Source: a virus
DNA: 34,160 bases
Strand: one strand, 5' to 3'
IMG/VR virus record: IMGVR_UViG_3300021401_000025
Coordinates: 1-34,160 of that record
Positions 1 through 34,160 of this stretch are shown in pieces. A program made the translations under genes and the position numbers. Position 1 is the stretch's first letter; every line of letters starts with the position of its first letter. Under the pieces are notes generated by a model, which was not told where the DNA came from, ran no database searches, and was given only the letters and a program-made list of their open reading frames with translations.

Positions 1-752
1 TTTGCATCGGCTGGTATGCCGAGCAATGACGTAAAAAAGACTTCCACGTCACGTTGCGACATCGCGGTTTGCGCCATCGCGTCGCCAAGCGCTTTGAACT
101 CAACAAACGATTGCGCGATTTGTCCTAGTTCCTTGTGAACCTGTCGGCCGTCAAACCGCGTGTTGTGGCGCGTCTTAATCATTGCCTTCGCGTTGGCGTG
201 CGCCGCGCGCAACGTGTTCTGGCAGACAACGCGCGTCATCGTGGCTTCGTTGCGCGTTGCTTGGCTCGCGTCAAAGCTTGTCGACATCAAGAGGCGCGGA
301 ATATGCCGATCCCCTGCAACGTCCAAGCTACCGTTGAAACGCGCCGTCATCCACAAGCGCTCGCCACTGCCCAAAACGCCAGCCGCGTCTATGTGGAACC
401 TATCGTCGCACGTGATGTACTGCTCAAACCAGTCCCAAACGTCGACAGGTTGCACCAGCTGGTAGCCATCGCCAGCAATGCCCAAAACGTGGCCATTGTC
501 CTGTCGGACTGTGAAGCGCTTATCCGTTTCAACGAAGCGCTTTTCCGGCGCGATATGATCGAACTCAGGGCCGTTCAATGACGCAATCGCCGGAACCTTT
601 TCCACGTGATAGTTGAAACCAGCCGCATTGATCCATTCTTCGCGGCCGGAACCTTGTGGGAGCTCCTGCCCTAGCCTGTGCCAGATTTCGCTGCGCTCGC
701 CAGTGAACGCGAAGGAATAGACGCCGTTAACCATTTCAAGATTGTGAGCCAT
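1..752 (-). CDS. DUF932 / phage-plasmid-like protein, truncated by the window edge
   Basis: About 250 N-terminal residues are visible and the frame is open to position 1, so the C-terminus lies outside. The protein starts MAHNLEMVNG and carries the hallmarks of the DUF932 (phage/plasmid-like TIGR03299) family: an N-terminal EIWHRLGQ segment (usually W-H-x-L-G), a central GDGYQLVQP-type stretch, and a TRVVCQNTLRAA block followed by a KTRHN-type segment. The family is common in phages, plasmids and conjugative elements; its biochemical role is not settled. The start at 752 is supported by GGAAGG 7 nt upstream. It is the last visible gene of the leftward early block and is preceded by a hairpin terminator and a TTGACA palindrome, so it may have its own promoter. 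Family assignment is strong; function is unknown. Confidence 0.92.
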   Translation of the reverse strand, partial: MAHNLEMVNGVYSFAFTGERSEIWHRLGQELPQGSGREEWINAAGFNYHVEKVPAIASLNGPEFDHIAPEKRFVETDKRFTVRQDNGHVLGIAGDGYQLVQPVDVWDWFEQYITCDDRFHIDAAGVLGSGERLWMTARFNGSLDVAGDRHIPRLLMSTSFDASQATRNEATMTRVVCQNTLRAAHANAKAMIKTRHNTRFDGRQVHKELGQIAQSFVEFKALGDAMAQTAMSQRDVEVFFTSLLGIPADA

Positions 753-775
753 TTGGATTGCCTTCCAACGTGAAA

Positions 776-801
776 ACACCGGCGCGTCATTGCGCCGGTG
801 T
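776..801 (-). terminator. Hairpin terminator upstream of the DUF932 gene
   Basis: A perfect 10-bp inverted repeat (ACACCGGCGC / GCGCCGGTGT) with a 6-nt loop. Read leftward it is followed by TTTTC, so it should stop transcripts from the 87-aa gene before the DUF932 gene. The stem is strong and the T-tract short. Confidence 0.65.
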
Positions 802-814
802 CATCTGTCTAGCA

Positions 815-834
815 TGACACTTCGCCAGTGTCAA
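815..834 (-). promoter_or_regulatory. Palindromic operator with leftward -35-like TTGACA
   Basis: TGACACT-N5-AGTGTCA is a perfect 7-bp dyad (815-833). Its right arm is part of a leftward TTGACA (834 to 829); 17 nt further left lies TAGACA, a weak -10. A TTGACAC-N8-TGTCATG arrangement resembles the site at 1402-1440. It may be a repressible promoter, but it lies upstream of the hairpin at 776-801, so reads into the DUF932 gene would have to pass that hairpin. Confidence 0.45.
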
Positions 835-855
835 CTCTAACGCGCGACGATTGGT

Positions 856-1119
856 TTAGCGCAATTCCTCCCTTCGCCAAACGCGCATTGTTTCGCGCGG
901 CGTCATCATGCGCGTGAACTCTTCAACGCCTGTGAGGCAGATCACGCCACCTGTATACGAGAAATCATGGTGTGCGCCGTACGGGCGAAAAAACGTGATG
1001 ATGTCGCCATCGATCTTGCGCACGATGGCGGTCCCGTAGGGGCCGTCGAACGCCTCGACGCAATCGGCGAGCTTCAATTCGGTTAGGGGGAGTTCTTTCC
1101 CGTTCAGATATTCGGTCAT
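856..1119 (-). CDS. Small conserved hypothetical phage protein (87 aa)
   Basis: An 87-aa acidic-to-neutral protein with no recognised domain, signal peptide or membrane segment. The central part (GTAIVRKIDGDIITFFRPYG) looks like a small beta-barrel or SH3-type fold, which is only an impression from the alternating hydrophobics. The start at 1119 is set by GGAAGGCAAACGACA just upstream, the same ribosome-binding signature used by neighbouring leftward genes. It follows the zinc-ribbon gene with a 19-nt gap, so the two are probably co-transcribed and end at the hairpin at 776-801. Confidence 0.7.
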   Translation of the reverse strand: MTEYLNGKELPLTELKLADCVEAFDGPYGTAIVRKIDGDIITFFRPYGAHHDFSYTGGVICLTGVEEFTRMMTPRETMRVWRREELR

Positions 1120-1138
1120 TGTCGTTTGCCTTCCCTTA

Positions 1139-1375
1139 TTAAACGCCGTTCAAGGTTCCGCGCCACATGTGCGGCTTGATTTCAACGCGCGGTTTGGCGA
1201 CATGCGCGAGGGCGCCGCATTCGGGGCATTCGCCAGCCGGGCATATTTCGCCGGGCGCGACGCGTTCACTGAAATCGCTTATGCCTTCCAGCTCGCAAGC
1301 TTCGCCTTGCCAATCGCAATCCTCGCACGCGACTTTCGTGCGATCCGTTGCGCCGTAGAATGATGTTTTGAACAT
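1139..1375 (-). CDS. Small zinc-ribbon protein (78 aa)
   Basis: A 78-aa protein with two Cys clusters: C17 and C20 (ACEDC) plus C27, then C45, C50 and C53 (CPAGECPEC). This spacing suits a zinc ribbon, so a nucleic-acid or protein-binding role is plausible; no named family is recognised. An upstream in-frame ATG at 1411 exists, but the signature GGAAGGCAAACCCAAA lies directly before the ATG at 1375, and the region 1402-1440 is filled by a long palindrome, so 1375 is preferred. It is probably the first gene of a short leftward unit with the 87-aa gene. Confidence 0.72.
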   Translation of the reverse strand: MFKTSFYGATDRTKVACEDCDWQGEACELEGISDFSERVAPGEICPAGECPECGALAHVAKPRVEIKPHMWRGTLNGV

Positions 1376-1401
1376 TTTGGGTTTGCCTTCCTTCGTTAGT
1401 T

Positions 1402-1440
1402 CGCCTGTCATGTATGGAACATGACAGGCGATTGTGTCAA
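1402..1440 (-). promoter_or_regulatory. Perfect 12-bp palindrome with leftward TTGACA (operator/promoter)
   Basis: CGCCTGTCATGT-ATGGA-ACATGACAGGCG is a perfect 12-bp inverted repeat with a 5-nt centre (1402-1430). A leftward TTGACA lies at 1440-1435, overlapping the stop codon of the upstream gene, with CATACA 18 nt further left. It fits an operator covering a promoter for the zinc-ribbon gene. As RNA it would also form a strong hairpin, but without a T-tract. Confidence 0.5.
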
Positions 1441-2090
1441 CCAGCTTGTTTCTTGACCGCCTTGAGCCGATCCCGTTCGGCCGTTAACGCCTTGAGGATT
1501 TCGCCCACCTTGTACGGCGTGACGTGCGCCACTATCACCTTGGCGATGAGCGGCGCCGGGTCTTGTTTCAGATCGAACAAGCTTCCGTCTTTCTCCGCTT
1601 CGCGCTTCCACTTGTCGCGTTCGGCCGACATCGCCTCTAATTCGCGTTCGACCTTTTGCGCTCGCGTTTCCTTTTTCTCCGCTGGGGCTTTGTCCAGTTC
1701 CTTTTGCGACTTGTCCCAACGGCGGCGCATTGTCGTTGGATGGTTGCACGTCATGCGCTGGGTTAGCCCCATGTTCTCACGAAGCTTCGCCAGTTCCTCC
1801 AGATGGTCGACGCACCACATGGCGTGTGTCCTCGTGGCCTTGTCGATGTCGCCGATCCACGCGTAGAGCGCCATCCACTCGGAAAACGCCTTGATGTAAC
1901 GCGCGCCGATTGGCTCGTTGGTTCCGGCGCGCAACATCGCCTTGTTGCGGCCGATGTTGAGGAACACGCCGATTTTCAGCCAATCGTCCCACGATTGACC
2001 GCGCTTGAGCCGATCCGCCGCGTCGGCCGCCTCTTGTGCTTTCAGCTCCTCGAAAGCGCTATCGAAGCCCTCTTGCGTGGCGTCGGTCAT
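1437..2090 (-). CDS. Conserved hypothetical phage protein with C-terminal coiled coil (217 aa)
   Basis: A 217-aa charged, helical protein. The N-terminal half (LKIGVFLNIGRNKAMLRAGT, later RYIKAFSEWM and LRENMGLTQRM) follows a pattern I associate with a widespread alphaproteobacterial phage/plasmid hypothetical family (a 'GR..AMR.AGTN.P.G..Y..AFS.W' motif); no function is known. The region after about residue 130 is rich in E/K/R and is probably coiled coil. The start at 2090, not the ATG at 2102, is chosen because GGAGGGCAAA precedes it and its ATG overlaps the TGA of the 61-aa gene by 4 bp, which implies translational coupling. Confidence 0.78.
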   Translation of the reverse strand: MTDATQEGFDSAFEELKAQEAADAADRLKRGQSWDDWLKIGVFLNIGRNKAMLRAGTNEPIGARYIKAFSEWMALYAWIGDIDKATRTHAMWCVDHLEELAKLRENMGLTQRMTCNHPTTMRRRWDKSQKELDKAPAEKKETRAQKVERELEAMSAERDKWKREAEKDGSLFDLKQDPAPLIAKVIVAHVTPYKVGEILKALTAERDRLKAVKKQAG

Positions 2091-2272
2091 TTTGCCCTCC
2101 ACTGAACGGGGAGGAAACCGCCGCGCGAGAGCCAGCCATTCAAAGCTTCAACCAGCTCGGCCAAACGATCCGCTGCGATGCGCAAGCGTTCTGCTTCGAT
2201 AGGCTCGCGTTCAAGATCGAGAATGGCGCGGGCAATCTCTAATTGCTCGCGAAGGTTTGCTGTAGGGTCCAT
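2087..2272 (-). CDS. Small helical hypothetical protein (61 aa)
   Basis: A 61-aa protein of mostly amphipathic helix (REQLEIARAILDL, AADRLAELVEALNGWL). It resembles the small helical proteins often found in phage early regions; no function can be given. GGAAGGCAATCCG precedes the ATG at 2272. Its stop overlaps the start of the 217-aa gene (ATGA), so the two are a coupled pair. The dyad motif at 2334-2366 lies 62 nt upstream and probably controls it. Confidence 0.7.
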   Translation of the reverse strand: MDPTANLREQLEIARAILDLEREPIEAERLRIAADRLAELVEALNGWLSRGGFLPVQWRAK

Positions 2273-2333
2273 CGGATTGCCTTCCGTTAGAGAACGCGAA
2301 GACCGCTGTGTGCGATCCCCGCGCCCATCACTA

Positions 2334-2366
2334 TGTCATGTATAGGGGTTGACAGTCAACCCTATA
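2334..2366. promoter_or_regulatory. Dispersed dyad motif, copy 1 (most symmetrical copy)
   Basis: The site reads TGTCATGTATAGGGG then TTGACAGTCAACCCTATA. The right part is a near-perfect palindrome, TATAGGG(G)TTGAC-A-GTCAACCCTATA, as expected for a dimeric regulator. It lies between the stop of the 94-aa gene and the start of the 61-aa gene, both leftward. Four more copies occur at 3843, 11585, 25324 and 34002. Confidence 0.7.
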
Positions 2367-2423
2367 ATTCGCGCCGGGAAATCAAAGATCGTTCTCGAAA
2401 TAATTCCCAAAAAAAATCTGTGC

Positions 2424-2708
2424 TTAATCCGTGGGCCAGACGTGAATTGAAATCGTGACGCCCTTGAGCGCGATCCCGTCATGGCTGCGCTGCTGCACGC
2501 CAATCGCGGCGCGATACCAGCCTGTTGTCGCCGACGGCGAGACGTAGCCAACGGACCCGTCATCCGAATAGCGACGGCGCGCAGCAATCTCCGCAATCCG
2601 CTGCGCCGCGCTCATTGCGTCGGCCGCCTCAATTGGAACGACCGTGAACCGATCATCGTCTTTCTTCTGCGCCGACAGCGTGATGATTTCCGAATGATAC
2701 CTTTGCAT
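2424..2708 (-). CDS. Hypothetical phage protein (94 aa)
   Basis: A 94-aa protein starting MQRYHSEIITLSAQ. An alternation of hydrophobic residues (RFTVVPIEA, YRAAIGVQ, VTISIHVWP) and a central helix (AAQRIAEIAARRR) suggest a small alpha/beta fold; the family is not recognised. The ORF extends upstream, but GGAGGAAGGCA sits directly before the ATG at 2708, and the longer N-terminus would run across the divergent regulatory region. Downstream of the stop is a leftward T8 tract (2417-2410) with only weak hairpin potential. Confidence 0.65.
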   Translation of the reverse strand: MQRYHSEIITLSAQKKDDDRFTVVPIEAADAMSAAQRIAEIAARRRYSDDGSVGYVSPSATTGWYRAAIGVQQRSHDGIALKGVTISIHVWPTD

Positions 2709-2762
2709 TGCCTTCCTCCGTACTACGACGCCGTGTCGAAGGGCGATGACCAATCGTTCATA

Positions 2763-2785
2763 AGGCGTCATGTAAGGAGCTTGAC
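2763..2785. promoter_or_regulatory. Divergent control region with shared AGGCGTCATGT-AAGG element
   Basis: The intergenic region between the leftward 94-aa gene and the rightward 77-aa gene contains AGGCGTCATGTAAGG followed by CTTGACACAT. Nearly the same element, AGGCGTCATGTCAAGG next to TTGACA, lies on the opposite strand at 32798-32822 before the HTH gene. Shared sequence in two divergent promoter regions suggests one common regulator. No clear -10 box was found. Confidence 0.4.
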
Positions 2786-2839
2786 ACATTTCAGGATTTG
2801 GCGCAAGGGGAAGGCGCAACCCCAACGGAGGCAAATCAA

Positions 2840-3073
2840 ATGGCGTTCACTCCAATCTGCGTTCAGTGCGCTCGCGAAATGCGATGCCGCAAAAACGGGT
2901 ACTTCTTCAAGGACTATCAGGGAGCCGCGATTTGGAGCGGCGACATGTACGCGTGCCTGAGCTGCCCGGCCCAAGTTGTCGTTGGCGTCGCCCGTCAGCC
3001 GGTCATGCTCGACGACGACCCGAATTTCGAGCGCGCCGCCTTGCACGCCAGCTTTGAGCTGACACGGTCATGA
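2840..3073 (+). CDS. Small Cys-rich (zinc-finger-like) hypothetical protein (77 aa)
   Basis: The 77-aa protein has C7/C10 (CVQC), C16 and C39/C42 (CLSC), which fits a small zinc-binding fold. The family is not recognised. An in-frame start at 2798 is possible, but ACGGAGGCAAATCAA directly precedes the ATG at 2840. Its stop overlaps the next start (ATGA at 3070), so it opens a four-gene translationally coupled rightward cluster. Confidence 0.68.
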   Translation: MAFTPICVQCAREMRCRKNGYFFKDYQGAAIWSGDMYACLSCPAQVVVGVARQPVMLDDDPNFERAALHASFELTRS

Positions 3074-3297
3074 GAACGCGCGAGGAACACCTTGAATGGT
3101 GCAAGGAGCGCGCCCGCGAATACCTCGACCGGGGCGACCTCGCTAACGCCGTCGCCAGCATGGGCAGCGACATGGACAAGCATCCCGAAACCCGGATGGC
3201 GGGCGAGAAAATGGGAATGCTGATGTACGTCGCCATGATCCGGATCACTGAGGGCGACGTGCGCGGCGTGCGCGAGTGGGTGGAGGGCTTCCGATGA
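3070..3297 (+). CDS. Conserved phage hypothetical protein, MRTREEHLEWCK family (75 aa)
   Basis: The N-terminus MRTREEHLEWCKERAREYLD, followed by NAVASMGSDMDKHPET, matches a pattern I recall from many tailed phages, including actinophages: a small helical protein of about 75-90 aa with no assigned role. Two or three helices with conserved W-C and K-H-P-E-T positions are visible. It overlaps both neighbours by 4 bp (ATGA), so translation is coupled. Confidence 0.82.
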   Translation: MRTREEHLEWCKERAREYLDRGDLANAVASMGSDMDKHPETRMAGEKMGMLMYVAMIRITEGDVRGVREWVEGFR

Positions 3298-3515
3298 GCG
3301 AGGAGCGTTTCGATGTGTGGCAGTATCTGCCCGACGATTGGCACGAAAAAGTCGGCGACAATCTGTCGGCCGAGGACGCCGTCAAACTGGCGCACAGCTA
3401 CACGACCAGACCGGCCGCGCAGATGGGCGTGATCCGCATGGTTCGGATCATCGGCCTCGACGACGACAGCGTGTGTTTCGAGTGGCAGTTCGGCAAGGGG
3501 GTGACGTTCAAATGA
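3294..3515 (+). CDS. Hypothetical phage protein (73 aa)
   Basis: A 73-aa acidic protein with a helical N-terminal half and a short beta-rich C-terminus (IRMVRIIGLDDDSVCFEWQF). No family is recognised. The start at 3294 makes a 4-bp ATGA overlap with the upstream gene and its stop overlaps the next start, so it is the third gene of the coupled cluster. Confidence 0.7.
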   Translation: MSEERFDVWQYLPDDWHEKVGDNLSAEDAVKLAHSYTTRPAAQMGVIRMVRIIGLDDDSVCFEWQFGKGVTFK

Positions 3516-3847
3516 CCCACCCGCACGTCCTGATCCTCGACATCCGCTATTCGGACCCGAATTTCGTCGGCTTCATTCCGACGTTCCTCGACCTCGACGA
3601 TCCGCGCCCGGCGAAAGAGCAATTCGCCGAGCGCTACGAGTACGGCGGCTGGCGCAACCAAGAGGGCTTCACTGCGATCAACGGAACGCCAACGCTGCAA
3701 TATCCCGGCGATCCGCCGCTCAAGCCGATCGCCGTCATGGCGATGCGCGAGGAACTGATCTTCGTCTACCTCCATGGCTATGTGTCAATCTTCCAGAAGG
3801 ACGGCACGTTCGGAAGCGTGCCGGATGGATTGACAAACGCAGCGTAA
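3512..3847 (+). CDS. Hypothetical phage protein (111 aa)
   Basis: A 111-aa protein with beta-type segments (PHVLILDIRY, ELIFVYLHGYVSIF) and a charged middle; no known motif. The start at 3512 is fixed by a 4-bp overlap with the preceding gene. Its TAA stop (3845-3847) lies inside the dyad motif at 3843-3876, an arrangement repeated at other copies. Confidence 0.68.
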   Translation: MTHPHVLILDIRYSDPNFVGFIPTFLDLDDPRPAKEQFAERYEYGGWRNQEGFTAINGTPTLQYPGDPPLKPIAVMAMREELIFVYLHGYVSIFQKDGTFGSVPDGLTNAA

Positions 3848-3876
3848 AGCGTATGGATTGACAGCCTACAACATAG
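3843..3876. promoter_or_regulatory. Dispersed dyad motif, copy 2 (divergent copy)
   Basis: CGTAA-N11-TGACAGCCTACAACATAG matches the consensus at the TTGACAG core and the outer CGTAA/TATGG positions. It overlaps the stop of the 111-aa gene and ends 12 nt before the ATG of the secreted peptide gene. The TTGACA is too close to that start to act as its -35, so operator use is more likely. Confidence 0.5.
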
Positions 3877-3888
3877 AAAGGAAGGCAA

Positions 3889-4014
3889 ATGAAACTTTTA
3901 TTCGCCGCCGTTATCGCGCTCGCGCTGACCGTCCCGGCGTGGGCAGGACGAACGTGCTTCACGCATTGCACCCCGCAAGGCGATTATTGCTCCACGTCCT
4001 GCTACGACTACTGA
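3889..4014 (+). CDS. Secreted Cys-rich micropeptide (41 aa)
   Basis: The gene encodes a clear Sec-type signal peptide (MKLLFAAVIALALTVPAWA, cleavage after AWA) followed by a 22-residue mature peptide with exactly four cysteines in a CX3C-X6-CX3C pattern (TCFTHC, then YCSTSC). That spacing can form two disulfides in a helical hairpin. GAAAGGAAGGCAA precedes the ATG directly. It stands alone, between a dyad motif upstream and two GC-rich hairpins downstream, so it is a separate expression unit like a phage 'moron'. Export to the periplasm is likely; no target or activity can be inferred from sequence. Confidence 0.8.
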   Translation: MKLLFAAVIALALTVPAWAGRTCFTHCTPQGDYCSTSCYDY

Positions 4015-4026
4015 CACACAAAAAAG

Positions 4027-4051
4027 GCCGCCGGGCGGGGAACCCGGCGGC
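4027..4051. terminator. GC-rich hairpin terminator, T-tract on the leftward side
   Basis: GCCGCCGGG-N7-CCCGGCGGC is a perfect 9-bp stem. Seven A residues precede it on the plus strand (4019-4025), giving a T-run when read leftward, so it is a canonical terminator for leftward RNA. On the plus strand it is followed by ATCTAACC, a poor U-tract, yet it may still slow transcripts of the micropeptide gene. Confidence 0.7.
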
Positions 4052-4068
4052 ATCTAACCCGGAGTAGA

Positions 4069-4093
4069 GCCGTTCCCCCGTGACGGGAACGGC
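4069..4093 (+). terminator. Second hairpin between micropeptide and fibre gene
   Basis: GCCGTTCCC-N7-GGGAACGGC forms a perfect 9-bp stem 18 nt after the first hairpin. It is followed by GCTAAAAAAGC, not a T-tract, so termination strength is uncertain. It could also protect the 5' end of the late mRNA. Confidence 0.5.
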
Positions 4094-4136
4094 GCTAAAA
4101 AAGCCTGTTAACACGCGCAACGTGCAGGCGACAACC

Positions 4137-5534
4137 ATGAGTAATGGCGACACCGACGAGCTGACCGCCCGGATCGACCGCCTCGAACGCGAACTCGCCA
4201 AGCTCCAAAGCGAGCGCGAAACCGTCCTCACCGGCTGGCCGAGCGCGCCCACCATCGCGCAGGGCTTCATGGCCGGGCGCTGGCAACGCCGCGACGGCGG
4301 CGACTATCCGGGCGAGCTGTCGATCCCCGAAGCGCCATCCGACCAGAATTACTACGGGCGCTATCAGAACACATGGCAACCCGTGGTGGAGGAAGCGCCC
4401 GGACTGACCGCGCGACGCTCGACCTACGGCTGGGCGCGGGCGAGCGCCGGATCGGCCGTCACGTGGATGTCGCTCGACGACATTCTCGCGAATTTCCAGC
4501 CAGCCGGGGAATACGCGCCAGCCGGGAACTACCTCGACAAGGCGGGCGGCCAGATGACCGGCCCGCTCATCACGCGGGACGGCGGCAGCCTGACCAATCC
4601 CGGCCTCGCGATTGGCGACAACTCGACCGGCTTCTATCGCACCGGCGGCAATCTTTTGGTCACGACCGTCAGCGGCGTGGGCGTGATGCAGATACAACCG
4701 GCGCTCGCGGCGTTCTTCATCTCGGTCAATTTCACCGGCAAGCCGCTCAACGCCGTTGGCGATCCGGTCCTCGCCGATGACGCGCTCAATCTGCGCACGG
4801 GCGATGCGCGCTATGCGCCAGCGGGCGGCAGCGGGAATTTCCTGCCGCTGTCCGGCGGCAATCTGACCGGCGACCTCAACATGATCGGGACGACCGGCCC
4901 ACCCGTCATGGCCAAACTCAACCTCTATGTGCGCGGCGCTAGCCTCGCGTGGAGCGAAACCGACAACGCCATTGTGTTCACCAAAGGCACCGGCAACTAT
5001 CCGCTCGTCGTCAGAGCCAATGACGGCACCAACCCGCAACCGATCCTCGACCAATCGCTAGGCGACGCTCGCTATCTGCAACTCTCGCAAGTTGACAGCC
5101 TTCGCGCCAAGCCGGTCATTTACAACGTCCCCGCCGACATCGTCATTCCGGGCAGCGGCGATTGGACGCAGATCGCCAACATCCCTTGCACCCTGCCGCC
5201 GCGCCCCGGCGTCACGTCGATGCTCATGGTCAGCGTCAATTGCAACCTCAAGGGCGTCAACAATGTCGCTGGCATTGGCGCCCGCGTTCCCATCTCGCCC
5301 ACACCGGAGCAGCGCATCTTCGGCTTCGGCGGCACCGCAGCCGACCCCGCCGCTGGGTTCTCCGTCAATTTCTTTGTCACCCCCGCCGCTGGCGTAACGA
5401 CGCTCAATGTCGCGGTGCAGTTGAACGCCTTCCCGATCACTGGCGGTTCGCCGATTACCTACACGGTCGCGGGCGGCAACATCCTTGTGCTAGACCGTTC
5501 GCAGATCGTCATCGTCGACCTTGGACCCACCTGA
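4137..5534 (+). CDS. Tail fibre / receptor-binding-like virion protein (465 aa)
   Basis: Residues 6-30 form a short coiled coil (LTARIDRLERELAKLQSERE). The middle contains fibre-type repeats: AGNYLDKAGGQMTGPL and LPLSGGNLTGDLNM, the latter the 'LxLxGGxLTGxL' repeat common in phage tail fibres. It also has DDALNLRTGDARY and SLGDARYLQL segments. The C-terminal 140 residues are beta-rich with low charge. This composition fits a trimeric fibre or adhesin. The ORF could begin at GTG 4080, but that lies inside the hairpin; ATG 4137 is the better start although its ribosome site is weak. Its stop overlaps the TerL start (TGATG). Confidence 0.75.
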   Translation: MSNGDTDELTARIDRLERELAKLQSERETVLTGWPSAPTIAQGFMAGRWQRRDGGDYPGELSIPEAPSDQNYYGRYQNTWQPVVEEAPGLTARRSTYGWARASAGSAVTWMSLDDILANFQPAGEYAPAGNYLDKAGGQMTGPLITRDGGSLTNPGLAIGDNSTGFYRTGGNLLVTTVSGVGVMQIQPALAAFFISVNFTGKPLNAVGDPVLADDALNLRTGDARYAPAGGSGNFLPLSGGNLTGDLNMIGTTGPPVMAKLNLYVRGASLAWSETDNAIVFTKGTGNYPLVVRANDGTNPQPILDQSLGDARYLQLSQVDSLRAKPVIYNVPADIVIPGSGDWTQIANIPCTLPPRPGVTSMLMVSVNCNLKGVNNVAGIGARVPISPTPEQRIFGFGGTAADPAAGFSVNFFVTPAAGVTTLNVAVQLNAFPITGGSPITYTVAGGNILVLDRSQIVIVDLGPT

Positions 5535-7336
5535 TGGCGGCTAAACCGAGCATCCGAACCGGCATCTACGACCTCCTAGGCGCGGTCGAAATCGACACCA
5601 AGGAGGAAGGGCGGACCCACGTCGAGCCGTGGCTCAGTCAACGGCTGGTGATTGACGCCGTCGCCAAGGGGCTCAACGAGGGCGTCCACGAGTTCGTCGT
5701 CCTCAAATGCCGCCAAGTCGCCATCACGACGGTTTGCAGCGTGATCGAATTGTTCTGGGCGCTCGCCAATCCGGGCGTGCAAGGCGCGATCATCGCCGAC
5801 CGCACCGACAACCTTGAGCGGCTGCGCAGGATATTCGCCGCGCTCCTCGAGACTTTGCCGCCAGAGTGGCGCAGCTCCGAACACCGGCTGACCCAGAACA
5901 ATCGCAACGGCATGGCGTTCGCCAATCGCAGCGTCATCGACCTCATGGCGGCGGCCAGCAACCCGGACCTTGGCGCATCCCGCGCGCTCAACATGATGCA
6001 CGCCACCGAGTGCGGCCAGTGGAAGTCGCTGGCGGGCGTCGAGAGCTTGAAAGCCAGCCTTGCGCGCGTCAATCCGCACCGGCTCTACATCTGGGAGAGC
6101 ATCGCAAACGGCTTCAATTGGTTTTACAACCACTGCCAGCAAGCGAAGACCGACCGCCACATGCGGTTCATCTTCGTCGGCTTCTGGGCCAATCCGACCT
6201 ACTCGATTGACAAGCACGATCCCGACTACAAGGTCTATTGGGACGGCAGGCTGGACGACGAGGAGTTAAAGCGGGCGCGTGACGTGCGCCAGCGCTACAA
6301 CATCATCGTCAAACCGGAGCAAGTGGCGTGGTGGCGACGCGAGGCGGAGTTCCGCGCGGAAGAATATATGTTGAGGCACTACCCGTGGAACGAGAGGGAA
6401 TGTTTTATCGCATCGGGGTCGAGTTTCTTCCCCGCTGCACGCACCCTCGAACTGGCGGAGAGCCTAGCGGAGGGACCACCGTACAAGGGCTATCGGTATC
6501 ACTTCGAGGATGCCTTCCTTGGCTCGTCGATCGAGCAGACGACGAACAAAGACGAAGTGCAGCTAAGAGTGTGGGAGCCGCCGGAACCGGCGGGCGTGTA
6601 CGTCATCGGCGGCGATCCGTCGGGGGGCGGCGGGGGGGACGCTAACGACCACTCGCTGCAAGTCCTGCGCTGCTACGCCGACAGATTGGTTCAAGTCGCC
6701 GAGTTCCAATCGAACAAGCCGCTGACCTATCAGTTCGCGTGGGTTCTTTGCCATCTGTGCGGCGCCTACCGCGACCATCTGGCGAACGTCGAAGTGTCGG
6801 GCGTCGGGGCCGCCGTCATCCCCGAAGTGCGCAACCTCCGCCAGCTCGCGCAGCGCGGCATCATCCAAGCCGAGCAAGGCAGCGACAGCATCCTCAACAT
6901 GGTTGGAGCCGTCCGCTGGTTTCTCTACAAGCGCGCCGACACGCTGGGCGGCGCGGGCAACGTCATCAACTGGAAAACCAATCAGGACAACAAGCAGGCG
7001 ATCTATAGCGCGCTGCGCGACAGCCTCATGCTGCGCACGATCGAGCTGCGGTCGATCCGGCTGGTCAAGCAGTTGCAGGCGATCGTCGAAGATGAGGGCT
7101 GGTTAGGGGCCGGGCCTGACACCGGCGAGAACGACGATCTTGTGAGCGCCGTCACGCTGGCGCATCATACGTGGATCGAGTGGCGTCGGCCGGGCCTGAT
7201 CGCCCGCAATCTGACGTGGGATAGCGTCAAAGGCGAGCCGCCGCCGCAGAACATGGGGACCGTGCTATCGTTCGCGTTCAGCGAACACATCCGGGCGATC
7301 AACGCGCGATCGACCCGGCGCAAAGAGGCTTTCTAA
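5534..7336 (+). CDS. terL: Terminase large subunit (600 aa)
   Basis: The DNA-packaging motor ATPase and nuclease. A Walker A-like loop lies at residues 58-65 (KCRQVAIT, the deviant form usual in TerL), a Walker B-type segment ends at E159 (ALNMMHATE), and the coupling motif is at 188-193 (ESIANG). The C-terminal RNase H-like nuclease shows D361 (VIGGDPSGG), E420 (NVEVSG) and D534/D535 (ENDDLVSA). Length is typical. The start at 5534 overlaps the fibre stop by 1 nt. No small terminase was recognised; the 76-aa or 154-aa genes downstream are not convincing candidates. Confidence 0.93.
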   Translation: MAAKPSIRTGIYDLLGAVEIDTKEEGRTHVEPWLSQRLVIDAVAKGLNEGVHEFVVLKCRQVAITTVCSVIELFWALANPGVQGAIIADRTDNLERLRRIFAALLETLPPEWRSSEHRLTQNNRNGMAFANRSVIDLMAAASNPDLGASRALNMMHATECGQWKSLAGVESLKASLARVNPHRLYIWESIANGFNWFYNHCQQAKTDRHMRFIFVGFWANPTYSIDKHDPDYKVYWDGRLDDEELKRARDVRQRYNIIVKPEQVAWWRREAEFRAEEYMLRHYPWNERECFIASGSSFFPAARTLELAESLAEGPPYKGYRYHFEDAFLGSSIEQTTNKDEVQLRVWEPPEPAGVYVIGGDPSGGGGGDANDHSLQVLRCYADRLVQVAEFQSNKPLTYQFAWVLCHLCGAYRDHLANVEVSGVGAAVIPEVRNLRQLAQRGIIQAEQGSDSILNMVGAVRWFLYKRADTLGGAGNVINWKTNQDNKQAIYSALRDSLMLRTIELRSIRLVKQLQAIVEDEGWLGAGPDTGENDDLVSAVTLAHHTWIEWRRPGLIARNLTWDSVKGEPPPQNMGTVLSFAFSEHIRAINARSTRRKEAF

Positions 7337-7422
7337 GTGACTTCATTCCCGCACTGGAGCGTTTGGCGCGCAGCCACGGGTTAGACACAACCGCGCACTT
7401 TCTGCGCATGGCGAGGAACAAA

Positions 7423-7653
7423 ATGGACAAGGAACAGTCGTTTGGCGAGCGCGCGGTGGGCCTGAGTTTCAATCCGAGCGGTTCGGGCCTTGTTGATAGC
7501 TTGAAGCGGGCATCGGCGGAGTTCGTCGACGCTTGCAACAACGAGCGCCAATTAGCCACCGATCCCGAGGTCAAACGCATGTATTCGGTGGCGATCACCG
7601 AAGCGCAGACGGCGCAGATGTGGGCCGTGAAAGCGGCGACTTGGAGGAGCTAA
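7423..7653 (+). CDS. Acb2-like anti-CBASS protein (Acb2/Tad1 hairpin domain, 76 aa)
   Basis: The protein has the two signatures of the Acb2/Tad1 hairpin family: SFNPSGSGLVDSLKRA at residues 15-30 and the C-terminal helix QTAQMWAVKAATW at 62-74, joined by a helix (EFVDACNN). Its length suits Acb2 (about 90 aa). Known Acb2 proteins are phage 'sponges' that bind cyclic oligonucleotides made by CBASS and so block abortive infection; that function is inferred here from family pattern alone. The ATG at 7423 is preceded by GCGAGGAACAAA; a TTG at 7363 would add 20 residues not typical of the family. It overlaps the next gene by 1 nt. Confidence 0.75.
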   Translation: MDKEQSFGERAVGLSFNPSGSGLVDSLKRASAEFVDACNNERQLATDPEVKRMYSVAITEAQTAQMWAVKAATWRS

Positions 7654-7883
7654 TGGCGACGCAACCGAAGCCGAAACCGAAACCCGAGCCCGAGCCGCCC
7701 GAGCCTAAGCCCGAGGAAGACGACGCCGCCGTCGCGGAGCCCACCGAGGGGCCGATACCGGGCGCTTCTCTGCTAGATCGCGTCGACGCCCTGTTCACCA
7801 GCCACGTCGCTTTGATCGAACGCGTCGAGAAGCTTGAGGAGCGCGTCGCCGCGCCGCCGATCGGGCTGGGCCGTCGGCCATGA
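7653..7883 (+). CDS. Proline-rich small protein (76 aa)
   Basis: Residues 5-24 are a low-complexity KP/EP run, followed by an acidic linker and a C-terminal amphipathic helix (LLDRVDALFTSHVALIERVE) that could dimerise as a coiled coil. No family is recognised. TTGGAGGAGCTA precedes the ATG, which overlaps the Acb2-like stop by 1 nt; its own stop overlaps the next gene by 4 bp. Confidence 0.65.
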   Translation: MATQPKPKPKPEPEPPEPKPEEDDAAVAEPTEGPIPGASLLDRVDALFTSHVALIERVEKLEERVAAPPIGLGRRP

Positions 7884-8062
7884 GAAGTCCGCTTGGCATC
7901 GTCGTCGTCATCCTCCTGATCCTGATCTTGTTCGGGGGCTTCGCCGGGCCGCGCTTCAATCCAAACTGGCAGTATGGCTATGGCTACGGCACGCCCGGCT
8001 TGGGGATCGTCGGCGTCATCCTCGTCGTGTTCCTCATCCTCTGGTTGCTGGGCTTCGTCTGA
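7880..8062 (+). CDS. DUF3309-like small membrane protein (60 aa)
   Basis: Two hydrophobic segments (residues 5-20, GIVVVILLILILFGGF, and about 42-60, GIVGVILVVFLILWLLGFV) flank a polar loop rich in Y and G (QYGYGYGTPG). This layout matches the DUF3309 family of roughly 50-60-aa proteobacterial membrane proteins; function unknown. It begins by a 4-bp overlap and its stop overlaps the next start. A holin role is possible from topology but not specifically indicated. Confidence 0.68.
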   Translation: MRSPLGIVVVILLILILFGGFAGPRFNPNWQYGYGYGTPGLGIVGVILVVFLILWLLGFV

Positions 8063-8526
8063 TGCCGATCATGCGGACCTACATGTGCGGCGAGTGCAGC
8101 CACCGGATGGAAGTCGTCCTGTCGGCCGAGCAATGGGACGCGCCCCCGCCCTCGTGCGAGAGCTGCGACGCCCGGATGGGGCAGGAGTTCAAGCCGCCCG
8201 CGATCGGCGGCTCAGTTAGCATGAGGGCGCATCGCGTCGCCGAGGACATCATCGCCAACGACTACAAGGTGGCAAACGTCCAATTCGACAACCGGCAGGG
8301 CGGCGTGCCGAAGGTCCGCTACAAGGATCAATCGGCGACCGCGCTGCAATCAACGTGGGGCGGCCAGATCGCCAACGCGCTCGAAACCGCCGCCGCGATC
8401 GGCAAGCAGACCCGCCGCGAGAATGGCGGCTTCGACGGGCTCGACATGCTCAAGGCGAACCTTGCCAGCGGGGCGCAACCGGACCTAATTGAGGCGAGTA
8501 GACGGCGAGCCATCAAGGTCTGGTAG
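8062..8526 (+). CDS. Zinc-ribbon protein upstream of portal (154 aa)
   Basis: The N-terminus holds a FmdB-type zinc ribbon with C9/C12 (MCGEC) and C32/C35 (CESC). The remainder (about residues 55-154) is polar and helical without known motifs. FmdB-like ribbons are often found beside phage portal genes. The start at 8062 overlaps the preceding stop (TGATG) and the gene ends 3 nt before the portal gene. Confidence 0.72.
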   Translation: MPIMRTYMCGECSHRMEVVLSAEQWDAPPPSCESCDARMGQEFKPPAIGGSVSMRAHRVAEDIIANDYKVANVQFDNRQGGVPKVRYKDQSATALQSTWGGQIANALETAAAIGKQTRRENGGFDGLDMLKANLASGAQPDLIEASRRRAIKVW

Positions 8527-8529
8527 CGC

Positions 8530-10269
8530 ATGGCGCTCAAAATCCCGAAACAATCCGGCGACCTCAAGCTCTGGATCAGGGAGATGATCGACCAGTGCAT
8601 GGCGTCGTCCGAGGAGCGCGGCATGATCTATTCCCGCGCCGCCCAATACTATTACATGGGCTCGATGGACAATAGGGCCGCGCTCTACAACAAAACCAAG
8701 CCCTTCATCGACAAGCTCGCCGGTTTCCTCATGCAGCCGACCGACGTGCGCTTCCAGCTCATCTACGACAGCGGCGAAGACGACAGCATCCTCGAACGCT
8801 CGCAGCTCGTGGCCGAAAAACTCAGCATGGATTTCCGCCAGACGGACGCGGACATCACCTTCGCCGAGGCGGTCGTGTGGAGCCTCGTGAACGGCTGTCA
8901 AATCCTCAAAGTCCTGCCCGACGGCGACAGCGGCACGTTCAAGACCGCCCCCGTGCATCCGCAGAATTTCGGCGTGCTTTCCGAGACGACCCTCAACCTC
9001 GACGAGCAAGAGGCGTTCTGCCACGTCAGCTATCCGACCAAGTCGCGGCTGCGCACGATGCTCCTCGAACACCCGCGCTACGAAGAAATCATGGACAAGC
9101 TGGAAACCCAGCCGGGGCCGATGCGCGAGGAGGAGGAGCCGACCTACTTTCACCAAATGGTTGTGGGCGGACTGCAACCACTGGGGGACGTTGGCGACGC
9201 GCCGAGTAGCGCGGCGGGTATCGTCAACGTCTTTCCCGTTCCCACCCCATGGCGACCGCAGCGATCGTTCGCGCCGACCGTCAAGCACTGCGAAGTGTGG
9301 ATCAAGGACCGCGACCGGGACGAGGATTGGACGACGATCCAAGTCATCTACGGCGCGGAGCCGATCATCATCGAAGGCGACGACACCCGACGCAACCTGT
9401 CGCGCGTCCCCGGCAAGTCGAGCTTCGTCAAGGTGCAGCCGCAGCCGACGCCCGGCTATTTCTGGGGCCGCTCGATGATCGCCGACGTTCAGATGTTGCA
9501 GGACATGCTGAACAAGCGGATGCGCGACATCAAAGTAATGTGGGACCGCAATGTCAACGCTCCACAAGTATTCAGCGGGTTCAGCTCCGTCACCGAGGAA
9601 CAATACTTCAAGATCGTCAATGAGGGAGGCTTCATTAATGATCCAAACCCTAACGCAAAAGCGTCAAAACTACTGGACCCGCCGCCGGAAAACTACTTGG
9701 AAGAACTCGAATTTATTTTCAAATTGTTTGATGAAGCTTCTGGGTTCTCGCCTATCATGTCTGGATCAGGAGAGCCGGGCGTCCGAGCTGGCGTCCATGC
9801 TCAAACTCTGGTTAGAACTTCGTCCCCCCACCTCATCAAGCAAGCCGCCACGCTCGAACGGCAGCTCGCGGATTGTGGGTGGCTGGCGCTCCGCATCATG
9901 CAAGCCATGGACGCCCTCATCTACACCACCGCCGATAGCCAAATCGAATTTCTCCTCTCCCAGCTACCGGGCAATTTCCAAGTCCAAGTCGACAGCCATA
10001 GCGCGTCGCCAGCCTTCGCGGAGGACAATCGTCAGGTGGCTATTGCGCTCGCTAGAGCGGGAGCGATCGACGCCGAGGATCTGATCCACATGCTCCACCC
10101 GCCGGGCGCCGAGCTGCTTTTGTCGCGCTTGAAGCAACGGCAGAAAGCCCAAGCCGCGCAGGCGAAGGAGGAAAAGACCGAAGGCATGATGATGCAGCTT
10201 TTGGGCATCAAGCCGGGCGGCGGCGGCACGCGCAAGAAGGCAGGCGGCGGCAAGCCGACTTTGCAGTGA
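8530..10269 (+). CDS. Portal protein (579 aa)
   Basis: The dodecameric vertex protein through which DNA enters and leaves the head. Features seen: an N-terminal helical region with RAAQYYYMG, the segment KTKPFIDKLAGFLMQPTDVR, a beta-rich central wing (residues about 250-330), a long stem-like helix near 330-350 (MLQDMLNKRMRDIKVMW), and a Gln/Ala-rich C-terminal barrel-type helix ending in a Gly/Lys-rich tail. Size and position after TerL agree with podovirus-type portals. The internal stretch near 9600-9830 has lower GC than its surroundings, but the frame is intact. Confidence 0.88.
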   Translation: MALKIPKQSGDLKLWIREMIDQCMASSEERGMIYSRAAQYYYMGSMDNRAALYNKTKPFIDKLAGFLMQPTDVRFQLIYDSGEDDSILERSQLVAEKLSMDFRQTDADITFAEAVVWSLVNGCQILKVLPDGDSGTFKTAPVHPQNFGVLSETTLNLDEQEAFCHVSYPTKSRLRTMLLEHPRYEEIMDKLETQPGPMREEEEPTYFHQMVVGGLQPLGDVGDAPSSAAGIVNVFPVPTPWRPQRSFAPTVKHCEVWIKDRDRDEDWTTIQVIYGAEPIIIEGDDTRRNLSRVPGKSSFVKVQPQPTPGYFWGRSMIADVQMLQDMLNKRMRDIKVMWDRNVNAPQVFSGFSSVTEEQYFKIVNEGGFINDPNPNAKASKLLDPPPENYLEELEFIFKLFDEASGFSPIMSGSGEPGVRAGVHAQTLVRTSSPHLIKQAATLERQLADCGWLALRIMQAMDALIYTTADSQIEFLLSQLPGNFQVQVDSHSASPAFAEDNRQVAIALARAGAIDAEDLIHMLHPPGAELLLSRLKQRQKAQAAQAKEEKTEGMMMQLLGIKPGGGGTRKKAGGGKPTLQ

Positions 10270-10359
10270 TCCGATAATCGGCTAGCTTCCCGCCGTCCCG
10301 GCCCTATCCCCTAGGGCGAGAACCGCGCACACGGGATGACCGTCCCCGCTAGCAGATTA

Positions 10360-10376
10360 GCCCCCGACGCGGGGGC
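10360..10376. other. Small GC hairpin between portal and next gene
   Basis: GCCCCC-GACGC-GGGGGC can form a 6-bp GC-only stem in the 127-nt gap after the portal gene. There is no T-tract, so it is more likely an RNA-processing or attenuation element than a terminator. The rest of the gap holds no gene that I can see. Confidence 0.35.
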
Positions 10377-10396
10377 GGCCTCCGGGTGAATAGCAG

Positions 10397-10894
10397 ATGG
10401 CAGGCGACGTAACCGACGACGATCCCGAGATGGGGCAAGACCAGCCCCCGCCCGGTGGCGCTCCTCCCGGTCCTCCCACTGGCGGCCAGCCGCCGGGCGA
10501 CACTGCGCCGATGCAGGGAGGCGACCTCGCAGCCTTCGCCCGTTCGAAAATGGGCGCGCAAGTCTCAGCGCCCGGACCCGGCAACCAAGCCGACAGCATG
10601 AACCTCATCATCCAAGCTATCCAAACCTTGAAGCAGGCGGGGCTTGGATTGCAGCCCGGATCGAAGCTCCATTCCGACGTCTTCCGCACCATCAGCCAGC
10701 TCTCGCGCCACCTTGGCGGCGCTGGCAGCATGGGACCGGCCGTCGGCATCCAGAAGACGATGATCGGCGACCAGCTCAAGCGCACCATCCAGAACGCGCT
10801 GCTGCAAAAAATCATGGGCGGCGGCGGGCAGGGTCAGCCCGGCGGCGGCCAAGGCGGCGCTCCGATGCCCTCAACCCCGCTACCGGGGAGTTGA
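10397..10894 (+). CDS. Head-region hypothetical protein, Pro/Gly-rich ends (165 aa)
   Basis: The first 40 residues are P/G/Q-rich and disordered (QPPPGGAPPGPPTGGQPPG), the middle (about 66-145) is helical with LIIQAIQTLKQAG and DVFRTISQLSRHL, and the tail is again G/Q-rich. It sits between portal and capsid genes where scaffold, protease or head-assembly factors are usual; no protease motif is visible, so the role is open. Confidence 0.65.
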   Translation: MAGDVTDDDPEMGQDQPPPGGAPPGPPTGGQPPGDTAPMQGGDLAAFARSKMGAQVSAPGPGNQADSMNLIIQAIQTLKQAGLGLQPGSKLHSDVFRTISQLSRHLGGAGSMGPAVGIQKTMIGDQLKRTIQNALLQKIMGGGGQGQPGGGQGGAPMPSTPLPGS

Positions 10895-10941
10895 ACCCCG
10901 TGCTACGACAGCGCGCTCAATTTCGAGCAGGGGTCCGTGAC

Positions 10942-11589
10942 ATGAACAGATTTCTTTTGGCCGCCGCCCTCCTTGCGGCGACTGTCGTTCCCGCCGCTGC
11001 GACGTTGCAAATCGAAGTGTTCGACAACGGCGCGCTCATCGACAACGTGACGGGCATCACGACCGGCGCGGCAAGCCTCACCGCCAATGACGCGAACTTC
11101 GCCAACATCACCATCAACGCTCAAGGCTCGCCGATCCTGCCGAACGCCGACCTGTCGAGCGTCACCCTCGACGCCACCGCAGCGCTGGGCTTTACCGGCT
11201 CGCACACGCTGACGGTCGACATCCTGCAAAGCGCCATCTTCGGGACCGGCAACACGCTCTCGACCTTCACCGTCAACGGGCTCACCAACGATCCCGGCCC
11301 GACGACCGAAAGCACGTTCGCCAATGGCGGGTTGCTCGCTTCGCACGTCTTCCCCGCCGCTTTGCTCGATGGCTCTTTCGGGCCGGTTTCGGCGGCGACC
11401 GGCGCGTTCAGTTCGGACGAGACGCAGTTCGCGATCGACTTCACCGCGCCGCGTCAGTCGTTCGGCGGCTCGATCCAACTGACGACCGGCGTTCCCGAGC
11501 CGTCGACTTGGGTCATGCTGGGGATCGGATTTGGCTTCATGGCGTGGGGCGCTTCGACGCGCCGCCGCGCTCGTCAACTCGTAGTGTAA
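10942..11589 (+). CDS. PEP-CTERM sorting-signal protein (215 aa)
   Basis: The protein has an N-terminal signal peptide (MNRFLLAAALLAATVVPAAA) and a textbook PEP-CTERM tail: VPEPSTW at 184-190, a hydrophobic helix (VMLGIGFGFMAWGA) and an Arg cluster (TRRRAR). Between them lies a beta-rich, Thr/Asn/Gly-rich extracellular-type domain without cysteines. In bacteria such tails are recognised by an exosortase that processes and exports the protein to the envelope. An exosortase would have to come from the host. A TTG start at 10891 overlapping the previous gene is possible, but ATG 10942 gives the signal peptide at the very N-terminus. It is unusual inside a phage head module. Confidence 0.85.
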   Translation: MNRFLLAAALLAATVVPAAATLQIEVFDNGALIDNVTGITTGAASLTANDANFANITINAQGSPILPNADLSSVTLDATAALGFTGSHTLTVDILQSAIFGTGNTLSTFTVNGLTNDPGPTTESTFANGGLLASHVFPAALLDGSFGPVSAATGAFSSDETQFAIDFTAPRQSFGGSIQLTTGVPEPSTWVMLGIGFGFMAWGASTRRRARQLVV

Positions 11590-11615
11590 TCTATATGGGT
11601 TGACAGTCTAACCTA
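11585..11615. promoter_or_regulatory. Dispersed dyad motif, copy 3
   Basis: TGTAA-N11-TGACAGTCTAACCTA overlaps the TAA stop of the PEP-CTERM gene and ends 15 nt before the next ATG. It differs from copy 5 at only a few positions. The TTGACA is too near the start codon to serve as its -35. Confidence 0.65.
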
Positions 11616-11630
11616 GACTTGGAGGAAAAG

Positions 11631-11816
11631 ATGGCTCAGAACCGTTCATACGACCCGCCCATCACGTCGCCCCCGGAGACGCCGCCGAGGACGGTCCTCC
11701 AAGTCGACACCCAATCGGAAGTCAGCGAGTGGGGCGCGATCCCGAAGGTCGTGCCTAAGCCCGAAGGCGGCGTCCCGTTGCAGCCTTCCGTCGTAGGCAA
11801 GGACAACAAGAGCTAA
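11631..11816 (+). CDS. Small proline-rich protein (61 aa)
   Basis: A 61-aa protein rich in P, V and S (DPPITSPPETPPRTVLQ, later VPKPEGGVPLQP), probably disordered. No family is recognised. GGAGGAAAAG before ATG 11631 is a strong ribosome site, and the dyad motif lies directly upstream. A 123-nt gap follows before the scaffold gene; within it GGGC-GCAA-GCCC could form a small GNRA-loop hairpin, otherwise nothing is seen. Confidence 0.65.
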   Translation: MAQNRSYDPPITSPPETPPRTVLQVDTQSEVSEWGAIPKVVPKPEGGVPLQPSVVGKDNKS

Positions 11817-11939
11817 GGATCGTGGCCGACCCGACGGCAAGGGGAGGGGCGAGGCGGCGTAGGGCGCAAGCCCGAGATGACCGCAACGGCATAGGTCGAG
11901 TATCGGCGGCCCCTTCCGCCACCACTTTAGGAACGTAGG

Positions 11940-12479
11940 ATGCCGCGCACCATCTCGGACGAGGAATACAAGTACCTCCAAGACAAGCGGATGACCGCCG
12001 ACTTTGTCGAGAGCATCTACAACGATCCGCAGTTGAACAAAGAGGCGAAGCGCCTCATCAAACGCAAGTACCCGAACCTCGCCATCCCCGACTTCGATAT
12101 TGAAACGAAGGTCGAGCAACGGTTCAACGCCGAGGATCAGAAGAAGGCGAAAGAGGCGGCCGACGCGGCGGCGAAGGCCGATCGCGACGCTTGGAACGCC
12201 AGCCGCGCCAAAGTCCAGAAGGAATACGGCTTCACCGACGAGGCGATGAAAGACCTCGAAAAGTGGATGCACGAAAAAGCCGTCGCCGATCACGAAGTGG
12301 CGGCCGAATACAGGGCGAGCAAGAACCCGCAGACCTCAAGTCCGACCTATGACAGCCAGTTCTGGCATCATGAAAAGGCGGACGGTTTCGCCGAAATCGC
12401 TAAAGACCCGGAAGCGTGGGGACGCAAAGAAATCCTAGGCGCAATCCACCGTGACGAGGAGCGCGCCCGAGGGAGATGA
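11940..12479 (+). CDS. Putative scaffold protein (179 aa)
   Basis: A 179-aa, highly charged helical protein (many K/E/D/A; EDQKKAKEAADAAAKADRDA near residues 63-82) with no membrane or signal segment. It ends four bases before the major capsid gene. That composition and place are typical of phage scaffolding proteins, which guide procapsid assembly and leave before DNA packaging. The N-terminal EEYKYLQDKR and ADFVESIYNDP segments look conserved. The assignment rests on context and composition, not on a specific motif. Confidence 0.7.
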   Translation: MPRTISDEEYKYLQDKRMTADFVESIYNDPQLNKEAKRLIKRKYPNLAIPDFDIETKVEQRFNAEDQKKAKEAADAAAKADRDAWNASRAKVQKEYGFTDEAMKDLEKWMHEKAVADHEVAAEYRASKNPQTSSPTYDSQFWHHEKADGFAEIAKDPEAWGRKEILGAIHRDEERARGR

Positions 12480-12482
12480 CCT

Positions 12483-13499
12483 ATGCCCCTGCTTGGCGCG
12501 GGTATTATTCCAGCCGGTCCAATCGGTCTGGAGCTGCAAGCGACCGTCCGCCGCGTCTTCGCGCAAATGGTCGTCATTTTAATCTACAAACAAAATCCGC
12601 TCCTCGCCCTTCTCCTCCGTAACGCTATCCGGGCTAGCGGCGGCGTCTCGCCGTACACCCAGCCGGTGCAGACCGGGCAGTACGTCCAATCGAGCTGGAT
12701 CGGGCCAGCCGGGCAGTTCAATCTGCCCCAAGACGTGGCCGCGACCGTCAACGCGGAGTTCAACATGTGCGCGCTGGCGACGCCGGTCAGCTCGCTGGGC
12801 CTCGAACAGCTCGTCACGCAGGACGCGATCGCCGTCGCCTCGCGCCTCATGCTCAAGCTGAACGATCTGAAAAACAGCTCGTTGCAGGCGCTCACTTCCG
12901 CTTTGTTCGGGCCGCCCGTCACCAACGTCCTGCAAATGTTCTCGCTACAGGACGCCTACGGCAATGCGACCACCGCGCCCACCTATGGCGGCTTAAGCCG
13001 GGTCACTTATCCCGATTGGCAGGGGCTCGTCGTCGCGGGCGCTGGCGACATCCTCACCCGCGCCGCGTTCATCCCCAACATGCTCGCCGCGGTCAAAAAC
13101 TCAGGCGGCGAGGCGTTGGATTTCATGGTCTGTTCGGTCGAGGATTGGACGACCTTGTTGACGGATTTCATGGCCGTCGAACGCTACAACAACGATCCCA
13201 GCTCCCGATGGGGCAAGGATGACCCGGTCAATTCCGGCTTCCGTGGGCTTTTGCTCGGCGACACGCCGATCTTCTTTGACTTGAATTGTCCGCAGGGTAC
13301 GGCCTATGGCTTCAACTCAAAATACATCACGCTCGTGGTACACGAGGATGCAAATTTTGCGTGGACCGGCTGGTACTCCACCATCCCGCAAGGCCAGATC
13401 GCGAGCGTGGGTCTATCGATTACTGCGCTCAATCTGGTCTGCTCTAAGCCATCGACCGGGATGCAGATAACCGGCATCACGGGAGGAGCGCCGTTCTAA
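12483..13499 (+). CDS. Major capsid protein (338 aa)
   Basis: The 338-aa size, place after the scaffold and a composition with few charges and many aromatic, Gly and Ala residues fit an HK97-fold major capsid protein. Segments such as LRNAIRASGG, the spine-helix-like DAIAVASRLMLKLNDLKNSS and the C-terminal beta-rich stretch (KYITLVVHEDANFAWTGW) suit N-arm, P- and A-domain elements. Start 12483 follows GAGGGAGATGACCT. No protease gene was identified, so cleavage of a pro-region is not indicated. Confidence 0.82.
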   Translation: MPLLGAGIIPAGPIGLELQATVRRVFAQMVVILIYKQNPLLALLLRNAIRASGGVSPYTQPVQTGQYVQSSWIGPAGQFNLPQDVAATVNAEFNMCALATPVSSLGLEQLVTQDAIAVASRLMLKLNDLKNSSLQALTSALFGPPVTNVLQMFSLQDAYGNATTAPTYGGLSRVTYPDWQGLVVAGAGDILTRAAFIPNMLAAVKNSGGEALDFMVCSVEDWTTLLTDFMAVERYNNDPSSRWGKDDPVNSGFRGLLLGDTPIFFDLNCPQGTAYGFNSKYITLVVHEDANFAWTGWYSTIPQGQIASVGLSITALNLVCSKPSTGMQITGITGGAPF

Positions 13500-13988
13500 A
13501 TGCTGCCCGTCAGCGCATGGCCGCCCGGACCTCCCGGCGCTTCGCTGTCGCCGTTCGGGCAACCGCGTCAAGTCAAGGTCTGCGGTAACGGGTTCGTGAT
13601 CCCAAAGGGCGCGTGGATCGTCGCCACCGGCGCAAACCGCGTCGTCATGTTCTACCCGCCCGTCGTCAACGTAAATCCGGCGCGAACGCCGGGGACCGGA
13701 CTACTTCCGGGCTCCATGCCGCGAAATCCACCCACCAAATGCGGCCCGCCGAAGCCGTCATGGGAGTGGCCCAAGTTTAACGACCAAGTGGAGTGGTATC
13801 GGGCGCACGGACGGAATGCGCCGCGCCCCGGCACCCGCCCGCCCAACTGGTTCGGCTGGAAATTCGTCCCCGCGCCCAGCTCCACCCTCGTTCCTTCCGG
13901 CGCGTCCGGGCTCGTGATCGCCGACGGCCAGAACGTCGTCATCACCGGCAGCGGATGCGCAACGATCACGCAGGCGTACAGTGTCTAA
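13500..13988 (+). CDS. Hypothetical virion-region protein (162 aa)
   Basis: The ATG follows the capsid stop directly with no spacer. The protein is rich in Pro, Trp and Gly, with WPPGPPGAS near the N-terminus, a central charged segment (WEWPKFNDQVEWYRAHGRN) and a beta-type C-terminus (GLVIADGQNVVITGSG). No family is recognised; a head-decoration or completion role is suggested only by position. Its stop overlaps the next gene by 8 bp. Confidence 0.65.
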   Translation: MLPVSAWPPGPPGASLSPFGQPRQVKVCGNGFVIPKGAWIVATGANRVVMFYPPVVNVNPARTPGTGLLPGSMPRNPPTKCGPPKPSWEWPKFNDQVEWYRAHGRNAPRPGTRPPNWFGWKFVPAPSSTLVPSGASGLVIADGQNVVITGSGCATITQAYSV

Positions 13989-15132
13989 CGGAACGCCCCC
14001 AATCCAGCCCGCGCCCGTCCCGCCGTCGATCGCGGGCATCCCGCAGCCCGTGTTCGGCAGCGGCTCCGCGACCGTCCCTGCCACCAACGTCCCGATCACC
14101 GGCTCGCCGATCCTTCCGCCGCCGCTCATCACCAATCCGCCCGGCACGCCGGTTTTCCCGCCCGTCTCGCCGAACACCGCGCCCGTCCCGGTCCCCGTCG
14201 GCCCGCTCGTCGGCCCGGCCGTCGGACCCGCGCCGGTCCCGCCCTCGATCCCCGGCGTCCCACAGCCGCAATTCATCCCGCCCGGCAGCGCAACCGTCCC
14301 GGCGAGCCTGTTCCCCAGCTTCACCACGACGCCGCCCTCGCCGCCGATCGTGTTCGCCAATGTGTTCAAGATCGGCGCGATCCCGCCGCCGTTGCCGTCG
14401 ACGCCCGGCCAAAACCCGCCGCCCGTCGTGCCTTCGTCAGTCGCCACCATCCCGCAACTGCCGTGGAACCCGAACCCGAACCAAGGGCCGGTTAACACCG
14501 TCCTGCCCGGCATCACGCCCCTCACCTCGCTCCACGTCGGGCAGTCGCTCGCACTCAGCACCGGGACATGGACCGGCAACGCGCCGTTTACCTATTCCCG
14601 CGTGTGGCTGCGCAACGGCTCGCCGATCGTAGGCGCGACGGGCGCTGGCTACACCCTCGTCGCCGCCGATCTGGGCGCGACGATCGGCGGCATCGTCACG
14701 GCGAGGGACACCAATGGGCTTGAGACGAGCGCGGGCGCTCCCCCTGTCGGGCCGGTCCTCGCCGCCATTCCGGTCGTCGGACCGGCGACCTTCAACCTCA
14801 CCCTGCCGCTCACAACCAACCAGCCTGTCGGGACAGTCACCGCCAGCAACAGCCCGACCGCCTTCGCGATCACGACCGGCAACCCCGCCGGTTATTACGC
14901 GATCAGCAACGCGGGCGCGCTGACCGTCACGGCGGCGGGCGCAGCGGGCATCCCAGCCGGCACGGCGAGCTTGGGCGTGACCGCAACCAACGCAGGCGGC
15001 ACGAGCCCGGCCGCCACCATCACCGTCAACGTGGCCGCGCTCCTCGCCGATCCCGAGGAAACGGACCTCCCCTCCCGGCACGCCCCCACGCACCGCACCG
15101 CACACCACGCCGCGCCGAGGAAAAAGCGGTAA
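13981..15132 (+). CDS. Ig-like, proline-rich virion protein (383 aa)
   Basis: Residues 1-175 are dominated by Pro and contain an internal repeat: APVPPSIAGIPQP with GSATVPA (residues 11-33) recurs at 84-108. From about 175 an immunoglobulin-like domain is visible (VGQSLALSTGTWTG, later GATGAGYTLVAADLGATI, the bacterial Ig pattern), followed by a second beta domain with cadherin-like features. The last 30 residues are H/R/K-rich. Ig-like domains are common on phage capsids and tails and are thought to bind cell-surface carbohydrate. The start is GTG at 13981. Pro-rich sequence makes shadow frames long on both strands. Confidence 0.72.
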   Translation: MSNGTPPIQPAPVPPSIAGIPQPVFGSGSATVPATNVPITGSPILPPPLITNPPGTPVFPPVSPNTAPVPVPVGPLVGPAVGPAPVPPSIPGVPQPQFIPPGSATVPASLFPSFTTTPPSPPIVFANVFKIGAIPPPLPSTPGQNPPPVVPSSVATIPQLPWNPNPNQGPVNTVLPGITPLTSLHVGQSLALSTGTWTGNAPFTYSRVWLRNGSPIVGATGAGYTLVAADLGATIGGIVTARDTNGLETSAGAPPVGPVLAAIPVVGPATFNLTLPLTTNQPVGTVTASNSPTAFAITTGNPAGYYAISNAGALTVTAAGAAGIPAGTASLGVTATNAGGTSPAATITVNVAALLADPEETDLPSRHAPTHRTAHHAAPRKKR

Positions 15133-15141
15133 AGATGGTTC

Positions 15142-15876
15142 ATGCTTGCGGCTTACATCAGCGAAGTGCAAAGCCACCTGAATGACACTCAGGGGCAATT
15201 CTTCACGATCCCGCAGCTAACCTCGTTCATCAATCGCTCGCGCCGCCGCATCGCCGCCGTCTCAGGCTGCATCCGCGTCATCCCGCCCGGAACGCAAACC
15301 AAGCCCAACCGCGAAGTCTATCCATTCTCCGAATGGGACAGCCTCGTGCAACAGCTCGTGCCGCAAGCGCAGTCGATCCGCGCCTGCCGCTCGCTCGCCA
15401 TCGGCATCGGCGGCGCGTGGCAGGAGGACGCCGACGGCATCTGGTCAATCACCGGCGGAACGTGGAAGCCAGTGTGGAAGCGGCTCGTGTGGACCGATTT
15501 TCAAGGCCGGTTTCGCATCTATGGCGGAACGTTCTACGGCACGATCAGTCAGCCGGGCTGGTACGCACAATATGGCGTCGGCCCGCTGGCCGCGCTCTAC
15601 CTCGCGCCAATCCCGTCCATCGCCGCGCCGATGGAAGTCGACCTCACCATCATCCCGAAACCGTTGCTCACCGACGGCGACCTCGAGCCCATTCCCTACC
15701 CGTGGACCGACGCCGTCAGCTATTGGGCGGCGATGCTCGCGCTCACCCAGCAGCAGCGCAAAGAGGATGCGCAAGCGATGGCGGAGCTGTTCAATTCCGA
15801 CTTGCCCATGTGCGCCGCCGTCGTCTGCCCGCAGATGATCCAGAACGTCTACGGCGCCACGATGAGGAGCGCGTGA
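15142..15876 (+). CDS. Head-tail adaptor/connector-like protein (244 aa)
   Basis: The N-terminus (YISEVQSHLNDTQGQFFTIP then FINRSRRRIAAVSG) follows the layout of phage adaptor proteins that dock under the portal: a helix, a 'W/FT...L..FIN..R..IA' segment and a C-terminal helical part. The middle is rich in Trp and Gly. Its C-terminal domain (WTDAVSYWAAMLALTQQQRK) is typical of connector helical bundles. Start 15142 has a weak ribosome site. Call based on pattern and position between capsid and tail genes. Confidence 0.65.
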   Translation: MLAAYISEVQSHLNDTQGQFFTIPQLTSFINRSRRRIAAVSGCIRVIPPGTQTKPNREVYPFSEWDSLVQQLVPQAQSIRACRSLAIGIGGAWQEDADGIWSITGGTWKPVWKRLVWTDFQGRFRIYGGTFYGTISQPGWYAQYGVGPLAALYLAPIPSIAAPMEVDLTIIPKPLLTDGDLEPIPYPWTDAVSYWAAMLALTQQQRKEDAQAMAELFNSDLPMCAAVVCPQMIQNVYGATMRSA

Positions 15877-16439
15877 TGGCGAAAGACGCGGGACAGATGC
15901 ACGGGCTGCACCAGCTCATGCGCTCGTGGTTGCTGGCCGAAGACCCCTACGGCGTGAACAACCGGATCGAGCCGACCATGGGAACGCCTGCCCCGGCGAT
16001 GATGGGCGGAGCGCCAGCGCCCGCAGCTCCCGCCGCACCCGACCCGCGCGCGGCGGCGGCGGGACCGCAAGCCGTCGCCAATCAGCTTTTTGGCGGGCAG
16101 GGCGCTCGCTATTCGGAAGCCGAGCGCGATCCGCGAGCGCAGGCGTGGGGCGAGACTGCCGTCGAGCGGTCGACAGCTCCGCCGCGTCTCAACGAAGGCG
16201 AGCGCAACGCGGCAGTCCCAGATCGCGCGTCGATGGCTGGCGAGAGCGCTGTCGATAAGGCGCTCAATCCGCCCATGGGCAGCGGCGGCGGCTTCTGGGC
16301 GCCGGGCGAGGCGGCCGACACGGCGAGCGCCGTCGGTCAGCAAGCCGTCGAAGGCGCGCTGGCGAAGAAAGCGCGAAGCAAGGTGGCGAAGGGGCGGCTC
16401 ACAGACCCGCAAGACCCGGACGACCGTCAACCCGAATGA
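15876..16439 (+). CDS. Ala/Pro-rich hypothetical virion-region protein (187 aa)
   Basis: After a short helical N-terminus (GLHQLMRSWLLAEDPYG) the protein is A/P/G-rich and likely disordered, ending in a basic stretch (LAKKARSKVAKGR). No family is recognised. GATGAGGAGCGCGTG precedes the ATG, which overlaps the adaptor stop (TGATG). Place in the operon suggests a virion or assembly role. Confidence 0.62.
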   Translation: MAKDAGQMHGLHQLMRSWLLAEDPYGVNNRIEPTMGTPAPAMMGGAPAPAAPAAPDPRAAAAGPQAVANQLFGGQGARYSEAERDPRAQAWGETAVERSTAPPRLNEGERNAAVPDRASMAGESAVDKALNPPMGSGGGFWAPGEAADTASAVGQQAVEGALAKKARSKVAKGRLTDPQDPDDRQPE

Positions 16440-16465
16440 GTGACGTAACGTGCCGGGCTTGACAT

Positions 16466-18127
16466 ATGCCGATCCAATCTGATAATCCTTTTGACCTGAC
16501 AACGGTCGAGCAATGGCGCGGATTGAACCAACAATCCAAGCGCGGCTCGATCGACGATCAAGAGGAATGGTGGAATGAGAACTTCTTCGCCATCGGCCCC
16601 GGAAATCTGCGTACATGCTGGGGACCGTCTGCTCCCATTTACACCGCCCCGGCGGGGCTCACGATCCTTCGGATGTTTTTTGGGTTCTACGGCAATCAGA
16701 CGCCTCAGTTTGGCGCTCCTCCTCCCGGTGCCATGGGTTGGATGTTTCTATCTGATGGCACTATTGATGAAGTTGATTTGGCAAGTGGGGCGACGACTAG
16801 CCTCCGCACTTTCGGCACCATCTGGAACCCGGTAGCGCCGCAATATTGGGCGAGCGCGAAAGTCTGGCGACCGGCGTTCATCGGCTCGACCGTCGGCCAG
16901 CAAGGCGGCGTCCTGTTCGGCAGTCCCGCCTTGTCGCCGACCGGCGGCGGACCCGGCGGCCTTTACGCGTGGGACGGGGCGACGCTTTCGTCGCCCGGAA
17001 TGCCCGCCCCCGATTGGCTCACCGATCTGCAAGAGACGGACCCCGGCACAACCCCGCCGCCGATGCCGAACGGCTTGCCCGGCATCTATGCGATGGAAGT
17101 CTACAGCTCCCGCCTCTGGGTCATCGGCAAGGATGTCTGTTCGTTCTCCGCCCCCTCGAACGGCGCTGATTTCTCGACCGTCAACGGCGGCGGATCGTTC
17201 GGCTACTTCGGCGATCGGCTCGTGTACTCGTTCATGGACATCGCAGCGAGCGCCGGATACCTCTATTTTTTCGGCGACAGCTCGATCGACGCCATCAACA
17301 ACGTCACCCTGATCGGCACGCCCGGCCAGCTCTCCCAGCCGGTCACAACCGATTTCAATTACTTCAACGTCGATCCGCAAGTCGGCCAGCGGTTCCCGCG
17401 TCCGATCGGACGGCTGGGGCGCTACTTCACCATGTTCAACGGCGCAGGGATTTCGCTCCTGCAAGGCGGCGAAGCCGTGCCGATCGGCGACAAGGTGACG
17501 GGCGTGTGGAACACCCTCGACACGTCGCAATATTTGCCCACGTTCGCCCCGGCGACCATGTTTGGTTTCCGCGTCATGCTCCTCAATGGACGCTTCACCG
17601 ATCCGTTCGGCGTCACGCGCTCGTTGTTGCTGATGTTCCACCCGACCAAGGGCAACGAGTTCTGGTCCGTCGCCAGCCAAGGCTTGGAGCTGACCAACAT
17701 CGGCGCTTACGAACAGGATAGCATCCTCACGCCCTACGGGACGGACGGGCGCTCGCTCTATCGGCTGTTCGCACAGGCGAGCCCGACGCTCGTCAAGCGC
17801 CTCTCGACCAAGCAGCTCCGGGTGACATCCGGCAAGAACTCGGCGCTCACGCTCAAGAACGTCAAGCGGCTCTTTGCCGAGATTGCCGACAATGACGGGC
17901 GCGGCGTCTCGATGACCGGAACCGTCACCAGCGGCGGCGGCGGCATCCCCGGCGGCGTCGAGAGCGTCGATTTCGAGCTCACGCGCGGCGTCCCGTTCGG
18001 GATCGTCCCCTCGCCCCTGCACGGGGCCGGGATTTGGTCCGCTATTGACCTTTCCACCAAATCGCCGGATTTTACTTTGGAGCGGCTCCATCTGGCCGCC
18101 GAAGAACGCACCCTCTTTGGTGCGTAG
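16466..18127 (+). CDS. Tail protein, beta-propeller-like (553 aa)
   Basis: A 553-aa protein rich in Gly, Phe, Trp and Ser with repeated beta-type blocks (YAMEVYSSRLWVIGKD, AASAGYLYFFGDSSID, GRLGRYFTMFNGAGISLLQG), each resembling a propeller blade. Its start (NPFDLTTVEQWRGLN then GNLRTCWG) resembles the 'DGR..R.G' opening of podovirus tail hub or P22 gp10-type DNA-stabilisation proteins. That comparison is inference. The ATG at 16466 directly follows TTGACAT and has no Shine-Dalgarno; a TGA stop is only two codons upstream, so no earlier start is possible. A TTGACA-N16-GATAAT pair straddles the start and would place a promoter inside the gene. Confidence 0.68.
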   Translation: MPIQSDNPFDLTTVEQWRGLNQQSKRGSIDDQEEWWNENFFAIGPGNLRTCWGPSAPIYTAPAGLTILRMFFGFYGNQTPQFGAPPPGAMGWMFLSDGTIDEVDLASGATTSLRTFGTIWNPVAPQYWASAKVWRPAFIGSTVGQQGGVLFGSPALSPTGGGPGGLYAWDGATLSSPGMPAPDWLTDLQETDPGTTPPPMPNGLPGIYAMEVYSSRLWVIGKDVCSFSAPSNGADFSTVNGGGSFGYFGDRLVYSFMDIAASAGYLYFFGDSSIDAINNVTLIGTPGQLSQPVTTDFNYFNVDPQVGQRFPRPIGRLGRYFTMFNGAGISLLQGGEAVPIGDKVTGVWNTLDTSQYLPTFAPATMFGFRVMLLNGRFTDPFGVTRSLLLMFHPTKGNEFWSVASQGLELTNIGAYEQDSILTPYGTDGRSLYRLFAQASPTLVKRLSTKQLRVTSGKNSALTLKNVKRLFAEIADNDGRGVSMTGTVTSGGGGIPGGVESVDFELTRGVPFGIVPSPLHGAGIWSAIDLSTKSPDFTLERLHLAAEERTLFGA

Positions 18128-18143
18128 AAAGTGCGAAGGTGAC

Positions 18144-18171
18144 GCCACGTCGCGTCTTTCCGCCGCGTGGC
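18144..18171 (+). other. Hairpin between tail gene and arginine-rich gene cluster
   Basis: GCCACG (18144-18149) pairs with CGTGGC (18166-18171), with further internal CG pairing possible. It is followed by CTTGCTC, not a true T-tract. It may weaken readthrough or stabilise an RNA end ahead of the micro-genes. Confidence 0.35.
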
Positions 18172-18195
18172 CTTGCTCAACATCAGGAGAACGCC

Positions 18196-18276
18196 ATGGG
18201 TCCGAACACGCATTGGGATGACTTCACCGAAGATCGACGTGGCCGTCGGCGCGGTCGAAGGGGCAGGCGGCGGTAA
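18196..18276 (+). CDS. Arginine-rich micro-protein 1 (26 aa)
   Basis: A 26-codon gene with an ideal ribosome site (CAGGAGAACGCC-ATG). The first half (MGPNTHWDDFTED) is acidic and the last 13 residues are almost only R and G (RRGRRRGRRGRRR). The split acidic/basic design could self-neutralise before binding nucleic acid. It is first in a row of five such genes. No homologue is recalled. Confidence 0.6.
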   Translation: MGPNTHWDDFTEDRRGRRRGRRGRRR

Positions 18277-18281
18277 GGCCC

Positions 18282-18344
18282 ATGGCAAAACGGCTCCGAC
18301 AAACGCGACGCGCGCGTCGCATCCGCGCTCGTAAGCGCCGTTAG
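18282..18344 (+). CDS. Arginine-rich micro-protein 2 (20 aa)
   Basis: Twenty residues, of which ten are Arg and two Lys (MAKRLRQTRRARRIRARKRR). The pattern resembles protamines and the arginine-rich RNA-binding motif of lambda N-type peptides; that is analogy only. GGTAAGGCCC precedes the ATG five bases after the stop of micro-protein 1, so both are probably translated from one mRNA. Confidence 0.55.
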   Translation: MAKRLRQTRRARRIRARKRR

Positions 18345-18348
18345 GCCA

Positions 18349-18468
18349 ATGCGCCGAACTGGCCTCCGCAACACCCAGAATTTGCAGAGGCAGCTCAAGC
18401 CCAAAGGCTGGCGTCTGCCACGGTGGACGCCTCGCCTCAATTCGTACCGCAAAGGCAGGAGGATGTGA
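18349..18468 (+). CDS. Arginine-rich micro-protein 3 (39 aa)
   Basis: Thirty-nine residues with ten Arg and three Lys, and two Trp (GWRLPRWTPRL), no acidic residue. It starts 4 nt after micro-protein 2 stops, with no strong ribosome site of its own, so coupling to the upstream gene is likely. Its stop TGA overlaps the next ATG by one base. Confidence 0.52.
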   Translation: MRRTGLRNTQNLQRQLKPKGWRLPRWTPRLNSYRKGRRM

Positions 18469-18617
18469 TGGCGAAAGGCATCCGGCTTGGACGCCGCAGC
18501 CGCGTCGACCCGGCCGGGAAGGCGGGCGGCCAGAAACGACCGTCAACCCGCGTCCGCCGAGCGCGCGGACACCGGCAAGGAACCGGGCGCGGCAGACGAG
18601 GGCGGAGGAACCCATGA
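18468..18617 (+). CDS. Arginine-rich micro-protein 4 (49 aa)
   Basis: Forty-nine residues with fifteen Arg and three Lys and only one acidic residue (D14). The last part is R/G-rich (RQGTGRGRRGRRNP), an RGG-like composition known from RNA-binding tails. GGCAGGAGGATGTG before the ATG is a strong ribosome site. It overlaps both neighbours (TGATG upstream, ATGA downstream). Confidence 0.58.
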   Translation: MAKGIRLGRRSRVDPAGKAGGQKRPSTRVRRARGHRQGTGRGRRGRRNP

Positions 18618-18676
18618 GACGATCGCCGGGTCGAGGCGGCCGAACCGGACCCGTCAGACGCGGCGGCCGACGATGA
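18614..18676 (+). CDS. Arginine-rich micro-protein 5 (20 aa)
   Basis: MRRSPGRGGRTGPVRRGGRR: eight Arg and seven Gly in twenty residues. GGCGGAGGAACCC before the ATG is a strong ribosome site, and 4-bp overlaps (ATGA) join it to the genes on both sides. This unbroken coupling makes a chance ORF unlikely, although nothing is known about the peptide. Confidence 0.55.
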   Translation: MRRSPGRGGRTGPVRRGGRR

Positions 18677-18822
18677 GCGTTTGGGTCGTCATACACCCGG
18701 AAAGTGATCTGCCGATCGCCGGGATTTGGCAGAGCATGGAAGCCGCCTCCGAACACTGTCCAACCGACTATGTCCTGCTTAAAGTGGAATTGGACACAGA
18801 CCTAACGGCGGCTCCGCAATGA
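18673..18822 (+). CDS. Small hypothetical protein (49 aa)
   Basis: Unlike its neighbours this is an ordinary acidic small protein: a beta-type start (SVWVVIHPESDLPIAGIW), a helix (SMEAASEHCP) and YVLLKVELDTDL at the end. It may form a compact beta-alpha-beta fold. It overlaps micro-protein 5 and the RuvC-like gene by 4 bp each, linking the arginine-rich genes to the resolvase. Confidence 0.62.
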   Translation: MSVWVVIHPESDLPIAGIWQSMEAASEHCPTDYVLLKVELDTDLTAAPQ

Positions 18823-19349
18823 CAATTCTCGGCATTGACATCGGCGCGGGCGGCGCGCTCGCCGTCTTGACCGACGCGGGCGAGCTGCTCGACGTGCAGG
18901 ACATGCCGTGCTTGCGCGACGGCCCGGCAAAACGGAGAACCATCAATGCTCCGCTCTTGGCTGAAATCGTCTACAAGTCTCACGCCACTAGAGCCTTTGT
19001 TGAACGCGTCGGTCCTCGCCCTATGGAAGGAGCTGTCGGCGCTTTCTCCTTCGGAGATGCAAAAGGCGTTGTCCGTGGCTGTCTTGCTGCCGCAGCTATA
19101 CCCACCATCTTCATCACCCCCGTCACATGGAAGCGCGTCGTCGGCGTCCCTCCCGGCAAAGACATGAAGGACATGGCGCGCTCGAACGCCATCAACCGCT
19201 GGCCGAGCAAAGCCCAACTGTTCGCGCGCAAGATGGACGACGGCAGAGCCGAGGCGGCGCTGATCGGGCTCGCCGGGCTCCTGCGCTTCAACGATGTCGT
19301 CGAACTCATGCCGGTTGACCTTTTGAAGGCCCGCGCCGCTAAGGGGTAG
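18819..19349 (+). CDS. RuvC-like Holliday junction resolvase (176 aa)
   Basis: An RNase H-fold nuclease of the RuvC type that cuts branched DNA. The four acidic positions can be placed: D7 in ILGIDIGAGGALAVL, E62 in AFVERVGPRPMEG, D140/D141 and E145 in MDDGRAEAALIG. The TPVTWKRVVGVPPGKD segment (residues 100-114) is typical of phage RuvC-like proteins. Length matches the family. In phages such enzymes clear branched replication intermediates before packaging, which suits its place among late genes. The start overlaps the preceding stop by 4 bp. Confidence 0.85.
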   Translation: MTILGIDIGAGGALAVLTDAGELLDVQDMPCLRDGPAKRRTINAPLLAEIVYKSHATRAFVERVGPRPMEGAVGAFSFGDAKGVVRGCLAAAAIPTIFITPVTWKRVVGVPPGKDMKDMARSNAINRWPSKAQLFARKMDDGRAEAALIGLAGLLRFNDVVELMPVDLLKARAAKG

Positions 19350-19352
19350 TCC

Positions 19353-21044
19353 ATGCGCCCCCTACTCGATCTGCAATTTTTCGCAGATTTGCCGAAATTC
19401 CTCTGGTTCGATAACGGCGACGGCGGCGACGGATCATCCGGCAGCGGCGGCGATGCGAGTGGCGGGGACGCAGGCTCGCCGGGCAGCGCGAGCGCCGGGC
19501 CATCCGGTCAGGGCGGAACGGCGACCGGCGCACCGGCGGGCATGGGCGTCAGCGGCGAAGCCGCAGCTCCCGCTGGCACGAGCGCGACCGCGCCCGGAAC
19601 CGGGCCGGGAACCGGGACGGCGACGGCCGACGCCGGATTTGGCGGTCAAGGCGGCTCACCCGGAGGTGTGTCGGGTGGCGTCGCGGCGAGCGTCGGCGCC
19701 GGGCCGGGCGTCGCAGCTTCCGGCGGCGCAGCTCCCGGCGGAGCGGGCGGCACGGCGGGCAGCTCGACCAGCGGCGGCGGGACCGGCGGACCCGGCGCGG
19801 CGACCGGAGCTGGCGGCGGCGCTACCGGTGGACCGGGAGCGGCGACCGGCGGCGGCGGCGGAACCGCCGCAGGCGGATCGGGCATCAGCGCCAGCGTCAG
19901 AGCGGCGCTCCAAAACCTCTTGGGCGGCAACCCGGCCGACGCGCTCCGAGGCGCGGTCAGGAACTCCGCAATCGACTTCGGCCCACCGGGCGTCCCCAGC
20001 TTGGGCGTGCCGGAAGGCGTCGGCGGTCAGGGCGCCGCGCCACGCGGCACGGTTTCGGTTTCATCGCTTGGCCCGCCCGGACCCAACTTAGCCCAGTTAG
20101 CGCAACAACTGTTCGGATCGCCGCAAGCGCAGGCGGCGCGCAGCAGCATCTCGGCAGACACCGGGGACGAGTTCGGACCCACGAACACCACGAAAGGCAC
20201 GGGCAGCTCGACGGCGACTGCCGCCAATACTAACGCCGCGCCGAACTTTGGCGGCAAGGGCTTCGGCAGCGGCTCCCCAGCCGCCCCCTCGTTGTCGATC
20301 GGGCCGGGCGGCATCGGCTCCGACGCCGTCGCAGGGGGCTCAAGCCCGAATGCGGCTCCCGGTACGCCATCATTGTCGATCGGACCGGGCGGCATCGGCG
20401 CGGATGTCAACGCTGGACAGGGCGTCTCAACCTATGGCGACATGAGCGATGCGAGGGGCTTCGGGGGAACAAAGGGCGTCGGCGATCCCGGCGCCGCAGG
20501 CTCCAGCGCCGTTGGCACGCCTGCCACCACCACCGCCCTAGGCGGTGGACCCGGCAACGCGTCGGAAAGCCCGACAGGACCGAGCGCCGCTGCGCCAAGC
20601 TTTGGCGGCCAAGGCTTTGGCGGCTCCACTGCCCCGGCTGTCGCGCTTGGCGGCGGTCCCGGCAACGCGTCGGAAAGCCCGACAGGCACGCCAGCCGCGC
20701 CCGCAGCCGTCACCGGGCTTGGCCCCGACGCTGCCGTTTCCGCCACCGTCAACTCGCCGACCAGCGTCCCCGGACTGAGCCCGCAAAACCAAGCCTTAAT
20801 GGATCAAATACAAGCCGCAGTCGTGCAAAATGTCCTGAACTATGCAGGCGTGAAATTCGGTCCCCCACAGCGCGAAGGACAGCCGCGCGCCCTTAGCAAT
20901 GCTCCGCCCGAGGCGTTCACGCTGCCCAACGCCTCGCCTCAACAGCCGTCATCCCTCCAGCAGCTCATTCAGAGCCTCGTCAGTGGCGGCGCTCCGGGTC
21001 CGGGGCTCTCCAGCCTTGCCCAAAACGCCCAGTTCGGAATTTGA
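19353..21044 (+). CDS. Gly/Ala/Ser/Pro-rich low-complexity protein with LQFFA N-terminus (563 aa)
   Basis: Residues 5-12 (LDLQFFAD) match the short N-terminal tag seen on many phage head and scaffold proteins. Residues 20-180 are almost pure G/A/S/T/P, similar in composition to silk-like or PE-PGRS sequences. Then come in-frame repeats: SLSIGPGGIG twice 27 residues apart, and LGGGPGNASESPTG twice 36 residues apart. Only the final 85 residues look folded (NQALMDQIQAAVVQNVLNYAG). AAGGGGTAGTCC precedes the ATG. A structural or internal virion role is inferred. High GC makes long shadow frames here, but only this frame has continuous coupling to its neighbours. Confidence 0.72.
   Translation: MRPLLDLQFFADLPKFLWFDNGDGGDGSSGSGGDASGGDAGSPGSASAGPSGQGGTATGAPAGMGVSGEAAAPAGTSATAPGTGPGTGTATADAGFGGQGGSPGGVSGGVAASVGAGPGVAASGGAAPGGAGGTAGSSTSGGGTGGPGAATGAGGGATGGPGAATGGGGGTAAGGSGISASVRAALQNLLGGNPADALRGAVRNSAIDFGPPGVPSLGVPEGVGGQGAAPRGTVSVSSLGPPGPNLAQLAQQLFGSPQAQAARSSISADTGDEFGPTNTTKGTGSSTATAANTNAAPNFGGKGFGSGSPAAPSLSIGPGGIGSDAVAGGSSPNAAPGTPSLSIGPGGIGADVNAGQGVSTYGDMSDARGFGGTKGVGDPGAAGSSAVGTPATTTALGGGPGNASESPTGPSAAAPSFGGQGFGGSTAPAVALGGGPGNASESPTGTPAAPAAVTGLGPDAAVSATVNSPTSVPGLSPQNQALMDQIQAAVVQNVLNYAGVKFGPPQREGQPRALSNAPPEAFTLPNASPQQPSSLQQLIQSLVSGGAPGPGLSSLAQNAQFGI
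20292..20395 (+). repeat. In-frame direct repeat (SLSIGPGGIG units)
   Basis: TTGTCGATCGG(G/A)CCGGGCGGCATCGGC occurs at 20292 and 20373, 81 nt apart, encoding the same ten-residue block. It is part of the low-complexity protein. Confidence 0.75.
20541..20686 (+). repeat. In-frame direct repeat (LGGGPGNASESPTG units)
   Basis: Two copies of a 38-nt block (20541-20578 and 20649-20686) differ at two positions, both silent third-codon changes. The period is 108 nt or 36 codons. Near identity at DNA level suggests recent duplication or gene conversion. Confidence 0.8.
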
Positions 21045-21050
21045 GGTAAC

Positions 21051-21143
21051 ATGGCGCGTGGATCGACAGCGCAGAAACGAGCGCGGCGGAAAAACCTCCG
21101 CCGAGCGCGCCGTAGGCGGCGCGGCCCCGGAAAGAGGAAGTAA
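21051..21143 (+). CDS. Arginine/lysine-rich micro-protein 6 (30 aa)
   Basis: Thirty residues with twelve Arg and four Lys and no acidic residue (central KNLRRARRRRRGPG). GAATTTGAGGTAAC before ATG 21051 gives a usable ribosome site, and it lies 6 nt after the 563-aa gene and 1 nt before the next. It is a separate occurrence of the arginine-rich class seen at 18196-18676. Confidence 0.58.
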   Translation: MARGSTAQKRARRKNLRRARRRRRGPGKRK

Positions 21144-21144
21144 A

Positions 21145-21468
21145 ATGGCGAGCGAACGCGAATGGCCGAGGACGCGGGAGACGGACGGGACGGAGCGCGG
21201 CAGTCCGAGCGCGTTCTATCAGAGCCGGGATGGCGTGCTGAAACAAGGGCGCTCACTCGCCGGGCCTTTGCGAACGGGAACCGAGCCCCGCGTCGGCCCG
21301 CGCGCAGGCGGGCGAAGCGCAACCGGCGAAGGGCGTGACAGCGACTTCGGCATGGACAGGATTTCGCCGCGAGGCTTCGATCCGATCGGCACGCCCGACG
21401 ATCGCATCGGCCCGCAGCCCTCAAGCGATCTTGTCACCGAACAAGTCCGACGCCGCCGAGGCGACTAA
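21145..21468 (+). CDS. Hypothetical polar protein (107 aa)
   Basis: A 107-aa protein rich in R, G, D, S and P, probably largely disordered, with an acidic-basic alternation and a basic end (EQVRRRRGD). No family is recognised. AAAGAGGAAGTAAA precedes the ATG, a good ribosome site. It lies directly after micro-protein 6. Confidence 0.6.
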   Translation: MASEREWPRTRETDGTERGSPSAFYQSRDGVLKQGRSLAGPLRTGTEPRVGPRAGGRSATGEGRDSDFGMDRISPRGFDPIGTPDDRIGPQPSSDLVTEQVRRRRGD

Positions 21469-21499
21469 GCGATGGCGCGACCGGCCATTCAGCGAAAAG

Positions 21500-21652
21500 A
21501 TGGAGCTGATCGCCGCGATCGAGGAGGTTCGCGCGTGGCGCTTCGGCTCCGACCGGCCGTCGTGGTTGCGGCCAGCCGCGCAGTCGGCCGCAGAGCTGGG
21601 AGAGTGGCTTGACCGTCAGCCTAAAGCCCAAAAAAGCCTTCGATTGGAATAA
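21500..21652 (+). CDS. Small hypothetical protein, start uncertain (50 aa or longer)
   Basis: In this frame the protein MELIAAIEEVRAWRFGSDRP then WLRPAAQSAAELGEWLDRQ has the composition of a real helical protein. The conserved-looking residues RPFSEK just upstream of M1 suggest a longer N-terminus from a TTG near 21431, but no strong ribosome site is seen for either. An alternative Arg-rich frame (21472-21612, 46 aa) overlaps it. The C-terminus overlaps the next gene by 44 bp. Confidence 0.45.
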   Translation: MELIAAIEEVRAWRFGSDRPSWLRPAAQSAAELGEWLDRQPKAQKSLRLE

Positions 21653-21815
21653 GCTGACGTGGGGGCGGCCCGATAGCGTGCCGTCGAAGCTCTGTTCCTA
21701 TTGCTCCGCCGTCATCCCAGAGGATGACGTGCCGCTGATTATGTCCAACGCCGAGGGCTGGACGGTGCGCTTCTGCGAGAAGTGCATGGAAGACATCTGG
21801 GGCCTCCGCTCGTGA
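21609..21815 (+). CDS. Zinc-binding small protein, TTG start (68 aa)
   Basis: Two CxxC pairs, C29/C32 (LCSYC) and C56/C59 (CEKC), with PEDDVPLIM between them: a pattern known from small phage and prophage proteins of unknown role. No in-frame ATG fits; TTG 21609 is preceded by GGGAGAGTGGC, a strong ribosome site at good distance. The stop overlaps the next gene's GTG by 4 bp. Confidence 0.7.
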   Translation: MTVSLKPKKAFDWNKLTWGRPDSVPSKLCSYCSAVIPEDDVPLIMSNAEGWTVRFCEKCMEDIWGLRS

Positions 21816-22171
21816 GCATCGTCAGCCTCCTGCACTACCCCGACAACCCGCGCGCTCAAGCCGCGTGGGCCTTCGATCACCAGCAAGAGCATCAAAAGCT
21901 GATCGCCCAGATGCGCGACCCGAGCCAATTCAACCTCATCAACTATTTGCTCGATCCGATGCCCGGCGACGCGATGAACGGCGCAAGCCTTTGGGACATG
22001 AACCACCAGCAAGCCCATGACGACGCCGCCAACTGGTTCGGTGTGCAGCCGTCGCTCACCCTGATAGACAGCACGACCCAACAGGCGGGTCCGTTCCAAT
22101 GGTTTCTGTTCATCAATTCCCAAGAACACAACGCACTGAACCAAGCAGCGATCGCTTTCGGCCACGCCTGA
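21812..22171 (+). CDS. Hypothetical phage protein, GTG start (119 aa)
   Basis: A 119-aa protein rich in Q, H and N (WAFDHQQEHQKLIAQ, WDMNHQQAHDDAANW, FLFINSQEHNALNQ), with three similar helix-type segments each containing an N/D-x-Q-x-x-H theme, which suggests internal triplication of a helical unit. No known motif. GTG 21812 overlaps the previous stop. The last 73 nt overlap the next gene in another frame. Confidence 0.66.
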   Translation: MSIVSLLHYPDNPRAQAAWAFDHQQEHQKLIAQMRDPSQFNLINYLLDPMPGDAMNGASLWDMNHQQAHDDAANWFGVQPSLTLIDSTTQQAGPFQWFLFINSQEHNALNQAAIAFGHA

Positions 22172-22572
22172 TTACCGAAGACGACATCGGCTGGATGCTT
22201 GAACTCGGCGATCGGCGCTATCCCGGCCGATACGACCGCCTTGGCACCGAAATGTGGTTCCGCAACATCGTCCTCAAAGGGCCGATGATGTTCCTGCCGA
22301 TCCGCAGCGACCACGCCTTCTGCATCGCCATGCTGTCGACCACCCCTTGGACCCCGCACACCCCCGAATGCAACGTCACCTTGGTCTGCGCCGACGAAGG
22401 CAAGATGTGGCAAGCCGTCATGCTCCTGCGCGCCTCGATCGAGTGGGCGCGGCGGCGCAAATGCTCGATCTGGCGGCTCTCCTCCGAGACGGATTTCGAT
22501 TTAGAGCCGATCGCGCTAAAACTCGGCGCCACAGAAGCCAACGTCCGATGGCAGTTGAGGCTCACTCCATGA
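22099..22572 (+). CDS. GNAT-like acetyltransferase domain protein (157 aa)
   Basis: From residue 23 the sequence follows a GNAT layout: RLITEDDIGWMLELGDRRYP (helix 1), AFCIAMLSTTPW (beta strands), VTLVCADEGKMWQAVMLLRA (strand 4 and the acetyl-CoA-type turn), then a long helix and a C-terminal strand (IALKLGATEANVRWQLRL). The usual Q/R-x-x-G-x-G/A loop is replaced, so catalysis is uncertain. Phage GNAT-like proteins of this type sit next to structural genes. ATG 22099 has only a weak ribosome site and causes a 73-bp out-of-frame overlap with the preceding gene. Confidence 0.65.
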   Translation: MVSVHQFPRTQRTEPSSDRFRPRLITEDDIGWMLELGDRRYPGRYDRLGTEMWFRNIVLKGPMMFLPIRSDHAFCIAMLSTTPWTPHTPECNVTLVCADEGKMWQAVMLLRASIEWARRRKCSIWRLSSETDFDLEPIALKLGATEANVRWQLRLTP

Positions 22573-23030
22573 GTTCTGTCGGCAGCGAAATCGGCGGCAA
22601 AGCGGCTGGCAACTTAGACGTCAACCAAACCCAATATCCATTTTTCCAGAGCCCCGGCGGGATCACGCCGCAGCAATCGGCGCTCTCCGAATACGACTAC
22701 GGGCAGAACCTCACCGAAGGCCAAGCGCAGTTTGAAGGCTCTGGCGAGGGCGGCGGACCCAGCCTATCGACGATGGCGAGCCAAGTCGCGGGCGGCGCGA
22801 ACATCGGCAAGGCGATCCAATCCGGCAGCATGAGCGACGTGAACCAAGGCGCGGAGCTTGGCGCGTTCGAGAACGCGATCGGCATCGACCAGCAGAACAA
22901 CCAAAATCTTTTGGCAGAAAATGAGCAAAATCTGCAAACCCTCGTCTCAGGGGTAGGCAACCAGCAAGGGCAGGCGGGCCTCGCGGCCGGGTTGAGCGGA
23001 GCGCCTCTCCCGACGACGGGGACAGGTTGA
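22569..23030 (+). CDS. Gly/Gln/Asn-rich virion-region protein (153 aa)
   Basis: A 153-aa protein rich in G, Q, N, S and A with short helices (GAELGAFENAIGIDQQNNQN). Its neighbours on the right share this composition, so the set may form an internal virion or tail assembly. No family recognised. Start overlaps the GNAT-like stop (ATGA) and the stop overlaps the next start (TGATG). Confidence 0.62.
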   Translation: MSSVGSEIGGKAAGNLDVNQTQYPFFQSPGGITPQQSALSEYDYGQNLTEGQAQFEGSGEGGGPSLSTMASQVAGGANIGKAIQSGSMSDVNQGAELGAFENAIGIDQQNNQNLLAENEQNLQTLVSGVGNQQGQAGLAAGLSGAPLPTTGTG

Positions 23031-23449
23031 TGGGCAACAGCAGCGGCAGCAGCAGCACCGGCGGCAAAGGCGGCATTTCCGGCCTCGACACCAATTTGCA
23101 GCAAGGCCAGTTCGAGTTCGGCCCGAGCCAGTTCGACCTTGGCGCGATTTCCGACGCCATCGGCGGCAACGACGCCTCGACCACCGCCCGCTACAACCAG
23201 CTTGGCATGGGCGGCTCCACGCCCGAGCTGCAAGACCTCGCCAACCAAGCCAACTTGGGGCAGGCGGCGATCGGGCAGGAACAGACCCAAGACGTGACCA
23301 ATCCGGCCTTCAATCCGGCGTTGCAGACGGCGCAGACCAACATTCCGACCACCGCCGTCTTGGCGGCCGATCAGGCGAACCAACAGGCGGGCCAGAAACT
23401 AGGGGCGTCGGCGGGGCAGGCTTTGGGAACAGCGGCGGCATTCGCATGA
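23030..23449 (+). CDS. Gly/Gln/Ala-rich virion-region protein (139 aa)
   Basis: Begins with a Ser/Gly-rich stretch (GNSSGSSSTGGKGGISG) and continues with Q/A/N-rich helical segments, ending in an Ala-rich helix (KLGASAGQALGTAAAFA). It resembles its upstream neighbour in composition and might be paralogous or a partner. Translation is coupled on both sides. Function unknown. Confidence 0.62.
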   Translation: MGNSSGSSSTGGKGGISGLDTNLQQGQFEFGPSQFDLGAISDAIGGNDASTTARYNQLGMGGSTPELQDLANQANLGQAAIGQEQTQDVTNPAFNPALQTAQTNIPTTAVLAADQANQQAGQKLGASAGQALGTAAAFA

Positions 23450-25326
23450 GCAACGTCGGCGACGCATTGAGCGGTGGCGGATCAAGCGCGAGCGGCGTCA
23501 ACGACCAGACCTTCGCCGACGCCACCCTTGGCGACCAGATGCAGGGCGGGACCGGCGATTTCACCGGCGGCGACGCCGGGGGCGGTCCCACCGAGTTCAA
23601 CCAGTTCAGCGATGTCGCCAACGCATTGAGCAGCGGCACCCCGGCAGGGGCCAGCCCGACAGTGGCGCAATCCGCCGCCATGAACCCGCCCGGCGCAGTC
23701 GCGCAGACCGGCGGCGATCCCGTCGGCGCGGCGAGCGGCACGCAATCGTCAACCGACCCCGGCTCGAGCCCGACCGGCCAAAATCAGCAGCAGCAGGGCG
23801 GACAGAACAAGAACCAGCCGGATCAGAACCAGTACGCGCCGAAATCCGCCACCGATCAGCTCAGAGCGTTGCTCAAGCAGCTATCCGGCAAGCCGACCGG
23901 CCCCACCGGACCCACCGTGCCAGCGGCTCCGTCCGCCCCCTTCGCGCTGCCGACGCTGGCGGCCGGGCAGACCGGGCCGCAGGCGACCGGCCCACGGTTC
24001 GCCGGGCAGGCGCTCGATCCGGCCAATCAGGGCGGGCTCGACGCCGCCGCGAGCATGGCGACGGGTCTGCCAGCGGGAGCGAGCGACCCAAGTTTTAATC
24101 CGCTAACTGGCGAGTGGGCCTCGACGCCAGCCGCCGCCTCGATCCCGCCCGGCGCAGCCCAACAACCGAGCGCAGCCGTCAGCCCGCCCGCCGCGCAAGG
24201 CGGAGGACGGGACATCACCGTTCGTAAGGCGGCCCCGCAGGCGATGCCCTTCCCGCAGAACGAGCCCGGCGAAGTCGCGCCCGGCGGGCCTGCCCTTCCG
24301 ACCCGGAAACCGACGCAGCCGCCGCAAGCGGCGCCACAGCCCGAGCCCGCAGCCAGCGAACCGGCGGAGACGCAGGAAGGACCGCCGCCAGCCGCACCCC
24401 GGCTGTTGCAAGACATCTCCGGGGCCTCGCTGGGCAGTCCGACCGCGCTCCGCGATCTGGCGCAGGCGGCGCAGATCATCCTGCCGCTGGTGGGCATGTT
24501 CATGGGCGGCGGCGGCCGACGCGGCGGGCATCGCGGCGGGTGGCAAGGGATGCGCGGCTTCCGCCCGTTCGGTGCGCCGGGAGGCTTCCGAGGCGGACAT
24601 CCGGGCGCTTTCGGTCATCCGTCTTGGCGCGGCTCGTGGCCCTATCACCATCCGATGCACGGCTGGGACATGCACCACCACCATCCGGGCGGCGGCTGGC
24701 TTCCGCTCAACCCGGCCGAATTGCAGGGCTTGGGCGGCGGACAGCAAGGCGGACAGCCGGGCGCGCAAGACCCGAACGCGCCTGACCCGGATCGGCCGCC
24801 GAAGGAGACGGGCGGGGAGGTTGGGCCGCCCTCCGCGACGCCGACCTCTGGCGCGATCCCCGGCGTCGGCGCGAAGGATGTCGACGACTACACCCGGCAG
24901 GCGGCGAGCAAGTGGGGCATCGACCCGAACGTAGCCTCGAAATTTTTGGGGCAGGAAAGCTCTTACGGGCAAGCCAAGCGCCCCGGCGACAACGGGACCA
25001 GCTTCGGGCCGTTCCAACTCCACTTCGCCCCCGACGGCCGGGCCATGGGCGACGACTTCCGCCGCGACACCGGGCTCGACCCGCGCGATCCCTCGACGTG
25101 GAAGGCGCAGATCGACTACGCGATGAAGCGCGCCGCCATGGGCGGCTGGGGACCGTGGACGACGACGATGAACAAGTTGGGATATGGTCAGTGGAGCGGC
25201 ATCACGACCAATCGTCGCTTCGCAGGCCAGCCGAGGACGAACGTGCAACCCTCAAACGTGGTCAAGGCGGCGGCGATCCCAACCACCTTGCCGCCGTCGA
25301 GCCAGCCGATGGTGGCGGGGCCATAG
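23446..25326 (+). CDS. Internal virion protein with C-terminal lytic transglycosylase domain (626 aa)
   Basis: Residues 1-330 are G/A/P/Q/S-rich and disordered. A short hydrophobic helix (AQIILPLVGMFM) is followed by an unusual G/R/H-rich region at about 354-420 (GGGGRRGGHRGGW, later HGWDMHHHHPGGGW). From about 476 a lysozyme-like fold appears: YTRQAASKWGIDPNVASKFL, the catalytic-type E504 in GQESSYGQ, and SFGPFQLHF, the SLT pattern. Such domains in ejected virion proteins open peptidoglycan for DNA entry (compare T7 gp16). Its TAG stop lies inside dyad motif copy 4. Confidence 0.78.
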   Translation: MSNVGDALSGGGSSASGVNDQTFADATLGDQMQGGTGDFTGGDAGGGPTEFNQFSDVANALSSGTPAGASPTVAQSAAMNPPGAVAQTGGDPVGAASGTQSSTDPGSSPTGQNQQQQGGQNKNQPDQNQYAPKSATDQLRALLKQLSGKPTGPTGPTVPAAPSAPFALPTLAAGQTGPQATGPRFAGQALDPANQGGLDAAASMATGLPAGASDPSFNPLTGEWASTPAAASIPPGAAQQPSAAVSPPAAQGGGRDITVRKAAPQAMPFPQNEPGEVAPGGPALPTRKPTQPPQAAPQPEPAASEPAETQEGPPPAAPRLLQDISGASLGSPTALRDLAQAAQIILPLVGMFMGGGGRRGGHRGGWQGMRGFRPFGAPGGFRGGHPGAFGHPSWRGSWPYHHPMHGWDMHHHHPGGGWLPLNPAELQGLGGGQQGGQPGAQDPNAPDPDRPPKETGGEVGPPSATPTSGAIPGVGAKDVDDYTRQAASKWGIDPNVASKFLGQESSYGQAKRPGDNGTSFGPFQLHFAPDGRAMGDDFRRDTGLDPRDPSTWKAQIDYAMKRAAMGGWGPWTTTMNKLGYGQWSGITTNRRFAGQPRTNVQPSNVVKAAAIPTTLPPSSQPMVAGP

Positions 25327-25354
25327 GTTAGACTGTCAACCGTATAGATTGACA
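25324..25354. promoter_or_regulatory. Dispersed dyad motif, copy 4 (inverted)
   Basis: On the plus strand TAGGTTAGACTGTCAACC is followed by GTATAGATTGACA; the complement is the consensus. The first three bases are the TAG stop of the upstream gene and the end touches the ATG at 25356. It is the only copy fully filling the gap between two genes. Confidence 0.68.
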
Positions 25355-25355
25355 C

Positions 25356-27383
25356 ATGTCAGATACTTTTGGAGCCAGCGACCTAAACGCCGATACACCG
25401 GGGCTTGGCCCTCAGTCAGGGAACGAGCGCGGCCCGCCGGTTCAGCTCCCGAGCCAGTTGCAGGGCTTGGTGCGGCACTTCTTTCAGCAAACTCAGGGCA
25501 ATCCAAACCCCAAATTCCTTCCTCCAGCTCCGGGGCCGGGAGGCGCTCAAGGCGGTCAGCGCAAGAAGCCCGAATTGGGGCCGGTCGACCCGCCCGATCC
25601 GATGGTGCGGAGCATCGCCCCCTTGCCCGCCAATGCGCCACAGCCGCCTCCCAAATTCGCGCCATTCACGCCGTCCATGCCCCGCGACCATTCACAATGG
25701 GGCCAGCCCGAGGCGTTCCCACGGCTCCCGCAATCTTTCGAGCTGCCGGGGATGTACCAGAAACTAGGCGGCTATTTCGCCCAAAACGGCAGTTTCGCGA
25801 GCGCCCCGCTGGGGGCTGGCATGGCGGCCTTCTCCAAGGAGTACCAAGAAGGCTACATGAAGGGGCAGGAATGGAAAATGAGGATGGCGAAGGAGCAATT
25901 GGGGCTCCACGCCGCCCAACTAGCCGAACTCGAACAGCGACAATCAGTAGAATACGCTGATATTTACAATATGTACGCCGAAAAAGGCGGCGATCTGAAC
26001 ACGAACACCATCGGCGGCCGAACCCTGCACGACGCGATCTGGGCCAAGGCGGTCGAACTCGGCGACAAGAACGTCATCGCCATGCTTGAGGACGGGCAAA
26101 GCGTCGAGAAGGTGCGCCGCTACCAGATGGATCACGAGGCGCGCATCCGCGACCTCTCGAAAGCCAACGCCAAGCAGACCGAAGCCGACGCGGCGGCCGA
26201 ACTCTATGGGCTCCACCCGCCGAGCGCGGCCGGAACGGACCCGTGGGACCGTGGACCGACCCAGCCCGGAGAAACCACCCAGCCCGCAGCCCCCACGGGC
26301 GAAGTCGCAGGCCCCGGAGCGCCGTCAGGCGACAAGGACACCCGAGCGCCGGGCGTCGGTGATCCGCTCGACAAGACAAAGCCGTCGGACGAGGGCGAGA
26401 ACGCCGACGACATCGGCGACCCGGAGCAAAGGCGGATGCACGACGCGTCCATCTCAGTTCTCAAGGGGATCGAGCCCCAAGATATTCCCAAATCCGTCCT
26501 CCCCTATGCCGGGATCAACGCCCGCACGATGCGCGACAAGATGGGGAACATCATGGACCGGGCGAAGCGAGGCGAACTCGCCCCCGACCAAGTCATCCCC
26601 GAAATCCGCAAGCAGATCGGCGGTCAAGTCGCCAATGACCTGCAAAGCGTCCTCGACTATCGAATGCCCGGCGTCGGCGGCGGCGGGCAGGGCGGCGGCA
26701 CCGGCGGCAAGGAAGGCGACTACAAGGCGTTGCTTGGCAACATCGCCGCCGTGATTGATCCGGGCGATCCGGCCAAGGGACGCGGCGGGTGGGTTGCCGC
26801 CAACTATCAGGCGCAAGAGCGGTTCCGAACCGACGTGAACACGCAAACCGTCATCCTGCGGTCGAACAGCCTCGCCGCCGACGGCAACTCCGTCATGGCC
26901 GACCTCAAGGAGCTTGAGCGGCGCGGCGTCCCCTCAGAAGGGCTCGATCTATCGAGCGTCATCGAGTACGCGAAGCGCGATCCGATCTACTCCAAGCTGG
27001 CGGGCGATTGGAAGGCGTACAACGACGCCTTCAACACCGTCGTTTCGGCCGGGCATCACACCGAAACTGGCGCGCAGGCGCAAGAAAGCGTCGCCCCCGT
27101 GTCCTACGCCTCGCCCTCCGCCTTTCGGGCCGCGATCAAAGGCCACATGCAGGACGCCTTGGGCTATCTGGAAGGCGAGCATCAGCGTTGGGAGACGATC
27201 GGCGGCAAAGAACACAACATGCCGAGCTACAACCCGAAAACCGAGAAGCAGCTCCGCGACCTCCGCGACATGGACTATCTGACCGGAACCATGCCCGGTC
27301 AGACCTACACCAGCAAGAGCGGCATCACGAAAACTTGGGTTGGGGGGAACCTCAACCCCTACGATCCGAGCAACTGGAAATGA
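25356..27383 (+). CDS. Large internal virion protein (675 aa)
   Basis: A 675-aa protein with a P/G/Q-rich N-terminus (to about residue 130), a long charged helix near 160-210 (KEYQEGYMKGQEWKMRMAKE), a second P/T-rich linker (about 285-345) and a helical C-terminal half. There is no transmembrane segment. Length and place match the large internal or ejection proteins of podoviruses. No Shine-Dalgarno precedes ATG 25356: the preceding bases are TATAGATTGACAC, and an in-frame TGA lies two codons upstream. Translation may therefore be leaderless or depend on upstream coupling. Confidence 0.72.
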   Translation: MSDTFGASDLNADTPGLGPQSGNERGPPVQLPSQLQGLVRHFFQQTQGNPNPKFLPPAPGPGGAQGGQRKKPELGPVDPPDPMVRSIAPLPANAPQPPPKFAPFTPSMPRDHSQWGQPEAFPRLPQSFELPGMYQKLGGYFAQNGSFASAPLGAGMAAFSKEYQEGYMKGQEWKMRMAKEQLGLHAAQLAELEQRQSVEYADIYNMYAEKGGDLNTNTIGGRTLHDAIWAKAVELGDKNVIAMLEDGQSVEKVRRYQMDHEARIRDLSKANAKQTEADAAAELYGLHPPSAAGTDPWDRGPTQPGETTQPAAPTGEVAGPGAPSGDKDTRAPGVGDPLDKTKPSDEGENADDIGDPEQRRMHDASISVLKGIEPQDIPKSVLPYAGINARTMRDKMGNIMDRAKRGELAPDQVIPEIRKQIGGQVANDLQSVLDYRMPGVGGGGQGGGTGGKEGDYKALLGNIAAVIDPGDPAKGRGGWVAANYQAQERFRTDVNTQTVILRSNSLAADGNSVMADLKELERRGVPSEGLDLSSVIEYAKRDPIYSKLAGDWKAYNDAFNTVVSAGHHTETGAQAQESVAPVSYASPSAFRAAIKGHMQDALGYLEGEHQRWETIGGKEHNMPSYNPKTEKQLRDLRDMDYLTGTMPGQTYTSKSGITKTWVGGNLNPYDPSNWK

Positions 27384-28123
27384 GCGACACCGACCAATTC
27401 ATCGGCGATTTGAAGTCTCAATATGGCGAGCCCGGCCACGACAAGTCGCATCCGATGGCGCCGTGGGGCGGCGGCTTCCTGCAAAAAGGCATGGAGTACG
27501 GCGCGGCGTTCGCCAGAGGCGGCTTGCAAGGCGCGCTCGACGCGCCGGGCGTTAAAACCTTTTCTTCAATGGTCGAACCGCAATTCGTCAAAGATTTCCT
27601 GACTGAGAAGAAACACCCCGAGGTCGCAGGCGCGGGCAGCTATGTGACGCCCGGAACCGTCGCGCTTGGCGCTCTGCCCGACTTAGGCATGTTGGCGGCG
27701 AAGGCAGGCGCCCCGTTGGCGGTGCGGGCTGGCTCGAAACTGGCGCAGAACGCATGGAAAAGCACTCTCGGCGGCGCGTCTCAAGCCAAGACCGACACCA
27801 AGACGCCGGAAGAAGCCGCCAGCAACGTCTCACGAGGCGCGGCCGAAGGCTTGGGAACCGGCTTGGCGGTGACAGGCGCGCAGGCCGCCGCCCGCTCGAT
27901 GCCTTACTGGATGCTCCCCGCTATGATCGCAGGCGGCGAGCTGGCGGGCGGGCGGTTCATGCCGTGGCACATCCGGCACGCCATCGCAGCCGGATTGACG
28001 GCGCTTGCCCTACGAGCCGCCCGAATACCGGCTGGCCTCGTCGGCGCTGGCGGAGAGGCGGCGGCGCAACAAACAGGAAACGAACCCGGTGGCAGTGAAG
28101 GCGAACAACCCGAGCCATTCTAA
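27380..28123 (+). CDS. Internal virion / membrane-active protein (247 aa)
   Basis: A 247-aa protein with several Ala/Gly-rich hydrophobic stretches (GTVALGALPDLGMLAAKAGA, YWMLPAMIAGGELAGG, AIAAGLTALALRAARIP) and a polar C-terminus. The pattern resembles small ejection proteins that insert into membranes, but no family is recognised. Coupled to both neighbours (ATGA and TAATG). Confidence 0.65.
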   Translation: MSDTDQFIGDLKSQYGEPGHDKSHPMAPWGGGFLQKGMEYGAAFARGGLQGALDAPGVKTFSSMVEPQFVKDFLTEKKHPEVAGAGSYVTPGTVALGALPDLGMLAAKAGAPLAVRAGSKLAQNAWKSTLGGASQAKTDTKTPEEAASNVSRGAAEGLGTGLAVTGAQAAARSMPYWMLPAMIAGGELAGGRFMPWHIRHAIAAGLTALALRAARIPAGLVGAGGEAAAQQTGNEPGGSEGEQPEPF

Positions 28124-28464
28124 TGACCAAGTCAACTGATCCGCTTGACATCAACGGACGCCTCTATAAGCAAATCGGGCGGTTGCTCGACGACCTCGAA
28201 AGCGCCGACCGCGACGAAAAAATGACGATGCCGCAGCGCATCCAATCCCTGATCGCCGTCGGCCGGATTTTGACCATCTTCGCGACCCTGCGAAAAGGCG
28301 ACTACGATTATGGCAACTCAGGAAGCGCCGTCCGAAAATATGCCGCCGCGTTCGCGCGCCCCAATGACCCTCGTGGCGGAAAAGGCGCTCCCCGATCCAC
28401 CCGCCAGCCTGTCCAGTTTGATAGCGGGAGCGACGACGGCGGCGCAGACGAGTTCGACGCCTAA
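28123..28464 (+). CDS. Hypothetical protein (113 aa)
   Basis: A helical N-terminal 60 residues (LYKQIGRLLDDLESADRDEK, RIQSLIAVGRILTIFATLRK) and an acidic, Gly-rich tail. This is the size and shape of a small terminase-like or regulatory helix bundle, but no specific evidence supports either. The start overlaps the previous stop; the last 155 nt overlap the next gene in another frame. Confidence 0.65.
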   Translation: MTKSTDPLDINGRLYKQIGRLLDDLESADRDEKMTMPQRIQSLIAVGRILTIFATLRKGDYDYGNSGSAVRKYAAAFARPNDPRGGKGAPRSTRQPVQFDSGSDDGGADEFDA

Positions 28465-28729
28465 AACGATGGCGTCAATCGCGGCGGGGCTCCCCTCGCG
28501 TGAAGGCGAATTTCAGCACCGCAGCGCGTGGAAAGCGGGCGTCATGGGCGCGCTCAACCTACTTGCGGTTGTGCTTGCAATCCGGCTGACGCTCCTCGTC
28601 GCGGTCGCCGGGGCGATCTACCTCACGATCGTCGCCGCCAACGCCCCGGACCCTTACCGGCTAGGCGCGGTCGGGATTTACACGCTCCTTGTGGTCGGCC
28701 CCATGGTCTGGCTTGCGAGCCGCAAGTAG
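28310..28729 (+). CDS. Two-TM membrane protein, holin candidate (139 aa)
   Basis: The first 70 residues are P/A/T-rich and polar; then two hydrophobic segments follow (NLLAVVLAIRLTLLVAVAGA and LGAVGIYTLLVVGPMVWLA) with a short basic end (SRK). Two TM segments near the end of the late operon suit a holin or other lysis protein. ATG 28310 has a modest ribosome site and overlaps the preceding gene by 155 bp; ATG 28469 would give a shorter 86-aa form. Its 3' end is overlapped convergently by the HNH gene and is duplicated at 28985-29015. Confidence 0.58.
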   Translation: MATQEAPSENMPPRSRAPMTLVAEKALPDPPASLSSLIAGATTAAQTSSTPKTMASIAAGLPSREGEFQHRSAWKAGVMGALNLLAVVLAIRLTLLVAVAGAIYLTIVAANAPDPYRLGAVGIYTLLVVGPMVWLASRK

Positions 28730-28975
28730 GAAAATCGGCCAATCGTGAAGGTCTTTGTGATGCTTCACGCACAACCAAATCACGTCGAGCGGCTTGCTGT
28801 AGTCAGGATGGTGCATCTGCGCCTCACTGCCGCAGACGGCGCAGCCTTTCTTTTTTAGCAGTCCCCGCGTCAAATACGAATGTGCGTAAGCCCGAGCACT
28901 CTGCCTTTCCCGCTGTTCGCCGTACAACGGGTGGCTTTTCCGCCAATTCCGCCTGTTCGCGTGTTTGTCCGGCAT
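28661..28975 (-). CDS. HNH endonuclease-like protein (104 aa)
   Basis: A zinc-bound HNH-type fold: C45/C48 (GCAVCGS), H55/H56 in MHHPDYSKP, then C69 and H72/H73 in WLCVKHHKDLH. The N-terminus is basic and helical, as in small phage HNH proteins related to homing endonucleases. GGAGCGGAGCA precedes ATG 28975. It points against the late operon and overlaps the holin-like gene by 69 bp. Flanking direct repeats suggest it entered as an inserted cassette. Nuclease activity is inferred. Confidence 0.8.
   Translation of the reverse strand: MPDKHANRRNWRKSHPLYGEQRERQSARAYAHSYLTRGLLKKKGCAVCGSEAQMHHPDYSKPLDVIWLCVKHHKDLHDWPIFLLAARKPDHGADHKERVNPDRA
28699..28729 (+). repeat. Direct repeat, copy 1 (3' end of holin-like gene)
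   Basis: CCCCATGGTCTGGCT-N4-AGCCG-N-AAGTAG, including the stop codon. The copy at 28985-29015 matches at 26 of 31 positions and would encode PMVWLSSRK-stop against PMVWLASRK-stop here. Confidence 0.8.
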
Positions 28976-28984
28976 TGCTCCGCT

Positions 28985-29015
28985 CCCCATGGTCTGGCTG
29001 TCCAGCCGGAAGTAG
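28985..29015 (+). repeat. Direct repeat, copy 2 (remnant 3' end of holin-like gene)
   Basis: The second copy of the repeat at 28699. It is no longer joined to an upstream reading frame and lies directly beside a hairpin that could be the original terminator of the late operon. Confidence 0.75.
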
Positions 29016-29036
29016 CGCGGCCAGACCGTCTTTCAG
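28991..29036 (+). terminator. Possible late-operon terminator
   Basis: GGTCTGGC (28991-28998) pairs with GCCAGACC (29020-29027), with an inner GGCT/AGCC stem, followed by GTCTTTC. The stem overlaps repeat copy 2; repeat copy 1 lacks the second arm. Weak U-tract. Confidence 0.4.
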
Positions 29037-29047
29037 CGGTCGCCACT

Positions 29048-29422
29048 TCACGCCTTAGCCCTTTTGGCTTCGGAGAGCGACTTCGCCCTCTCCGACCTCG
29101 CCGCGCGATCCTCGTCCGTCAAATTTACGGTCCTCAAGGGGTTGGCTCCCATTCTGTAAGGCCAGTTCGGACACAAAACCGCAACACACTTTCGGACTTC
29201 ATCCGATTGCTCGCCGCAGCAGTCCATGCATTTCGCCCTGATGACCTCCAAAATGGGGGCGGCAACTAATCCAGCCTCGTCAAATTCACGTCTCTCAATT
29301 TGGCGGGGATCGCGGCCGATGAGTTCTCCCCCGTCGACCGCAAAAGGCGATTTTTCCAGCAAGATCGCACGCGCCGCGTCTTTCCGCTCGCGGGTCCAAC
29401 TGTCGATCGGGGGGATTTTCAC
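29048..29422 (-). CDS. Cys-rich phage hypothetical protein (124 aa)
   Basis: A Cys cluster at residues 65-84 (KCMDCCGEQSDEVRKC then LCPNWPYRMG) fits a small zinc-binding family common in prophages and phage early regions; function unknown. The N-terminus is polar and the last 25 residues are basic (RAARSERAKSLSEAKRAKA). The start is GTG 29422, overlapping the HTH gene stop (GTGA). It is the second-to-last gene of the leftward operon. Confidence 0.72.
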   Translation of the reverse strand: MKIPPIDSWTRERKDAARAILLEKSPFAVDGGELIGRDPRQIERREFDEAGLVAAPILEVIRAKCMDCCGEQSDEVRKCVAVLCPNWPYRMGANPLRTVNLTDEDRAARSERAKSLSEAKRAKA

Positions 29423-29706
29423 TGCCAGCGTCGCCAGTAGCCGACGAACTCGCGCGCTTGGTTCAGCTTCGCCGCCACGCTCGCGGGCGTGTCAGGCACG
29501 ATCCGCGCTTCGCCGTCCGACAGCTCGATCGACTTGCCGAACACCGCCGCCACCTTGAGGAGCGTCGGCAAATGCGGCTCCGTCACCCGCCCGGTCATCC
29601 AGTTGTAGATGGTCGCCTCAGAACACCCGGCTTTGTGCGCCACATTCCACGCGCTCATGCCCGAACGGTTGATGAGCCGCTTCACCGCAACAAACACGTC
29701 GCTCAT
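29419..29706 (-). CDS. Cro/CI-type helix-turn-helix protein (95 aa)
   Basis: A compact DNA-binding protein. Residues 20-41 form the HTH (WNVAHKAGCSEATIYNWMTG), followed by LPTLLKVAAVFGK, the usual third and fourth helices. No oligomerisation or cleavage domain is seen, so it is Cro-like rather than CI-like. AGGGGAGGAAGC before ATG 29706 is a strong site; upstream in-frame codons are shadow sequence. Overlaps both neighbours by 4 bp. Confidence 0.82.
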   Translation of the reverse strand: MSDVFVAVKRLINRSGMSAWNVAHKAGCSEATIYNWMTGRVTEPHLPTLLKVAAVFGKSIELSDGEARIVPDTPASVAAKLNQAREFVGYWRRWQ

Positions 29707-29915
29707 GCTTCCTCCCCTTTCGGCAGCTCGCAGCCCAACAGCTTGCGCAAATCCGCCTCGTCTTCCGGCGTCAGCCCGCGCTCCTCCCTCAACTCGGCGA
29801 CGACTTCGCAGTTCGCGCACCGCGTCTGCGTATCCGGGCCGCCGTAGCTGAAAACATTCGACTTGCAGTCGGCGCAGATAAACTCATGTGGGCGGTGCGT
29901 CGCCAAGATCGCCAT
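29703..29915 (-). CDS. Zinc-ribbon protein (70 aa; start may be TTG 29906)
   Basis: C14/C17 (ICADC) and C33/C36 (CANC) form a zinc ribbon; the C-terminal half is an acidic helix (TPEDEADLRKLLG). Similar small proteins occur beside phage recombination genes. GGAGG lies directly against ATG 29915, which is too close, but nine bases before an in-frame TTG at 29906, so the 67-aa form may be the true product. It starts within the 3' end of the exonuclease gene. Confidence 0.7.
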   Translation of the reverse strand: MAILATHRPHEFICADCKSNVFSYGGPDTQTRCANCEVVAELREERGLTPEDEADLRKLLGCELPKGEEA

Positions 29916-30618
29916 CCTCCGGGTTGATGAGCCTCAGTTGCACGTACTCGTCGGACTGATAGGCGACGTCGGCGGGCGTCTCGACGTGGCGCACCACGGA
30001 ATAAGCCCCGAGCGCCTTCGCCCGCTCCGTCGTCTTGTCGAGAGCATCGCAAAAGCTGTCGAGCGCGGCGGCGAGGATCGACTGATAGTGGGGATCGCGA
30101 AGAATGATCTTATGGAACGGCGGCGTGCGCGGGTTGTAGGTGTAGAAGTGGACCGCGTCGAACTCGTCGCCGACCAGCAAATGCCCTTGGGTCTGCGCGA
30201 TGTAGGCGTCGTCCGGGCCTTCAAGCAGATATTGGAGCTGGGTCCACGGCGCCGGGCTCTTGATTTCGAGGCTTTCCTTGTGGCCTTTGAAAATCCGATC
30301 CGGGCTCGCGCCGATCCGGCCGTCGTTCGACGTGACGAAGCCGCCCGGCTCCAAGGTGACTTCGTTCACGAACTCGAATTGCTTGACGGCGTAGGGCTCG
30401 TTCTCTTTCCCGCCCGCCACCCATTTCACAAATCCAATTTCGTCATCCATCGTCTCGTGCAGTAGCCGTTCGGCCACTAGCCGATAGAGGTACTTGATCG
30501 CTTGCTTCGACGGCGCTCCCGCTGGCGTCACGATCTTGTGGAAGTTGCTGCTCGTCGGCTTGCCGAGGCGTAGCCGATACCACTCGCCCGACCCCTGTTC
30601 GACCCGATAGAGCTTCAT
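29884..30618 (-). CDS. YqaJ/lambda-type exonuclease (244 aa)
   Basis: A 5'-3' dsDNA exonuclease that makes 3' overhangs for the ERF annealing protein. Motifs seen: EWYRLRLGKPTSS (12-24), ENEPYAVKQFEF (72-83), D107 in RIGASPDR, E118-x-K120 in LEIKSPAPW and QTQGHLLVG (142-150), the standard order of the YqaJ family catalytic core. TTTGGAGGAAGCGC before ATG 30618 is a strong ribosome site; 40 extra upstream codons are out-of-family basic sequence. It lies three genes after the ERF gene, forming a Red-like pair. Confidence 0.9.
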   Translation of the reverse strand: MKLYRVEQGSGEWYRLRLGKPTSSNFHKIVTPAGAPSKQAIKYLYRLVAERLLHETMDDEIGFVKWVAGGKENEPYAVKQFEFVNEVTLEPGGFVTSNDGRIGASPDRIFKGHKESLEIKSPAPWTQLQYLLEGPDDAYIAQTQGHLLVGDEFDAVHFYTYNPRTPPFHKIILRDPHYQSILAAALDSFCDALDKTTERAKALGAYSVVRHVETPADVAYQSDEYVQLRLINPEDGDLGDAPPT

Positions 30619-30994
30619 GCGCTTCCTCCAAAGCCTTGAGCCTCGCCTCGATCGCCGCGAACCGCGCGTCCGCGCCCCTCGCGAAGCCTTCCATGTACAC
30701 TGCCGCTTCCAGCATCCTCTGCATCGCTTCGGTTTCACCCGCCACGAGCGTTTCGATCGCCGTGAAGTCGCGAAATTGTCCCGGCTTTCGTTCGGTCATG
30801 TTCTCCCACTCCAAGTCTTCACGGTTCGTGGCTTTCGCCTGCGCGTCCGAGCCGTAGCGCACGAACACCGTCCAATGGTTGAAGCCCGTAATGACGCCGC
30901 GTTCGAGCTTGCCGCCCGTTCCTTCCACCAAAAGATAGCGGTTGCCGGTGTAGAGGACCGTCCGCCCGATGTCGGCTTCCGTCGGCTCGATCAT
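30443..30994 (-). CDS. Hypothetical protein overlapping the exonuclease start (183 aa)
   Basis: The first 125 residues look genuine: a beta-rich domain (IGRTVLYTGNRYLLVEGTGG, WTVFVRYG) and a helical part (FAAIEARLKALEEAHEAL). The last 55 residues overlap the exonuclease gene in another frame and have biased composition, yet no stop occurs earlier. ATG 30994 overlaps the stop of the 32-aa gene (ATGA). An internal in-frame ATG with GGAGTGGGAGAAC (MTERKPGQ) could give a second, shorter product. Confidence 0.58.
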   Translation of the reverse strand: MIEPTEADIGRTVLYTGNRYLLVEGTGGKLERGVITGFNHWTVFVRYGSDAQAKATNREDLEWENMTERKPGQFRDFTAIETLVAGETEAMQRMLEAAVYMEGFARGADARFAAIEARLKALEEAHEALSGRTGVGRVVSATPRQADEQQLPQDRDASGSAVEASDQVPLSASGRTATARDDG

Positions 30995-31089
30995 TTCTGC
31001 GCCATGATTGACGCGGCGAGCCACGCCACCGTCGCCAGCACGGCGAACATGAACAAGCACGCCAAGACAACGCGCGATGTCTGGGTCAT
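30991..31089 (-). CDS. Single-TM micro-protein (32 aa)
   Basis: MTQTSRVVLACLFMFAVLAT then VAWLAASIMAQK: one hydrophobic helix with a short positive N-terminus, giving a bitopic or signal-anchor peptide. GCAAGGGCA precedes the ATG; its stop overlaps the next start by 4 bp. Coupling supports it as a real gene. Role unknown. Confidence 0.6.
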   Translation of the reverse strand: MTQTSRVVLACLFMFAVLATVAWLAASIMAQK

Positions 31090-31108
31090 TGCCCTTGCAG
31101 CCTGACCG

Positions 31109-31414
31109 TCATTGCAGTCGCTCCCTTAAAGCCGTCATCGCCGGATCAGCGTCTGGTAGGGGAAGATCGAAAGACGGTCCCGACGACGGCGGGGGATGCT
31201 GTGCCGGGACCGTCTCCCGCTTGGCGATGCGAACAACCGGGGGGCGATTGTTCCCTCCGCACCGCTGCGCCTGTGGATACTTCCAAATCGAAAAACAGTG
31301 TGGCGAGGCCCATGTGGGACTTGCGACCGCCAGTGTGAGGAAGGCAGCGAGGCTCACCCTCAAGCAAATTTCGGAGCTGGACCCAAGGCGCACTTGGTCG
31401 ACGCGATAGATCAT
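31109..31414 (-). CDS. Exported small protein with signal peptide (101 aa)
   Basis: A hydrophobic signal core (LRVSLAAFLTLAVASPTWA) is followed by SPHCFSIWKYPQAQRCGG, a pattern (ASPHC..W.YP..QRC) I associate with small exported proteins in alphaproteobacterial genomes and phages. The mature part is Pro-rich. A 36-residue N-terminus precedes cleavage if ATG 31414 is used; a TTG or GTG start at the LRVSL segment would give a normal signal length but lacks good ribosome sites. Exported product among recombination genes is odd. Confidence 0.62.
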   Translation of the reverse strand: MIYRVDQVRLGSSSEICLRVSLAAFLTLAVASPTWASPHCFSIWKYPQAQRCGGNNRPPVVRIAKRETVPAQHPPPSSGPSFDLPLPDADPAMTALRERLQ

Positions 31415-31417
31415 CTT

Positions 31418-32194
31418 TCATCTCGCTTTGCTCGCTTTGCTTTTCTTTTTCTCGCGCAGCGCCATCACAAGACGCGGAAAATCGCGCTGCCGGATGTCCT
31501 GCAAACTCTCCGCGCCCGAAACCATCAGTCTGAGAAAATTCGCCTCGTCGCTCGCCGTCGCCGCGATCAGATCGGTCAGCTCTTTGATTTGCGTCGCGTC
31601 AATCAGGGCTTCCATCGCGCCCCTCGCGTCGTCGTCCTTGCCCCTGCGAACGACGTTGCACAAATCGTCGACAATGTATCTTTTCGCGTACCTCCGCGAC
31701 GAACCGCGCGCCTGCAACGCATTGCGCCCCGGTCCCGCGTCAGGCGGCAGCGTGTAGGTCGACGTGCGCTCCCAGCCCCAGCCCGAAAGCGTCCCGGTGA
31801 TGGTGATGCTTTCCTTGTTGTCGACTGAGGCGAACGAAATCGCGAAACCGTGCTTGGCGAGAAGCGGTCTGAGAATGACATCCATGTTCTCGATGGTCGT
31901 GAAGCTGTAACGCCCCATGACCTTGCCGTCCTTCACCAGCTCGACGGTCCCGTCGCGCTCGACTTGCGGCAGCTCCGCCGACAGCGCCGCGAAATGCTCC
32001 ATGAAGGCTTCGCGCGCTTGGTCGCCCAAAACCTCGCGGCGCATCCGCATCACGACTTCCATCTTGTCGGCCGGGATGTCGGGATTGGCGAGCATCTGCA
32101 TGAGGACGCCCGCGAACGTCTCCGCTGGCGCGGCCCGCTCGACGCGAACGATGTCGCCCTTCTCGATCTGGCCTTCGTTGCCTTGGTCGTTCAA
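31418..32194 (-). CDS. erf: ERF-family single-strand annealing recombinase (258 aa)
   Basis: Promotes annealing of complementary single strands in phage recombination. The ERF pattern is visible: FMEHFAALSAELPQVERDGT, GRYSFTTIENMDVILRPLL, KHGFAISF, ITITGTLSGWGWERT, and the signature G-S-S-R-R-YAKRYIV. The C-terminus is Lys-rich. I choose TTG 32194 because GGGGGAAGGAAGT lies directly before it and it overlaps the TGA of the 37-aa gene; the longer GTG start at 32272 would run through that gene in another frame. Confidence 0.86.
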   Translation of the reverse strand: MNDQGNEGQIEKGDIVRVERAAPAETFAGVLMQMLANPDIPADKMEVVMRMRREVLGDQAREAFMEHFAALSAELPQVERDGTVELVKDGKVMGRYSFTTIENMDVILRPLLAKHGFAISFASVDNKESITITGTLSGWGWERTSTYTLPPDAGPGRNALQARGSSRRYAKRYIVDDLCNVVRRGKDDDARGAMEALIDATQIKELTDLIAATASDEANFLRLMVSGAESLQDIRQRDFPRLVMALREKKKSKASKAR

Positions 32195-32304
32195 ACTTCC
32201 TTCCCCCTTTGCAGCGCTAGCAGCATCTCCAGTTGCGCGATGCGCTTGCGCAAGTCGTCGATGATGTCGCACAGGGCGATGATGGCTCTGTCTTGGGCGT
32301 TCAT
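32191..32304 (-). CDS. Small helical protein (37 aa)
   Basis: MNAQDRAIIALCDIIDDLRK then RIAQLEMLLALQRGKEV: a single amphipathic helix with leucine spacing that could form a coiled coil. It overlaps the previous gene by 4 bp (ATGA), and its TGA overlaps the ERF TTG start. Too short for most gene finders, yet fully coupled. Confidence 0.6.
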   Translation of the reverse strand: MNAQDRAIIALCDIIDDLRKRIAQLEMLLALQRGKEV

Positions 32305-32561
32305 TGCATCCCTGTCGTCTTGTCGTGGATCAACAGAAGATCGCGAACCACCTTGATCCATTGCTCAAAGATCGCGTCGCGCATCTCGCGCTCGCTGCGA
32401 TCGTCGCCGTGGATGTGATGGTTGCCCAGATAGGTCGCCATCGTCTCCGCCAGCGCCGCGCCGATCGCGTCCGGGTGTTCGCCGGAAAAGATGACGTGGC
32501 ACATGCCCGCGAGAGCAAGCGCGCGGTCGGTCAGCTCGTGGGCTTGCTCCCGCGTCGTCAT
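32301..32561 (-). CDS. Hypothetical helical protein (86 aa)
   Basis: Three predicted helices (EQAHELTDRALALAGM, PDAIGAALAETMATYLGN, MRDAIFEQWIKVVRDLLLIH) with several His residues. The family is not recognised. Its ATG overlaps the upstream stop (TGATG) and its stop overlaps the next start. Early-operon position suggests a regulatory or replication-linked role. Confidence 0.66.
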   Translation of the reverse strand: MTTREQAHELTDRALALAGMCHVIFSGEHPDAIGAALAETMATYLGNHHIHGDDRSEREMRDAIFEQWIKVVRDLLLIHDKTTGMQ

Positions 32562-32761
32562 CAGTCAGTTCCGGTCAGAAGCGCCATGATCCGGGCGACG
32601 GTCGCCGTGTCGGTCTTGGTGTGGATCAACCGTCCGTTGACGTAGACCGCAATGGCGACAACATCGCTGCCCTGCGTCTCGCCGAACAGCTCACGCCCGA
32701 TCGCTTCCGTACTGGCCTGACGCGCTCGATGCGCGTCCTCCTCGCGTAGGTGTTCGTTCAT
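32561..32761 (-). CDS. First gene of leftward operon, small hypothetical (66 aa)
   Basis: Helical, charged N-terminus (NEHLREEDAHRARQASTEAI) followed by a short beta hairpin (DVVAIAVYVNGRLIHTKTDT) and a final helix. GGGAGAAAAACGG before ATG 32761 is a strong ribosome site. As the first gene after the divergent control region it is likely the first product of the operon. No family is recognised. Confidence 0.66.
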   Translation of the reverse strand: MNEHLREEDAHRARQASTEAIGRELFGETQGSDVVAIAVYVNGRLIHTKTDTATVARIMALLTGTD

Positions 32762-32797
32762 CCGTTTTTCTCCCGGTTGTGGATGCGCTATGACATA

Positions 32798-32822
32798 CCC
32801 TTGACATGACGCCTCTGTCAAG
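32798..32822. promoter_or_regulatory. Divergent operator/promoter between HTH gene and recombination operon
   Basis: CTTGACA-N9-TGTCAAG is a perfect 7-bp dyad whose arms are -35-like TTGACA boxes facing both ways (32801-32806 rightward, 32821-32816 leftward). Leftward, TATGTC lies 18 nt beyond as a weak -10. The leftward strand contains AGGCGTCATGTCAAGG, shared with 2763-2777. The HTH protein beginning at 32840 is the obvious candidate to bind here. Confidence 0.6.
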
Positions 32823-32839
32823 TGTAGGGAATTACACAA

Positions 32840-33328
32840 ATGAGCTTTGAACTCAGCCTGTTGATCCTCGTGGACAAAGCGCCGCTGCCTGCGATCGCCA
32901 CCGACTTGCGCGCCGTCGCGCACAAGCTCCGCCACCCCATGGCCGACATTCTCGCCAAGGTGCCGGGCGACACCCTCGCCGCCCGAGCCCGCGCGATCGG
33001 CGTCTCGCGACAAACGATGTACGTGTGGGCGCAGGAGAAATTCCGGCCAAGCACAGAGCAAGCCACAATCATCGCCAATCTGACCGGCGTGCCGGTCGAC
33101 GACATCCGCGACTATCAGGAGGGCAAAGATGACGGGACCAACGGCGCTGGAAAACCGGCTCGAAAGACGCGTCCGCGATTGGCGAAGGCAAGCCGCAGCC
33201 TATCGAGCGGCGCAGCTCGATTGCGAGCCAAGCGAGCAGGAGTGGGACTTAAACCGGGAAAACGCGGACAGGCTGGAACAGTGCGCAAGCGAACTCGCAA
33301 GCGACCTGTCGGCGGGGAGAGTGTTTAG
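32840..33328 (+). CDS. HTH transcriptional regulator with basic C-terminal tail (162 aa)
   Basis: Residues 45-67 form a helix-turn-helix (TLAARARAIGVSRQTMYVWA) followed by STEQATIIANLTGVP, typical of XRE-type phage regulators. The first 40 residues are a leader helix (LRAVAHKLRHPMADILAKV). After about residue 97 the protein is an R/K-rich tail, which overlaps the next gene for 200 bp. Standing alone, divergent from the recombination operon and next to a dyad, it is likely the regulator of that region. Ribosome site weak. Confidence 0.8.
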   Translation: MSFELSLLILVDKAPLPAIATDLRAVAHKLRHPMADILAKVPGDTLAARARAIGVSRQTMYVWAQEKFRPSTEQATIIANLTGVPVDDIRDYQEGKDDGTNGAGKPARKTRPRLAKASRSLSSGAARLRAKRAGVGLKPGKRGQAGTVRKRTRKRPVGGESV

Positions 33329-33410
33329 GCGGTCGCAATACGCGCCTAAGAACGCCTTTGAGACGTTGAAGTCGGAATATTGGGACGACCCGAACCCACC
33401 GCGCCGATAG
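33129..33410 (+). CDS. Small hypothetical protein overlapping the HTH gene (93 aa)
   Basis: A balanced helical protein (ENRLERRVRDWRRQAAAYRA, NRENADRLEQCASELASDL) ending in an acidic/proline stretch (KSEYWDDPNPPRR). AGGAGGGCAAAG before ATG 33129 is one of the strongest ribosome sites here, so it is considered real despite a 200-bp out-of-frame overlap with the HTH gene. No family is recognised. Confidence 0.65.
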   Translation: MTGPTALENRLERRVRDWRRQAAAYRAAQLDCEPSEQEWDLNRENADRLEQCASELASDLSAGRVFRRSQYAPKNAFETLKSEYWDDPNPPRR

Positions 33411-33412
33411 GA

Positions 33413-33592
33413 ATGCCCGACTTTGCCCCCTCCAGATGCCCCTGCGGCTACCCGTGGGAACTCTGCCCAAGGCGGGACGAGTTGTTAGGCGAAGCCGCTT
33501 CGTGTCCCCTTGTTGTCGATCGTGAGCGCCTGATGGCGCGGCGTCCCGCCGGTCAGCCCCAGATGGACCCACGTGTCATATTCGTAAATTAG
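33413..33592 (+). CDS. Possible small Cys-rich protein, convergent with endolysin (59 aa)
   Basis: The N-terminal half (SRCPCGYPWELCPRRDELLG, then ASC) has four cysteines and protein-like composition, but the rest overlaps the endolysin 3' end on the other strand. GATAGGA before the ATG is a modest site. Kept as a tentative gene. Confidence 0.35.
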   Translation: MPDFAPSRCPCGYPWELCPRRDELLGEAASCPLVVDRERLMARRPAGQPQMDPRVIFVN

Positions 33593-33934
33593 CTGGTCGA
33601 TCCCCAGCTTCTTCATGTGGGGCGATAGGGCGACGCAGATGGCGCGCGGCGTGCCGTAGCCCGGACAACTGAAATCCACCGCCAGCCCACTCATATGGGC
33701 GGAACTCTTTGAGCCCCCAACCGCCGCGTTCACCGCCGGGCTGCGATAGCCCGAACTGACCAAGATTGGCTTGTCGCCCAGAATGGTGCGGACCTCCTCC
33801 ATCACGTCGGCTGTGCGCTTCAAATTCGCGCGCTCCGGGCTCCCCACCGGCGGCACGTTGGGAATGCCTTTTCTGGCCGCCGTCTGGCTGTCCGTAAATT
33901 CCTCAAGGGTGAAATGGGCGGTGAGTTCGGTCAT
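33485..33934 (-). CDS. Endolysin, peptidase M15 family (149 aa)
   Basis: A zinc D-Ala-D-Ala/L-Ala-D-Glu type peptidase that cuts peptidoglycan cross-links at lysis. The zinc ligands are H80 and D87 in SAHMSGLAVDF and H124 in WVHLGL; SSGYRSPAVNAAVGG (60-74) is the preceding family block and FTLEEFTDSQTA (8-19) the N-terminal one. Length fits a single-domain M15 endolysin. There is no signal peptide, so release needs a holin. ATG 33934 follows TAGGATGGCGCC. Dyad copy 5 lies 68 nt upstream. It is separate from the late operon and on the opposite strand. Confidence 0.9.
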   Translation of the reverse strand: MTELTAHFTLEEFTDSQTAARKGIPNVPPVGSPERANLKRTADVMEEVRTILGDKPILVSSGYRSPAVNAAVGGSKSSAHMSGLAVDFSCPGYGTPRAICVALSPHMKKLGIDQLIYEYDTWVHLGLTGGTPRHQALTIDNKGTRSGFA

Positions 33935-34001
33935 GGCGCCATCCTAGCACCATTTTATTTAAGCGTGTCCAAGCCCCGGAAACTGGACCGATTTGGGCAT
34001 G

Positions 34002-34032
34002 TGTCATGTATCTGGGTTGACAGTCTAACCTA
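34002..34032. promoter_or_regulatory. Dispersed dyad motif, copy 5
   Basis: TGTCA-N11-TGACAGTCTAACCTA. Read leftward, TAGGTTAGACTGTCAACC then AGATACATGACACATG parallels copy 4, including the TAG that may be the stop codon of the gene entering from the right edge and the final TGACACATG. Confidence 0.68.
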
Positions 34033-34160
34033 CCCGCTCCCCACATACCTTTCGCGTGAATAGGGATTTTGCCCCATGGTCGACTTGCGCCAAATCGCGT
34101 GCTTTTCCGAAGCCTCGAGCAACGCCAGCGTATTCGCAAGTAGAGCGCAGTATAGCACCT
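34030..34160 (-). CDS. Possible C-terminal end of a gene entering from the right edge
   Basis: One leftward frame is open from the edge to a TAG at 34030-34032 and encodes 42 residues with protein-like composition (LANTLALLEASEKHAIWRKS, then NPYSRERYVGSG). The stop falls exactly where copy 4 of the dyad motif places the stop of its upstream gene, which supports the frame. The two other leftward frames also run open for similar lengths, so this is tentative. Confidence 0.33.
   Translation of the reverse strand, partial: VLYCALLANTLALLEASEKHAIWRKSTMGQNPYSRERYVGSG

Follow-up and report, generated by a model that had tools for sequence, protein, structure and literature searches.

Conserved arginine-rich microprotein genes beside an exchangeable nuclease gene in uncultured tailed phages

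Tailed phages are thought to pack their DNA by motor force and small cations, without protamines. In eukaryotic viruses, dsDNA genomes are condensed by small arginine-rich proteins such as baculovirus P6.9 and adenovirus VII and mu, none of which has a linked resolvase. In P22- and T7-type phages, the genes found right after the tail-nozzle gene encode needle or internal virion proteins, the internal or ejection proteins being mostly large. A precedent for a short R-rich protein that escorts the genome into the capsid of a bacterial virus is the J protein of Microviridae (phiX174 type), while tailed phages that package by ATP-driven motors stand apart as a group to which the charged-domain rule of packaging does not apply (PMC7096446). 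The T4 resolvase gp49 (endonuclease VII), a junction nuclease that enables the packaging of branched DNA, frees such DNA when it has become stuck in the packaging motor, and it is associated with proteins involved in packaging (PMC10893049).

The locus described here lies in a stretch of 34,160 bases (hereafter the window) of the phage record IMGVR_UViG_3300021401_000025, and resembles each of these systems in part. Like J, its products are short Arg-rich peptides of a bacterial virus; J, however, serves an ssDNA genome in a T=1 capsid with one or two proteins, whereas the array draws on five to seven families unrelated to one another, and the phage that carries it is tailed, has a dsDNA genome and encodes terminase and portal. 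The peptides have no significant PHROGs match, and the genome around them, with its terminase, portal and head protein genes, is of the tailed-phage rather than the microvirus kind; we claim no homology with J. They share small size and Arg richness with P6.9 and adenovirus VII and mu, but are encoded in a coupled phage array. Their genes follow a probable tail-nozzle gene, as do those of the T7 and P22 internal proteins, yet they measure only 20-58 aa and are Arg-rich. Finally, no Arg-rich array is known ahead of T4 gp49 or the phage RuvC/RusA-type resolvases, whereas here the slot behind such an array is occupied by any of three unrelated nucleases. By analogy, the array would work most like viral protamines or proteins of the J type. 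Our preferred and still tentative reading, to which we assign a probability of about 0.45, is a late module for packaging, whose protamine-like peptides would coat or condense the DNA while its nuclease would remove branches.

Genomic context and layout of the array

The window encodes a terminase (phrog_2), a protein with a weak SU10-like portal match and a head protein (phrog_9953, E 6e-23). On the opposite strand, at 29-34 kb, lie YqaJ and ERF recombination genes, a Cro-type repressor and an M15 endolysin-like gene. A DNA-level search returned no cultured or deposited phage relative. Protein-level searches with the capsid, nozzle and terminase proteins retrieved two Manatee Spring phages only, apart from Hydrogenobaculum phage 1 and one further record for the terminase, and a search for hosts among bacterial genomes with the capsid or nozzle protein gave no match. 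The phages probably form a podovirus-like clade. The gene upstream of the array (16466-18127, + strand), with homologues in 73/92 loci, encodes a tail protein; Foldseek, queried with a low-confidence model of it (pLDDT 43), gave four matches at E<=0.001 (best 5.6e-6), all of them podophage tail, portal-tail or head-tail complexes (Pan3, VP1, P22 and Sf6), pointing to a probable P22 gp10-type tail nozzle. As the upstream gene is nozzle-like, the array belongs to the late virion block.

Downstream, the array is bounded by a conserved 107-aa gene (21145-21468, +; homologues in 59/92 loci, no PHROG). The six micro-ORFs reported in the first-pass annotation, all on the + strand, were borne out in position and length, as were the 53 Arg among the 154 residues of MP1-MP5 (18196-18676) and the 16 basic residues of the sixth peptide. 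MP1 (18196-18276; 26 aa, 10 R) joins an acidic and aromatic head, WDDFTED, to an Arg/Gly tail; MP2 (18282-18344; 20 aa, 10 R) has the core TRRARRIRARK; MP3 (18349-18468; 39 aa, 10 R) carries GLRNTQN...WRLPxWxPRLxSYRKGRR; and MP4 (18468-18617; 49 aa, 15 R) combines the motif LGxRSRVDPAG with an Arg/Gly tail. MP5 (18614-18676; 20 aa, 8 R) bears a C-terminal motif of the SPxxGxRTGPVR type, and MP6 (21051-21143; 30 aa, 12 R and 4 K) contains AQKxAxRRNLRKARRRRR. MP5 had been described as a 20-aa gene; the ORF is real, but it is a shortened form, also found in the nearest relatives, of a protein that in most relatives measures about 56 aa and includes PWSDGAWPSDW, and it retains only the C-terminal RTGPVR-type motif.

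The overlaps and very short gaps noted earlier along the row were likewise confirmed. Gaps of 5 and 4 nt separate MP1 from MP2 and MP2 from MP3; MP3 and MP4 then overlap by 1 nt and MP4 and MP5 by 4 nt, and an acidic 49-aa ORF (18673-18822, +) overlaps both MP5 and the RuvC-like gene starting at 18819 by 4 nt. The micro-ORFs are apparently translationally coupled genes. That most of them have strong ribosome sites was a slightly generous description, with sites in the window clear at 18196, 18468 and 18614, fair at 21051, and weak at 18282 and 18349. The acidic ORF had been taken as a link of the row, but it has no homologue in other loci and is present in the window genome only; by sequence comparison it is lineage-specific and falls outside the conserved array.

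The late position bears on a role in host takeover, in which the peptides would condense the nucleoid of the host or obstruct its machinery. Such polycations would be expected to bind host DNA or ribosomes non-specifically, but phage takeover genes are usually early, and the array is late, co-directional with virion genes and linked to a resolvase. We regard host takeover as improbable.

Conservation of the microprotein genes

We collected relatives through RuvC (11 loci) and through a capsid-protein scan (80 loci), and then sought each peptide by profile. Among the 11 RuvC relatives, both the set of peptides and their order recur, with GTG starts in some. For the wider comparison we took the interval from the nozzle-like gene to the conserved 107-aa gene, giving 65 distinct regions that are related by descent, so that counts across them are not independent. 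At least three of seven Arg-rich families occur in this interval in 65/65 regions, mostly in the same order. Part of these loci were fetched via MP4 itself, and the unbiased set is that of the capsid-selected loci, among which 50/50 with both anchors hold at least three Arg-rich families and one nuclease. MP4 is found in 65/65 regions, MP3 in 64/65, MP5 in 62/65 (by profile, which did not detect the short copy of the window, identified by eye), MP2 in 58/65, MP6 in 38/65, MP1 in 30/65, and a seventh family, MP7, with the core MVLVPASRxAARxRRR, in 17/65. In some relatives the MP1 profile also matches close to the capsid gene (e.g. L071:3284-3499); these matches lie in other ORFs and were not counted as true MP1.

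The pN/pS values of the peptide genes ranged from 0.28 for MP2 to 0.43 for MP5 (MP1 and MP6, 0.37; MP3 and MP4, 0.41); RuvC gave 0.32, and almost every pair was below 1. These are rough, simple ratios, with pS near 0.7 and thus close to saturation. The values indicate purifying selection on the peptide families. A start codon lies near the profile start in 153/160 copies of MP1-MP4, 29/45 of MP5 and 24/30 of MP6. An SD core precedes 46/48 distinct copies of MP4 but only 9/46 of MP3, whose translation may rely on coupling. The comparison with relatives proposed in the first-pass annotation, covering starts, ribosome sites, frames and order, thus came out in favour of the array, and the pattern of conservation identifies the Arg-rich micro-ORFs as real genes.

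GC-rich DNA could in principle yield such ORFs by chance, and SD-preceded R-rich ORFs do arise randomly, at a mean of 2.9 per shuffled window. The whole-window count of SD-preceded R/K-rich micro-ORFs (5) is ordinary against that mean, and we rejected an unusual total as an argument, similar numbers being seen in whole-window shuffles. Their clustering is another matter: on the + strand of 18128-18680 there are 3, a number never reached in 1000 dinucleotide shuffles (mean 0.06). Arg makes up 35% of the six peptides and 5.7% of eight large window genes, and R/(R+K) is 0.84 against 0.61; as both values exceed those of the large genes, the enrichment does not stem from GC alone. Chance is excluded by the clustering and above all by the conservation, since the kept order, frames and starts and the low pN/pS across the 65 regions refute it, and we give chance ORFs a negligible probability.

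The suggestion that no phage system of this kind had been described held up within the sources searched: MP1-MP7 have no PHROGs family, MP4 and MP5 have no meaningful PDB sequence match and none in 50,697 phage records, and no such system was found in the open-access literature, most subscription journals being outside its scope. These searches also bear on the idea that the peptides bind RNA or ribosomes through arginine-rich motifs and so regulate late expression or translation. MP2-like peptides do resemble RNA-binding arginine motifs and very small ribosomal proteins in size and composition, but MP4 and MP5 match no ribosomal or other solved protein, none of the peptides is in PHROGs, and the genes lie within the late block rather than an early one, making RNA binding quite unlikely. 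Lambda N-type antiterminators, by comparison, are early genes whose products bind an RNA hairpin of the nut type. The array appears, on sequence evidence, to be specific to one uncultured phage clade, because it is absent from the more distant capsid relatives, the two Manatee Spring phages (36% capsid identity). Proteins of 20-60 aa, missed by gene callers and family libraries, can rank among a phage clade's most constant genes; MP4, present in every region yet without a PHROG match, is an example.

A slot for one nuclease

The gene that follows the array in the window (18819-19349, +) matches phrog_1770 (E 5.2e-26) and keeps the residues D7, E62 and D141. It has no Pfam RuvC match, and it is the family profile together with the conserved acidic residues that identifies it as a RuvC-like Holliday junction resolvase. 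It adjoins the peptide genes within the late virion block, away from the YqaJ/ERF genes. The first-pass annotation had presented the array as coupled to RuvC. The overlapping linkage stands, but the RuvC-like enzyme is confined to one clade, and relatives without it have a different nuclease, VRR-NUC or PD-(D/E)XK, at the same place. Exactly one nuclease follows the array in each of the 65 regions (VRR-NUC in 33, RuvC-like in 22 and PD-(D/E)XK in 10), overlapping MP5 by 1-4 nt in 48/62 measured cases.

Active-site residues are conserved in all three nuclease types. In the VRR-NUC family, D and ExK are kept in 33, and the examples scanned score 24.3-32.4 bits with Pfam VRR_NUC (PF08774), above the cut-off of 23.8 in 3/3. 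The PD-(D/E)XK type keeps its D...ExK motif in 10; examples score 24.6-29 bits with PDDEXK_15 against a cut-off of 27, with 1/3 above it, and match the PD-(D/E)XK/RusA-like resolvase family phrog_244 (E 1.9e-9). Going by their family names, the VRR and PD-(D/E)XK types here may also act on Holliday junctions. On a capsid tree, much of which is weakly supported, RuvC is confined to a single branch (support 94), and the nuclease labels require at least 4 changes. The array is retained through these changes, so the nuclease can be exchanged for an unrelated one without loss of the peptides. These sequence comparisons indicate that the coupling is to a slot for one exchangeable nuclease, not to RuvC itself.

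The nearest rival to the packaging module draws on the same linkage, and roles in RNA binding, host attack or lysis rank below it. The peptides could be DNA-processing cofactors that bind replicating concatemers or junctions in the cell and aid the nuclease or the terminase, staying outside the head. Such cofactors would fit an array strictly linked to, and overlapping, a junction-type nuclease gene, whichever of the three families that gene belongs to, and the conserved non-charge motifs suggest protein partners. Specific contact with the nuclease is nevertheless unlikely, given that the peptides persist after an unrelated nuclease has been swapped in, and five to seven families seem many for the task. 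We consider a cofactor role outside the virion unlikely.

Packaging and lysis as possible roles

Among the roles proposed at first pass, protamine-like packaging appears by analogy to fit best, the lambda-N-like and host-attack roles having found no support. The six peptides of the window contain 35% R and 2.7% D+E, with a net charge of +72; at 20-49 aa, their size and Arg content are of the protamine type. As the peptides are strongly basic, almost free of acidic residues and presumably translated from the nuclease message, binding to the same DNA would be the simplest reading. In the packaging module, the Arg-rich microproteins, presumably co-produced by translational coupling after the tail-nozzle gene, would act as protamine-like polycations on the viral DNA, condensing it or neutralising its charge during or after encapsidation and so entering the virion, with the WDDFTED of MP1 and the PWSDGAWPSDW of MP5 possibly anchoring some of the peptides to proteins of the capsid or portal. 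The junction-cutting nuclease from the same message would work alongside them, clearing branches from recombining concatemers to leave packageable DNA. Branched DNA is to be expected in a phage with a YqaJ/ERF pair, and by analogy with T4 gp49 the release of such DNA for packaging is a reasonable purpose for the slot nuclease.

A bolder form of the packaging reading, in which a clade of tailed dsDNA phages would have evolved a protamine system with five to seven unrelated Arg-rich families as components, obligately paired with an interchangeable junction nuclease, to coat and condense the genome during motor-driven packaging, strikes us as doubtful, if less so than any of the rival explanations. 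If true, a multi-family Arg-rich array beside an exchangeable resolvase would challenge the protamine-free view of tailed-phage packaging and open that view to testing.

Genomes in the clade are of ordinary size, roughly 42 kb, for which the need for condensation is not obvious, a point that counts against packaging. The conservation of RSRVDPAG, RTGPVR and similar motifs exceeds the needs of charge alone and counts against it too, as do the absence of the array from relatives whose capsid is 36% identical and the exception of tailed phages from the charged-domain rule (PMC7096446).

A last reading takes the peptides as lysis helpers, cationic and membrane-disrupting in the manner of disruptins. 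Small size, positive charge and a place in the late block speak for this. Disruptins are amphipathic, hydrophobic enough to insert into membranes and encoded near lysis genes, and the array differs in both sequence and position, which makes a lysis role very improbable: the six peptides are strongly hydrophilic, with 19% hydrophobic residues and Eisenberg means of -0.63 to -1.21, and the M15 endolysin-like gene lies >12 kb away on the other strand.

Additional arginine-rich members of the array

A seventh arginine-rich family, with the core MVLVPASRxAARxRRRxRR, was present in 17 of the 65 distinct regions between the nozzle-like gene and the conserved 107-aa gene, and its place within the array differed between regions; example copies lie in relative loci L051 (13470-13559), L064 (16328-16414) and L074 (14767-14847; coordinates within each locus). 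Additional to the array families were tiny, nearly pure-arginine ORFs with no family assigned (e.g. MARRRRHKRGRRRGRRY), located in L107 (5621-5727), L141 (5697-5753) and L011 (4630-4677), which suggest that array members turn over fast.

Genes within and flanking the array

Between RuvC and MP6, the 30-aa arginine-rich peptide, the window encodes a Gly/Ala/Ser-rich protein of 563 aa (19353-21044), which had relatives in only 20 of the 92 loci; in several relatives, RuvC was followed directly by MP6. The conserved 107-aa gene directly downstream of the array (21145-21468) had no PHROG match.

Upstream of the array, the protein at window 13981-15132 weakly matched two kinds of family, Hoc-like head decoration proteins and major tail proteins, and possibly carries an Ig-like domain. 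Two long ORFs overlap in different frames (15142-15876 and 15333-16439), with homologues in 82/92 and 73/92 loci, respectively; the real start of the latter is probably further inside than called.

Minus-strand genes

The minus strand of the window carries a YqaJ exonuclease (29884-30738) and ERF annealase (31418-32272) pair, together with a Cro/C1-type regulator (29419-29820) and an endolysin-like M15 peptidase (33485-33934).
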